Assembly (NCBI RefSeq): GCF_000235365.1
Contig: NC_016450.1
Span: forward strand, 1,054,001-1,118,000
Source of the DNA: Eremothecium cymbalariae DBVPG#7215
Taxonomy: Eukaryota > Ascomycota > Saccharomycetes > Saccharomycetales > Saccharomycetaceae
Length of the DNA stretch: 64,000 nt
Direction: 5' to 3'
Program-made: the position numbers and the translations under genes
In this document: positions 1 through 64,000 of the stretch, piece by piece
Numbering within the stretch: position 1 is the stretch's first letter
How the letters are laid out: each line of letters begins with the position of its first letter
The notes under the pieces: generated by a model
Told to the model about the DNA's origin: nothing
What the model saw: only the letters and a program-made list of their open reading frames with translations
Databases searched by the model: none

Positions 1-1711
1 AGTTGTCTCTTTCATAAAATTGCATTAATTCGTTATCTTTTAAAACCAGCAGCAAAACTTTTGTGAATTGGGCGGTCGTCAACTTTTTTCTTAATATCAT
101 CAATAATGATAATATTAGATCAGTGTTAAACGTTTTGACTGCTTCGATCAAAGCAAGTTCGTTTTCGTCCATATCAAGCAGTAATTGTAATTTTAATTTT
201 GGTAAGGTAGAATCCAGGGCTAATTTCTTTGCAAGTTCAAATCTTCCTTCCAAAAAAGCAGTACGTGCTACTTGGTTCAAATATGATAAAGACTGCTTTG
301 AAGATTGCTTTTTAATTGCTTTGTACAACTGTATATCGTCAAGTTCAGTGGACAATTTAATCTTCGCAACTGCCCACTCCTTAAAAATGTAAGGAAGCAT
401 GTCTTGATGGTTAAGAAAATTACAAATTTGTATGCACTTATGGAACTTCCTTAGTCTGACAAGCCGGGCAACGATACCATTGATTGTAATAATATCATAT
501 TGTCTTGCAGTTATTGGCAAACCCAATTGTGACAACCAATTTAAAACTCGTAGTAGATTGCAGGTTTGAACAAAAATTTTTGAATTGAACACTCTACTGG
601 ATAAAGAGTCCTTTCCAAAGGAAGCAGCAGATAGTAGTCTTTTTTGCCAATATGGTGTAAACTCTTCACGAGCAGCTAAAGTGCACTCTAAAACAGCTTG
701 TTCTAAGTTAATAACTTTTAAATTTTCAATAGCTCTGGGAGCATGATTCGATAACAACTCTAAAGAATCCAGCAGAATCGCACTCGATTCCGTCGAACCA
801 ATTGAAAATATTTTTGATGTGTATATCTCAACTTTAGAAATAAAGTTAACTGACGTTGACGTCATTACCTTCACACCATCGACTTCCATTCGCAAATCGA
901 TAATGCGATCAGGATACCAGAATGAAACGTAAGACCCTTTAGGTCCAATTAATTTCACTTCCTCATTTTTTTGACAACTGTAAGCTATTGTATCATTACC
1001 ACACCATTCAATGGCATCAGCAGTTTCCTCTAGAACTTGCTCTAATAAAAAGTAAGCAGAGTCCTTGTAGATTGCCAATTTGTTCAAACGGATGTTAAAC
1101 AAACATACAAACCCTTTGGGTGATATTTTTATAACTTGCCAACGAGAATCAGATAAAACTTTTTCAAGTTTCCTGCTCGTTATTTTGAAATGGAAGACAG
1201 ATTCAACATCACATATCACCACCATATCTCCACTAGCATTCCAATGATGTTTAGTAGGTATAGTAAACTGCTCTGCATTCTCACAAACTAACTCGAATCG
1301 ATTATTAGAATAATAGTAGATATCTTGGCTCGACTGTAAAATTACTACGCCATTTTTATAATCCCAAATTGTATCGATAACCTCCGGAGGTAGGATTGTT
1401 TCCTCCCATACTAAAGGGAACCAGTTAGTATACCTCCGTATCCTATCCTGCAAAACCATTATAAAGGTCTCCTCCTCATCAAATTGGAAAGTGACCAATT
1501 TAGAAGGTAAAGAAGCAATACCACACCCCCAAATCAGTTCACCAAGGTAGTTATAACACTCAATTTTTTGGTCATAGTACAGCGCGCATAATGTTGTTGA
1601 AAAACTATGGGAAACATCATTCTTATGGTTCCAATCCCAACTGGTCAACTGCCTATTTCTATAATATACGTCTGAAAGCTTCTCCCAGCCCAAGCTAGGG
1701 TTCGTTTCCAT
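1..1711 (-). CDS. VPS16: Vps16, HOPS/CORVET core subunit (partial, C-terminus off the left edge)
   Basis: The frame is open from ATG at 1711 to the window edge, giving 570 codons. I checked it at several points and it stays in frame to base 7. The start reads METNPSLGWEKLSDVYYRNR, and landmarks such as IDTIWDY and FWYPDRIIDLR match fungal Vps16. The family is about 800 residues, so roughly 230 C-terminal residues lie outside. Vps16 is a core subunit of the CORVET and HOPS tethering complexes at endosome and vacuole. It has an N-terminal beta-propeller and a C-terminal alpha-solenoid; the visible part covers the propeller and the beginning of the solenoid. It is divergent to ELC1, 171 bp away, the same pair and orientation as in S. 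cerevisiae (YPL045W/YPL046C). Identity comes from sequence resemblance plus synteny. Confidence 0.93.
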   Translation of the reverse strand, partial: METNPSLGWEKLSDVYYRNRQLTSWDWNHKNDVSHSFSTTLCALYYDQKIECYNYLGELIWGCGIASLPSKLVTFQFDEEETFIMVLQDRIRRYTNWFPLVWEETILPPEVIDTIWDYKNGVVILQSSQDIYYYSNNRFELVCENAEQFTIPTKHHWNASGDMVVICDVESVFHFKITSRKLEKVLSDSRWQVIKISPKGFVCLFNIRLNKLAIYKDSAYFLLEQVLEETADAIEWCGNDTIAYSCQKNEEVKLIGPKGSYVSFWYPDRIIDLRMEVDGVKVMTSTSVNFISKVEIYTSKIFSIGSTESSAILLDSLELLSNHAPRAIENLKVINLEQAVLECTLAAREEFTPYWQKRLLSAASFGKDSLSSRVFNSKIFVQTCNLLRVLNWLSQLGLPITARQYDIITINGIVARLVRLRKFHKCIQICNFLNHQDMLPYIFKEWAVAKIKLSTELDDIQLYKAIKKQSSKQSLSYLNQVARTAFLEGRFELAKKLALDSTLPKLKLQLLLDMDENELALIEAVKTFNTDLILSLLMILRKKLTTAQFTKVLLLVLKDNELMQFYERDN

Positions 1712-1882
1712 ATCGTTCTGCCCTTGTTCAGTAGAGGCACCCTAAAACGTGCAGTAAGTAAATATATCTCTAAACCGACATTTGGAAAGTAAGCAGAAAA
1801 AGCTAAAAGGTTGATGAATTATTGTATGTCTAGTGCGCATGTATTTGGAAGCTGAAGAAAGATTTAAATAAATAGGAGGCAA

Positions 1883-2182
1883 ATGGGACTAGAGGATTCA
1901 GTAATACTAATTTCTAGTGATAATATCAAATTTGAAGTTGCAAGAGATGTCATTATTCTATCCCCCACCTTAGAAAGGATGTTAAATTCAACGTTTTTGG
2001 AAAAAGAAGGTCAAATTAATTTATCAAATATAGAGGCAGAAATCTTGTCCAAGGCTATTGAATATCTTAACTACTTGTTTAAGTACAAGGATAGCGAGCC
2101 AGATGCAGAGATTCCACAGTTTGAGGTCCCACCAGAGATATCTTTGGAATTATTACTAGCTGCAGATTACTTACAAATATAA
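1883..2182 (+). CDS. ELC1: Elongin C homolog
   Basis: This 99-residue protein is the same length as S. cerevisiae Elc1. It has the BTB/POZ-Skp1 fold signature: an early strand and helix with SPTLERML, the conserved EYLNY segment near residue 60, and the C-terminal [10 protein letters not shown] helix that binds BC-box partners. In yeast Elc1 works with Ela1 and Cul3 in a ubiquitin ligase that removes stalled RNA polymerase II, and also with Rad7 and Cul3. The ATG at 1883 gives the normal length. It is divergent from VPS16 and convergent with RMD5, whose stop lies about 50 bp away, so their 3' ends must be very short or overlap. Confidence 0.95.
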
Positions 2183-2234
2183 AGTGTACATTATGAAATA
2201 ATAATAGTAATAATGGCGAGAATACCAACAATGT

Positions 2235-3458
2235 TTACAACTTTGCAAAGCTAACCTTTTTTGTCTTATATTTAGAGGCCATTATAGGGCAATAAGGGCA
2301 CTTAAAATTGCAAGTGCCGTTAGTACTTAGCTTGTCTAAGCTCTTCTTCGAGATTATGTGGTGACAAGGCAAAGAAAAGGGAGGGTTTTCCCTTGTAGTC
2401 TCTTCCTTTAGTACAGGACAAATAAAAATTGGATGAAAATCACATAAGAAATCAGGTAGCTTAACGTGGAACGGTAATTCATCTTCGGTTGACCAATCAA
2501 CATGGCTTGCAGCACGAATGGTCTGGTATTTAATAAAAAACTGGAAGGAGATGATACCACTTAACAATATTAAAAATAATGACGAATCATATAATAAGTT
2601 ATTTTTCGTACAATAATCCTTTGTGAACAACTTCATACATTTGTTGAGCTGCGTATTAATTTCCTTTTCTAAAAATTCAAATTTATCAGCACTCCATACT
2701 GCAATGTTCGCTAACAACGTGCCTATATCGTGCCTTATCCCATAATTACTCGTATGCATCATAAGTCCTGGAATGTTTTTCATAACATAATTGTACGTTA
2801 ATAACTTATCGCCGTTTAGTAACAATTGTTTGGCCTTTAACAGATACAATTCGAACTGTAAATTAGAACCGGGTATGCACCACTCCATACAACTCGTTAG
2901 ATCACCATTCTTCATGTCCTGGATTATCTGATTCATCTCCACATAACTCTCCGTCACATCTTCCTCCACCCCATACACATTTCTCATATACTTCACCATT
3001 TCGTCACGTTCCCTAACAGGAATGTTGCTAATATTGTACCGTGAGAGGTGCTTACCAATAGCAGCAGTCACGTACTCTTTAGCATGTGGTGGAAGCCTAT
3101 TTGTATAAACTTTGTCCAACTCAAAATCGAATAGCTTATTCACTGCCTGCTTCTCAAACCTACTTTGTTGTGAAATAGCTGTCTTGCATGACCTTTTAAC
3201 CGACGCATCCCAATTGTAATGAGACTTACGGAGCTTCTCCAGAATCAAACGTCGCTTCTTACTGAAAGTAGCCTCATCCTCAACCTTCCCAGATTCCCGC
3301 TCCTGTAGCTGCTTATTTAAATGAGCCTTCAACTTCTTCAACTGTAGCTTGAAGTCATGCGTTTCATCTAAACATTTCTTCAATAAATGATTATTAAGGT
3401 GTCCATCCGTGAAAAATCGATTAAATTCTGTATCTAAGTTATATAGTAGTTGCGACAT
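2235..3458 (-). CDS. RMD5: Rmd5/Gid2, E3 subunit of the GID ubiquitin ligase
   Basis: The protein has 407 residues from the first ATG at 3458 (S. cerevisiae Rmd5 has 421). The N-terminal third is a charged coiled-coil region. LisH/CTLH-type helices follow in the middle. The C-terminus has the degenerate RING of this family, from CPVLKEETTRENPP through PCHHIISKKSLDKL to FKCPYCP, with cysteines and histidines in the expected order. Rmd5 with Gid9 forms the catalytic heterodimer of the GID complex, which degrades gluconeogenic enzymes when glucose returns. In S. cerevisiae RMD5 sits next to CTA1 (YDR255C/YDR256C). Here SGF11 from the YPL track lies between them. Confidence 0.95.
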   Translation of the reverse strand: MSQLLYNLDTEFNRFFTDGHLNNHLLKKCLDETHDFKLQLKKLKAHLNKQLQERESGKVEDEATFSKKRRLILEKLRKSHYNWDASVKRSCKTAISQQSRFEKQAVNKLFDFELDKVYTNRLPPHAKEYVTAAIGKHLSRYNISNIPVRERDEMVKYMRNVYGVEEDVTESYVEMNQIIQDMKNGDLTSCMEWCIPGSNLQFELYLLKAKQLLLNGDKLLTYNYVMKNIPGLMMHTSNYGIRHDIGTLLANIAVWSADKFEFLEKEINTQLNKCMKLFTKDYCTKNNLLYDSSLFLILLSGIISFQFFIKYQTIRAASHVDWSTEDELPFHVKLPDFLCDFHPIFICPVLKEETTRENPPFSLPCHHIISKKSLDKLSTNGTCNFKCPYCPIMASKYKTKKVSFAKL

Positions 3459-3784
3459 GACCAATCCTAATAAGTAGCCCTATAATTCAAAACTGCTTAT
3501 AATCAACCTCACCTGGTTCTCTATACCGTTTCTAATCCTCTATATATGTTATACATCTGTAGTTGCTTAATGAAATACCTCACCATTCCCACAGTTCCCC
3601 TTAGAAATGAGACAACTAGAAACTATGGAGAACGTTCATAATGATAAATTATGTAAGTCAGCCACAGTAGGCAAAAAGAGCCTTTATATCAAATATGCAA
3701 ACCAGCCAATGGACCAGTGTCCAGGGTATCGAACCCACCAGGATTATGTATCTCCTAATGACTATGCTTCTCTTTGTTTTGTTT
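3459..3784. other. RMD5-SGF11 spacer
   Basis: The 326-bp spacer holds the RMD5 promoter side and the SGF11 3' end. A short open frame on the plus strand starts at 3607 but runs antisense into the SGF11 coding region and has no recognisable content. I see no other gene here. Confidence 0.5.
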
Positions 3785-4102
3785 TCATGTTTTTCTGTTA
3801 CCTCTGCTCATGCAGCGTTCTAGATGTGCCGCATATCTGTTTGCTGAAATGTCTCTATCACAGTTATTACATCTAAAGTAAATAGAGGATTCTTGTATTT
3901 TGGGTTGGCCATGGATATCGAGTTTGCCTTGAGGGTCGTAAAACAGGGGAGACATATCTGGGTATCTTGAATCCAATAATTGTTTTTGGCTTGTGATTCT
4001 AGAAACGATGTCTTGCACCATAGAAGTGATCAGATTGTTATAAATAGTTTCAGAGACCGAAACAATTGTTAGAGAAGACATTTTTTCAGATGCTACAGTC
4101 AT
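3785..4102 (-). CDS. SGF11: Sgf11, SAGA deubiquitinase-module zinc-finger protein
   Basis: This is a 105-residue protein, close to the S. cerevisiae length. The N-terminal helix (around SETIYNNLITSMVQDIVSRI) is the part that packs on Sus1 and Sgf73. The middle holds the SRYPDMSP-FYDPQGKLDIHG segment typical of Sgf11. The C-terminal C2HC zinc finger uses Cys78, Cys81, His93 and Cys97, followed by basic residues that in the yeast structure contact the nucleosome acidic patch. Together with Ubp8 it removes ubiquitin from histone H2B. A second in-frame ATG at 4081 (Met8) aligns better with the S. cerevisiae start and may be the real one. LGE1 in this same window acts on the opposite step. Confidence 0.93.
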   Translation of the reverse strand: MTVASEKMSSLTIVSVSETIYNNLITSMVQDIVSRITSQKQLLDSRYPDMSPLFYDPQGKLDIHGQPKIQESSIYFRCNNCDRDISANRYAAHLERCMSRGNRKT

Positions 4103-4589
4103 ATAACGGTATGTAGAGTTGAATAAGGTGGTGGGGGCCTGGTTGTGATCGAGTGAGCACTAGGTATATGCGACTGCGAGGGGGGGCGATGACGGGAGAG
4201 AAGGAGCGTCGACATGTAGTATATATATATATATGTTTGATGGTGAAGATGTCGAATTATGTCGTCGGCGAAAATGAACGTCATTGATAGTTTGTATGTA
4301 CATATGACTTATGTAAGAGAGTCGTACCTCGAATTAACAAGATGAGCTGCAAGAGATATAGCTGGTTGAGGTAAGTGGAATCAGATATGTCTGGCTTGGG
4401 TGAAAGCCCTGTTTCACCGAAAGTTAGGTGCACGGTGAAAGAAAAGAGTAAAAGCATGATGCATGTTATATTATAAAAGCAAACAGGTATTAACCGGTTA
4501 TAAATAAGAGTACACGAGTACATACATATAAAAAATATAATAAATAGAAGGCGTAGTAGGTAGGTAGGTGATTTTGTTTTTCAGTTAGT
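4103..4589. other. SGF11-CTA1 spacer
   Basis: This spacer of about 490 bp has short AT runs near 4218-4234 and no convincing gene. Small open frames in it lack conserved content. It carries the SGF11 promoter and the CTA1 3' end. Confidence 0.5.
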
Positions 4590-6125
4590 TCACAACTTTG
4601 GTCTCTTCTCGCGAGGAGATAAGCTCAATGCTTCCTTCTTGATGGCTTGGCCTAAGCCCTCATCAACACGGGAGAACATAGCAAAGACACGGTCTTGGAT
4701 GTCAGGGGCGGCATTCGCAACGTGGATAGCAATGTTATGGCCCAAGTTTTTCTGCTGCCCAGGCTGTCTGCCCAAGACACGGTATAAAGCCCTTGCTTGG
4801 ACAAAATCAATTTCGCCGGCGCTAGTGGACCAGTGGAATGGCTGGGCTGGGCCGAACCAAGTTTCCTGGTGCTGCTGGATGGGTCTTTGTTGTTGGAGGA
4901 ATTGGTACTGGCTGCTAGTACTTAGATAGTTGGACTCACTACCAAGGTTACCATCGACGGTCATTGGACCGTCCCTGATAGCTGGTGCAAAGGCCTTAGA
5001 TGCATATGGGCAGTTTACTGGAACTTGATGGTAGTTTGGCCCGATCCTGTAACGGTGAGCATCTGCGTAAGAAAACAAACGAGCTTGTAAAACGGGGTCT
5101 GCACTTGGCTCTTGGTATGGCACAGTGGTGGCTGGGGAGAAGGCTGCTTGCTCGACTTGAGCGAAGAAGTTCTGGGGAACCTCATTCAACACCATTTTAC
5201 CAACACGACGCAATGGGAACTGCTTCTGTGGCCAGACCTTCGTCAAATCAAACACCGAGAAATCCAACTTCTTGGCCTCCTCCTCAGTCATGGTTTGGAT
5301 GTAAATCGTCCAAGATGGGAAGTCCCCCGCCTCAATGGCCTTTAACAAATCCTCTTGACAGTAGTCTGGGTTCTCACCCGCGATCTTGGTGCCTTCTTCA
5401 GCTGTCAAATTCTTAATCCCTTGGTCGGTCTTCATATGAACCTGCACATAATACCAGTCCCCATTCTTTGCAGACCACTTGTAGGTGTGTCCAGAATACC
5501 CATTCATGTTTCTGTAAGATGCAGGAATCCCACGGTCAGAGAACAAAATCATGACTTGGTGAATAGCAACCTGATTTTCAGGAGTAGTCAAAAAGTCCCA
5601 AAACATGTTGGCATCCTTCAAATTGGTCTTGGGATGTCTCTTCTGAGTATGGATGAAATGTGGGAACTTAGAGGGATCCCTGATAAAGAAAACCGGCGTG
5701 TTATTGTAAACCCAGTCCAAATTACCTTCCTCAGTATAAAACTTGGTTGCAAACCCTCTGGGATCTCTAACAGTGTCCGCAGACCCCTTTTCACCACCAA
5801 CAGTGGAAAAACGGACCAAACACCTGGTCTTCTTCCCAATCTCAGAAAACATAGCAGAACCACAAACATCAGTTATGTCATCCGTCACCTCAAAATAACC
5901 AAAAGCTCCCGAACCTCTGGCATGCGGATTCCTCTCCGGAACACGCTCTCTATTGAAGTGCGCCAACAAATCAATCAAGTTGTAGTCCTGCAACAACAAT
6001 GGACCATGCTGGCCGACCCTCTGCGTAGCAAAAGGCTCATTAAGTGGCTGCCCTAACGAGTTTGTAACCACACGGTCCTCCCTAACATCAGCAGTATTCG
6101 TATTATCCTTTCCCTTACCTGACAT
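4590..6125 (-). CDS. CTA1: Peroxisomal/mitochondrial catalase A
   Basis: The 511-residue protein aligns along its whole length with S. cerevisiae Cta1 (515 residues). The distal haem pocket His68 lies in RNPHARGSGAFGYFEV, and the catalytic Asn region is in SDRGIPASYRNMNGYSGHTY. The proximal Tyr is in RLFSYADAHRYRIGPNY. It decomposes hydrogen peroxide, mostly in peroxisomes. The last three residues are PKL, a non-canonical but plausible PTS1 peroxisome signal; the S. cerevisiae protein ends SKF. The start ATG at 6125 is the only one giving the family N-terminus (DVREDRVVTNS near residues 13-23). Codon choice is biased as for a well-expressed gene. A 1.4-kb upstream region separates it from CAM1. 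Confidence 0.97.
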   Translation of the reverse strand: MSGKGKDNTNTADVREDRVVTNSLGQPLNEPFATQRVGQHGPLLLQDYNLIDLLAHFNRERVPERNPHARGSGAFGYFEVTDDITDVCGSAMFSEIGKKTRCLVRFSTVGGEKGSADTVRDPRGFATKFYTEEGNLDWVYNNTPVFFIRDPSKFPHFIHTQKRHPKTNLKDANMFWDFLTTPENQVAIHQVMILFSDRGIPASYRNMNGYSGHTYKWSAKNGDWYYVQVHMKTDQGIKNLTAEEGTKIAGENPDYCQEDLLKAIEAGDFPSWTIYIQTMTEEEAKKLDFSVFDLTKVWPQKQFPLRRVGKMVLNEVPQNFFAQVEQAAFSPATTVPYQEPSADPVLQARLFSYADAHRYRIGPNYHQVPVNCPYASKAFAPAIRDGPMTVDGNLGSESNYLSTSSQYQFLQQQRPIQQHQETWFGPAQPFHWSTSAGEIDFVQARALYRVLGRQPGQQKNLGHNIAIHVANAAPDIQDRVFAMFSRVDEGLGQAIKKEALSLSPREKRPKL

Positions 6126-6410
6126 TTCCCTTTAACAGAAAAATATATCGACTCTAAAATAATATGTTCAACCACACACCAAATTCAAAATCAAAAATAA
6201 AAATACAACTATCAATCACTAACAGAAATTCTCCTTCCAAGTGATTATACTCTCCTAAGAATTCGTCGACTGTAAAATTATAATACCTGCCGGATAACTA
6301 TTTCCTTCACCTTTAGTCAGCCAACAAATAATATTTCTGCTGTCTGTCTGTCCTATCTCTCGTAGTCCCTTCAGCCCCGTCACCAGTCCCTTTTTATACA
6401 GATTTCACGC

Positions 6411-6432
6411 ATATATATATATATATATATAT
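6411..6432. repeat. AT dinucleotide microsatellite
   Basis: Eleven AT units lie in the CTA1 upstream region, followed by more AT-rich sequence. Confidence 0.9.
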
Positions 6433-6925
6433 TTATATTAATTAATATATTCCCCATACATAAATTATAAACACTGCGCATACAGCGTTTGTTCCCCCAC
6501 CCCCCACACAGGATTTCACACGCCACATAATCTATCTATTGCCAACAGTAAAATGAATACATACTACTAGCCTATTAAACCACAGCTATTCACCACACAG
6601 CTTCCACTGTGCCCCTCTTCAACCAATACAAAACTGAGAAAAAAACACTAATCCCACAAACTACTAAGAAATCGACTTTTGCTTCACATTATTCCCGTAA
6701 TGCTTTTTCTTCTCTTCTCTGTCTCTTGCTATCTTTGGAACCCCCCTGTTCCCCCCCCCCTACCTCTTCCTCTCTAGATGCCTAACTCGGCCCCTTCCAG
6801 CAGTCCCTGCTTGCCCTGCTTTGCCCTTTGCGCTTGTTCTTTTGTCAGTCTACTTGTGTGCGTGCACTTATCTCTCATAGGCTAGCAAAACCTAACGAAC
6901 ATTTTTGCAATTTCCTCTTGTCATC

Positions 6926-6949
6926 CTGCTGCTGCTGTAGCAGCAGCAG
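6926..6949. repeat. CTG/CAG hairpin
   Basis: Eleven-base arms made of CTG triplets and their complement surround a two-base centre (GT), giving a perfect inverted repeat in the CTA1-CAM1 spacer. A similar smaller one lies at 52173-52192. Confidence 0.85.
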
Positions 6950-7039
6950 CGTATTAGTTCATCATTCTGTCTCCAACTTTTTCATTTCGCAGTTTCTGGC
7001 TACGTAAGCTACTCCAGGCACGACTTAACCGTCAGAGTT

Positions 7040-7063
7040 GAACTGCAGGCAGGCCTGCAGTTC
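7040..7063. repeat. 10-bp inverted repeat with 4-bp spacer
   Basis: The arms GAACTGCAGG and CCTGCAGTTC pair perfectly around CAGG. Its role is unknown; it lies downstream of CAM1 and upstream of CTA1. Confidence 0.85.
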
Positions 7064-7521
7064 CACTCATCCACCACCACCTCTGTGCCGATTGCTCATT
7101 TGAAACAAGGGTTTAAGTCAGCACCCGGCGACCGATACATGCGTCGGAATCCGTGAGGTCCAATTCACCAATGGCACTTCTATGCTCTGCTGAGTAAGAC
7201 ACAGGCAGCCTTTGGCCCATTCATCCATCCAACGACAAACGGCATACTCACGGTCTACTACAAGAGTCCAATCCGGACGGTAAAGCGAGCGTTTATATTA
7301 TACATAACATAAAAAGAACGCACAATATGGCCATATGGGTCGTATACTTTACTACTACTGGGGCAGTGGCCGATCGACGATCTCGAGCCCTCGTTAATTT
7401 TTGGTTTTCTGGGGAAGACAGGGATTGCGAGCTGATAACAGGTTCGAGACGAGAGGAGCTAGGACAAGCCGATAAATCCGTTTTACCGGAGGCGGTCCTG
7501 GACTGAAGTAATGTCATCTCC

Positions 7522-8187
7522 TCAGCGCTGGGAAGGCGGTTCTGCAGCAAATTTCTCGCATGGCTTAAAGTCGTGGTACAGAGCCGCGATGGCCGGAGAA
7601 GCAGTGACATGATTGAACCATTTCATGATGGAGGGGTGAGCGGCGCGCCATTCGGCATCGAAGTAATGTTCGAAACCTCGGGTGAATAGCGAAGCGTTGA
7701 ACAGATCAGCCAACGAAAGCTGGTCTGTTGCCAAGTAGGTATGATCCTTGAGTCTCTGTTCGTAAATTGCAGCTATTTTGTCTTGGTAGCGCAGGGCAGC
7801 TTCCATTTCGACTTTGGAAAACGGTTTTTCACCTCGAACTTGGGCTAAGATGGTGGGAAACCCGGCTGCGAGTTCTGCATTTCCCAAGGAGAGAAACATC
7901 AGAACCTTGGCTTGCTCCTCGGGGGTTGTACCGAGCAGTGCATCTTTCTTTTCTTGGTTACTGGACAGATTTATCAAGTAGACCATCACGGCAATGACCT
8001 CAGAGAGTTTGAATTCACCTCCGGGGCCAAGGAAGCAGGGGACCTTCTTCAAGGGGAAGTTCGACGCCCATATATCTTGGTTTTCTTCCGCGACCAAAAC
8101 CTTCACGTCAAGATTCAGGTACTCGACAAGAGCCCTGGGGACCCAGCAACGGATCCTGTTATTGGAGATTAATGTACCTTGGCTCAT
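7522..8187 (-). CDS. CAM1: Cam1/eEF1B-gamma reduced to its GST-like domain
   Basis: The start (MSQGTL) and the whole 221-residue sequence match the N-terminal glutathione-S-transferase half of translation elongation factor 1B gamma. Recognisable segments include FPLKKVP in the thioredoxin-like part and TYLATDQLSLADLFNASLFTRGFE and WRAAHPSIMKWFN in the helical part. S. cerevisiae Cam1 has 415 residues: this GST domain, a Lys/Ala-rich linker, and a C-terminal EF1G domain. Here translation stops where the linker should begin (FAAEPPSQR), and no EF1G-like sequence follows in any frame within the next 1.3 kb. The gene therefore looks genuinely shortened, not frameshifted. Synteny with DIG1 and SGF11 supports CAM1. 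A full-length paralog (TEF4) is presumably elsewhere in the genome. Confidence 0.88.
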   Translation of the reverse strand: MSQGTLISNNRIRCWVPRALVEYLNLDVKVLVAEENQDIWASNFPLKKVPCFLGPGGEFKLSEVIAVMVYLINLSSNQEKKDALLGTTPEEQAKVLMFLSLGNAELAAGFPTILAQVRGEKPFSKVEMEAALRYQDKIAAIYEQRLKDHTYLATDQLSLADLFNASLFTRGFEHYFDAEWRAAHPSIMKWFNHVTASPAIAALYHDFKPCEKFAAEPPSQR

Positions 8188-9141
8188 GGCAGCTTTTTGT
8201 ATATTCAGAGGGGAAGCGAAGCTTTTCTAGTCGGGTTAGCAGTGCACGCAAACGTGTAAGTGATGATCGATATTGCACTTTCAGCTGAGTGAGTATGTCA
8301 AAGACGACAAGAAAAGGTGAAACCGACTATGAGTACATAAACTACTGTCTTATATTAAAATATATCATTGGTTGATCAAGAGGTGGAACAAACAAGGGTG
8401 GCTGGGGTGTGGCAGGAGGAGGTGGGTGAACCGGAAGCAGGGAGAGTGCAACGGAAAATTTTTTGCCTTTAGGCTCTCTCTCTGCCTTTGGTTCGAGAGA
8501 TTGAAACCTAATGAAATATGATGCGTCGACAAGGGGTTGGTTGTCGACAACGAAGGCGATGACATGGAAAATGTGATTTAAAGTTTGTACAAGGATTCGC
8601 CCCATCCACCCCACTATGAGAATTTACAAGTATTTCTCGACCACCGTACCCACATTGTTTCCTGTAGGAACTTGATTGAACCTTGAATGAATATCCCTTT
8701 CCCCCACTCGCTCCTCAGCACCAGACACTCTCCCTGGACTAAGAACATGCTGCATATGTGCTGAATAAGAACTTAGGCTATGTGGCAATAATAGCAGAAT
8801 CAACATCACCAGTAGTCACCAAATGCATTTCATTTCCTGTTACGGGATAGTCACAGAGCGGGTACATATTGTCTGTACATACCCCCTCGCAGAGCCTGGC
8901 CTTTACTTTGTTATACACCTCTATCGTACAGACTCTCTCGAAGCTGAGCGAGGGAGCCTCCTCACCCACCAAAAAACCTTCCAGAATGACGCTATAGCTA
9001 GCCTCCAGCCGTATGTGTCCCAACCAAAACGCATACCGCACAGGACGTGTCTCAGGTATGGTTTGGGCACAGGAATTGGCCGGGCCTTTGCCGTATCGCT
9101 GCTCGGAGTGGCTGCGTACATAATACAGCATCCTAAGTGCG

Positions 9142-9199
9142 ACTAATTAAAAGCTACACGGACCACCCCAGGCGGGAGTTTGGGGTGGAAACTAATTAA
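9142..9199. repeat. 8-bp hairpin framed by direct repeats
   Basis: CCACCCCA (9163-9170) pairs with TGGGGTGG (9181-9188) across a 10-base loop. ACTAATTAA occurs as a direct repeat at 9142-9150 and 9191-9199, placing the hairpin between identical AT-rich flanks. Confidence 0.7.
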
Positions 9200-9940
9200 G
9201 TGCCTATGTATGAGACATGATTTTCGTCAATCATCCATTATTTTCGAAAGAGACAACCCGTCCTCGTAGTTCCATCGCCTATAAGGAGCAATCAAGAATG
9301 CCCCTTTACCCCCCGGTGTCATTAGAAGAACTACATAGTTGCACATTTCGATTGTCGGCCTATGGCATTCGAAGGACCACTACATAGCGTCTTGGCATTA
9401 AAGCAAAAACTAGGTCTTCTACTTAGCGGAGCCACTTCATCTAACACATGCACTGTGCCCGCATGACTACTCACTTACTACTGCTGACGCCATCTTCCCA
9501 CAGCTCCAAATCCCTCTCCTCGCCGTTCCTTCCTGAAAATACTTAAACTATTGTGAGACAAAAAGAAACTCTCCGAAGCCCTTCATCCCCCTCCCCCAGC
9601 TGCGACCTTAAACCAACCCTCCCACATGAAACCGACCAATCTTACCATATACATACATTATCTTGCACCGTGTGGTTCGCCCTGCTGTCTGCGCGGTGCA
9701 GGAACCTATTGTCCACCTATGTTTAACCTTAAATCTAATTCCCATCTGGAAGATCCCATAGATCGTGTTTCTATGCGAAACACGAACTCCTGCTCGAGCA
9801 CCCGCCTCGAAACATAACCTGCCAAATTCCAGTACATCATTCTCTCCACCTCCACCTCCGCTGCCCTCCTTCTAAATAAATCCTTGTGTCACATTGTTAC
9901 TTTCCGTGGGTTGCTCTAGTCTAATACAGCGTCCTCTGTG

Positions 9941-9946
9941 CACGTG
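9941..9946. promoter_or_regulatory. CACGTG E-box upstream of DIG1
   Basis: A single CACGTG in the context TGCACGTGACC, fitting Cbf1-type sites, about 830 bp upstream of the DIG1 start. Function is inferred from the motif only. Confidence 0.35.
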
Positions 9947-10520
9947 ACCGGGATTTTCTTGCCGAAACAACAAAAAACCTGAAAATTTTCCCCTTCGAGA
10001 TAAGTTTTACAAAAAAAGTTTCAGGCGTTTCACAGTTGTTCCAAGAATTGACTATTTTGGACAAAGAGCTATATACAACCACAATTCCTCCCCGTTCCCC
10101 GTCCCCCGTCTACCTTTCCATCTATAGCTAATTCTCAGTGGCCGAGAACTGGAAGGGTGGGAAGCATTCTGATCACAGTTCTATCGAGTTTCGAACATTG
10201 AAATTTCCGATACTAGTGTTAGGTTTGAGGATATTCAACGAGACGTCATATATATATACATAAAAAAGCCAGAAGATACTGCATGAGATGTACCTGGATG
10301 GGTATTAGCAGGGCAAAAACGAGAGACGATAAAGCCGGAATCGATACACTAGCGAAAAATTAGATTCCTGGTGGCATACGCATAGAGAGTTGTACAGCAG
10401 AGGGAGGGAACTAAAACGTTTGCTGCTGTTAGTAGGTTTCAGTAAGATTGAAGCCAGCGGGATCATTGTAATAGGGGCTGAGTATAGGTGTGTTAGTTAG
10501 CGAACGGACAATTAAATTCA

Positions 10521-10540
10521 GGAAGGAAGGAAGGAAGGAA
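10521..10540. repeat. GGAA tetranucleotide repeat
   Basis: Five GGAA units in the DIG1 leader region. Confidence 0.9.
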
Positions 10541-10777
10541 AAAATATTATTGTTGTTAGTATTGTAATTACACAGCGAGAGACACATTGAGGAACGCTAT
10601 TTAGTATAATATTTATTAAGCCTAATTGATCATAGCTGCCAGCGGTCGAACTTATAGTAAGGGACCGTGGAAGACGAAAACGGGAGAAAGTAGTAACATA
10701 AGTTTTCTATTTATCTCATTTGAAGACGGGAACGGTAGGTAGGCAGTAACTTGTACAAGGAAGTTTTAATTTAGATA

Positions 10778-12142
10778 ATGACGAACTCTATGGATGGTGT
10801 TGAGTTGTCCAACGAGCCTCAGGGACTAGGTAATGCGCAGGAGACGGAAAACAGCCTGGGCGCGGGTTCCAAGTTTCAGAGGCTGGGGATTCAGTGTATT
10901 TCTCCTGGGTTGTGTAGTGAGAATATGGACAACAAGATGCTGACCACGATTAGGATTTCTAAGACGATTGCCAGGGAGCAACGGCAGCATATAGAGAAGC
11001 TTGGTGGTGCATCTAATCCAATCGCGACAGCGGACTCTGGTAGTACGTCATCTGGCAACGGTGTCTCCTCTCCTGGTTCAGAAACGTCGCTTGCTGGTAG
11101 TCAGTCCAGTTTACAAGATACACTTGCGAAACCTCGAGGCAAATCATTAAAACGCAGCAAGGTACCATCCCCCTTGAATATTGGCACTGCTAATAATGTC
11201 GCAAGAGGACAACACGTCAACTTTCATCCTACAGGTGTCGAGTCCGCACCCGCGAACATGACAAACTATCGGCAGGCCAATCATCACCAACGTAACCGGG
11301 TACTAAAGCCAAGGGTCCAATACATAGGCAAAAACTCCTCGAGGCAGCAATATTCTCGCAGAGGGTTCCCTGTTCCGATGGGATACCCTTCGGTGTTGCC
11401 AGTTTATTCTTGCGGGCCCCAGTATCAATCCTCCTTGGGACATTCGCAGTCGTTGCTTCATCCTTGCATGCCCATGCTTCACCCTTTAACTGCTTATCCA
11501 AGACTCAATGTGCCGCAGCCTCAACAACAACAGATGTCTTCCCAGACTATACCCTCGCAGCAGGGTCTATCTTATAAGACGCGAACAGGCTCTGATAATA
11601 CGAGTAAGATTCAGGTCGATTTTGAAAACTTCATGGAGGGAAATAAACAAAATCTGGTGGCTACTCGCGATTTTTTTGCAAATAATACCTCTAAATGGGC
11701 TCCCTTAAAGGCACAACCTCTTAGTGCTCAGGAAAACTTCTTTTTCGGGAGACATTCACACAACAAGAGCTCCTCAGATCGCAGCGATAATGACGATGCT
11801 GCCGACAGATCTAAAGACAACTTTATAGACCAAAGTACTGCGTCATCAGCTACAGCTACCGGATCAGATTCTTGTGCCCCAGAGAATAGTAATACCAGTG
11901 AATGCCAGGCAATGTCGAACTCTATGCCCATCCCACCCAGAGTTACCTCCGCGTCATTAAATCCACTTCCAGGATTCGCCTCCAATCTGCCCACCTGTGA
12001 ACGTATCAGAGGAGAAATCACTATCCTGGAGGATACATTTGCATTCGAGTTCTCTACTACTAAGGACAAGATAGACAAGAGAATGTTCATGAGCATTTGT
12101 GATAAAGTCTGGGACGAATCAAAAAAACTCAATTCTAGTTAG
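10778..12142 (+). CDS. DIG1: Dig1/Dig2-type repressor of Ste12
   Basis: This 454-residue low-complexity protein is rich in Ser, Asn and Gln. Two blocks identify it: KSLKRSKVPSPLN near residue 127, matching the KSLKRGRVPAPLN block of S. cerevisiae Dig1, and the C-terminal FAFEFSTTKDKIDKRMFMSI region followed by CDKVWDESKKL, the conserved Dig1/Dig2 tail. Dig1 and Dig2 bind Ste12 and Tec1 and hold mating and filamentation genes off until Fus3 or Kss1 phosphorylates them. A single gene is expected here because DIG1 (YPL049C) and DIG2 (YDR480W) are duplicates from the genome duplication. The neighbours MNN9 (YPL050C) and PHO8 (YDR481C) are the partners of the two copies. Confidence 0.93.
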   Translation: MTNSMDGVELSNEPQGLGNAQETENSLGAGSKFQRLGIQCISPGLCSENMDNKMLTTIRISKTIAREQRQHIEKLGGASNPIATADSGSTSSGNGVSSPGSETSLAGSQSSLQDTLAKPRGKSLKRSKVPSPLNIGTANNVARGQHVNFHPTGVESAPANMTNYRQANHHQRNRVLKPRVQYIGKNSSRQQYSRRGFPVPMGYPSVLPVYSCGPQYQSSLGHSQSLLHPCMPMLHPLTAYPRLNVPQPQQQQMSSQTIPSQQGLSYKTRTGSDNTSKIQVDFENFMEGNKQNLVATRDFFANNTSKWAPLKAQPLSAQENFFFGRHSHNKSSSDRSDNDDAADRSKDNFIDQSTASSATATGSDSCAPENSNTSECQAMSNSMPIPPRVTSASLNPLPGFASNLPTCERIRGEITILEDTFAFEFSTTKDKIDKRMFMSICDKVWDESKKLNSS

Positions 12143-14097
<1,955 letters not shown>

Positions 14098-14368
14098 AAT
14101 TCTAATTGCATATTCTGTTCCTTCCTCCGCCACCCCTCAGAAATTTCGTAATCCTAAACATCGTTTTTGATAAAACATAAGCAACTTATCACACAAAGAA
14201 CCTTTCGTTGTGTTATGTAAGAGTAAATACTAGCAACATTTGATATTTTAAATAAAGTAGGTTAAAAGTAAAAAACTGCCTGAATATTTTGATTATATCA
14301 TCACCACCGACCAAGTTACAAAAAAATAGCATTTCCTTATCGGTTAGTGTACACAGCAGTCATAAACT

Positions 14369-15994
14369 TCAGTTTCCTTTATCAGGTGAGTGTTTTGTGT
14401 CCTTAAGCATATCTGTAACTGCTGCCACATCCAAGGATAGGTAATCTATGACAAATTGGCCTATATCAGTATTCTCACGATTACCAGACAAGTTCTTACG
14501 AATTAGATGTTTGGCAGACATTTTGTTAGCATATGCATAAACATTAACGTCCACACCACTATGACCGTGGGTACTCCACCCAATATACGCGCGGACAGAT
14601 ACAATCAAGCCCAATTCATTAACAAGCTGCGCAAAGTCATCTAACCCCACGATTAGGTTAACATCTGAGTCCGCAACATCGCGAATCCCAAGACCATCTT
14701 TGAAAACCGTCTCCCTAACAAATTCCCTCAATTGGGCAGGGTCAGCATTGGATTCCTTAAAACTCATAATTTCCTTTCCAAAATAGTCGCATGAGTGCTT
14801 CATGCGACTCAATACTTCTGGATCCCAGTAGTATTGTATTTCATTTTGGTCTAGCTGTCTTCCAACGGAGAGACCGCCAGTCTCATGATCTGAAGTAGAG
14901 ATTATCAATGTTTCAACGTTGGAATTCTTAGCGTGAGCCACAGTCCATTGAAAGGCATCATCAAAACCCATAACCTCCCTAGCCTGGGTCCCTGGATCGT
15001 TCGTATGACCTGCATGATCGATTCTGGAGGCCTCCACCAGCAAAAAGAAACCCTTATCTGAGTCCTTTGTAGCCTCTGTCAAAGCCCTCACTGCTGTCTT
15101 AACTTGCTCTGTGAAACTGGGCCAATCTTGTCTCTCTGCATCCCTATCTATAGAATATGGTAAGTCTTCATGAGCCAACAAAGCCAACAATGGAAGACTA
15201 ACGTTTTTACCGCCCTGTAACTCCCGGAATTGTGCAGTGTCGCCGACGTACTGCCAGCCGTTAACAACTGCCTCTTCTATTAAATCGCGCTCATCCCGAC
15301 GTGCTCCGTATTCCCCTCCATATTTCCTCTCATTACTACCAAAAAAGAATTTTCTACCACCACCGATTATCAAATCCACCACACGTCCAAGAGGATACCC
15401 CCCCAATTGCTGCTCTGCAATAAGTTCCTCCTGTCCCCGATTATCCACATGGGCAGAATACGCCCCCGGAGTTGCATCTGTGATCCTAGTAGTCACCACC
15501 ATCCCCGTCATGTACCCTTGCAGCTTCGCTGCCTCCAAAACCGTACCACACGGCTGCTGCGCTGCATCCACACCCACCGCCCCGTTATACGTCTTCAAGC
15601 CACACGAAAACGCCGTGGCACCCGCCGCTGAATCTGTGATATACGAAGACGACGAACGCGTCCGCGAAGTCCCTACCAAATAACTGTTTACGCCAAGCCC
15701 GCTGAAATACATCTCTGTTGTATCATTCTTCTCATTCTGCAAGAACCCTCTTGTCAACGTCAATGAAGCCGGCCCCATACCGTCTGTAACAAAAAATATT
15801 ACGTTTCTTTTCGATCCAGCCTCTTGATATCTTCCCATAAAGTCATAGTCAAACGCAAACCAGAAAACACAGCGCAACACAATGCAGAACACCACCCACT
15901 TCATGGCCACAAGCCACCGCTTGCGAGCCTTCTTTGGAACCAGCGAATTGGCCTCTATATCCGCAACATAATAATCATTACCCTTTTCCAACAT
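14369..15994 (-). CDS. PHO8: Vacuolar repressible alkaline phosphatase
   Basis: From the first ATG at 15994 the protein has 541 residues (S. cerevisiae 566). A cytosolic tail is followed by a signal anchor at about residues 27-49. The alkaline phosphatase domain shows all key motifs: VTDGMGPAS (metal Asp about 71), TDSAAGATAFS (nucleophile Ser about 122), SRIDHAGHTNDP, STSDHETGG and GWSTHGHSGVDVN for metal ligands. The enzyme hydrolyses phosphate esters in the vacuole and is delivered by the AP-3 pathway. The C-terminus ends soon after DTKHSPDKGN, about 20 residues shorter than in S. cerevisiae. An E-box in the promoter fits Pho4 control. Confidence 0.96.
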   Translation of the reverse strand: MLEKGNDYYVADIEANSLVPKKARKRWLVAMKWVVFCIVLRCVFWFAFDYDFMGRYQEAGSKRNVIFFVTDGMGPASLTLTRGFLQNEKNDTTEMYFSGLGVNSYLVGTSRTRSSSSYITDSAAGATAFSCGLKTYNGAVGVDAAQQPCGTVLEAAKLQGYMTGMVVTTRITDATPGAYSAHVDNRGQEELIAEQQLGGYPLGRVVDLIIGGGRKFFFGSNERKYGGEYGARRDERDLIEEAVVNGWQYVGDTAQFRELQGGKNVSLPLLALLAHEDLPYSIDRDAERQDWPSFTEQVKTAVRALTEATKDSDKGFFLLVEASRIDHAGHTNDPGTQAREVMGFDDAFQWTVAHAKNSNVETLIISTSDHETGGLSVGRQLDQNEIQYYWDPEVLSRMKHSCDYFGKEIMSFKESNADPAQLREFVRETVFKDGLGIRDVADSDVNLIVGLDDFAQLVNELGLIVSVRAYIGWSTHGHSGVDVNVYAYANKMSAKHLIRKNLSGNRENTDIGQFVIDYLSLDVAAVTDMLKDTKHSPDKGN

Positions 15995-16358
15995 CTTTCG
16001 CCCTTGATCCTTCGCCCTTAATCCTTGACAATCGGCTCTCCTTAAAATAACACCAGTCCACAACCAGGCTCACGAGGCAGCGTTATATAGAGAATCAGAT
16101 AGATTAATATAATCCCGCTATCCGATGTGTATGACGGTTATAGTGCGGTGATGATAAGATAATGAAAAACAATGTAAAACACCTTTTCAGCTTTTTAAAT
16201 AATGCGCAGAAAAAGGAAAGTCTTTATTGGATAGGGTTTTAGGGTAACGATATTAATAATTAAATCAAACGATTGTAACAATTTAATCGCCCAGAATTCC
16301 GGTGTTGCTCGAGCACCGAGATGCAGCAGCAGCCAGGGGGTGGGGGGGCAACGGGGGG

Positions 16359-16364
16359 CACGTG
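16359..16364. promoter_or_regulatory. CACGTG site in the PHO8 promoter
   Basis: CACGTG lies about 370 bp upstream of the PHO8 ATG at 15994. PHO8 in S. cerevisiae is induced under phosphate starvation by Pho4 binding CACGTG, so this is a candidate Pho4 (or Cbf1) site. The base after the core on the PHO8 strand is C, not the preferred GG. Confidence 0.5.
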
Positions 16365-16406
16365 CGAAACGCATCCACCCTCCTGCTCGAGCAACAATGC
16401 GCTTAG

Positions 16407-16414
16407 CCGGGTAA
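16407..16414 (+). promoter_or_regulatory. Reb1-type site (CCGGGTAA)
   Basis: An exact match to the Reb1 core CGGGTAA in a nucleosome-depleting context, between PHO8 and ARL3. Confidence 0.5.
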
Positions 16415-16804
16415 CCCACAAAGCTAATTTCTCGAGCGAAACCCGCTTGCATCACTAACAGCAACGGCCAGCCGCATCCAAGCACAGGCTGGGCATCTGT
16501 ATCTGTCAGGACTTTTTATACTGCCTGGTAGGCTGCTCAGAGGCAGAGGGAACTTTCGCCAGCAGAGATGTCGTCACGTAGGGGGTTGCGTTGATTGCGT
16601 AATCGGGAGTGTGATGCCAGTGGTGCAACGGCAGGCATTTACTGTGTTGCGCACGGCCAGCTGCGGTTCGTAGATCATTGATATTTCGCAGGATTACCGG
16701 TTCTGCGCGGATCGAAGGAGCACGCTGGGCGCCCGCGTGTAAGACACAGCATCTCAGCACGACACGTGTAAGATGATAGCGTGTTTCGCCTGCCCAGAGC
16801 GTGT

Positions 16805-16812
16805 CCGGGTAA
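16805..16812 (+). promoter_or_regulatory. Second Reb1-type site (CCGGGTAA)
   Basis: An exact CGGGTAA core, about 260 bp downstream of the ARL3 stop. Reb1 can act in promoters and as a roadblock terminator; position fits either PHO8 activation or ARL3 transcript termination. Confidence 0.45.
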
Positions 16813-17071
16813 CCGCGCGGCGTAGTGCATGCTCCGCAGGGAAATATTTCGGCGGTTTCCTCGAGTCACCCTCAGCCAGAGCTGGCACTGTCGTCTGTGG
16901 ATACGGGACAAAAAACGGCTCGTTAAACTTTAACGATATATAATAAGCTGGGGTGCAACAACAGACGCATGGTTGGCTCTTGTGTGCTTTGGAAATGCAT
17001 AGAAGCTGCTGCCGGCACCACGCCGCCGCTCTCTGTTTTCGCGTGTGCAAGTACAAAAACTAAATAAAACC

Positions 17072-17668
17072 CTACTTATAAAGCGGAGGCCTCGACTGCC
17101 TGTTGCGCTTCAACCGTACCAGCAACCACTCCGCAGCACTCTGAATCCCCTCACCCGTCAACGCACTTATGGGCAGCACCCTGCTGTCCCGGGCGTCCAG
17201 GTGCATGGCCAACTTGTTGAACACCTGCTTGATGTCATGCAGCTCCATCTTATCCTGCCGGTCCTGTTTGTTCGCCAGCATGAGAATCGGGATCCCTTCC
17301 ACGCCGTCGTCTGTGATGATCGACTGTAACGAATCACAGCACTCTTGTAACCGATCACGATCCGTACTATCAATGATGAATATGATCCCATGCGACTGGA
17401 TGTAGTACTCCGACCACATCGCGCGAAGCGCTTCTTGGCCCCCTACGTCCCAAAACTTTAAAAGAGTCATTTTATCCATCGGAACGGTCGCCACATTCTG
17501 GCCCACTGTCGGCACGATCGTGTCCAGCGGCTTCGAGTAGAGATGATACAGCGACTTGAGCTGCTCCAAGAACGTCGTCTTTCCTGCGTTGTCCAGACCC
17601 AGTATGAGCACAGAGTACTGTTCTTTCTTGTTCCAACTACGATACAATCCTTGTGCTAAGTGGAACAT
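17072..17668 (-). CDS. ARL3: Arl3, ARF-like GTPase of the Golgi
   Basis: The 198 residues equal the S. cerevisiae length. The start MFHLAQGLYRSWNKKEQYSV matches Arl3. Nucleotide-binding motifs are GLDNAGKT (residues 24-31), the switch II DVGGQE (74-79), NKQD, and the terminal RNRQSRPPLYK. Residue 2 is Phe, not Gly, so the protein cannot be N-myristoylated. In S. cerevisiae the Met-Phe start is acetylated by NatC and recognised by Sys1 at the trans-Golgi, where Arl3 recruits Arl1 and golgins. The codon bias is GC-leaning relative to the neighbours. Confidence 0.97.
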   Translation of the reverse strand: MFHLAQGLYRSWNKKEQYSVLILGLDNAGKTTFLEQLKSLYHLYSKPLDTIVPTVGQNVATVPMDKMTLLKFWDVGGQEALRAMWSEYYIQSHGIIFIIDSTDRDRLQECCDSLQSIITDDGVEGIPILMLANKQDRQDKMELHDIKQVFNKLAMHLDARDSRVLPISALTGEGIQSAAEWLLVRLKRNRQSRPPLYK

Positions 17669-17757
17669 CCGTGCTGTGCTGTGCGTGCTGTGTGAGTCCA
17701 GCTACTAGTAATCATTGCCTGGACCTAACAGGCCTGCCACCAAATAGTACAGCGTAG

Positions 17758-17804
17758 GCAGCAGCGCTGCTGCTTGCCGGGAGGGACGGCGCGCCGTCCC
17801 TCCC
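17758..17804. repeat. Tandem pair of perfect palindromes upstream of ARL3
   Basis: A 16-bp perfect palindrome (17758-17773, GCAGCAGCGCTGCTGC) is followed after five bases by a 26-bp perfect palindrome with no spacer (17779-17804, centred on GGCGCGCC with GGGAGGGAC arms). They lie 90-137 bp upstream of the ARL3 ATG. Confidence 0.92.
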
Positions 17805-18025
17805 ACATTAGCGGTCACGAGACCCACGTACAAAACGACGCACCACACCCACCACCGCGCTCCCCCCAGGATAACCGCGTTTCCAAGTTAAAAATTAAAA
17901 CTGTTATATTGGGTGCGAGCCACTGGGTGGGGGGATTTTCGAACTAATTACGGAATGCAATGGAAAGAAGGGGCAGACAGCTCCGCCAACATTCCTATCC
18001 GCAGATTCCTAGGTGAAAAAGAGGA

Positions 18026-18049
18026 CATACCGCTGAGCTCGGCGGTATG
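18026..18049. repeat. 8-bp inverted repeat
   Basis: CATACCGC and GCGGTATG flank TGAGCTCG, itself near-palindromic. It belongs to the GC-rich palindromic part of the ARL3 upstream region. Confidence 0.75.
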
Positions 18050-18348
18050 CTGTGCACGCAGGCTGAAAAACATGAGAGAGCAGCTACAGCTCCCGCATTA
18101 CGTCTCGTAGTTCGTCCACTGCACATACTGGTTCTCCCCTAAAGGCGAGCCAGCCAAGCGGCCGCTGCGAGACACAAAAAAATATGACAGATCCCTCGGA
18201 AGAAAAAAAGATCTGATGTCTTGACCGGGAGAGCGCGCAAGGCGGATAAGGCAAAGAAAAAGACGTAGATGGACATAAATATATGCTGGGGCATAGGGAA
18301 CACAGACATTTCCGAGCACGTGTAAAAATGCTGCAAACAAAACAAAAA

Positions 18349-18370
18349 CGGCGGCGCGCGCGCGCCGCCG
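18349..18370. repeat. 22-bp GC-only palindrome
   Basis: A perfect palindrome built only from G and C, alternating CG in the centre, in an AT-rich surrounding with A-rich flanks. It is capable of cruciform or Z-DNA formation. Confidence 0.9.
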
Positions 18371-19284
18371 CCGCCGCAGTACGAACTTACCGGTTCACAA
18401 TAATAGGAGGCAAAAAACCGGTGCTGAGCGCAGGGCGAGGTATGCAGAAAGGAAAAACAAAGCACAGACAAGGACGACAAAAAATGTAGAAAGGAGGGGA
18501 AGCGCTCAGACGATAAGTAGAAAAACGCATACCCACACAGAAGACACAAGAGAAGAGTGCAGCCAGAACAAAAAAGGACTTCGGCTGTTAGGGAACCATA
18601 TACAGGAAAAAACAAAAAAAGGACACAGACGAAAACGACGCACAATTCATTCTCATTACAGAAAAGCCAAGACACGGCTATTATTCCTATAACCAGAAGG
18701 GGTCATTTTTGTTGTGTGATCCGCATGCAGCGGTGGTGCTTCGAATAAGAATGCGGATAGCGATATAAAAGATACTTGGTACTATATTTAATTTTGATGC
18801 GGACATTTAGGGATCGCACTGCTGGGTCTGTGGGGCGCGGGGGTCGCGTAGGTAGTACGTCTTGGTCTTCTAGTTGCGTGGTGTTCGCACAGTGATTACA
18901 GGATAATGGGAGGCAAGGCCGGTAGCGAGATAATCGCGGATGGGTTTTTTTTCTTCTGCGGTGGTGGTTGCAAGATTTGTCTATGTTCTAGGGTGGCAGT
19001 GGTGGGATAGTGTTCGCACAGATTGTCCAAAGTTACCCCGCCCCCTTATCTTGCGCCTGTTCTTCTGCTTGCGGAGGTGACTTGGTTTGTTTTTTGCAGC
19101 AGGGTAGAGGTCAAAAACAGGTGACTTGACATAAAGGGGAACAGAAGCGGAGGGAACAGAAAGTGGAAAAAACCACAGATGCGAGGGATTTGAGACACGC
19201 ACAACAGACACAGGGAAAAAAGAGAAGATCGCTTTTCATTCTTGGTGGTTGTTTTAGAGGTGCAATTATGAATCGGCCGTAGTG

Positions 19285-19305
19285 GTTGTTGTTGTTGTTG
19301 TTGTT
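19285..19305 (+). repeat. GTT trinucleotide repeat
   Basis: Seven GTT units followed by an A-run in the orphan-gene leader. Confidence 0.9.
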
Positions 19306-19473
19306 TAAAAAAAAAAGCGGATGCACGTCATCGGCCACCGCTTGGTATATTCCGTCTGCCGTATTTCTTTTTGTCAGTTTTTTATAGTTTTTAGGAATTC
19401 CATTACTGTTTTGGTAATGAATCACCCACCGAGATCACTGGCGAAGAAGGGACCGCACATCTCCCTGTGCAGC

Positions 19474-19492
19474 GCAGCGCCTGTGGCGCTGC
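19474..19492. repeat. 8-bp GC-rich hairpin
   Basis: GCAGCGCC pairs with GGCGCTGC across TGT. Confidence 0.75.
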
Positions 19493-20290
19493 TGCAGCTT
19501 TGTTTTGTCGTATTTGGTGTTTTTTATATTGTCTCTGTTTTCGTTTTCGTTTTTTCCGGCTGGCAGTTTTGACCAGTTGTCCTTGTCCTTTCTTGTCCTT
19601 GACGTGCGTGTGATTCAGATTTGCCTAGGTATCGTCGTCGGCGCTGTCATTAGTTTTTTCCCAAATCCAAATCGATTCTTCAGTAATGTATGATGTTCTT
19701 CTCTCTCCTGTAGGCAGAAGGAGGGAAAAATCCGTTTTTGGGCCTAGTAGACATAGCAGGTCCCCAAGAGTCTGGACTGCGTGTGGGAGGTTTTAAGTCT
19801 GTTTCCTTTTCTTCCGGTTCTCGGGTTGCATCTGAATTGTGATGTGCACATCCCGATTCATTGCCACATGCGCAGACATAGACAGTGTGTATGATTCTGG
19901 AGGGAGGGGAGTTAGAGGAGGAGCAGGAGGAGGAGGGGGGGCCTGAAGTGCAGGGCCCTCTCTTGACGTCTATGTAGACTATTCCCTATGACCAGCAACG
20001 CCCGCTCTTTTTGTGGAATATTTCAACGTATTTCCTGTTGGAAGTATTGTACGCAGTGTGGATTCCTATTGTTCATTGTGTTTCGGCCGCAAGTGCGCTC
20101 GCATCCTGCATATGACATGCGCAGCCATATATTTGGATCGGGTTCTTCCTGTCCATCTCTGCTGGCAGCGGGGACAGACAAAAGGCGGGAGGCAGGGAGG
20201 CAGGGAGGGTAGTGCAGAATGGCGGTGGGATTGGGAAATTAGCTCTGCGAATCTCGATGGAGGAGCATAATAGCGAGAAAAGCCTGCAAA

Positions 20291-20330
20291 ACAAGATAAA
20301 ACAAGATAAAACAATAGAAAACAATAGAAA
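20291..20330 (+). repeat. Period-10 tandem repeat
   Basis: Four ten-base units: ACAAGATAAA twice, then ACAATAGAAA twice. A degenerate fifth follows. Confidence 0.85.
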
Positions 20331-21371
20331 ACAGAAACAACAAAAAATGCCAAAACCAAAACCAAAAAAGTAAGGAGAGAGACAGCAGGAAGGCCTCGTC
20401 TTCCCATATGCAGCTTTGTGTATGCGTCTGAGTCGTTTTCGCCATTTTTCAGAATTTGTTTTTCGTGCAGTTTTGAGTTACTTTACATTTAGCCTGTCTG
20501 TTGAGAAAAAGTTTAATTTAGACACAATTCTTACGTAGCACATCATAATCAGCTAATTCCGTTTTATTTCTATTAGAAATCAATGGGTCGGTTTTCAACT
20601 CATGCAACGGCAGCGACTGAGGTGCATAGTGCGCGGGCATGTAGTGTTAGTGGTGGATTTGCTTGTTTACCTGTCTACTTTAGTGGCTTTGTAAATAAAC
20701 AATTCTTTCGTCCCATAAAGATGTCATTATTAGTTCATCTTTGGAGGGTTATGTACATACATAATCTATGTGCATATATATATAGAGAGAGACAGACCTA
20801 AAAAGAATAAAATTTTGGAATGTTGGTGTATATATGTGTATGATATATATATTTATATATATATATATGCTTGTTGAGGGAGAGGGATATTTCACAGTCA
20901 GTGGTTTTTATTTTATTTAATTTTTATTCTAGTTTTTCCTTTTTGGAGAGGGGAGGATAGAGAGAGATAGAGATAGAGAATTATATAGTTGATGAATTTT
21001 GCAGGTCTATTAGGGTCCGGATCTTAAACGTTTGTTCATCAAGAGGGTCTCTAGCTGTTTTTGATAATTTAATAATAAACTAATATTTTCGAGAGAGGGA
21101 GAGTGAAAAAAATAGAGGTATAAAAAAGGAGGTCTGATCTTAATCCAACGTTCTATATATATATTTCCAATTCTTGTTCGGCGGATCGTTTACTGTTATT
21201 AAGAGAGTCAAGAGAAAAACGTTGAGGAAGTTTTAAACGTTTTATTATTGTTAGTGTATTTTGTTTTATTATTTTTTGATTGCCGTTATTTTGCCAGGCT
21301 ATTGAAATTTGTTTCTCGTGCTATTCGTATCTCTGCCGTTGTTTCCTATCAATTTGTCTCAATCACACTTT

Positions 21372-22193
21372 ATGTCTGTTATTACTGTCGCTGTTCCTGC
21401 TCCCGTTACTACGCCCACTGTATCTGTTCATAGCCACACGCACAATAGCCGTCAGCATAAATCTGAAGCCATGTACGTCCAATATAAGAGAATAGCGATT
21501 TCGGAGTTGTTGAACAACGAGTCTACCATTACAAAGGCCAAGATAGCGGAGGCGAGTCGAGCACCGCAACCGTCAGCGATTCTCACAGCGGGTCTATCTA
21601 CACCAGTGACGTCCGTGTCTTCGCCTTCCTCAACCGCTTCCACTAGTACACCTCATTTTTATATCCCCCCAAGGACAGCCACGCCCAGTCCCAATTCTAT
21701 TATGAAACGGTCTCAAGGAAGACCAATTACTCAAAAGCTCGTGGGGAAGTTTACGATATACGATTGTAAAGAGGATCTGATTTTAGACCTGATAAGAACT
21801 GAATGCCTACAATTGCTGCAGGGGCCCTCGGTGCCGATAGTGAAGAGACCTAACATGTCGTGTTTGCAGAAGATCATCGATTTGAAAGAGCCAAGTATAT
21901 ACGATCAACTCAAGACTCAGTTCCAAACCAATGATACATTACAGTTCATCAAACTAATCAGGGACCACAAGGGAAAGTTGCTGCGCCTGGAAACTGTGCC
22001 CTGCAACGAATCGCAGATTAATATTGACTTTATTAAAAGAAACGTCTGTTATCCCAGGTACAAGTCGAACATGAAATTTTACTTGATCAGGAGTGATTCT
22101 CTACAAAAGAAGTTTATTTATTATCATGATAGAATCACTTTTGAGCGAGAGAGGCATCTCATAGATTCGAACATTGAGGTTTGGGTTAGGTAA
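21372..22193 (+). CDS. Unrecognised Ser/Thr/Pro-rich protein with a folded C-terminal half
   Basis: The protein has 273 residues from the first ATG at 21372. I do not recognise it. The first 120 residues are low-complexity (Ser, Thr, Pro, Val), with an ISELLNNES motif at about 42-50 as seen in some yeast transcription regulators. From about residue 125 the composition becomes that of a globular domain: KLVGKFTIYDCKEDLILDLI, LQFIKLIRDHKGKLLRLETV, and a charged end RITFERERHLIDSN followed by IEVWVR. There is no signal peptide, membrane segment or zinc motif. It lies between ARL3 and CWC21, where S. cerevisiae has no gene, after a 3.7-kb upstream region typical of highly regulated genes. The biased composition and intact frame support a real gene. 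Confidence 0.7.
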   Translation: MSVITVAVPAPVTTPTVSVHSHTHNSRQHKSEAMYVQYKRIAISELLNNESTITKAKIAEASRAPQPSAILTAGLSTPVTSVSSPSSTASTSTPHFYIPPRTATPSPNSIMKRSQGRPITQKLVGKFTIYDCKEDLILDLIRTECLQLLQGPSVPIVKRPNMSCLQKIIDLKEPSIYDQLKTQFQTNDTLQFIKLIRDHKGKLLRLETVPCNESQINIDFIKRNVCYPRYKSNMKFYLIRSDSLQKKFIYYHDRITFERERHLIDSNIEVWVR

Positions 22194-22728
22194 ATAAAGT
22201 TTTGCGTTATTCATCATGACAAGAAGTAACAGTTTCTCTTTTCTTTTGAGACTAAAAAACAAAAATACATAGCTGGCGAGGGACGGAGGGATAGGAGAGA
22301 TGGTGAGTCAATCAATTGATATATACTATATTGATTATTCATCTTAGTTACAAGAAGAAAAAAAACACTGGGGAAGAGGGAGAGAGAGAGAGAGAGATAA
22401 CGCTGTTAACGATTCTTTTGAAAATGGTATAAAAGGGTAAAAACAAAAAAAGAGAAGTATAAATTAATTAAATATAATTAAAGGTTTTTATATTTGGAAT
22501 TTTATTTCACGCTTACAATCACAACACGATCAACCTATCATCGTTCTTATACAAAGCCAGATGGAATTCGTTATATATATGTATATATAGTTTGAACCGT
22601 TTTTTATCTTTTGCTGCGTCCGGTTACACAACATTAAGTAAACTTCCCCTCCCCCAGGGAAGAAAAACTCTTGGCAGGAAGGAAAAAGAAAAAAAACTTT
22701 CAAGTACATTAACACAAAAATTTGCATG
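22194..22728. other. Convergent spacer, orphan gene / CWC21
   Basis: AT-rich 3' region of about 535 bp with a GA repeat (about 22381-22397) and A-runs. No gene is visible. Confidence 0.5.
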
Positions 22729-23139
22729 TCAATCATCATTTAAATTAACATCCCCCACGGCCGGAGTTCTTTTTTTCCGAGTGGTATACACAGTCCTGAC
22801 GCGATCATGCTCCCGTAATTGCTTTTGTAACTCATCTCGTAGCTCATCGCACTTCCTGGTTATCTCGTTTTCGTCATAATTGCCAGCATCCTCCAATTGA
22901 TCCCGAAGTTCGCTTACCTGCAGCTCCACTTGCCTTCTATCGAGCCTCTTTAGTATACTATCATCAACTGTCTTCGCCCTAGTTCCCTTCGAGACATCTC
23001 TTTTACCGTTGGACTTCTCCTGTCTAGCCAAAAAATTCTTCACATTCTTCTTACCTTCATTGTCAGCTAACGACCGCTGTATATGGCCCGAAGTTGAAGA
23101 TCCCTTCGAACTTTTAAGCCCAATCCCATTATATGACAT
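22729..23139 (-). CDS. CWC21: Cwc21, spliceosome-associated protein (SRm300/SRRM2 N-terminal homolog)
   Basis: The 136 residues equal the S. cerevisiae length almost exactly. The invariant N-terminus MSYNGIGLKSSKGSSTSGHI identifies the family: this segment threads through the spliceosome active-site core. The cwf21 domain follows at about residues 70-115 (RRQVELQVSELRDQLE). Cwc21 binds Prp8 and Snu114 and modulates 5' splice-site handling. In S. cerevisiae CWC21 (YDR482C) lies between PHO8 and KRE2; here the order is kept, with OAZ1, an inserted Fanzor-like gene and an aquaporin added in between. Confidence 0.95.
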   Translation of the reverse strand: MSYNGIGLKSSKGSSTSGHIQRSLADNEGKKNVKNFLARQEKSNGKRDVSKGTRAKTVDDSILKRLDRRQVELQVSELRDQLEDAGNYDENEITRKCDELRDELQKQLREHDRVRTVYTTRKKRTPAVGDVNLNDD

Positions 23140-24977
23140 GTCTCTTCCTCCGCTTTCCTTCTTTCGTAAACTAGCTTGTATATTATCTATATATGCATCC
23201 TAGTTTGTGCATGTAGTAAGAGAGAGCTTTAACAAAAAAAAACGCTCTAAGGATACTCCGTACAATAAGCTTTACAGATCTGTCCATATATTGGGTTAAG
23301 AACACCTACAAATACCAAAAAGCACTCGGCGCATTTTGCTCCGGTTTACCTTAAGTCGTCTCGGTTACAGTATTCCATGGAGTGGTACTTCATGATACGT
23401 ATGCTCATTAAGTTTCGAACAATCTAAAACCTTCCGTGTGTCTAAAAGTATGTAGTAACAAGATAAAAAAAGAAATCTCCCTTCGTTATGTATCGTTGAG
23501 CATCGTCGTAATGATCAGCAAAGACGTCAGAAGTTCGAAATCATGTTGAAACGAATTCAAAAGGTGACGATGCTCGAACCTGCTCGCTTCTGCAGCACTG
23601 AAATCCTCTTTTTTTCGGATAGATCGATAACCTCTAGAAGGGTCGTCCGCCGCAAGGGAATTTATGAAGGCGAGAGAGTCTTAGCGTACATATCTACAAC
23701 CCTTTTCTGAAGGTTACGAGAGTCCATATTTCTCGAATCAGCCCAATTCACAGTCTAAGTAACACGTCCTATTTCCTCTTGTAGGAAACCCACCTATTTC
23801 AGGAGTCACTTTTAGGATACGCATCTCACGTGACCTGTTTCCAAGGCAACAAACACTCACACAATTTATTGTCTCTTGTGGAGCTGGATGTCGAAGACGT
23901 GATGTGGAAATAATAAAGAACTGCATGAACCTCTTTCTCTCCTATTCACTATCTTGTCTCCAATGATGTCGCATATGAAGTCATGAGGTGTCGCCGTCAG
24001 TATTGTAAATTCCGATTCAACAACTGTGCAGGAAATTGCATACTGTATTCGTCTGATTTAACTAGCCTGATGACGATAACTCTTGTCATCGCATATGCAT
24101 ATGTTTGCCTGAACCAGTTTGTCCTCGGAAATTTACAACTATAAACGAACCTGTTCACTACTCCTTCTGGCCCGTTGAGTTGTGCATCGTCTGCGTCAGC
24201 CGCATCCTACTACCTCGGGGAGAGAGCGAGGAATTATTCTTTCCAACGAGATACGCAAAAAGGTAGTTGAACAAAAGTGTTAAGTTCTTAGAGTTACGCG
24301 CATTATACAAGGCAGTAAAAGAAGTTCGGTTTTATTTTTGCTGTGCAATTTTGTTGATATCTTATGTGGTCTATGCATTACACATCCATCGATACATAAA
24401 TTTATATACCGAAGCATGTGCTTTATCTCCCCAGCCCGAAGACTGGCGAAACTCCTAAGGGCAGCATGGCCCCCGACTGTTAACAGGAAAACCCGCCAAC
24501 AGTCATTGCAGCAAAAATATGGAAAAAAAAACCGGTATTTTATGGTTTGGGTACCATCACTGCCTTGAATTAAAGTGTGCGTCCTGTGACGATAAAAGAG
24601 GTGGTGCAGTGAGACTTTGAGGAACTGCTCGAGGCATGTGTCACGAGATTCGGACGAGATAAGCGCGCAGATCCTCAATGTCAGCCTTTCGTTGGAAGAA
24701 AGACCAGGCCCAACCTCTGAGAGACAAAAATTTGAAAAGATTAAATGGAAACTTCACAGGGTAGTGTAATTACCAGCAGTATTTATAGGTTTTTGGTTTT
24801 TATTTCCTTTCTGACTTAGATCTGATAACCTTTGCCCGGATCAAAAGTCTACTTAAGATCGGTCAAAAAAGTATTGCCAGGATTTCCGAAAGGGGCAAAA
24901 ACAAAACTAACTCCCAACAGAGATTCAATTAACATCTATACATCACAAGATAAATGAGAATATATATTGTGTTAGAT
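23140..24977. other. CWC21 upstream region and 3' flank of the Fanzor-like gene
   Basis: About 1.8 kb with no recognisable gene. The part near 24.7-24.98 kb directly follows the nuclease stop codon and is where a guide RNA of a TnpB-like system would be expected. TTTCCGAAA at about 24885 resembles part of a centromere CDEIII but lacks the other elements. The small open frames here are not convincing. Confidence 0.45.
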
Positions 24978-26234
24978 TCATGCAATTTCACCAAGATACT
25001 TGAGAAGAATGTTTTTAGCTGCATTATGGTCTCTGTCGAAGATAGACTCGCAATTGCCACATTTGAAAACTTTTGAGGCACCAATATTGCTACGGGTGCC
25101 ACAGGACGAGCACGTTTTAGTTGTAAATTCTTCATCGACTTCGATGACGGTTGTGTTCTCGTAGTGGCGAGCCTTGTTTTTAAGTCTCTGCACAAATAAG
25201 CAGTGTTTCATATTTGCTAGGTTTGCTTTCACTCTGCGGTTGGCTTTCTTGAAGTTATGGAAGTTCAGCACGGGGATCAAGATGTAGTTATATTTACTAG
25301 CCAAAAGACTAGAGGCCTTCCGATGAACGTCGTTGGCCAGATTTTTCTTCTTTTGATACAGCCTGCGTATTACTTTTCTTCGGTTCCTTATTTTTAGTTT
25401 ACGGTATTGCTTGGGAAGAGCACATTTTGATCGCAGCTTATGGATATCAGATTGCAAAGATCTTAGCCTCCTATCCAGATGCTGCAGTTTTAGGTAGCCG
25501 TCCTCACCTATTTCGAGGACCTTTTGGGAACTATCATAAGTTGTTAAAAACGTCCTTACACCAGGATCAATCGCAACCGCATTAACTGATTGATCAGGCT
25601 TTGGAATTTGAACTTTCGATTCAAATGGGATTACAAGAAACCATTTACGGTATTCTCTTATTAGTCGAGAATCATGAGGTAACTTTTCAGGAAGCGGTTC
25701 AGTACTTCTTAAAGTTTTGGCATTAAACAAGTCATAGAATATCCCACGGCTTAACCCCCATACCTTCTTTTCTACCGCCATGCTCTGTTTGTCTCTTATT
25801 CTTTTGAAATGCAGTTTAAATGGCTTCAATGACTTTTTAGATTTAGCCAAATTTGTTCTATAATCTTTGTCAAAGTCTCTGAGACCGTTATCCTTGATCA
25901 AAAATGGTACTTGTTTGAGATATGTTATTTTGGGGTCCTCATCGTAATTGTAGTTCTTTTTCAATGGTGTCACTTCTCTAAGATGCTTTAATTTCATTTT
26001 CACTTTGGTACCTTTCGCTTTGGCTTCTTTGCCCATCCTAATACGCTCTGCCACTGCCAAATTATACATATGTCTTGTAGCCGTTAACCATAACTGAAGT
26101 GTCTGCTTCTGTTCTCTGGTAGGATAGATTCTAATAGTCTTTGGCTTCCAAAACTCTTTACTGACACCCGGATCTTCTATTTTCTGGGTCCTAATCAGAA
26201 CTTGATCATTGGCATCCATTCCATGATCTATCAT
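24978..26234 (-). CDS. Fanzor / TnpB-family RNA-guided nuclease (eukaryotic, probably acquired horizontally)
   Basis: The intact frame encodes 418 residues. The N-terminal part (31-65: PKTIRIYPTREQKQTLQLWL, then RHMYNLAV) is the TnpB wedge/helix-turn-helix signature. RuvC-I is AIDPGVRTF with Asp223. A long basic bridge region follows (about 250-310). At the usual RuvC-II position the sequence is ILIPVLNF, lacking the expected Glu, while VIEVDEEFTTKTCSSCG supplies Glu368/369 just before the zinc finger; this relocated glutamate is described for Fanzors and related TnpBs. The zinc ribbon is Cys375, Cys378, Cys392 and Cys395; RuvC-III is FDRDHNAAKNILLK (Asp400/402). All catalytic acids are present, so activity is possible. 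An upstream frame starting at ATG 26347 would join it if the T8 run at 26268-26275 were one base longer. Family members cut DNA guided by an RNA from the element's 3' end. Confidence 0.92.
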   Translation of the reverse strand: MIDHGMDANDQVLIRTQKIEDPGVSKEFWKPKTIRIYPTREQKQTLQLWLTATRHMYNLAVAERIRMGKEAKAKGTKVKMKLKHLREVTPLKKNYNYDEDPKITYLKQVPFLIKDNGLRDFDKDYRTNLAKSKKSLKPFKLHFKRIRDKQSMAVEKKVWGLSRGIFYDLFNAKTLRSTEPLPEKLPHDSRLIREYRKWFLVIPFESKVQIPKPDQSVNAVAIDPGVRTFLTTYDSSQKVLEIGEDGYLKLQHLDRRLRSLQSDIHKLRSKCALPKQYRKLKIRNRRKVIRRLYQKKKNLANDVHRKASSLLASKYNYILIPVLNFHNFKKANRRVKANLANMKHCLFVQRLKNKARHYENTTVIEVDEEFTTKTCSSCGTRSNIGASKVFKCGNCESIFDRDHNAAKNILLKYLGEIA

Positions 26235-26267
26235 TTTAAATGAAGTCCAACTAGGTATATCTAGCTG

Positions 26268-26275
26268 TTTTTTTT
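26268..26275 (-). other. Homopolymer break separating the Fanzor N-terminus
   Basis: On the coding strand an A8 run sits between a short frame starting at 26347 (MPIFPAKRQATLKNK...) and the long nuclease frame. One more A would fuse them without stops, passing through QLDIPSWTSFK into the ATG at 26234, for about 455 residues. This suggests an indel or sequencing error. Confidence 0.6.
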
Positions 26276-26347
26276 CAAATCATTACCTTGTTGTAACACC
26301 AACTTATTTTTCAGTGTAGCCTGTCTCTTAGCAGGGAAAATAGGCAT

Positions 26348-28666
26348 CTTAAATCACCACAAATTATTATTCTAAAATTTTATTTTTATTATTATTTAAA
26401 CTATATATACAATCAGAAACTTATTAGATCAATTATCCTAAGCACCTTGAGATCAAGACATGTCTTATATATAAAAACTTGGATTTGGTCGATCTATACT
26501 ATTCGACGTTGATGTGCATTTTAACATCTTGATCTAAATTTTCACTACAACTCCCATGTTGATGTAAGCGCCGGCGGTTTAGAACAGGAAACTTCTTACT
26601 GTTTAAGGAATACTTTTGGCTCCTCATCTTAGCAACATAAACGATATAACCAATTTTAAAACGTCAGTAACTTTGGTCATATGTTAAAAAGCACATTTGA
26701 CATTATTACTGCATACTTTATAAAAACGCGTCCAAAATAAAATAAGACTCCTATATATGGATGTAAAAATATGGCGTCTGGAAATGGTCCTTAAAAAGTA
26801 CAATAGAGTTACATAGACATAGATTTAGATCCGTAGATCTTAAGACTTCTAGATGCCTTTTATCGCGTCCGTGGTAAAAGGGTTCGGAGATCGTCAACAC
26901 GTTAAGCATTTTACATCCAAACACCGCGTTATAAAAGGCGGCTACGGGTGCCTTCGAGGAGCGCTACTCCTCTCTCGAAGCACAATAAGGCTGAGTTTAT
27001 ACTGTAAGACAGACTGAGTTTAATAAATATCTCTTCCAAAGAATTGGGGAGTGGAGATAATCATGTATCTCAATATCAAAGTAGATTATTGTAGCTGGTC
27101 ACGAGACACTTTGATCCGTATCCGTAAGCCTGATGATCCACTGGAATAATTTTATACATACTCGATTAGCAGGTAGCCTTTGTAACTATGAAAAATTAAT
27201 GGAGGCCTGCCCTTTTCGACAGGTGAAATCAGCCAATAATGGAATCAACCGTTCTTCATAGCAGGTAAAGCGATGGTCGTGTCATGGACACTTAAGTGGG
27301 TGCTAGATCAACCTAATGAGGAATTGACTGCTTCTACTAATTCAGAGGCCTCCAACACTCGTGTTTTATCTACGATCATTATAGTGGATCAGAAAAGATA
27401 GATAGATAGGATTATCTCATAGCAATACCAACTTACCCGCGTAAGCTTGCGAAGAAAATCGCTACCCTAAAGTGGAATCAAAATTCTGACCCTGCTATAT
27501 TATAGCATTTTAATAGAATCCCTTTTCAACTAAGGAATAAGAATGCTCTCCTCCAACAGTCCAACATGTAATGGCGTCTAATTGATTGATTTAGCGCCCA
27601 GACTATGATGTGGGTAGAAATAAGCTCATGCATCCATTAGCTAAATGGCTAACTCGTGTCTTGACCTCAGGCTTGACGAAGATAAAAGACACCTAGAAAA
27701 CGCCAAAAAGTACACCGATGGGGTTTGTGTCGCCTACGATAGACACATTATACCTTAAAACTTTCGATCTTTACAGCATTAATTAATCATACAAAATATA
27801 TTATTCTCTCAGATAATCCCCAAAGGACCTATTTGCTTAGGTGATACCTCGCTGATCCCCATTTAACCCCAACTTTCTGTGCTTCCATAGACGGCCATCG
27901 TAACTGTATCACGTCTTACAGCTCTTATTTCTGATAATTGGTGAAAACCAGCACATATTTCGCGTAGAATCTTATGCCTCAAACCTTTTACTACCTCTCT
28001 ATGTCCTGTATCTTCGAAAATTTCCAAAGCGCGTGTAGCCAAACCGTTTGAGGATGAGATAGAAAAGTAACTTCCAAAATAGGAAATTATATTCAAAACT
28101 GTTTCACATTATGCATTATGCTAGGGATGTGAGATGGGAACTTTACGAACAGGCAGCAGGACAAAAGTTCAGGAAGAATGGGAGTGCAGAGCTGTGGAAG
28201 AACACGAAAGCCACTAACCAAAAAACACATATAACTAAACTGGAAATTTAATTCATAGCTGTTTTCCTCTAGGCGCTGAATGCATGTGCCTGTCTCTGGT
28301 TGTCTTCTCTTCAGTTAGCCTTCGAACAACTTCGAGTATATCCCCGGTGTTAATGTGTTTCTTACCTGTGATATCCACAAAATGGTGTTCGTGAAGGTTT
28401 CAAAAAATGTTATACTACCACGGCAGGGTATTTAGAGCCAGAAAACCGAAGATCCTCTGTCCTGTATGACTGTTTCCAGCATTTGGATGGCTCTACATTC
28501 AGGCTTTGCTCAATATACCATCACATAAATACAACTAGCATAAAATATACATTTTTCATTAAACAAAAGTCTTGAGTTTAGCTAAATAGGCTACATAACA
28601 ATTGTAATGGCGTATCAAACACATTAAAACTCAGTATTAAGGATAACAGACCCATTTTCTGAACCA
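26348..28666. other. Gene-poor AT-rich stretch with decayed sequence
   Basis: About 2.3 kb between the Fanzor-like gene and OAZ1. Several short coding-like pieces end at stops within 30-50 codons (for example plus strand near 27063-27150, 27271-27400 and 27644-27760), but none is recognisable. An imperfect hairpin of GTGC..TTCGA..GGAG type lies at about 26948-26983. It is best described as decayed insertion DNA. Confidence 0.4.
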
Positions 28667-29468
28667 TCAACATTCAAAACGAATCGTTATAAAATCTGTG
28701 TCGTTCCAACAGACTGGATTTTCATCACCAGTACAGCAGTCACCAAAGTTTTGTACGATTTCTCCACCTATCCAATTTAAATTCTTTAACAAGTCCTTGA
28801 TATTCACTAGATTACTCCTATCAACAAACAATAGCAACCATTGGCAGCCGTGTGGGAATATCTCTAAGTTATTTCCAACTAGCTCCATAATCATAATTAG
28901 CCACTTTTTCAAGTCCATGGCGGTATGGACTCTCCTATCCATAATCACCAACAAGTTCCTGTTGTTGGTGATCGCCTTGTAGAAATGCATGCCATATTGT
29001 TCGAGGATCACCCCATAAAGATCCCCAATTTGTTGAAAATCAGGATACTTATCCTCTGATGAACTCAGCCCTTTGGTAAGACATGTGATCTTCTTCCCTA
29101 CGCGCTTCACTATATGCTTCTGAAACACTCGGTACGATCTAGTATCCTGTGCATCATCGCCGCCTGAACGCATGTTAGGGAAGACAAGAAACCTTGATTC
29201 CATTACGGAAATGAAATCCCAGTATAACTCGATCAACTGATCGGCACTGATAGCAAGAAGTTCCCTAGATGTGTCACGCTAACCATTCCGAGAATCCAGC
29301 CTGGGGAGAAAAGCGATATTCAACCATACAAGGCTGAAGATAGTCTGCTTTTGTATGTTTCGCTAGTTGCTTTACTGAAAAAGACACACTCTTAGGTACA
29401 TCTGTCGTTATGGAATTTAAAAATTTGGCTATCTCTTGTTCTTTCTTCTCCAACTGACTCATAACCAT
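28667..29468 (-). CDS. OAZ1: Ornithine decarboxylase antizyme, decoded by +1 frameshifting
   Basis: Two overlapping frames encode one protein. Frame 1 starts at 29468 and gives 64 residues ending GFSEWLA before TGA at 29276-29274. Frame 2 continues from GAC at 29275 through DTSRELLAISADQLIELYWD to the stop at 28667, ending DFITIRFEC. S. cerevisiae Oaz1 has the same plan: 68 residues ending in WCA, then a TGA, then DIPLD..., finishing NFVILEFEC. The conserved second-frame blocks are LYWDFISVMESRF and LKNLNWIGGEIV. The joined product would be about 266 residues. Antizyme binds ornithine decarboxylase monomers and sends them to the proteasome; polyamines raise frameshifting and so close a feedback loop. 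Conceptual annotation as two genes would be wrong. Confidence 0.94.
29273..29279 (-). promoter_or_regulatory. Programmed +1 frameshift site (GCG TGA C)
   Basis: The coding strand reads TTA GCG TGA C. The ribosome pauses at the slow TGA stop with Ala-tRNA on GCG and moves forward one base to GAC. The heptamer core GCG-TGA-C is identical to the site used by S. cerevisiae OAZ1. Confidence 0.88.
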
Positions 29469-31792
29469 TTTGAATCCTACACTTATTTATATTCTAGTGA
29501 TGTAACTTGTTTCCATTTGAGGACACCTTTGTTTGAGGATGAAAGCTTGTGGGAGCTTTTTTTGGTTTTAAAACCCGAATAACAACCTTTGTACAGCACA
29601 TTTATTGGAGAACGTCGAAGTACATGGAAACTTTAAGACCTGCGCGAGTATGTATCTTTCATAAAAGCTATCCATGTAGGCCCTCAGATTCTTACGCCCC
29701 TGCAAGAGAGCATGCATACAAACTCTAGTTGTTTAATATGGTGTACGGAGCCTTGAGTGTGATAAGACATCTAAGAAAGGGACCATATTTCCTGAACAAG
29801 TGGTTTCTTGGTAACTACATGTACGTACTTACTTTTTATATGGGACTGATATAATAACAGGCCATGATGGAGAGCAGCCGCTGTTCAACAGATCAAAGTT
29901 CTTTATTCACGAAGAGAGCCTATTTTAATGTGGTGTCTGTCATATCGGCATTTGAAGAAAAATGTCACTGTAGTTCGACTGTTTCAGTAAATTTGAAGAG
30001 GAATATGCTAGTTGGAAGTACTGTAGCTAACATGAGCGTGGCACTATTACCAATGCACAGACACAACGCATATCTCTAGGGTTATGTCATCCCACTGAAG
30101 AAGCGTTCAGGTATTAATATTACAAAACACAAATATGTCGTTTACGATCCTGCTAACTCATCTGCACATGCAATATTGAATAAACTCTTATTATACGTTT
30201 CACATCACCATAAAAAAAGCTTGGTCGAGTAGAGATTAACACCAATCAACCTTAATTTTGTCTTTACGATTTTGCTTCTTTGAAAAACACGAAGTATGCA
30301 GGAAATGAAAGTTAAGTTTCTAAAAGCACGATTCAATACTGAAAACTTGCTATATGACATTGTTAAATAACCACTAGAGATGTAGTGCTATCCGAGTCTC
30401 TCTATCTTCATCGCAATAATTGCCAGTGAGTCTATAACGCCAGCCAGCTGGTAGTAGTGTATTTCTTTTTTTGTTTCCGTGCTTCTTTAGGGTTCTTCAA
30501 CCGTTCCTATAATACCACAACAATAATTTTCGACTTTCTGTCCAATAAATCCTTCGGCAAAGAAGCCTCTCGTTCTATATTGAATCTTGATCCATCAAAT
30601 AATTAGTTCCTGCGCAGCTAATTCGCAGTCTCTCTGGGCTTCTTGAAAAGTCTGCAGAATACTAATAACAAGGAGACTCGCAAACCTGAGCTCGTATATA
30701 CTTTCTGACATCGATATACTTCCATTTCCTCGAAAATCCTTAATTTCTTGTGTAGTTCATGATAAATTTATATGGTGCGTCTCAGAGAAAAGACGCAGGT
30801 TCGAGCACTTGCCTTAATCCTGCATATGCTTACATAACCTGATACATACATACATACAATTTTTCACAACTTTTTAACAAACCGCCAAACTCTTCCAACT
30901 GTCAAATCCGAATCCAACAGTCATTTAAAGCTTCGTAGTTATTGTGACTTCCTAGTTTTGCTCTTACTATTAAAATGCTCCCTTCGAGAGTCGTCGTCGG
31001 CCTTGGGAGAGTCGCTGACAATGGCGCCGCCCCTCCTGGTCTACCAAGAGCCTTTTTCTCCGGTAACGCTACTGCACCAACTCTATACGCTAAGCCACTT
31101 TGTATAGACAGGTATTATGTAACCGACAGGCTCGATGGCTGGTTTCCTTTGTTTTATTTCTTATGTATTTTTCAAATAAGCTATAGCAATATTTAAGATG
31201 CGAAAAAAGCCGTAGTTTCGGTCGGTTGTGGAGCTTCTCCTAAGGATTTGTGGAGCTGCAGAAGTTTGCACTAGCTTGATTTTTACTATCGAAAGAAAGT
31301 ACCTTTGAATAACCAAATCAATAAGTATGGAGCGACGTAGGCTAGAGAATTGCTATCATGTGTAAGTAATTTTTTAAGTTTGAGACGTGACATATACGAG
31401 AGGTATATACGCCGTTTTCTCTGGAAAAAAGTAGTACACATATCAGTCGGCAGTGACAATTTTGGGTGTGAAGGAAGGTTGTTAAGTCTGTTGATCAAGG
31501 GGGGAAGGGGTTTTGTTCTATCAAATACCTTCTTTGAACCTGCTTTAGGGATTTTTGCGAGGTTAGTAGGGGGCGTCAGAGATGAGTAAAATTAAATTCG
31601 TAGAGCGTAGAATAGCAAAAAAAAAATTCTATATAAACATGGATGAACCTTGTGGTTAGACCTCTTGCTGTGAGATGCTTGTTCCGTTACAGTTTTGTCG
31701 AATAGAGAGGTCAGTTATCCAGTGGGCTATTCGTTTTAATTTCAAGAAACAGAGCATTCTTGAATTGTTTTAAATTTTAAGTGATAAAAAAT
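29469..31792. other. 2.3-kb spacer upstream of OAZ1 and the aquaporin
   Basis: The region lies between divergent genes. No conserved gene is seen. Short ATG frames at 29864-30079 (71 codons) and 30975-31196 (73 codons; the first 50 resemble a mitochondrial targeting leader in composition) have no recognised homologs. A TTGTGGAGCT direct repeat occurs near 31227 and 31249. Confidence 0.45.
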
Positions 31793-32629
31793 ATGTCAGG
31801 ACTACCTCAGGACATAGAGCAACAAAATACGCAGTATATTCCTCCTGAGGAAACTCGCTATATTGCTAATACGGGTACCACCAAAAGCAGTTCCGGTTCC
31901 CTAGAGACTCGTAATCACTTGATTGCAGCTTTAGGTGAATTCTTTGGTACCTTTATCTTTTTATGGCCTGCCTTCGTTATCGCTCAAATTGCGAACAATG
32001 ATATTTCTGTCGATGGGCCTGGTTCTCACCCACCACAATTGATGATGATCGCTTTAGGATTCGGTTTTTCTGTCCTAGTGGCGGTGTTTATCTTTTACAG
32101 GGTATCCGGTGGTAACTTGAATCCTGCTGTCACTTTGACATTGGTCTTGGCTGGCGCCGTGCCACCTATCCGTGGCGCGATTATGGTGTTGGCACAAATG
32201 ATTGCTGGTATCTGTGCGGCTGCAGCAGCTTCGGCTATGACCCCAGGACCTGTCTTGTTCTCTAATGCATTAGGTGGCGGTTGTTCCAAATCTCGAGGTT
32301 TGTTCATAGAGGCTTTCGGTACTGCCATCTTATGTACTACAGTGCTGTTCTTGGCTGTTGAAAAACACAAGGCTACTTTCGTTGCCCCAGTTGGTATTGG
32401 TATTGCTTTGTTTATCGCCCACTTGGTGTGTGTCTATTACACAGGTGCTGGTTTGAACCCTGCCAGATCATTTGGACCAGCCATTGCGAACAGAAGTTTC
32501 CCTAACTACCACTGGATCTACTGGTTAGGTCCAGTTTTCGGTGCCGTTATTTCATGGGGTATCTGGAAGATTTTCAAGGTTTTGGAGTATGAAAGCTGTA
32601 ACCCAGGTCAGGATGCCGACCATGAGTGA
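31793..32629 (+). CDS. AQY1: Orthodox aquaporin (water channel)
   Basis: From the first ATG at 31793 the protein has 278 residues. It shows six hydrophobic spans and both pore loops with intact NPA boxes (residues 110-112 in GGNLNPAVT and 222-224 in GLNPARSFG). His210 and Arg225 fit the narrow selectivity filter of a water-specific channel, unlike glycerol facilitators. [19 protein letters not shown] and [13 protein letters not shown] match Aqy1/Aqy2. In S. cerevisiae these genes are subtelomeric and frequently broken; this copy is intact and sits internally, between OAZ1 and KRE2. Codon usage is strongly biased (GGT, GCT, TTG), suggesting substantial expression. AQY1 and AQY2 cannot be told apart from sequence alone. 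Confidence 0.93.
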
Positions 32630-33138
32630 TTTGCTTTATCACCTAGTGAATTATTAAACCTACAATTTTCTAATTTCTGCCATTTTGGTGTCCATTTAAA
32701 TGTTTTTTAGTTTTAATGCGGCAAAACTGACGCTGTTGCCAAAGGGTTAGGAACGAAGCGAACTGCTCTCCGTGGAGATCACAAATGTAGAACAAAAACT
32801 AAACATCAACAGACCGAATAATAATAGCTTCTCCAATCTAACCTCACACCCTCCAGGTTTCCTTTACTAATTTTTGTTATGTGAGCCGCATTGTTATGGT
32901 TATGTACACTCGCTTCAAACAAAAGGATGAAAAAGGACAGAACAAAACAAGAGACCCTCGAAGACATATCTTACCAAGTAATTAATAATATATACATATA
33001 AATACAGATCTAACGGTGGGGGTCCGCTTACTTTGTTGTTTCTTGTGTGGTGTGCGCTTGGACCGACGTTGGTGCGAGCCGGACAGCTTCCCTGCCCGTC
33101 CGGCGTGCCTTGGCCGTCCGTCTGCAACACAACCAAAA

Positions 33139-33191
33139 CACGTGATCTAGTGGCTTCTTGAAACAAGTCACGTGATGAGTCGCATCACGTG
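33139..33191. promoter_or_regulatory. Cluster of three CACGTG E-boxes
   Basis: CACGTG occurs at 33139-33144, 33169-33174 and 33186-33191, with flanks TCACGTGA or close to it, the Cbf1/CDEI type. They lie about 600-650 bp upstream of KRE2 and about 500 bp downstream of the aquaporin stop. Confidence 0.6.
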
Positions 33192-33458
33192 ACCTGCCGC
33201 TTCCCGTCTAAATATAGTTTTAGTACCTTGGCAACGTAATGATCAACGGAATGCCACCGTCCGGGCTACATGACACACCACAAACGGCCCGTTCGAGGTT
33301 AGCAGCCTGAAAAACACACGGTAAGCGTGAATGACCACTCCCGCCATTGCAACTGAAAAGTTTCATTGGCTTAGAAGCATTGAAGCTGGTTTGTAGCCCT
33401 CTATTTTTAGCTACGCAGCTATATAATGTACAAAGGTTTTTTGTGTGAGAATATCAAT

Positions 33459-33466
33459 CCGGGTAA
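33459..33466 (+). promoter_or_regulatory. Reb1-type site upstream of KRE2
   Basis: CCGGGTAA, about 320 bp upstream of the KRE2 ATG, a usual position for a general regulatory factor at a nucleosome-free region. Confidence 0.5.
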
Positions 33467-33787
33467 CAATGGATACGAGGCGAAGTCTTAACGAGCGAAA
33501 TATGAGTTCGAATGGCCAAGAACACTCATTCTTGTCTTAAACACGCAGCATTTGCGTTAGCATGCGGAGGAAATACAGGAGATTTATACAGCCAGTAGGT
33601 TTCCAACAATAAGATATAAGTTATAATATATTGAGACCCTAGGGTTTTTAGTTATTTAGTTCACAAAGTTTCTAAAGTGTCCTGACAACGACTATCATAA
33701 TTGGTTCAAAAATTTTCGCTTCAAAAAGGTTTATTAGTTTGTTGTTAGCTTACATTTTCGGGTAAGAGTATACCTCCCTTCTAAGTT

Positions 33788-35002
33788 ATGGCGGTCAATA
33801 TCAGCAAGAGGATTATCCGATTGGGTCTTTTATCTTCTTTTATTCTCTTGTCAGTGGTGTTTCTATCAACACATTCGAAGGTTAATGAGTTTATTTTTGG
33901 ATCAAGTGTTGCTTCTGATGCCGTGGCGAAGGGAATTACAGAAGGTGGGGAGAAGCCTAGTATAGTTGATAAAAATGCGTCGAAGGATTTGGGTGATTAT
34001 GCAGAACATTTTGCTGGGGATATGGAATCGACTGGGGATTCTGAGGGGAAGCCAAAGGCGTGCTTCGTGAGCTTGGTTAGAAACGAAGCATTGTGGGACA
34101 TTGTTCCTTCGATACAGCAAGTTGAGGATCGTTTTAATAGGAACTATAAATATCCGTGGGTCTTCTTGAATGATGTTCCCTTTACCGATGAATTTAAGCA
34201 TGTGGTATCCAACATAGTTAGTGGTAGCGTGGAATTTGGTATTATTCCAAAGGAACACTGGTCATATCCTAATTGGATTGACCAAGAAAAGGCAGCAAAA
34301 GCAAGACAAGAGATGGCAGAAAACAATATTATATATGGTGGTTCTGAGCCATACAGGCATATGTGTCGTTTCGAATCGGGGTTCTTCTGGAGACATCCAC
34401 TGTTAAAGAAATTCAACTGGTACTGGCGTGTGGAACCAAGTACTCAACTATATTGTGATATCAAATATGATGTATTCAAGTGGATGCAGGAGCATAAAAA
34501 GGTCTATGGGTTTACCATTTCCATTAGGGAGTACGAGGCAACTATCAAGACATTGTGGGAAACAACAAAGCAATTCATGAAGGAATACCCGAATTATATT
34601 GAAAAAGATAATATGATGGCCTTTATTTCCGATGATAATGGTAAAACTTACAATTTATGCCATTTCTGGTCAAATTTCGAGATAGCATCATTGGATTTCT
34701 GGAGGAGTGATAGGTATAAAACATATTTTGAATACTTAGACAAAGCAGGCGGATTTTTCTATGAACGTTGGGGTGATGCTCCTGTGCATTCAATAGCTGC
34801 CGCTCTAATGCTTCGTAAAGATCAAATACATTATTTTGCTGATATTGGCTACCATCATCCACCTTATAGTAACTGTCCTGCAGACAACAAATTATGGTCT
34901 GAAGGCCGTTGTTCATGCAATCAAAAAAATGATTTTACCTTTGAAGGTTACTCTTGCGGAACAAAGTTCTACGAGGTTAATGGGATGAAGCGTCCTACAT
35001 AG
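33788..35002 (+). CDS. KRE2: Golgi alpha-1,2-mannosyltransferase of the Kre2/Mnt1 family
   Basis: The 404-residue type II membrane protein has a signal anchor at about residues 12-28, a stem, then the GT15 catalytic domain. Diagnostic segments are PKACFVSLVRNEALW, YPWVFLNDVPFTDEF, YGGSEPYRHMCRFESGFFWR, YWRVEP, GKTYNLCHFWSNFEIA and GGFFYERWGDAPVHSIAAAL. The C-terminal block DIGYHHPPYSNCP is closer to Kre2/Mnt1 than to Ktr1. Kre2 adds alpha-1,2-mannose to O-linked and N-linked glycans in the Golgi. It keeps its S. cerevisiae relation to CWC21 (YDR482C/YDR483W), divergent, and represents the ancestor of the KRE2/KTR6 pair. Confidence 0.93.
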   Translation: MAVNISKRIIRLGLLSSFILLSVVFLSTHSKVNEFIFGSSVASDAVAKGITEGGEKPSIVDKNASKDLGDYAEHFAGDMESTGDSEGKPKACFVSLVRNEALWDIVPSIQQVEDRFNRNYKYPWVFLNDVPFTDEFKHVVSNIVSGSVEFGIIPKEHWSYPNWIDQEKAAKARQEMAENNIIYGGSEPYRHMCRFESGFFWRHPLLKKFNWYWRVEPSTQLYCDIKYDVFKWMQEHKKVYGFTISIREYEATIKTLWETTKQFMKEYPNYIEKDNMMAFISDDNGKTYNLCHFWSNFEIASLDFWRSDRYKTYFEYLDKAGGFFYERWGDAPVHSIAAALMLRKDQIHYFADIGYHHPPYSNCPADNKLWSEGRCSCNQKNDFTFEGYSCGTKFYEVNGMKRPT

Positions 35003-35201
35003 TCTTTCTACTTATATGAGGCAGTGACTGAAATCTTTCAAATCACGTGGTTTCACATTGATTTTTTTTTCAATTATTTTTGAATGAGGAAGATTGATGT
35101 GCCATATACATCATTCTTTGATTTGGGCGCAAGGTGAATATTTAGACTTTTCGTATATTATTTATATATAAATATTTGACCGTTATTGAAGTTGATATTG
35201 C

Positions 35202-36314
35202 ATGAATATCTCAGAATATCAAAAGCCACGGAAATATCGACCTGGGCCAGGGGATCCCCAACTCCCACCGCAGCTAACTGAGTTCCATGATAAGACTACG
35301 GATGAGGTGCTTAAGGAATTGAACAAAATGCCCTTTTTCATGACGAAGCTAGATAATGCTGATGTTGAGAATGGGGGAAATGTTGAATTGGAGGCGTTGA
35401 AGGCCTTGGCTTACGAAGGTGAGCCTCATGAAGTCGCGGCGAATTTCAAGAATCAGGGCAACGATTTATACAAAGTTAAACGTTACAAAGATGCACGCAC
35501 GATGTATTCAAAGGGGATCGAAGTGAAATGTGAAGATGATAGTATTAATGGTTCATTATATTTGAATCGTGCAGCTTGTGAGTTAGAGTTAAGAAATTTT
35601 AGAAGTTGTATTAACGATTGTAAGAAGGCATTGAATTTCAACGCTAAGTGTGTAAAAGCGTTTTATCGTATGGGTCAGGCGTATTTTAAACTCAAGAAGT
35701 TGGAGGAAGCTAAAGGTTCTGTTTTGTTTGGCTTAAAACTAGACTCACAGAACAACGCCTTAGTGTCATTGTTAGATACGATTGTCAAGCAGGAGGAGAA
35801 AGCTAATGTTCTTGAAGAAAGCCGGTTTCGTGATCAGCAGGAAAAAGACCTTCATGCATCGAAATTGAAGGAAGCTTTAAGTTGGAGGAAAATTACAGAA
35901 TTCAAAACAGCCAACCCACCTGCAGTTCTTCAAAACTCTACTCTTATGTTAAGTGAACCTGAGGACATTGAATCTCAGTTGTCATTCCCTGCGATGGTGT
36001 ATTATCCTACGATTAATGAATTCGACTTTGTCGAGACTGTATCAGAGTTCAATACTCCTAGGGATTTATTGGAAATGCTGTTGCATAATCGCGATGACTG
36101 GGTTGGGAAACCGGGTTATGAAAACTGGACACCATCCGATATTTGGGCATATATGGAAACCGATGCTGGGAAGTTGGTCAAAATTGGTAAAAGAGTCCAA
36201 TTTTATAGGATATTCATGATGGAAAAGCCATTGATTCCTTTGTTTGACAATGCTTTACGAATATACTTGGTTCCAAAAAATAAAGCTAAGACATGGCTTG
36301 AAGGGTGGATGTGA
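35202..36314 (+). CDS. CNS1: Cns1, TPR co-chaperone of Hsp90
   Basis: A 370-residue protein (S. cerevisiae 385). The N-terminal region (YRPGPGDPQLPPQLTEFHDK) is followed by three tetratricopeptide repeats at about residues 80-195. These carry the basic carboxylate-clamp residues (for example KNQGNDLYK, NRAACELELRNF, KAFYRMGQAYFKLKK) that bind the EEVD tails of Hsp90 and Hsp70. A C-terminal wheel domain follows. Cns1 is essential in S. cerevisiae and supports the eEF2 folding pathway. It is tandem to KRE2 (200 bp) and convergent with SLI15, as YBR155W/YBR156C. Confidence 0.95.
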   Translation: MNISEYQKPRKYRPGPGDPQLPPQLTEFHDKTTDEVLKELNKMPFFMTKLDNADVENGGNVELEALKALAYEGEPHEVAANFKNQGNDLYKVKRYKDARTMYSKGIEVKCEDDSINGSLYLNRAACELELRNFRSCINDCKKALNFNAKCVKAFYRMGQAYFKLKKLEEAKGSVLFGLKLDSQNNALVSLLDTIVKQEEKANVLEESRFRDQQEKDLHASKLKEALSWRKITEFKTANPPAVLQNSTLMLSEPEDIESQLSFPAMVYYPTINEFDFVETVSEFNTPRDLLEMLLHNRDDWVGKPGYENWTPSDIWAYMETDAGKLVKIGKRVQFYRIFMMEKPLIPLFDNALRIYLVPKNKAKTWLEGWM

Positions 36315-36440
36315 TTGAGAGACTTTCGTATGTAAACCCGATGGATGCATTTTTATTATTATTAGTTATTAGTACTCTACTTTATTCACGTTTGTATAAA
36401 TAGCTGATATACACATTTTACGAATATTTTTCTATCTCGT

Positions 36441-38891
36441 TCATTTCGTTTCAGTATTATTATTACCCACACTCATCCGTGAGACAGACTGTCTTGATTT
36501 CAACTTGGATAACCTAGAGTTGTGAAATACCTCATCGATATGAAGCGGCCGTATTGACCCAAATATCTCTTCAATATCCCAGTCCTGCTGACGTAACAGT
36601 TGTTCTTCTAGGAAAGGGGATTGGGCCCATGCAGCTAAGATTTTATACGAGCCACTTTCATTCTCAGAATCAGAATCTATATCTGGTAATGTCGTATCGC
36701 ATACATGCGTGGGAACATTTAGATGGTCATTATTTTTACTGGAGCCAGTATTTGATCTGTGATCAGCGGTGTGCAAGTCGTATAAGACGGACTGGTTCGG
36801 AAGTTTAGTCAAATAGGAATTAGTTGTGTTCACCTTTGATTTTACAGCGCCATTATCAGGAAAGTCAGATAAAATTTTAGTTCTTCTTTTTTTACCCTCT
36901 TCTAATTGAGACTTCCTCTTCTGTTGTTCTTGTCTGCGTCTCAATATTTGTTGTTCCTGTTGATTTCTCATTACCTCCGATAACCTTTTGTCTAATTTCT
37001 TTCTCAAATCTTGCTTCTCAGAACCTGCCTGAGGTAATAGCTGAAATTTTGTTAAGCGATCATGAGCACCATTTAATTGAACAATCGAGTCTTTAACGTC
37101 TTGAGCAACTTGATCAACCTTCCCTGTAGATTTTTGTCCCATAGAACTGCAGTGATTCGCAGAATGAATTGTTTCATCTGTAGGGAAGGCTTTTGTAATG
37201 CCTGTCTTACCAAGCACTTTAGATGAGGCCAATTTTGTTCCAATTAAACCAGGAGTTTTTACTGTTGGTGTTTTTACTGCTGTTTTAGATAGTGGCGTTT
37301 GTTCAGTTTCAAATTTCATGGTTGATGAAACAGAAGATGCAGATTGCACTTTTGATGTAAAAACTGTCTTAGATGGTGTTTGTACTGATTGGTTGTAGTT
37401 GTTGATAGGCTTCGCTTGAGTCACTAGATTCACTACTCGGTGTGGAGATGGATTAAAGTTCAGCTTTCTTACCTTCGATGTCATATCTCCTCTCTTGATT
37501 GGAGTCATACTTCTGCCCCTCTTTTCTGTGTGAAGAATATTCTTTGAATTATAAACTGATCTATCAAGTCTGGGTATTAAGGATGTTCGCTTTATCTGTG
37601 AGCCACTTGGGGGGTTTTTCTTTTTGGCGGCCAAGGAATTTCTGCATCGAAGTTCATTGTTTGATAGTACTGGGATTTGGGTATCAAATATATTCTTCAA
37701 AGTGGCCTGAATGTGATCGTCAGATCGATCAAAAGTTTCATCAGCGGTGGATTTCCTTCTAGCAGGTGATCCGTTAACGTTTGTTTTGGATGATTGAAAA
37801 TAACGAGGTTCAGGAGATAATGTGCCCTTTGTAGGTGACCTTGATATATAATGAGGTGATCTAGATGCAATTTTTTTTTCGAAAGACTTTGTTGGAATAG
37901 AGGAAAGCCTATCAAATATCGAGCCCGAGCGGCCTTTGGTTCCTTGATATGACGACCTAGTTCCGGATAGTTTTGTCGAGCCTTCATTTTCCTCAGTGGA
38001 AACTGGTTGAACGGCTCCTTTTAAAGGCTTGGTAACAGTGGGACTTATATTTTTTATAGATTTGTTCTTGCTTACCATTGGTTGAACCACTAATGGATCT
38101 TTATTCGGAAGAGGCACGAACATATTAGATCGCCTCAGAGTCCGATCTCTGCTTGGAGGCACAAAGTTGGCTGCCTTTTGCAAAAAAGTGTTTTCAGGAC
38201 TTTTAGAAAGAGAAATCTTAGACTGGATTATCGACTTTTCGGTAACTGAATCCGTTTCGTGCGTAGTATTATGGTCTGCACTGTTGGTATTCTCCGATTC
38301 GTGCTGCAATTGTTTATAGGTTCCCTCCTTTAAGGTTTTAGCCACCTTATATGGAGACCATGGAGATGATTTCGCTGTATCTTCATGTTTATTAATAACT
38401 GCCTTAGGAGTTGCGGATTCTGGTTCTTTAATTCGATCATCCTCCTGGTGGTCAATATCAGAAACATTAACTAACCTTTGAGACTGCGTATCTATAGCTG
38501 TTGTAGACAATCCCCTACTTGTTAGCTCCTCTTCTTCAACAGGCAATGATCTCGGCGTAGCATGTTGTCCAAACCCATTATACGGTGGAATTGTGTCGCC
38601 ACCACAACTGACTGCTAAACCTTTGTTAAGAGGTGAAACGCGTATCCCCTTGTGTATTGGTGTGAGTTCTGATCCTGAACTCTCTGAATTTTCCCTAATT
38701 TCCTGATGTCTAAATCCAACTCGTTTCATCTCAAAATTTAGCCAATCATTAGCTTCATGAAGCAGCCCATTCATCTCATCATGCCCTTCTAATACAGTGT
38801 CATTCAGTCTGTTTAAAGACTCAACAATGGACCTAGAATCCCCACCTCGAGATTTCATCCTCTTTTTAACTGCTTTAATAGCCCAGTCCAT
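36441..38891 (-). CDS. SLI15: Sli15/INCENP, scaffold of the chromosomal passenger complex
   Basis: The 816-residue protein is mostly disordered and rich in Ser/Thr-Pro sites (for example SPTVTKP, SRSPTKGTLSPEP, RGRSMTPIKRG), consistent with Cdk1 control of spindle transfer. The N-terminus (first about 60 residues: MDWAIKAVKKRMKSRGG and a helix with NDWLNFEM) is the Bir1/Nbl1-binding part. A basic, Gln-rich single alpha-helix lies around 640-690. The C-terminal IN-box (YKILAAWAQSPFLEEQLLRQ, then DWDIEEIFGSIRPLHIDEVF) binds and activates the Aurora kinase Ipl1. It is about 120 residues longer than S. cerevisiae Sli15, from expansion of the linker. Confidence 0.95.
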   Translation of the reverse strand: MDWAIKAVKKRMKSRGGDSRSIVESLNRLNDTVLEGHDEMNGLLHEANDWLNFEMKRVGFRHQEIRENSESSGSELTPIHKGIRVSPLNKGLAVSCGGDTIPPYNGFGQHATPRSLPVEEEELTSRGLSTTAIDTQSQRLVNVSDIDHQEDDRIKEPESATPKAVINKHEDTAKSSPWSPYKVAKTLKEGTYKQLQHESENTNSADHNTTHETDSVTEKSIIQSKISLSKSPENTFLQKAANFVPPSRDRTLRRSNMFVPLPNKDPLVVQPMVSKNKSIKNISPTVTKPLKGAVQPVSTEENEGSTKLSGTRSSYQGTKGRSGSIFDRLSSIPTKSFEKKIASRSPHYISRSPTKGTLSPEPRYFQSSKTNVNGSPARRKSTADETFDRSDDHIQATLKNIFDTQIPVLSNNELRCRNSLAAKKKNPPSGSQIKRTSLIPRLDRSVYNSKNILHTEKRGRSMTPIKRGDMTSKVRKLNFNPSPHRVVNLVTQAKPINNYNQSVQTPSKTVFTSKVQSASSVSSTMKFETEQTPLSKTAVKTPTVKTPGLIGTKLASSKVLGKTGITKAFPTDETIHSANHCSSMGQKSTGKVDQVAQDVKDSIVQLNGAHDRLTKFQLLPQAGSEKQDLRKKLDKRLSEVMRNQQEQQILRRRQEQQKRKSQLEEGKKRRTKILSDFPDNGAVKSKVNTTNSYLTKLPNQSVLYDLHTADHRSNTGSSKNNDHLNVPTHVCDTTLPDIDSDSENESGSYKILAAWAQSPFLEEQLLRQQDWDIEEIFGSIRPLHIDEVFHNSRLSKLKSRQSVSRMSVGNNNTETK

Positions 38892-39575
38892 ATGCGTTCC
38901 AGTTTATGTGCTCACAGGGTCCAGTTATTTAGTTTTCGTGTTTGGTTAATATCCTTTTTTCTTTCAAGTTTTACCTTTAATATGTTTTCCGCTTATACGC
39001 TCTAAGCATATTGAAAAGTTGAACAATGGTGCTTGATGATGGTGAAAGATCTTCAGTTTGAAAGCTGTAGTTGTGTGTAGGTTAGCAGAATACAAGTATA
39101 TTACTGTATAAGTGCTCTCTAGTGCGATATATGTTATCTGGAACCTTTATCGAAGCAAATAGTTGTATTTCTTCGAAGACAGAATTGTGCTAGCATGCAC
39201 TTCTACGACTATATTCGGGGTCATATAAGTAACAAGCATGATGAGGTGGTTAGAACCACCGAGAGCAACGTTTACCCCATATGGTTTATTATTGTCTAGA
39301 TATCTACTTTTCTGTGCACAGTAGGTTGGCCTAGGAAGGCACAACCATATGTATATACATATTATTCTACAGCAAATGACTGTTCCAAAGTTTCACCGAC
39401 TTTGTAATCTCCGTCATCACAGCAGGACACACAGGATAATATATGAAATATATATGTATTATCAATTCACATATATATCGTGAAGCCTTTTTTTGTCCCC
39501 TCTCATGTATGAGTACAAGTGAGTATATGTGTTGTATTTATTTATAAGTATTTATTTATGTCTATTACACCATAT
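38892..39575. other. SLI15-ICS2 spacer
   Basis: About 680 bp between two minus-strand genes, with AT-rich microsatellite-like sequence near 39440-39480. No gene is visible. Confidence 0.5.
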
Positions 39576-40763
39576 TCAACAGTTCTTCAAAAACTCTTGT
39601 AAATTTAAAACATCATCGTCATTCTGCAATTCAGGGACGCCTAACAATTGATCTTGACTTAAAACACACTGTTCTTCTGAAGACTCCTCATCTAACTGTT
39701 CTCCTTCGTTTTGAATTTGAGAGACGTCTCTAGACACTAAATGTTTCGAAAAGTCAGGTATAGAGCTGTTCCGAGAAGTCAGTGATGATAGCAAAGAATC
39801 ACTTGATTTTCTAATCCCTTCAGGATACGATTGATAAATACCAGCATCCCAAGTACCAATATTAAGATCAATGACAGGTGTTGGCCGATCACCTGATTCT
39901 GGACAGTGAGCAAAGACGTGACCTTTAGCTTGTATTCCAGTCTTTGATGTGAAGTCAAGCAAGCTACCAAAGTTTCCACTTGAGTTCCTCCTTAATTGTT
40001 CACTAGTATCTTCAGCTATTGCACCCTGAAGATTCATGTTCTCGGTTGTCTTCCTTCTCTCCTCTGGTTGTTCATTCCTTTGACTGGAGGGTAAGTTAAC
40101 GGCAAATAAAGGCTCAGACTTTCGCCCATTTGGGGATTTAATACATATGGGGACTGACACATGATCTCTGGACCTTTTATGATAACTCTTTGTTCCACTG
40201 CTCCCACTCGAACCCACAGATGGCCGGCCACTGGAGGAACTATCAGCATAGTTACTCGAAAATAAGCTTGATCTGCGATGGCTCAACAAGGAAAGCCTGG
40301 GGGAGTCTTCACTACTCTTCCGACTATGTGACCAAAACTTTGACTTCAAAGTGTTGTAGCCACTGTGAGATTCCCTATTATTGTTACCGATTGTGTAAAG
40401 TTTCAGATGGTTGAACAATGCTTCGGATTGGGACTCTTCCATATTAAAGGTCTTTTCCCTTTTGATTAATGAATTTCTGCTAGGATCATGGGGCAAACTT
40501 TTTCCTCCAATTGAAATACGTCCTGAACTAGGGCATTCAGAACTGTTAATATTAGGGAAACTGAAGTTGCGTAACCTGACGGCGTCAGGACTATCTTCAG
40601 TCGCTAACGGCGACTGCAACTTAGCGTCATCAACTCTGTTGGAACCATCCAGCGATGAACTCAAAGGACACTGTGACCTGGCTTCAGACAAGTGGCAGTT
40701 AATATCATGAGAAGTACGACTCAGAAGTTCAGCTCCAGTCTGAACCCTTAAGTTTGCTGTCAT
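39576..40763 (-). CDS. ICS2: Ser-rich protein in the ICS2 position
   Basis: The 395-residue protein is rich in Ser, Asn and Arg, with repeated RRSS/RKSS motifs (likely basophilic kinase sites). A more ordered acidic C-terminus reads QDQLLGVPELQNDDDVLNLQ before EFLKNC. Intermediate blocks are VFAHCPESGDRPTPVIDLNI and GTWDAGIYQSYPEGIRKSSD. I identify it as ICS2 (YBR157C) mainly from position, following SLI15 on the same strand as in S. cerevisiae. It is longer than the S. cerevisiae protein of about 255 residues. The molecular function is unknown. Confidence 0.6.
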   Translation of the reverse strand: MTANLRVQTGAELLSRTSHDINCHLSEARSQCPLSSSLDGSNRVDDAKLQSPLATEDSPDAVRLRNFSFPNINSSECPSSGRISIGGKSLPHDPSRNSLIKREKTFNMEESQSEALFNHLKLYTIGNNNRESHSGYNTLKSKFWSHSRKSSEDSPRLSLLSHRRSSLFSSNYADSSSSGRPSVGSSGSSGTKSYHKRSRDHVSVPICIKSPNGRKSEPLFAVNLPSSQRNEQPEERRKTTENMNLQGAIAEDTSEQLRRNSSGNFGSLLDFTSKTGIQAKGHVFAHCPESGDRPTPVIDLNIGTWDAGIYQSYPEGIRKSSDSLLSSLTSRNSSIPDFSKHLVSRDVSQIQNEGEQLDEESSEEQCVLSQDQLLGVPELQNDDDVLNLQEFLKNC

Positions 40764-42616
40764 GGGTAAATTGGTCTGCTTTATTGTAAAGACAAAATTT
40801 CAGAGTGAAGCCACAAGACTCAATACACCCTCTCTCTATTCTACACAATAATGGAGTAACTGATTCAAGCTACATAAAAACAATATTTAAGATACAAGAA
40901 CTGGATTAGTTACGTTTTGAAAGATTGCTCTTGATATTTATAATGCGCCTTCAGATCAAATTTTAATTCAACTCTTCGATGCACAGTATTAAACAGTTTT
41001 TTTTCCAGAAAATAGCCAAGAAAACCATTTCTTTTCAGGATAACTTATTATTTGGCTAGAATAAGATAGCTCCATAATGCCTACTGGGCGAAAATCTTTT
41101 TTCATTAATGTCACATTAACTCTGATGTCAGTGTTGCTATATTGTGTCGTCATAACGGCCAAAAGACATTTGGGGCACCCAATTGTTTTTTGCCTATAAA
41201 AAACTTATGATTATATTATTTAAGCAACATCGAATATTATGGGCCCTATATTAGTCCATAGGGAAAGTGATAATAGTCATACATACGAATTATTTAAGTG
41301 TCAAGGGTTCTTCCTTGAACGCAAGAAGTTATGGTATTGGATGACTTTTTTAAGTTTCAAATACATAGTCCTACATAATTTTCTGGGAAAAAACCGTTAG
41401 AGCAAATATAAGGATCATGGGGAGCACCGACAATGCCACAGCCAAAGCAATCAAGAAACAATTCAGGGGATATATGACTTCATCTGACTTCATTATAATT
41501 TTCCTATATTTTACACTCTCCTAGCAATGCCTGTGAGGCATCTTCTTTGTTATACTTATTGATGTAGTTAGCACCACTGGCGTAGCCGTCCCCATTATTA
41601 TTTCTGCGGACCAATTATGGGGGCACTGCATTGATCGACATGCAAGAAAAAACATAAAACGTTTCTTCGTGAGATAAGGCATCGTATGCCAAGGGATTAT
41701 GTCCGATTGAATATGCTCGTCTCCACCCACTGCTACCTTTATGAACGAAGTTCATGAAATCTTTTAGTCAACCATAGGTCATATTGTTATACAATGATTC
41801 TATAAAGTGTAAGAAACTCTACGAAACACGCCATAATCACCGGATTTTGGACACAGCATAAATTTTGTTTATCTTTTTGCTTACAGCATTTCTTTGTTAA
41901 AAAAAAGCCATGTGTATATATATATATGTTAAATCAAAATTACCTCTTAACGCTATTTTAACCATAAAACTCCGTGTAGCGAAACATTCTATTTTTTTAT
42001 GTTTATATTTTCCTCTTCTTTCGGAGGACTCCATTTCCAAAGTTCAATCAAGTAATCACAATCAAAATTTTTTTCTTTCGACTTTAGTTTTTGTAAGATT
42101 TTTAGTTTTAGTGTAAGATGAACCAACACTCTGAGGGTCATTCCCATACAACTTATACTATCCCGGAGAACCTAAGGGAGTGGTGTTAACCACAGATAAA
42201 GACCGAAATCAATGCATATGATTTATGCCACGGCTCACCAAAAATGACATAACAATTGCATTTCAATTTTTCAATTTTTCAATTTTTAATTTTTTTTGAC
42301 GTACCTGTCCATTCAAACTTAAATGAGAATTGGTGATTTCATTTTCCTTTCTATCTGTATTATTAAAGAATCTTGTTGCTAAAACAAACAATTACTTTTT
42401 TTTTGCAAATGCTCGTTCCAAAACAATTTGCTTCCTTGCTTGAGTTGACAAACATCTCTTCATAAGGAATCATTTAGGATTCATCTGGATATGGCCGTCA
42501 TCCAGCAATACCATTATCATTTACCATGAAGCATATAGTACGACGCAATCGTACATCTTCCGCCCACCAAAAAAAGCCTATTCTTTTTGACATATTAAAA
42601 AGAGTCATACATTGTA
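40764..42616. other. ICS2-LEE1 spacer
   Basis: About 1.85 kb. It includes three tandem CAATTTTT units (42264-42287), T-runs and an ACS-like 11-mer at 41995-42005. Some short open frames, none conserved. Confidence 0.45.
42264..42287 (+). repeat. 8-bp tandem repeat (CAATTTTT x3)
   Basis: Three exact units downstream of LEE1, followed by a T-rich tract. Confidence 0.9.
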
Positions 42617-44239
42617 TCAGTAGATACCCTGTTGGAAATCGTCAAACAACATTGGAGCTTCCTTACTATGGTCTTGGTGAACGCGGATATGCCCGGTGGG
42701 ACCATGGTGTGCCTCTTGTCTCGTCGGTGATATAGTGCTTTCAGAACCATTTGTAGATTCCTCCTCGTAAATCTTAAACTTAGTCAAATCCTCCGTTAAA
42801 TGCCGTAACTGGTATTCCGTACAGTTTGCCGTGCCGGTGGGTGTGTTCACTGCTGGATTGAAAAGGCCTCCATTGTAAATTGTCATATTACCTGTAGAAG
42901 ATATGTTATTCCACGGTGACTTTCCTTGAGCGGAATTTGAGGACGTATCTTGATAAGTATAATTCGCGGACACAATCTTGGATATAAAGGAGGAAGACGA
43001 AGAACTAGCCATTTGATCCATCATTGTTGGAGGTGGAGTGGTTGCAGAAGCAGAGGACCATGTCCTTCTGTGCATGAATGTATATGGCTCGCTGCTTGTG
43101 GTACTTGGAGTAGATATGTTGTCGCTAAAACTAACTTTCCTCGAGGTGGACGATGGTCTGGAATTACGGCGCTTCAGTTCTTTAGGAGTTAGCAAATCTG
43201 AAAGCTCGCTGGGAACAAGGACTTCCCCTTCAAAAGTATCCAACTCATCGCCAAAAGGCGGATTAGGGAGAGCTGGCGGAGGCGGACCCAGTCCTTGGTT
43301 ATTCATGGAGTTTGTTGTAATAACATACGGAGAGAGCAATGGTGTACCACTAGCCAGACCTGAACTAGAAAGGTCGTTAGAAACATACTGCATATCAGAT
43401 AACGACTTGTTCTGTGTAAACCCATCAACAGTAAATGCACCACCAGCGTACCCAACATACTGCCGCTGGCTCATGGAAATATCGGGTTCCGAATAACGAT
43501 GATGGTGAAGCTGCTGCTGCTGCTGAATCTGCTGCTGCTGCTGCTGAATCTGCTGCTGAATCTGCTGCTGCTGAAGCTGCAACTGCATACCTTCTCCGTC
43601 AGCCATCGACCGGGTACTGCCCCCCGTAACTGCCCCTTGTGCTGACCCTGGAAGCGTAACAGCCCCCATCGAATTCTTCACAACCGCCGAAGATGAAGTA
43701 GATGGATACAAGATTTGCTTTGGAGGATTGGCCCTCGTCCCATCAGGCAAAATATGAGCATTGACACATTTGACCCCAAATTTACAATTACCCTTCTCAA
43801 AGTACTTGCAAGGCGTCTGATCTGCCGTCAAGACATTCAGAGAATGTGAAAATGGACAAGAACTACCCGCCTGGCAAGCACCCTGCCTGTAAAACTTACA
43901 AGGAACATGAGAATAATTCTTCTGAGGTGTCGAATTCTTGGTGAGCAATAAATGTTCAATAATAGCCTTCTGATGTTGAGGTGTAAAAGAAACCCGTCTC
44001 TTAGACACGTCTGTGGAGGATCTCGAAGACGTCCCGACGTCCTGCAAATCCCCACCAGCAACAATTGCTACACCTTCCCCACCGACAAAACTAACCCCAT
44101 TCACACTAGAGACAGCCGTTTTCGACCCTGCCTTGTTACTGCTACAGCTCTGACCAGATCCATTCTTATATCGAGCCCTTGATCTGCATCTATTCGATCT
44201 CTGACTACCACCGCTGTTATTCTGAGAGTATGCATACAT
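42617..44239 (-). CDS. LEE1: Lee1-type tandem CCCH zinc-finger protein
   Basis: From the first ATG at 44239 it has 540 residues, against 301 in S. cerevisiae. Two CCCH fingers with spacing C-X7-C-X5-C-X3-H lie at about residues 114-132 (CKFYRQGACQAGSSCPFSH) and 144-162 (CKYFEKGNCKFGVKCVNAH). This spacing differs from the Tis11 type. A polyglutamine region follows at about residues 220-245, encoded by CAG repeats with CAA interruptions and leading into a His-rich stretch. The remainder is Ser/Thr-Pro-rich and disordered. Such fingers usually bind RNA; the role of Lee1 is poorly known. Position between ICS2 and AMN1 interleaves the YPL054 and YBR157-158 tracks. The codons before the ATG at 44239 lack a suitable start. 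Confidence 0.88.
   Translation of the reverse strand: MYAYSQNNSGGSQRSNRCRSRARYKNGSGQSCSSNKAGSKTAVSSVNGVSFVGGEGVAIVAGGDLQDVGTSSRSSTDVSKRRVSFTPQHQKAIIEHLLLTKNSTPQKNYSHVPCKFYRQGACQAGSSCPFSHSLNVLTADQTPCKYFEKGNCKFGVKCVNAHILPDGTRANPPKQILYPSTSSSAVVKNSMGAVTLPGSAQGAVTGGSTRSMADGEGMQLQLQQQQIQQQIQQQQQQIQQQQQLHHHRYSEPDISMSQRQYVGYAGGAFTVDGFTQNKSLSDMQYVSNDLSSSGLASGTPLLSPYVITTNSMNNQGLGPPPPALPNPPFGDELDTFEGEVLVPSELSDLLTPKELKRRNSRPSSTSRKVSFSDNISTPSTTSSEPYTFMHRRTWSSASATTPPPTMMDQMASSSSSSFISKIVSANYTYQDTSSNSAQGKSPWNNISSTGNMTIYNGGLFNPAVNTPTGTANCTEYQLRHLTEDLTKFKIYEEESTNGSESTISPTRQEAHHGPTGHIRVHQDHSKEAPMLFDDFQQGIY
43509..43590. repeat. CTG/CAG repeat in LEE1 coding sequence
   Basis: An interrupted triplet repeat reading CAG on the coding strand, with ATT (Ile) interruptions between glutamine runs. 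It is potentially length-variable between strains. Confidence 0.9.
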
Positions 44240-46751
44240 CCCCTCTAAACTAAAACCCCCCAAAAATAAAAATAACAAACAATAACAATAACTAAAAAAG
44301 AAGAACTCCAAATATAAAGCAAACTAAATCAATCTCTCACTCTCGCTCTCACGTAACAAAAATAACGAAACACTCCGCCTTTCCGTATTACCACTTCCTC
44401 TCAAAACGTACACTACTATCAAAATTGAAAACAGCCCGCTCCTCTCCCTAGCGTTCCTCTGTTGCTCCTCGTCTATTTCCCAATATTAATATATACCCTT
44501 TTCCCTTTAATTGTCGTCTTCTCGAGAAACTTGCGTTTTTAAAAACAGATGATAGAGAACACACAACACCCTGGATAATCTCGCTTAAACACTTTTTTAA
44601 ATATGTGCCAGGTTCAGCTATCGTTATATTCTTCCTAAACTTTTCCGATTCACTCTCTACTTTATGTAACTCCTGATTGCCCGCACCAGATGTAGTTTGT
44701 CTTATTCTACTTAACAACCGTGGTTGTAAAAGATGTTGATTTCAAGGAAGGGAGATCAAATCAATCATAAAACAAAAAAATTAAACAAACGTACCCTTTA
44801 TCTCAGAAACAAAGACGGATGGGTGGCTAGTCTTTCTTTTGAGGAGGACCACCGTCTACTACGAGGTTCGTTTGTTGTCTTCCGAATGTTAAACCCTCCA
44901 TCTGCACTGGAGGGAGTAGCTACGTGCAGTTTTAAAGGGGGAAAGGGGAGAGAAGGAGGGGCCGAGGACTGGGTGTTGTTTTAATTATTCCCTTACGATC
45001 ACTGCCCTAACTCCGTGTAAAAACGTAAGAAGGGGCTCTTCTCTGTCTCTGGCTAGACACAAGAGAGAAGAGCCCCTGGTTTTGCTGCTTCTCCTTCTGT
45101 ATATGTCGCATCATGTCTTTGATAAAACCCACCGGCGCCCTTATGGCGCTCGTATTATGATTTCTTTGTACTATTGAAGAGAGAGGTTTGCAGCACTGGG
45201 CGTGCCAGGTGCTGCCACACTCTCCCACTCCCAGTATAATACTTTCAGGAGTCTCATTATATTGGCTATATGTAACCGGCTGCTCGAACAATAAAACAGC
45301 TCTTTTTGTTTTCTCTTTTATCTACGATAAACGACATAGATACGTTGAATCTCTTGGAAGTGCGGGAACCTGCTGTGACATTACGGTTTGTAAAAAGACA
45401 ATGGATGTTGCAGAATGGATGGATGGACTTCGTCCATTTGCTAGTATCTTGAGAATGATAACGCAACGAGGTGGGACGATGAGCCACGTCTTGGGGGTTG
45501 CTTTGTCTTACTAAATGCACGTTTTGGGAAAGTTATGTTTTATGGCGCGATGCGGACCATATCCCAGAAGATCGGTGCGGATTACACACAAAAGGAAGGG
45601 AGAGGAGGAGGAGGGCGGGGCAGGTAACGATGGTGGTTGTATGGATGGAAGTTCACTTGTTTCCATTGTGTTGCAGCGCGTGGATAATTTCGCAAGGCCG
45701 GTCGTTCATTCCCACCGAAGACTAGCATGCGGAGAAGGTGCCTGGCGGTGTTCTATATTCAGGAGAGTGGTATGCAAATAGGGACCAGCAAGTTTTTACG
45801 GGACTATGGTTATGGTATAGTGGTGGGAGAAGGCTACGACGGAGATGGGGCCACACAAGCCTTTTTTTGAGAGCAGGATGGTCGTCAGAGAAGATGACAA
45901 AGCTGGCAAGGCTGGCTGGTAAATATGCAATCTACGAGCAGGCAGGGCGAGCAGAGGGGGGGCAGGAGAGGACGGCAGAGGCGGCAGGGGACAAGCAAAA
46001 ACAGACAAGCAGGTTGGGGTGAAGCAAAAGCTGTCAGATTCTTGGTGAGGAGGGGAAGGAAGGGGAAGGTGTGTGTATATGACGCAGGGCTACAGGTTTG
46101 CTGGTTAAAATGCAATTAGCGAAATTGATTTTTTCCAAAAGACGTCCGTTTCTTTAGCATTGAAAATTCCATCGCTATCTTTCTTCATGGCAATCTTGAG
46201 TAGCGAAGAGGAGTATGTAATATTACCGTAGACGGAGTTGTAATTGAAGTGCCGGGAAATTTTTAATTGAGTAACAGTAGATGGAGAGGGTATATCTTTT
46301 TTATGTGAAGGTAGCTTCAACAATGGCTACAGTTGCGACGTTGACTCGAGTTTTTATAGAAGACGGCTACTGCTAATACAGGAAAGAAAGTACATTGGGA
46401 AGGGGCAGAGACGGCGTGATGGTGCCTGTGTGTATTGGCAGGTTGATAGTATTTGTTTGGGATGGCGTTTCATTTTCTGATTAGTAACGAACTTATTCTA
46501 ATACTACCAATTGTAATTGTAATTTGTACTTGTAGTAATTTTTTTTTTGGCAGGGGAAAAAAGGCCTTTTAAATTTATGTAATAGAATGTAGGTTGTTAG
46601 TATGACGAGTGTTTTAAAATAGACTTGGAATGAAACGGAGTTGAATAAAATAAGAGAGTATCGGACGAGGTTCATAAGCCTTTTTGTGTTTAAATTTATC
46701 ATCCAATTCTCTGGAGATTTTATTCGGGTGTTGGGCAGAGTAATATCGTCA
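44240..46751. other. 2.5-kb LEE1-AMN1 divergent spacer
   Basis: A long intergenic region with a strong hairpin at 45031-45077, a smaller one at about 45135-45150 (GCGCC/GGCGC) and purine-rich segments around 45596-45625 and 45936-46075. Open frames of 60-110 codons overlap on both strands but show no conserved sequence. Confidence 0.45.
45031..45077. repeat. 14-bp inverted repeat with nested hairpin
   Basis: AGGGGCTCTTCTCT (45031-45044) pairs exactly with AGAGAAGAGCCCCT (45064-45077). Inside the 19-base loop, GTCT (45045-45048) can pair with AGAC (45055-45058). Confidence 0.9.
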
Positions 46752-48322
46752 ATGAGCTCTCTACTATCTTTGCAGAATCGGTCTGCTAAGCGGTCTCGAG
46801 ACGGGTCAGAGCTGGTAAAGGCTTGGAGACCTCTCAAAAGAACACAGACAGGGCTGCAATTCAGGCTATTCAATCGATTCTCAGGGTCGTGTAGGAAGCG
46901 GTTGGCGCCACAGGGGGAGCACAAGGAGCTTCATTTACAGGTAAAGACGTCTTTGGATGATAAAATGGAATTTTGTGACGGAAATACGGATCTGGTGGAG
47001 CCGCGGACACCGACAAAGGCAGTTGTTACAGGCTGCCAAGCGAGAGCAGTGTCGCCGTGGACGCCTAAGGTTCCTAGGGATATCCCGCTGGTGCATGAGT
47101 TTTCGAGTCTTACGCTTCACAAGTCGTGCGGGGGGGTCGGCGGGGGGTGCTTAGGTTTAGTTTATCGGACGACGCTAACGATGGCGGTTGTGTCGTTAAT
47201 GATAAAGCGGCACATGAAATCTTTGCGATCCCAGAGATCTTGGAGTTGATTGTTCGTTTTGTGGAGTTGGATCCCAGTATATCGCCAAGGACAAAGCAGC
47301 ACCAGAAAGTGGCTGTACAAACGTATTACAGGGATAAGGTAGAAGCGGGTACTTCGTTGTGTTCGGCCACTAATGAATATGTATCATTATCTGCGCTTGC
47401 GCAAAGACCAAATTTATACAATTGCATTTTGGTTAACAAGCTGTGGTGTGCTGTGACCTTACGAGTTCTCAGAGAGAAGATTTACCTTTCCAGCTATTCT
47501 AAATTGCATAACTTCGTTGAGTCGGTCCCGCCAAATTGTATTCTTCATCCAGAGTTGTTATTAGTGCACAGGCTAACCAGATTGGAACAGTATGAACTGG
47601 ATAGATTTCTTGAGAAAACATCAAGCGAAAATCTGCTGAGTCTGGAGCTGTACGTCTGTTCAAGGGTTCTGCCTAAACCACAGTATTTTGCACAGAGCAC
47701 AAAGCTAGCCAAGTTAATCATACCGGGGAACAAGATGCTAGATGACGAATATTTAATGCAAATATGCACAATGCTCCCCAATCTGCATACTTTGGACCTC
47801 AGGGCCTGTGACAAGGTCAGTGACACCGGTATTGTGGCTGTTGCAATGAACTGTCGGAAGTTACACACAGTCAATTTGGGCAGGCATAGAAATGGCCAAT
47901 TGATCACTAGTGTGTCAGTTGTGGCGCTAGCTAGACATACAAAATTAGAAGCTCTCGGTCTTGCCGGTTGTGACGTCAACGATGCGGGCATCTGGGAGCT
48001 GGCGTGTATGCGAGGGAGTAGCATCATTAGGCTGTCACTGAATAACTGTAGGTTACTTTCAAACCATTCCATACCCGCGTTGATCTCAATTAATGGCTTC
48101 CCAAATTTATCCGTGCTGGAATTGAAAAATGTACCACGCATTACCAATGTCAGGTCATTGGTCAGATATAAGCACTGGAAACTTCGCCGGGGGATGCCTA
48201 TGTTATTCGGAGGCTGCGAAAGACTAACTAATCTTTTTAAACTAGAAGAGATGATACTATGTCGGAAAAATTCCGCACATATCATCCAAGACCTAACGAA
48301 TTGGATAAATGGGGACGACTAA
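46752..48322 (+). CDS. AMN1: Amn1, antagonist of mitotic exit and daughter-separation regulator (frame broken)
   Basis: Two frames encode one Amn1. The first runs from ATG 46752 through LSLQNRSAKRSRDGSELV to PLVHEFSSLTLHK. The second covers FAIPEILELIVRFVELDPS, the F-box-like and leucine-rich repeat part (LDLRACDKVSDTGIVAVAMN, LGLAGCDVNDAGIWELA) and ends LTNWINGDD. The change of frame falls at two G-runs (47130-47136 and 47142-47147); one additional G in either would restore a protein of about 520 residues (S. cerevisiae 549). Amn1 binds Tem1 to switch off the mitotic exit network and, as an SCF component, targets Ace2, controlling mother-daughter separation. Whether the break is real or a sequencing error cannot be decided here. 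Confidence 0.88.
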
Positions 48323-48581
48323 CCACACACACAAAACACACACATACTGGAGTATATATGTATATATATTTTTAACAAAATAGCAGTTATAGTAGTCTTA
48401 TTTTATTTCATAAGTCCGTTTTCTTATCATCCAATGGTAAAGCTGTTGGCGATGATATTAACGTAGTAGTAGTACTACTTTTTTGAAAAAAAAATATCTT
48501 TTCATTTTAAAACTGCGAGACATCTGGAAGAAGATATGCCAAAGCACCAACAATATTTTAAAAAGAACGTATCTAGATGCT

Positions 48582-49499
48582 ATGAGCGGTTCAGATGAGA
48601 TAGACAGTAGTGGTGCACAACCGCCACCGCCACCACCTCCCCCTCCTCTTTCGCACTCTTCTGCTCCTTCCTCTTCGCAAGGAGCTGGTATACAGCCATC
48701 ATTCAGTGGATCTTCCCATAACCGTCATCCACAATCTCAGGGCTATTATCCTCGAAATGAGGGTTTGAATGGGACAGGCTATCGCCAGCCCTTTTCTCGT
48801 GGAAATAATATGGCTTACAGAGGTAACAGTGGTGGCAGATATCATTCCAACTATCATGGATACAACAACTATTCTGGGGGCAGCGGCGGGCAGGTTCAAA
48901 GTTACTATCAACGCGGAGGATATTATAATGGATATAATGGATCTTACCATTTGCAGCAGCAGTCGCAACATCAGCATCAATCGCACCAATCGCACCAACC
49001 ATATCAAGCGCACCAACAGCATCAACCGCATTCTCAACAGCACTATCAACACTATTACCAGGATTATCATGGCTCAGCTCATCCAGCCAGCAGTTCTGGT
49101 TCCTACCCAAGATATAATCACGTTAACGCCAACAACACCACTCCAAATAGCGGAACGCCCTCAGGAACAAGATACAACAGCAACACTTCTAACCATACGA
49201 CAAATGACGTTTCGCCTATTTCTCAGCAACTAGAAACAAAGAAGAAGTTTGAAGTCATCGAAAATCCCATATATTACCTAACAGAACTTGATAAGTCTAC
49301 AGATGACCTAAAGAAACTTGAAGATATAAAAAAGGTCTTCCAGGAAAGTGATGAACTCGACCATAAACTAGAACAACAGAAACTTGTCATGTGGAAAGCA
49401 GAATTGGAACTAGTACTTCTGGATACACAATCCGAGAAGGACGCTTTAAATGTACAGTTGAACCAGGAAAACCTGGATGCTTTATTAATGGAAGGTTGA
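48582..49499 (+). CDS. LGE1: Lge1, cofactor of the Bre1 H2B ubiquitin ligase
   Basis: From the first ATG at 48582 it has 305 residues. The N-terminal 210 residues are disordered: a polyproline run at about 14-22, then Tyr/Gly/Arg/Asn-rich sequence (GGRYHSNYHGYNNYSGGS) and a Gln/His tract. Such sticky Tyr/Arg sequence in S. cerevisiae Lge1 drives condensation that concentrates Bre1. The C-terminal 80 residues form a coiled coil (EVIENPIYYLTELDKSTDDL, then KKLEDIKKVFQESDELDHKL) that binds Bre1. It promotes H2B monoubiquitination with Rad6/Bre1. It lies between AMN1 and IFA38, again mixing YPL055 with the YBR track. Confidence 0.92.
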   Translation: MSGSDEIDSSGAQPPPPPPPPPLSHSSAPSSSQGAGIQPSFSGSSHNRHPQSQGYYPRNEGLNGTGYRQPFSRGNNMAYRGNSGGRYHSNYHGYNNYSGGSGGQVQSYYQRGGYYNGYNGSYHLQQQSQHQHQSHQSHQPYQAHQQHQPHSQQHYQHYYQDYHGSAHPASSSGSYPRYNHVNANNTTPNSGTPSGTRYNSNTSNHTTNDVSPISQQLETKKKFEVIENPIYYLTELDKSTDDLKKLEDIKKVFQESDELDHKLEQQKLVMWKAELELVLLDTQSEKDALNVQLNQENLDALLMEG

Positions 49500-49732
49500 A
49501 TGAACACTGGGACACACTTAATTATTAAACAAGACTCCTCTAATTTACATATTCGGCGTAAATATATTAAACAAGTTGTAGCTATTAATTGAAAAGGGTT
49601 ATTTTCAGTCTTTTAATTTTCGGCATCAATTCCAGAATCAAAGGGAAAGAAAAAAACATTTCAACGATAATTGGTTTATCTCTCTCTTTATACACCTTTG
49701 AAGTTGCATAGCTAGCCCAGATATCCATATCA

Positions 49733-50770
49733 ATGCATTTCCTTGAGCAACTAACCGCTGTTAGCAGCGACAGTAAGGCTTTGAACGCTCTTTTATGGGC
49801 TTTGTTAGCAACTGGTGTTGTCAAAGCCACAACTTTGTTTTTGACAGTCACATCCCTTCTTTTTGATCTACTTGTATTTCCTTCTGTGTCATACAAGAAG
49901 TATGGGCCTGAAAAGGGATCTTATGCGTTAATTACAGGTGCCTCCGATGGAATTGGTAAGGAGTTTGCTGTTCAATTGGCAGAACGTGGTTTTAATCTAC
50001 TTTTGGTCTCGAGAACCCATTCCAAGTTGAAGGCCCTTCAAGAAATGATAATTGAAAAACATAAGGTGGATGTTGAAATCCTGGCACTTAATATTTCCGA
50101 AGACTCGAGTGCTAACTATGCTGCAATCAAGAGCCTCTGCGACAATGTGCCTGTCACTGTGCTGGTTAATAATGTTGGTGTATCTCACTCTATTCCAGTT
50201 CCCTTTTTGGAAACCGAGGAACAAGAATTAAGAAACATCATAGCCGTCAACAACACTGCCACTCTAATGATTACCCAAACCGTTGCCCCCCTCATTATCT
50301 CCAACACTAAAAAGTTACAATGCAGAGGTTTGATTTTGACGATGGGTTCCTTTGGTGGTTTGGCTCCTTCTCCATTGTTGGCTACTTATTCGGGCTCAAA
50401 AGCTTTCCTACAACAATGGTCCTCTGCACTTGCCGGTGAACTTTCTAAAGATAACATCGATGTCCAATTCATCATATCCTACCTCGTCACATCTGCCATG
50501 TCCAAGATTAGAAAAACAAGCCTATTGATTCCTAACCCTCAGCAGTTTGTTCGCGCTACTCTCCAAAATGTGGGAAGACGTGTAGGCTCGCAGGACAGAT
50601 ACGCCACCACTACCCCATACTGGTCCCATGCCCTATACCATATGTTTATCGAAAACACCGTGGGTGTCTACTCAAGGCTTGTAAACGCCATCAACTACAG
50701 AATCCACACAGATATTAGGAGGAGAGCCCTCAGAAAGGCCGCCAAACTGGCTGCTACAAAGCAGGAATAA
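49733..50770 (+). CDS. IFA38: Very-long-chain 3-ketoacyl-CoA reductase
   Basis: A 345-residue short-chain dehydrogenase (S. cerevisiae 347). An N-terminal membrane segment at about residues 17-50 precedes the NADPH-binding GASDGIG motif (69-75). NNVGVSHSIPVPFLETEE follows. The catalytic residues are Ser206, Tyr219 and Lys223 in ATYSGSKAFLQ. The enzyme performs the second step of each elongation cycle of very-long-chain fatty acids in the ER, needed for sphingolipids. Its product pathway feeds the ceramides that Csh1, encoded three genes downstream, glycosylates. Tandem with CDC28, as YBR159W/YBR160W. Confidence 0.97.
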   Translation: MHFLEQLTAVSSDSKALNALLWALLATGVVKATTLFLTVTSLLFDLLVFPSVSYKKYGPEKGSYALITGASDGIGKEFAVQLAERGFNLLLVSRTHSKLKALQEMIIEKHKVDVEILALNISEDSSANYAAIKSLCDNVPVTVLVNNVGVSHSIPVPFLETEEQELRNIIAVNNTATLMITQTVAPLIISNTKKLQCRGLILTMGSFGGLAPSPLLATYSGSKAFLQQWSSALAGELSKDNIDVQFIISYLVTSAMSKIRKTSLLIPNPQQFVRATLQNVGRRVGSQDRYATTTPYWSHALYHMFIENTVGVYSRLVNAINYRIHTDIRRRALRKAAKLAATKQE

Positions 50771-51238
50771 ACGCTATGTACTTTTTTCGCGTTTTAACCT
50801 TTGATATGGGCCTAATATAGATACCTACCTACCCATCTATACGTATATATCAAAACAACGACAGTACACCTGATCTATAATTAACATTTCATCCCTATAT
50901 ATCGAGGCTGTCCAGCATTGAGTTCAACTACATGAAAAAGAAATATCCACGAAAAGAGGGAAAACAAATAACAACATGAACAAGAAAAATTTGAAAACAA
51001 ACATGCCAGATGGTAGCGAATACAAGCACTATAACCAGACAATTAGGATTCTATAGCGATTCGTCGTTTTTCCAGCATTTCTGTTACTTGATCTACCAGT
51101 CTTCTTCCTCAACTGTAACGAAACAGAAGTGATTTTTCTGTTCCCTCTGGCGCTTCAAAGAACAACCCTGATAAGTATAAAACCATCCCAATCGCATTCC
51201 CCTCCCCTCCCACAGTCCAGCTCAGAAGCATACTAAAA
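50771..51238. other. IFA38-CDC28 spacer (CDC28 promoter)
   Basis: About 470 bp with A-rich tracts and a pyrimidine-rich stretch (51193-51218) just before the CDC28 ATG. No gene is visible. Confidence 0.5.
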
Positions 51239-52126
51239 ATGAGTGATCTCACAAACTACAAGAGATTAGAAAAGATCGGAGAAGGTACGTACGGTGTTGT
51301 ATACAAGGCCGTTGATCTACGTCATGCTCAGCGGATCGTAGCGCTCAAAAAGATCAGGTTAGAAAGTGAAGATGAAGGGGTCCCAAGCACAGCCATTCGT
51401 GAGATTTCACTGTTGAAGGAACTCAAAGATGATAATATCGTCCGGCTATACGATATCGTCCATTCGGACGCCCACAAGCTTTACCTTGTGTTCGAATTCC
51501 TAGATCTTGATTTAAAACGTTATATGGAATCCGTCCCAAAGGACCAGCCGCTAGGAGACAAAATTATCAAGAAGTTCATGATGCAGCTCTGCAAAGGTAT
51601 CGCATATTGCCATGCACACCGCATCATCCACAGAGACCTAAAACCTCAGAACCTATTGGTCAACAGAAACGGGAACTTAAAACTTGGAGATTTCGGTCTA
51701 GCCCGTGCCTTCGGCGTCCCCCTACGCGCTTACACCCACGAAATCGTCACCTTATGGTACCGTGCCCCCGAAGTCCTACTCGGAGGTAAGCAATACTCCA
51801 CGGGTGTAGACGTCTGGTCGATCGGTTGCATCTTTGCTGAAATGTGCAACCGCAAACCGCTATTCAGCGGTGACAGCGAAATTGATCAAATCTTCAAGAT
51901 CTTCCGCTTGCTGGGAACACCAAACGAATCCATCTGGCCCGATATTGTATATCTACCTGACTTCAAACCTACTTTCCCTAAATGGCAACGCAAAGACCTG
52001 GCACAAGTCGTACCCTCGCTCAACGAGAACGGAATTGATCTATTAGATAAATTAATCACATACGATCCAATCCACAGGATCAGTGCTAAAAGGGCTGTTA
52101 CCCACCCATACTTTAAAGACGAGTGA
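51239..52126 (+). CDS. CDC28: Cdk1, master cell-cycle kinase
   Basis: The 295-residue protein kinase (S. cerevisiae 298) is very highly conserved. The glycine loop GEGTYGVV (14-21) carries the inhibitory tyrosine (Tyr18). The cyclin-binding PSTAIRE helix is at 49-55. The catalytic HRDLKPQN has Asp132, DFG is at 151-153, and the activating threonine lies in [14 protein letters not shown] (about 166). No intron is present. It pairs with Cln and Clb cyclins to drive Start, S phase and mitosis. Two targets or partners, SLI15 and YEN1, are in this window. A near-perfect 46-bp palindrome lies about 300 bp downstream of the stop. Confidence 0.98.
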
Positions 52127-52172
52127 CTGGCCTTGCAAGAAGTATAAATGGGACCATGGACGACATATTCGT

Positions 52173-52192
52173 GCTGCTGCTACCGCAGCAGC
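52173..52192. repeat. CTG/CAG hairpin downstream of CDC28
   Basis: GCTGCTGC and GCAGCAGC around TACC, 46 bp after the CDC28 stop. It resembles the hairpin at 6926-6949. Confidence 0.85.
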
Positions 52193-52419
52193 AGCCCACC
52201 ACCCCATCACTAATATAACCGCGCTAACAACCCACTCACTATGCACACTACATACGATTATTATTAACAACAACAATAAACTAGTCCAATTCTGATCTGA
52301 TGCGATGCGATCTCCACGAAAAGGAATATATCTACCAGAAATCACCCCCACTGCACCCCGCCCCATTACCTAAGAAACCGACTCGCAACGGACCAACAAG
52401 AATCCCGAACTTTGCGCTT

Positions 52420-52465
52420 CCCGCCTCCCACCAAACACCACGAGTGGTGTTTGGTGGGAGGCGGG
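52420..52465. repeat. 46-bp near-perfect palindrome
   Basis: Two 22-base arms pair without a mismatch around a two-base centre (GA at 52442-52443). The left arm begins CCCGCCTCCCACC and ends AAACACCAC; the right arm is its exact complement. Confidence 0.95.
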
Positions 52466-53267
52466 GGTTATGTATAATTGCTGTCTTGACAAAAATAAAC
52501 CAGCCCATTTAACTCTCCCGAGTTCCACCCCGCTTAACCTCTAGACACCTCCTAATGCGTTTCGCCATGCTTGGCCCATGCTTCGCCATCTAGCAATCTC
52601 GCCAGCGCACACCTAGTTGTACCCTGTATAACAATATATCTCCTCACATCATTCCCCTTCAAAGTATCCAAAAAGAAAATCAGGTTATCAAAGACGGGGA
52701 CGCAGCTGATGTTGATGCCTTTTTCTTGCACAAGATAAAGATAGAAGAAAAACGACAGAGACAGCAAGTGTATATACGCAGTAGTAATGCGGGAAGCGCA
52801 GTTTGAAATCTTTATGGGAATTTCGTGGTGCTTTGTATTTTCACCGTTCTTTAATTAATAAAAAGCTTTGAAGTTCATTTTTTTGGAATTTATAATGGAG
52901 AGGTTTTCTTTTTGGTTAAAGGAATTCAGAGAGTGTAATTAGTGTTAGTGGTAGAGACGAAGCGACAGGACTGAATAAAAAAGAAGTGTTATATAGAAAT
53001 CAACTAAAGACACTAAACGTTTGTACTTTGGTTTCATCGAGAGCAGAGGCAGCAGACGAAGCGCACGAACGGTATAGAGTTTAGAAGGGGGGCTAAAAAA
53101 ATTGTAGGTTAGTTATCCACAAGAAGGGACAGGTAGAGAGGAAAGAAGTTGGATCTTTTAGTGTTTAAGGCGGATTTTCTTTCTTTTAGCAACAGGCAGG
53201 TTTTATTATAGTTTTGGCATATTGTTGGTATTAGAAAAAAAGAACAAAAGACAGCCATAGAAGAGGG

Positions 53268-54396
53268 ATGAGGAAGGAATTAAAATATATGATCTACTCG
53301 CATGTTGTAGTTTTGATGGTTTTGTTATATCTGACTTTTGATTTATTGACGCTTGTTATTGATGATACGTTTCAAGATGCGCTTTTAGATGTTGAGTTAA
53401 ATCCTCCTGCAGACAGCGGTCAGGGAGGGGGCAGTCGTCCGGTGCAGTTGATACCTAAAATTATACACCAGACGTACAAGACGCCGGAAATTCCGGAACA
53501 TTGGAAGACGGGGCAGAAGAGATGTATTGAGTTACATCCGGATTACAAGTATATTTTATGGACGGATGATATGGCGAGGGAGTTTATTGTGGAGGAGTAT
53601 CCGTGGTTTTTGGATACGTTTGATGGGTACAAGTATCCTATCCAGAGGGCAGATGCCATCAGGTATTTTGTGCTATCGCATTATGGGGGGGGTATATATT
53701 GATCTAGATGATGGTTGTGAGAGGAGGTTGGACCCTTTATTGACTGTACCTGCATTTGTGCGCAAGACTTCGCCAACGGGCATTTCGAACGATGTGATGG
53801 GGTCTGTACCGAGGCATCCGTTTTTTTTGAAGTTGATTAGCTCATTGACGAAGTACGATCGGAATTGGCTTGTGCCATATATTACGATCATGTTTTCTAC
53901 GGGTCCGCTCTTTGTGTCTGTTATTTGGAAGCAGTACAGGCGATGGGGGGTTCCGGAGGGTGGTAGAGTGAGGATTTTGCAGCCCGAAGACTACAAGATG
54001 AACGAATCGTCGTTTTTTGCTATTGCTCCAGGGTCCTCGTGGCATTTGGAGGACGCTCATTTTATCAAGTCTATGGGGAATCATATTTTGGCGTGCGTTG
54101 TTTTGGGGTTTGTGGTGGCTTGCATTATTATCTATTTGGAGTATTGTCTCTATTGCTGGTTGGGCTCCCCTTCGAAGGGTGGATTTGTGTCGCTTTCTAG
54201 ACCATTCAGATGGTTTTCTTGGGGTTCCAAGCAAGTGACAAGTTATACCAAGCCTGTGCCATCTTCGTCTCCTACTTTGGAGCCTACTTTTGCCAACCGT
54301 TCAAGAAGGTTAAGAAAGGACTCGAACCTCCCGATTAAGGTGGTGATACCTGATCTGGAAAAGCAGGATCCCAAGTTTACTGACTTGAGCAATTGA
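53268..54396 (+). CDS. CSH1: Csh1/Sur1-type mannosyl-inositolphosphoceramide synthase catalytic subunit (frame broken)
   Basis: Frame 1 from ATG 53268 has a membrane segment at about residues 10-28, IPKIIHQTYKTPEIPEHW and YPIQRADAIRYFVLSHYGG. Frame 2 continues VYIDLDDGCERRLDPLL, with the DXD catalytic motif, then GISNDVMGSVPRHPFF, a second membrane part (about residues 275-305) and a Ser-rich tail. The switch is at a run of eight G (53685-53692). With seven G the sequence would read YGGVYIDLDDG as in the family, giving about 375 residues (S. cerevisiae Csh1 376). The enzyme, with Csg2, transfers mannose from GDP-mannose to inositol-phosphoceramide in the Golgi. CSH1 and SUR1 are genome-duplication copies, so this single gene stands for both. 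Confidence 0.9.
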
Positions 54397-55879
54397 AGCG
54401 AGGGAGAGAAATACTGCCAGTTTATGCTGCCGGCTAGTTGTTCTTGATCGAGGTTCAGTTCTACTGCACTATCACACATGGATGCACTGTACACAAGCGT
54501 GCAAGCACGGAAGCACACATGTTTTTCTTTATCCTACTCAAGTCTTAACTGCTGCAGCCCACTCCTCCTCCCATTCCCAATGATATATAAAATTGTTTTC
54601 TGGGAGTTTGTTGCGCCAACATGAATGCATATTTTAAATTAATATTTTGTACTTTTATTCTTATTTTTATTTTTAATTGTGGGTGCTGCTGTGCGTTTGG
54701 AACGAGGTATATTAGGTATATTAATACTGAAATAAGAACTAATGCACACTATTTCTACGTACCGGCCCCGTCTGTATCGTTACGTTTGTTGGCAAGAAGA
54801 GTGAGTCGTACCGGAGGTGAGAAAACAAGACCAATTAACGGTTCCCTCAGTTATCTGTCTTCGGGATCAAGATTATCACAGAATGGGGATGTTTTGTTTT
54901 TTGGTTTTCTTTTCTTCACTGAATGTTTTGCGTTCTTGTACCAGCTTTCAGAATGGGATGATAAGACAAAACAAATTGTATGATTATCGCTCTTTCTTGG
55001 CACTGATTGGGATTTGCTAAACCGTTCTACCACTGTACTATGTGGAAAGCCTCCCTATAATGAATGTTATTAATTTGAGCAATGTTTTAAAAATAGTAGG
55101 GATCTGCAACTCATCACAATTTTAGATACACCCGATTTGGTTCAATCGCTTTCCAATGTTATATAATCTTCTAAAAAGTACCTACTGTAATGATAAATAC
55201 GCTCATGAATCAAGACAGGAAAAACTGTCATGATTTTTTCTTTTGATAATAATTGTAATATCTTGAGACGCGCAATGTGGAAAAGATAATCTTGACGATT
55301 CATCCTCACTACATGGCTATCGGCTGTTCTTCGTTGCCATCATTTCGTGTTCTTCAAAGCTACTCAAGAATTAATAAAACGAGTGAACGTACTGAGGGTC
55401 ACAATAACTGAAGAGCAGTGGACAAGCCAAACAGATACTGAGAATGGCGTGAACAGTATGTGGCGTAAAACAATTGTATATTTAAAGTTTTAACTAGCAT
55501 AAATGTAAATAAAAAGCAACAGAATCCCGTCCTTCATCCAAGATACCGAATAAGTAGACCGTAGCATTCAACAAAATGGACGACCGACCCATCTCTGTTC
55601 TTGTCTTGGATTCACGCAATTCGTAAGAATGTTCTTCTAAAAAAAAGGAAAAAAACAGCAGAGGTATTCAATTCATAAGACAATAAAAACATAAAATAGA
55701 GAAGGTAACACGTATGTCAAATGGCTGAGGGTTGTTTTGGGTGGACGGTTATCATCTATAGTACAAATAATCACTTTCTTGTTAACATAGCAACAAAAAC
55801 AGGCAAGAGTGTCCGGTGCGTTGTTTCTCGGCAAAAAGGATAGGAAGAAAGTCCAAGCTAAAAACAGCTAATAAAACCT
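54397..55879. other. CSH1-TOS1 convergent spacer
   Basis: About 1.5 kb. Apart from one possible small secreted protein (54621-54983), the region is AT-rich and holds nothing recognisable. YSY6, which follows TOS1 in S. cerevisiae, is not seen here or on the other side of TOS1. Confidence 0.4.
54621..54983 (+). CDS. Possible small protein with N-terminal hydrophobic segment
   Basis: A 120-codon frame beginning with ATG, with a TATATAAA about 35 bp upstream. The first 25 residues (MNAYFKLIFCTFILIFIFNC...) form a signal-like hydrophobic stretch; the rest is basic then aromatic-rich. I find no known family, and the TATA-like box is unusually close to the ATG for yeast. It may be a chance frame. 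Confidence 0.2.
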   Translation: MNAYFKLIFCTFILIFIFNCGCCCAFGTRYIRYINTEIRTNAHYFYVPAPSVSLRLLARRVSRTGGEKTRPINGSLSYLSSGSRLSQNGDVLFFGFLFFTECFAFLYQLSEWDDKTKQIV

Positions 55880-57244
55880 TCAACTTGAAGCCAAGACAGC
55901 CATAGAACCCTCAGTTTGCAACCAAGAAGAGACCCTCTCGGCGGAGATAGTGGAGCCGAAATCACCAGTGACCTCTAAAATGTGAACATTTTGGGTATTT
56001 TCATCGAAGATCGCAGCAGCCTTTAAAGTGGTTGAAACTGGTCTAGCAAAGTAGTCCTGAGTACCACCACCACCGGATTGACTACCGTCTTTTCCTTGGC
56101 CGTCGTGTAAGTGTGTAATCAAACTGTTGGATCCGGAAGATAGCACTTCGAACAAGTCCATCTCTCCACAACCGCTCTTCCAGCAGGAACAAGTTTCATC
56201 ACCGTACTGTAGAGTTCTAGGAATCTTTGCATTCAACAACCAGATTGCTGGCATGTCCTGGTTAGGGTTGGAACCTTGGGTGTCGCTTGGCATGGAAAAT
56301 TCAAAGACAAACATCTTGGAAGCGCCACCAAATCCATGGTATGCTGGAATTTTTGATCTGTAGTAACCACAGTCACCAACAGACTTATCATCGCAAGAAG
56401 CGCCAGACATGATGATGAATTCCTTGTTGGATCCAACAATAACATCACCTAGCGGGGTAGCAGACGATGCTCCGGACACACCATCCTCCGCAGCGAAGGA
56501 AATAGAATTACCAAAGCATGAAGACCAAGTACCTGAGCCTGCAACACCGCCTTGGTAGTTGAAGAATGTACAGTTATCAGTAGAACCTGGTGTGTAATAT
56601 GAAACTCTCTTCCAAGCAGAACCAGACCCAGACCCAGAAGAAGGCAAAGAAGAAGCGGAAGCTACTTTGGAAGTAGAAGAAGATTCTGGGACATATGAAG
56701 AAGAAACATGTGGAGCAGCACTACTACTACTCTTGCTCTGGGATTTAACATTGCCAACAGGGGGGGATGAAGGTATCGACAACTCGCCTGCAACAGTAGG
56801 TGATGAGGAATCCTTGGCGCCATCAGCACCAACAAATATAGTTGAAGTCTTACCAACATATTTAACCTTGGCATCCCTTCTGTGTTTGTGGTGAGCATGC
56901 CCGTCATCGGCTTCCGACTCTGGCACGCTACGCTTAGCCACGGATCCCGAACCAGTAGGATAATACACACCAAACTGCAACAACTTCAAAGGACCCCTAA
57001 AGTGCACAGACAACTCCTCATTCAAAGGCGACAAACTTCCACCGAATGAAACAGATTCCTGGGTACACTGACAGGTCTCTTCGTCCATGTTCGTAACATC
57101 CATGTAAGTCCCCTTGTACCCAACATTGGCATACACAATTGCATCGGTTTTACCGCAGTAGTAGTTACCATCAATATAACTGCACTCTGCGCTCACTTGC
57201 GTAGCAGCCAACAGTGCAGTACCAATTACACCAAGCAACTTCAT
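55880..57244 (-). CDS. TOS1: Tos1, cell-wall protein with a glucanase-like domain
   Basis: The 454-residue protein (S. cerevisiae 455) has a signal peptide (MKLLGVIGTALLAATQVSA). An N-terminal Cys-containing domain follows (about 20-100, with CSYIDGNYYCGKTDAIVYAN and QESVSFGGSLSPLNEELSVH). There are dibasic processing sites (AKRSVPE, KHRRDAK), a Ser-rich linker (about 145-205), and the conserved C-terminal TOS1-like glycosyl-hydrolase domain (SYYTPGSTDNCTFFNYQGG, DMPAIWLLNAKIPRTLQYG, SCWKSGCGEMDLFEVL). EMDLFE is probably the catalytic acid motif. It is covalently attached to the cell wall; the gene is an SBF target in S. cerevisiae. It is the last gene of the YBR-type synteny block. Confidence 0.95.
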   Translation of the reverse strand: MKLLGVIGTALLAATQVSAECSYIDGNYYCGKTDAIVYANVGYKGTYMDVTNMDEETCQCTQESVSFGGSLSPLNEELSVHFRGPLKLLQFGVYYPTGSGSVAKRSVPESEADDGHAHHKHRRDAKVKYVGKTSTIFVGADGAKDSSSPTVAGELSIPSSPPVGNVKSQSKSSSSAAPHVSSSYVPESSSTSKVASASSLPSSGSGSGSAWKRVSYYTPGSTDNCTFFNYQGGVAGSGTWSSCFGNSISFAAEDGVSGASSATPLGDVIVGSNKEFIIMSGASCDDKSVGDCGYYRSKIPAYHGFGGASKMFVFEFSMPSDTQGSNPNQDMPAIWLLNAKIPRTLQYGDETCSCWKSGCGEMDLFEVLSSGSNSLITHLHDGQGKDGSQSGGGGTQDYFARPVSTTLKAAAIFDENTQNVHILEVTGDFGSTISAERVSSWLQTEGSMAVLASS

Positions 57245-58549
57245 TTTTCAGACTCAAAAAATAAACTCAACAGATCAACAATAATAACTATATTCAAAAA
57301 ATAAAAAAAAACAAAGGAATGACTAGTAGTTGGTAGATTTTTCTTCTTTTAGTTCAAGGAATGGATAGTGGTATAGAATAGTTAATACAACTGGACTGTT
57401 TATTCCTCTGATATCAACAGGCTTTTTTATTTGTTCTGAACACACTTCTGACTTCTCACTACTGCATTTTGTCCGTTCTCGAAGGGACTGCGCTTTTATA
57501 CCCTGATAGACAATCAAAATCAGAAATTCAAAAAAACCAAAAACCAACTGAACCACACCAAATCCTTCTATCATCCAGCATAACAACCAACCCAACTTCT
57601 GTGACATGCTCACTCCGCCATTACCCAGCCAAAAAAGAAAGAATCACTCAGTAGGCACCGTATTCACCCATTTCCATTTCTTTACTACGCAAGACTCTAC
57701 TGCCCTTGTCCTTAGAAATCTCCCTCTATCACTTCACACGCACCTCTGTTTCAGACACGTATCAATACGCCCACTTTCTTCCGCAGTTAATCTCCATCTC
57801 GAACGGACCTGCTTCGCGATTTGACACACAGTTCGAATAACCCCAGCAGCGGGGTATTGTCAAATACGCCTTTTCAGGCATCCGCAATTTCTTTTTTTGT
57901 GTTCTCTAAGAGTCTGTTCTGCCAATCGAAACAGGAAATTATTACGAATATGGATGGTGGGAAGGTGGGAAACACGTATCTATTTTTCTTGTGCGGGTTT
58001 TCCGTGAGACGTTTTAAGTTAAAAAACGTTTCCAGTGCGTAGTCCGCAGTTTTTTCCGTACATGAAACCGATGTTCTAGACACGAAAAAAAGCATGCTGG
58101 TTGCTGGTTGGGTGGAGGCACGGCTGGGGGGACCATAGGGACGGCAGGAGCAAATAGCGGTGGTTTTGGTGTCGGTCAGTGTGACGTAAATGTGGTGGGT
58201 GGGGTGCACGGTGTGTGTTAGGAGAAAAGCGGTGTTTGTATGTTCGGTGGTGGAGGTAGTCACGTGTTGTGATGGTATATATCACGTGGTGAGGGCGTGC
58301 ACGTGATTTGGATCGTTGGTGATGACACATAATTTGAACGAATAAGCTCTTTTTTCTGGAAAGGGCGGAATTAAACGACTAAGATCAGTGTGAGCATTGG
58401 TAATAATACTCCTCCGAACATACAGTGGTTAAAGGCAAGGGTTTGAGCGTGAAAAAGTATCGAGACTTCAGTATACCGTGGGTTCGAACAATTCTCACAT
58501 AATCTGGTTAGAGACGCTACTTTGTTGGATACGAGGGCTGGGACTCAAG
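57245..58549. other. TOS1-GLN3 divergent spacer
   Basis: About 1.3 kb containing the synteny break. It has three CACGTG boxes near the GLN3 side and GT-rich sequence at 58120-58260. YSY6 and EXO5, expected from S. cerevisiae, are absent. Confidence 0.5.
58261..58305. promoter_or_regulatory. Cluster of three CACGTG E-boxes upstream of GLN3
   Basis: CACGTG occurs at 58261-58266, 58283-58288 and 58300-58305, 245-290 bp upstream of the GLN3 ATG. Cbf1, Pho4 and Tye7-type factors bind this core. Confidence 0.6.
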
Positions 58550-61093
58550 ATGCACGAGGCAGGGACTTCAAAGACGCATGGTGACAGCCAAACGATGAAT
58601 GACGGGGCGGGTAGTAATCCATACACCGAAAAAGCAGAATTGGGATTGCTTGGAAGGCAGATAAATCAAGTGGACTCGATGTTAGAAATGCTGCCTGATG
58701 GATTAGATGGTGAGTTTTTAGATATGTGGAACAGTAAGATGATGCACAAACAGCCGCAGTTGGGCGGTATTCATGGCGAAAATGGTGGGATAGAAAATAA
58801 TGAGTCAGAGAATATTGGTGTAGGTCTTACTCAGGATTATGGTGATCTTGTAGAAGAAGAACAGGAGACTCGTGGGAGTGTAGAACCGCAGGGGTTGGGG
58901 GCTGCTGGGATGGGGATACAAACACGGCCGATTGACATTGTACAGCCTGTGGGTGGTAACCATTATTCCAACTTACAGAATGGTGAGATTGATCAGTTAT
59001 GGGACTTTAATGTGGACGAGTTTATGATGACTCCGAGCGAGCAATCAAGTTTGAGTGATGGAGCCACAATATCGCAGCCGAATTCTTTCACGTCTGATGC
59101 AGCAGTGGGTGACCAAGTTCATCAGCACCAGTATCAAATGAATAGCACTTGGGACCAGTTACTATTGGGGACACACGGTGGGGGGATGCAGTTTGATAAT
59201 GATCTTCAGTTTCTATCGCAACCCATTTTTGGAACTAACGGTAGTGATACGGGGCAAATTTTACAAAGGGAAGGCGAACATCCCTCATCATCAAATGGCA
59301 ATCCTGCGACAGACGGTGGAGTAGGTGAGATGAGCACTGCTTTTTCAAGAGTGGGCGGTTCCTCCAAACGCAGTTCAGCTCATATAAAATCGACAAATCA
59401 AACGGAAGACGGGCATATCCCTCTCTCCTCTCAAACTGTTACAAACTCTGTGCGAAAAAATCAAGTTACAAGGCAACTGTCATCTTCATCACTTACTTCT
59501 TACCGTAAAGGGGCTTCAGCTAATAATATATCAGGAACCAAAGTTCCCGCAAAGCCACAGGTCCAATGCTTTAACTGTAAGACCTATAAAACACCATTAT
59601 GGAGGAGGGATCCGCAGGGTAATACGTTGTGTAATGCATGTGGCCTATTTCAAAAGCTGCATGGCACAATGAGGCCGTTGTCTTTGAAAAGTGATGTTAT
59701 CAAAAAGCGAAATACCAAGAAAAGAAGTCTGAAAAAAGCAACACAAGTACCCTCGCAGGACCAGACTTCTAAATCGCTATCAAACTCTTCGCAACAATCT
59801 ACTACTACGCCGAAGCAGAGTAAGGGCCTGGTTAATGAAGAAGGCAATTCTAATGCCATTTGGACTGATACACAACAAAAGATTCAGCCGGTGGAAACCC
59901 TTACAACTGTGTTACCTCAAAGACCGTCTACTGCTCCCACCAAATCGGCTGGCTATCATGATTCAAATGTTTCAATTACTGGAGTTATTAAGCAACAACA
60001 GCAATTTCATCGTAAGTCAAGTCAAGATGCAATAGCTATTTCCCCTACAGCAAATTATTCTAATAAATTAAATTCAAATAATTTGATGAATCACAACAAA
60101 CGCATGTCATCTGGCGGTTTTTCAGGTTCAAGAAAATCCAGAAGAAGTAGCACTTCAAGTTCAGCTTCTAATTCTAGCAGATCATCATCTAGACAAGTCG
60201 TTCATATCCTGCCGAAGCCTTCCCCTGATGGGAGTGGCTCCCATTTGCCGCTTTCAAACTCGAACTCGACATTGAACTTCCAGCCAACTTCTAACTACTC
60301 TAGTATCAGTGCTGTCAACAGTAGCTCATCATCTCCAAGATACGTGAGTTCTCCTAGAATCTGCAGTAATAGCAATGCAAACTCCAATTCTTCTCCAATG
60401 CCCTCAAGCAGTATTTTATCAACATCAGGTGGTCGTGGGTCATCTATTGCCACAATACCACGGAGAAAATCATCTAGAGCTCTAGTTTCTCAATCGTTAT
60501 CTTTTATGGCGCAATCTCTACAGCAACTCCAAAATCAGAACAACACCACTGTGTCCAATACTATGGCTTCATCATCTACATTAACATGGAATTCAGCTTG
60601 TCCTTCACCAAATGCCACAAATCCAAACAGATCGCCGCGTTTACCATCTGATTTATTTAGCAACTCACAACAATCTCATGAATTCCAGCGATCTATTTCA
60701 TTAAAGTCGCATACTTCTCTTTTATCTCAACAATTACAAAAGAATTCTAATAAACTAAAACCTCAGCCTTCTGCACTCAACGGTCAAGCTGGATGGTCAA
60801 ATCCCTTTCCCACTTCACATAGTGTAGGTATTACCGCTGCAGTTGGTACCACTGTACCTTCAGCCACTTCTTCCTCTTTAAAGAGGTCTAACGTGGCCGC
60901 TTCTCCAAGAAATAGTTATGCCGTCTCTCTACAGCAGCAGCGCGGTTTTCTTAGCTATGATCAGCAATTACAGAGGTCAACTTTAGTTTCACAGATGAAT
61001 GATGAGACCGCTAATAGTGGTCCAAAATCTGCCACTACAAAGGAACAAGAAAATATGATGGATGACTTGGATTGGCTAAGGTTTGGTATTTAA
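58550..61093 (+). CDS. GLN3: Gln3, GATA activator of nitrogen-catabolite genes
   Basis: From the first ATG at 58550 it has 847 residues (S. cerevisiae 730). The activation region [20 protein letters not shown] (about residue 150) is conserved. The GATA finger [20 protein letters not shown], then LCNACGLF, begins with Cys340; the family tail [17 protein letters not shown] follows. After a long Ser/Asn-rich region come [39 protein letters not shown] and the end [10 protein letters not shown], all matching Gln3, not Gat1. Gln3 is held in the cytoplasm with Ure2 in good nitrogen and enters the nucleus when TORC1 activity falls. Its neighbour YEN1 is the same as in S. cerevisiae (YER040W/YER041W). 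Confidence 0.95.
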
Positions 61094-61817
61094 TATACCC
61101 CCCAGAACTGATGTTTCAGGGAGGACTAGAATATTTTATTAATTCGGTAGCCGTAATTAATTCCCCCGGGAAACACCGAAATACACTCTGACGCATTAAT
61201 AGCGCACATTTTTATGGTTGATTTTTTTGACACTAATGCGACCCAGTATCATCTCATCCATTATGAATTAATAGCACAATTGTTGCATTTTAATCTACTT
61301 CTGTCGAATTATGAATATTTCAGGCAGTTACTTTCTTGAAATTTATTATTGGATTGCACTGGTTGCAGTTTGACATGAATCATAATAATCATAGCATAAT
61401 GTTAACGCTGCTTCACTTGTAGCTAAATAGCATTCTATGGTCACATCGAATTTGTTTATTTTTATATATATTATATTCCGTCATTTTGAGTTTTTCTAAT
61501 TAACTCTTAGGACTAGAAACTTTTGTTTTAATATTTAAATATTTTTGATTCCGGAGATATCTTATTAACAAAAGATCGTTTTCATCAACAAAACAGTTGA
61601 TGATTTTATGTTTACTTTTTAATTTGTTTATTCTAATGGTGTTCAAGAAATAAACTGATATTCTGTATAAAAAAGTTATTTAGGGTAATATTAGAATTCG
61701 AATCCTAAGTAAATTATTCAATAGTACTTGAACAGGATCAATAACTGATATCCCAATTTCATGAGTACCATACATTAACATTGATAAAAATATATAAAAA
61801 TCAATAAACTCTTTGTT
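61094..61817. other. GLN3-YEN1 AT-rich spacer
   Basis: About 720 bp, very AT-rich, with an 11-base match to the S. cerevisiae ARS consensus (TTTTATGTTTA, 61604-61614). No gene is visible. Confidence 0.45.
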
Positions 61818-64000
61818 ATGGGAACCAGCGAGTTATGGGAGATAACAAATCAACACTGCGAAACGAAACGGCTTTTATTTGACCAATTCGTAGGTGAATA
61901 TCGCAGAACTTGCGGTAGATCTCCTAGAATTGCGATTGACGCCTTCCAATGGCTTTTCGAATGTGGATTTATATGCAATTCTTCAAATAATAATGAACAT
62001 GAAGGGTTACCATGCACCAATACTCAAAAGGCAACTTTAAACCTAGTGAGTAAATTGAAGTACTTTATTTCATTAGATTTGGAATTCGTGCTAGTGTTTG
62101 ATGGGCCAGAGAAACCTGCTTACAAAAGAAAAATGGGAAAGAAGAAGGCTCCCTTACCTGCTCCAAATCGGGAATTCTTACACACAGCAGTACAGTGGCA
62201 AAGAACGAACGAAGTTGATTCTGCTGTAATAATGGCCATTGATATATGCGAGAACTTTAAGGTCGAAGTCATAATTGGGAAAGGTGAAGCTGAAGCTGAA
62301 TGCGCTCGGCTGCAATCTGATGGAGTTGTCGATTATGTGCTAAGCAACGATTCCGATTCTCTGGTCTTTGGAGCAACGAAAGTTTTAAAGAATTTCTCAA
62401 AATATAGGCAAGATTTACCTAGTAGTGGTACAAGCCCATTGCGAAAGCGTTCTTCAGATTTCTTCGTAACGGTAGTTGACATCGACGAAACTACAAGAAG
62501 ATATCCAACAATAAATCGTAAGGCTTTTATGCTTTTCACAATACTAGTTGGAGCGGATTATAACACTGGGCTTCGACATTTAGGATTGAAAAGGGCGTGG
62601 TCCATCACCCAATGGGCAAATGGTCGTTTTTCGAGCCATCTCTGGACAATATGTCCACAGCTGAAGGAGGAAAATACCGAAGGTGAATCTTTTTACGATC
62701 AGTTTAAACTAGAATTAATTGAAGAATGTCAGAAAAACGCAAAGCAGATCTTTGGGCAGAATTTACACGTTTTCACCAGGTCCAGTGACACTACAGTCTT
62801 TAATTGGCCATCGATTAATGCAATCCAAAGTTATTATGATCCGAAGGTGCATAAGATCAATTTTGGGGGACGACTTTTTACAAAGGGCAATAGTGCAATG
62901 GGAAAGTTTCAGCCCTTTTCAAACTTATACAACCTGCTTTTGGATAATCGGATTCACAATTTATTAAAGGACTTTAATACGTGGTACCACCAAGTGGTAC
63001 ATACCTGCGCATTGTTAAAAACGATACTGTACGACGATAATCAAGCAACTGGTAATATGAAAATAACTGAAACGAAGGTCTTAAAGTTTAACGATGAGTA
63101 CAATATTCCTCTATGGAAAGTAAGATACAAGACATTTCTGCTAGATTTCAATAATTCACCAACACAAATAGAAGAAACTTCACCGACTAAAAATTCCCCT
63201 AGCCGGAGGCAGCTATGTATTCGAGAGTATCCTTATTCACAATGGCTATTAAAGAGTATGATCCCGGAAGATCACCCTTTAACTAGAGAATTTCGAGAAC
63301 TAGAACAACGGGAGTCTCTTGCAAAATATTCCAGAAAACGGTCTCCGACGCGACAACGATATCACCAAGAACAAACCTTGGATAGCTTCATAAACTCACA
63401 GTGCTCTCCAATCAAACGCCGCAGGTTGCTATTGGCATCTGAATCACCCGACAACATCATTAATATCTCTGCAAGCTCTTCTGACGATTCTATAACAATT
63501 TTAGACATGAAAACCCCAGAAATTCCCAAGTTGTCACCTTTACAAAGACCGCATCCACACCAGAATCCCTTACAAGAATCGCCAACCATAAAAACAACAC
63601 TTCACTACAACCATCGCCTTAGCCCCAATTCTGCCCCCGCTCAGAAGAGAGAATGCATAAACCTGCCTGAAGCTCCCCCCCACCCCCTCTCTCCGTCATC
63701 CCTAAGCAAAGAACTTGCCCTGACCAAATTGAAAGAGCCAGAACGCATCCGCGTATGGTTCACTACTTTCTTCGAATACGCCCAAGGAAACTACATGACT
63801 CAGCAAGGGATTTGGAATAGCTATATGCAGTTCCAAAAAAACACCCTACAACAAAACGATACAATTCTGAGCATCCATGACTTATCAAATATTCTAGACG
63901 GTACGATACCCCGTATGTCCATCCAGCACCATTGGCGTGGCAAATTTGACTGCGTGTTTTACGACATACGCCCCAAGAATACTGTGGTTGCTCCACACAC
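61818..64000 (+). CDS. YEN1: Yen1, Holliday-junction resolvase of the XPG/FEN1 family (partial, C-terminus off the right edge)
   Basis: The frame is open from ATG 61818 to the edge (727 codons). XPG-N motifs: SPRIAIDAFQWLFECGF (metal Asp) and FVLVFDGPEKPAYKRK. XPG-I: GKGEAEAECARLQSDG and VDYVLSNDSDSLVFG with the acidic metal ligands. The H2TH part begins with LVGADYNTG. The C-terminal half is disordered with Ser-Pro sites (SPTRQRYHQEQTLDSFI, SPIKRRRL) that suggest Cdk regulation of nuclear import and activity, and an ISASSSDDSITILD stretch that could be a SUMO-interacting motif. The visible end contains ERIRVWFTTFFEYAQGNYM. Yen1 cuts four-way junctions in anaphase. S. cerevisiae Yen1 has 759 residues, so only a short end is missing. 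Confidence 0.94.
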   Translation, partial: MGTSELWEITNQHCETKRLLFDQFVGEYRRTCGRSPRIAIDAFQWLFECGFICNSSNNNEHEGLPCTNTQKATLNLVSKLKYFISLDLEFVLVFDGPEKPAYKRKMGKKKAPLPAPNREFLHTAVQWQRTNEVDSAVIMAIDICENFKVEVIIGKGEAEAECARLQSDGVVDYVLSNDSDSLVFGATKVLKNFSKYRQDLPSSGTSPLRKRSSDFFVTVVDIDETTRRYPTINRKAFMLFTILVGADYNTGLRHLGLKRAWSITQWANGRFSSHLWTICPQLKEENTEGESFYDQFKLELIEECQKNAKQIFGQNLHVFTRSSDTTVFNWPSINAIQSYYDPKVHKINFGGRLFTKGNSAMGKFQPFSNLYNLLLDNRIHNLLKDFNTWYHQVVHTCALLKTILYDDNQATGNMKITETKVLKFNDEYNIPLWKVRYKTFLLDFNNSPTQIEETSPTKNSPSRRQLCIREYPYSQWLLKSMIPEDHPLTREFRELEQRESLAKYSRKRSPTRQRYHQEQTLDSFINSQCSPIKRRRLLLASESPDNIINISASSSDDSITILDMKTPEIPKLSPLQRPHPHQNPLQESPTIKTTLHYNHRLSPNSAPAQKRECINLPEAPPHPLSPSSLSKELALTKLKEPERIRVWFTTFFEYAQGNYMTQQGIWNSYMQFQKNTLQQNDTILSIHDLSNILDGTIPRMSIQHHWRGKFDCVFYDIRPKNTVVAPH

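Follow-up and report, generated by a model that had tools for sequence, protein, structure and literature searches.

A single-copy Fanzor2-type gene of Eremothecium cymbalariae with shared neighbours in related species, likely domesticated

Introduction

Fanzor2 proteins are relatives of CRISPR Cas12. Bao & Jurka (2013) listed one Fanzor2 each in Ashbya gossypii and Eremothecium cymbalariae DBVPG#7215, and the same list includes one each in Saccharomyces cerevisiae EC1118/QA23 and Torulaspora delbrueckii (PMC3627910); the presence of a Fanzor2 in E. cymbalariae is already in print and is not new. A possible resemblance of AGL264w to a bacterial transposase has been noted (PMC3276169). Another yeast, S. 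kluyveri, has IS607-type serine recombinases (PMC2715888), and AGL264 was not found in the main text of that paper. Ashbya has also been named in the context of Cas12a editing (PMC7889808). Our literature search, which fell mostly outside subscription journals and bioRxiv, turned up no description of the Eremothecium gene as domesticated.

The window analysed here is a 64,000-nucleotide stretch of E. cymbalariae DBVPG#7215 (contig NC_016450.1, positions 1,054,001 to 1,118,000), and all coordinates are positions within it. Beyond the known papers, the analysis adds that the gene is single-copy, that no serine recombinase is found in the genome, that its neighbours are shared, that its catalytic residues are kept and that its conservation exceeds that of its neighbours. 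We favour, with moderate confidence, the reading that it encodes a Fanzor2-type protein, a predicted RNA-guided DNA endonuclease with orthologues adjoining one or other of its two neighbour genes, which is likely domesticated for the fungus's own use.

Results and Discussion

Domain content and family assignment

24978..26234, minus strand: Fanzor2-type nuclease ORF, predicted RNA-guided, 418 aa (profiles, motif and predicted fold)

Translation of 24978-26234 on the minus strand is open throughout its 418 codons, and the frame carries every motif that a sequence-only reading of this DNA had quoted in claiming a TnpB-like core. That reading had placed the gene at 24978..26347; the 418-aa frame accounts for 24978-26234, and the end at 26347 lies outside it. 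The protein matches the Pfam models Cas12f1-like_TNB (62.6 bits), OrfB_IS605 (36.3 bits) and HTH_OrfB_IS605 (33.6 bits), all above their cut-offs, and the NCBIfam guided_TnpB model at 132.7 bits against a cut-off of 100. The HTH_OrfB_IS605 match (cut-off 21) covers the N-terminal region, where such a domain is a feature of some Fanzor2s. TnpB-type domains occur together with a C4 zinc ribbon and the RD motif by which Fanzor2 is recognised (PMC3627910). A Foldseek search with the predicted fold returned the mimivirus Fanzor2 structure (PDB 9b0l) as the best solved relative; SpuFz, a Fanzor1, first appeared at rank 36. Profiles, signature motif and predicted fold thus agree with the Fanzor/TnpB class first proposed for the gene, and we assign its product to the TnpB family as a Fanzor2-type member.

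The protein in PDB 9b0l, mimivirus L79 (titled Fanzor2), has the same domain order, and its alternative glutamate is aligned with that of the window protein; the two share 26% identity in the Foldseek alignment (E 2.4e-20). They differ in the N-terminal extension. Unlike mimivirus L79, the Eremothecium gene is single-copy, lies on a fungal chromosome and has common neighbours in other species, and no recombinase was found in its genome.

Active site

25566..25568, minus strand: RuvC-I catalytic Asp D223, in the DPG motif
25131..25133, minus strand: RuvC-II catalytic Glu at the alternative position, E368, six residues ahead of the zinc ribbon
25050..25112, minus strand: zinc ribbon, C375-C378 and C392-C395 (Pfam and alignment)
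25029..25031, minus strand: RuvC-III catalytic Asp D402

The RuvC-I DPG that serves as a Fanzor criterion (PMC10711439) is present as D223-P-G. The canonical RuvC-II glutamate is absent, with Pro321 at the aligned position. In TnpB (PDB 8h1j; also 8exa, titled ISDra2) this glutamate, within Gly-Thr-Glu-His-Leu, aligns with Pro321, and in the Eremothecium protein E368 stands in for it. Among the 47 of 121 proteins aligned for these counts, the canonical-glutamate column holds proline in 45 and glycine in two. The alternative-glutamate pattern of PMC10711439 is found in the window protein and all three orthologues, and in 75 of 121 proteins overall. D223, E368 and D402 are kept in all four orthologues, the window protein included, and in 47/47 aligned homologues. 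Both the missing canonical glutamate and the Fanzor-type alternative had been overlooked in the sequence-only reading.

In bacteria, nuclease-dead, TnpB-derived, domesticated repressors exist, and by likeness the Eremothecium protein could be an RNA-guided binder or regulator for which cutting is dispensable. Strong conservation of the predicted RNA/DNA-binding REC helices, where 66 of 94 residues are identical in all four orthologues, is consistent with such a role. A dead regulator need not, however, keep the three catalytic residues throughout the orthologues and aligned homologues, and we consider this explanation quite improbable.

Neighbours, orthologues and inheritance

22729..23139, minus strand: CWC21, 3' neighbour and syntenic anchor (cwf21 domain)
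28667..29236, minus strand: OAZ1 (antizyme) main frame, 5' neighbour and syntenic anchor (ODC_AZ domain, 28667-29203)

Both neighbours named by the sequence-only reading were confirmed by domain, and the gene does lie alone between them in that the interval has no further ATG frame of at least 150 aa. Two shorter TTG frames, of 88 and 132 aa, occur there. The stretches on either side of the nuclease, 23140-24977 (1.8 kb) and 26348-28666 (2.3 kb), are without an ATG frame of 150 aa; the E. cymbalariae genome has about 2 kb per gene (PMC3276169).

Three close relatives came up when the protein was searched, namely AGL264Wp (E. gossypii), HDR027Cp (E. sinecaudum) and P0003, the last presumably from another Eremothecium. 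Beyond these, identity does not exceed 41% among 120 of the 169 matches. Among the CWC21 matches were FAGL263Wp of E. gossypii and AaceriAGL263Wp of A. aceri, AGL263W being one number from AGL264W, and the OAZ1 search returned E. sinecaudum HDR028Cp, HDR028C being one number from HDR027C. P0003 and the CWC21 homologue P0124 are probably on one contig of 5892 bases. The named matches did not include OAZ1 of E. gossypii or CWC21 of E. sinecaudum. The orthologues therefore adjoin CWC21 (E. gossypii, and probably the P0003 lineage) or OAZ1 (E. sinecaudum), as judged for one flank of each orthologue from gene numbers or a shared contig rather than from the orthologues' DNA.

A phylogenetic tree of 76 homologues (77 of 121 proteins were taken, and P0064, of fewer than 300 aa, was left out) places the four orthologues, the window protein included, in one clade (100/100), with a stem of 1.58 changes per column and tips of 0.09-0.20. 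The clade's neighbours are the metagenomic proteins P0006, P0009 and P0010 (99/97), and mimiviral and cyanobacterial proteins fall elsewhere in a tree whose deeper forks are weak and which was built with neither a named Fanzor1 nor a curated outgroup. A transfer at an earlier date, into the ancestor of Eremothecium, is likely.

Orthologues adjoining CWC21 or OAZ1 were thus recovered from E. gossypii, E. sinecaudum and probably one further relative, and these shared neighbours do not support the recent horizontal arrival that had been offered as one of three origins. The low identity of all listed matches other than the orthologues would suit a recent arrival or contamination, but the gene is inside a chromosome-scale contig, its orthologues keep the same neighbours, and the clade has a long stem with short tips. 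Recent arrival or contamination is strongly disfavoured.

Copy number and mobility

A search of the whole genome (9,669,424 bases in 8 contigs) found the nuclease gene in single copy, and no second TNB domain over the cut-off. A TNB zinc-ribbon match of 23.8 bits, under the cut-off of 26.3, was observed at C4:600153-600245 (L003) within an open frame of 1142 residues. No PF00239 (serine recombinase) match was found in the genome by a search that detected 10 of 14 in its control. The flanks of the nuclease gene have no repeat in the genome. The region 24280-25100, compared with the whole genome at E <= 10, matched only itself in a search to which guide-sized matches are invisible. Neither a serine recombinase TnpA nor more than one copy or a variable position, the marks of an IS607-type element, was found.

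Around three viral relatives (L005, L006 and L009), none of seven flanking ORFs tested had a Resolvase domain. A recombinase missing next door is therefore not distinctive by itself, since these viral relatives are also without one in the ORFs tested. A present-day mobile element was rejected because the genome holds no match to PF00239 and no further copy of the gene, the flanks occur once, and other species have the same neighbours.

Conservation and the possibility of homing

The window protein is 81.4% identical to its orthologue AGL264W (which adjoins CWC21), 77.9% to HDR027C (which adjoins OAZ1) and 74.8% to the third orthologue. By comparison, the identities for CWC21 are 55.4% (E. gossypii), 56.9% (A. 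aceri) and 51.6% (P0124), and those for OAZ1 are 58.8% (E. sinecaudum) and 54.4% (P0184). Average protein identity in the genus is about 60% (PMC5499181). Conservation of the nuclease (75-81%) thus exceeds both that of CWC21 and OAZ1 (52-59%) and the genus average. The RuvC-II region is identical in all four orthologues at 46 of 52 residues, and the 418-aa frame is only loosely conserved at its N-terminal tail (9/27). Judged at the protein level, the protein is under constraint. As far as the protein is concerned, its conservation above that of two neighbours and the retention of catalytic residues in 4/4 orthologues speak against the mobile-element relic that had been suggested as another origin.

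The main rival to domestication is that the gene is a selfish homing gene, in which a flank-guided nuclease would cut chromosomes without the gene at the CWC21-OAZ1 site and repair would copy it in, with no host benefit. A homing gene, once fixed, is expected to lose selection and decay, but in four lineages this protein remains better conserved than either neighbour. An empty site was likewise not seen in these four lineages, which were sampled through their protein sequences only. The fixed position, the intact active-site residues and the lack of a detected recombinase would all fit homing, and TnpB guides are read from the element's flank (PMC10711439), which would make an empty site the natural target. 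On balance we regard homing as unlikely.

Single copy, no serine recombinase found, orthologues by the same neighbours, retained catalytic residues and conservation together lead us to conclude that the gene is vertically inherited, immobile and most likely domesticated, and not a recent arrival. Of the three origins put forward by the sequence-only reading, a domesticated nuclease fits best.

N-terminal extension and frame change

26235..26347, minus strand: conserved N-terminal extension, from ATG 26347 (both frames translated and compared with P0001-P0003)

The ATG at 26347 opens 28 codons in another frame, which match the N-terminus of the orthologues, and the match switches to the frame of the main ORF at an eight-A run, 26268-26275. 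The sequence still resembles the orthologues before and after the break. In AGL264W (E. gossypii) and HDR027C (E. sinecaudum) the extension is in one frame with the rest, whereas here the two are separated by the frame change. The extension is basic by eye and could act as a nuclear signal. An intron in place of the frame change is not favoured, as inspection by eye found no TACTAAC in the 113-nt stretch (splice rule of PMC3276169).

At the break, the upstream frame reads A AAA AAC, which we take to be a -1 frameshift heptamer. 454 sequencing is prone to errors in base runs. The E. cymbalariae genome was assembled from 454 shotgun reads at up to 40x and fosmid ends (PMC3276169). The frame change may be a sequencing error, programmed frameshifting at A AAA AAC, or a true lesion with an internal start at 26234. 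Because a conserved extension is out of frame in the assembly, the E. cymbalariae copy might be impaired.

The out-of-frame extension and the lack of a detected partner recombinase in the genome would also be expected of a transposon relic that is decaying in E. cymbalariae, the frame change being its first lesion. Against this, the break falls within an eight-A run of a 454 assembly, the orthologue match continues on either side of it, and the 418-aa core is open; we consider decay very improbable.

A structured segment downstream of the gene

24320..24559, minus strand: predicted structured RNA segment, on the strand of the gene and 419-658 nt past its stop codon (lowest z in 240-nt tiles)

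Segment 24320-24559 on the minus strand has the lowest z of 532 240-nt tiles on both strands (-9.0 with 20 shuffles, -7.9 with 60), and its opposite strand is ordinary (z -1.2). This first rank is flattered because the chosen tiling start sets one tile exactly on the segment. With 150-nt tiles, the segment's best tile, 24451-24600 (z -4.06), is only fifth of 852; ahead of it are 52351-52500 (both strands), 8401-8550 and 14701-14850. The core, 24340-24520, has a z of -5.65, with none of 200 shuffles equally low, and is predicted to fold into four stem-loops inside a closing stem. The second-ranked 240-nt tile, 52400-52639, contains a 22-bp palindrome: at 52420-52465 two 22-bp arms, perfect inverted copies of each other, are separated by 2 nt, and this palindrome occurs nowhere else in the genome.

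Near the stop codon, 150-nt windows starting at -125, -50 and +25 have z of -0.25, 0.81 and -0.21, and the window at -200 has -2.42; a 301-nt stretch spanning the stop has -2.54. Five viral loci with the Fanzor signature, a set with two near-duplicate pairs and too small to fix where the guide usually lies, have their lowest mean z at -125, -50 and +400 (-1.62, -1.81 and -1.74). The structure scan covered these five and 25 of 51 other loci, from 56 with a readable stop among 80 fetched; the fetched loci came from a scan that kept 80 of 483.

No Rfam family reached its gathering score for the segment, and matches below that score were at chance level. No tRNA was found in it, with or without introns. 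Promoter and terminator scans at the segment gave no more than shuffles, using bacterial patterns of little use here. Telomerase RNA was ruled out as its identity, since that RNA is placed on chromosome 6 (PMC3276169). The IS607 element ISXfa1 has a guide RNA of about 150 nt that extends past the element end and has three predicted stem-loops (PMC10711439). The usual place of a guide is around the stop codon, and the Eremothecium segment lies further from the gene than expected. Going by predicted structure, 24320-24559 may be a candidate guide RNA that has come to lie at a distance from the gene, or a non-coding RNA gene unrelated to it.

A possible mating-type target

HO, Kat1 and alpha3 belong to protein families unrelated to Fanzor2 and have built-in DNA specificity. 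These nucleases and transposases were recruited by budding yeasts for the cut at the mating-type locus, MAT (PMC6692504, PMC5499181), and the likeness to the present gene would lie in such recruitment. E. cymbalariae has three MAT cassettes and HO is absent (PMC3276169), which, together with recruitment in other yeasts, makes a MAT role attractive. Two MATalpha1 copies were found, at C1:6482 and C1:236541 (L090 and L091), consistent with HML and MAT cassettes and with their reported place on chromosome 1 (PMC3276169).

The 3' flank (23140-25040) shares no word longer than 12 bases with the two 10-kb regions that bear MATalpha1 (L093 and L094); with five 10-kb chunks of the window that served as control, the longest shared word is 12-14 bases. 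A MAT target is thus without support from the word test, which covered only the two MATalpha1 regions. That the gene is a fully domesticated nuclease guided by a separate RNA gene at 24320-24559 to one fixed chromosomal target, such as the cut for MAT switching, seems to us a doubtful, rather remote prospect.

Proposed model

Under the favoured reading of a likely domesticated Fanzor2-type nuclease, an IS607-type Fanzor2 would have reached the genus's ancestor and been retained after the loss of its mobility partner. The protein may enter the nucleus through its basic N-terminal extension and would bind a guide RNA from the same strand downstream, either the candidate 24320-24559 or, as with other TnpBs, an RNA from the ORF's 3' end. 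Guide-matched target DNA would then be opened, and D223, E368 and D402 would cut it. Selection would act on the cutting of a fixed chromosomal or foreign DNA target, to the presumed benefit of the host.

Conclusions

Fanzors have been described chiefly in mobile elements and viruses. A single-copy, immobile Fanzor2 in several Eremothecium species, including the laboratory fungus E. gossypii, makes the use of an RNA-guided nuclease by a eukaryote for its own purposes directly testable. The Eremothecium protein would also provide a compact eukaryotic nuclease.
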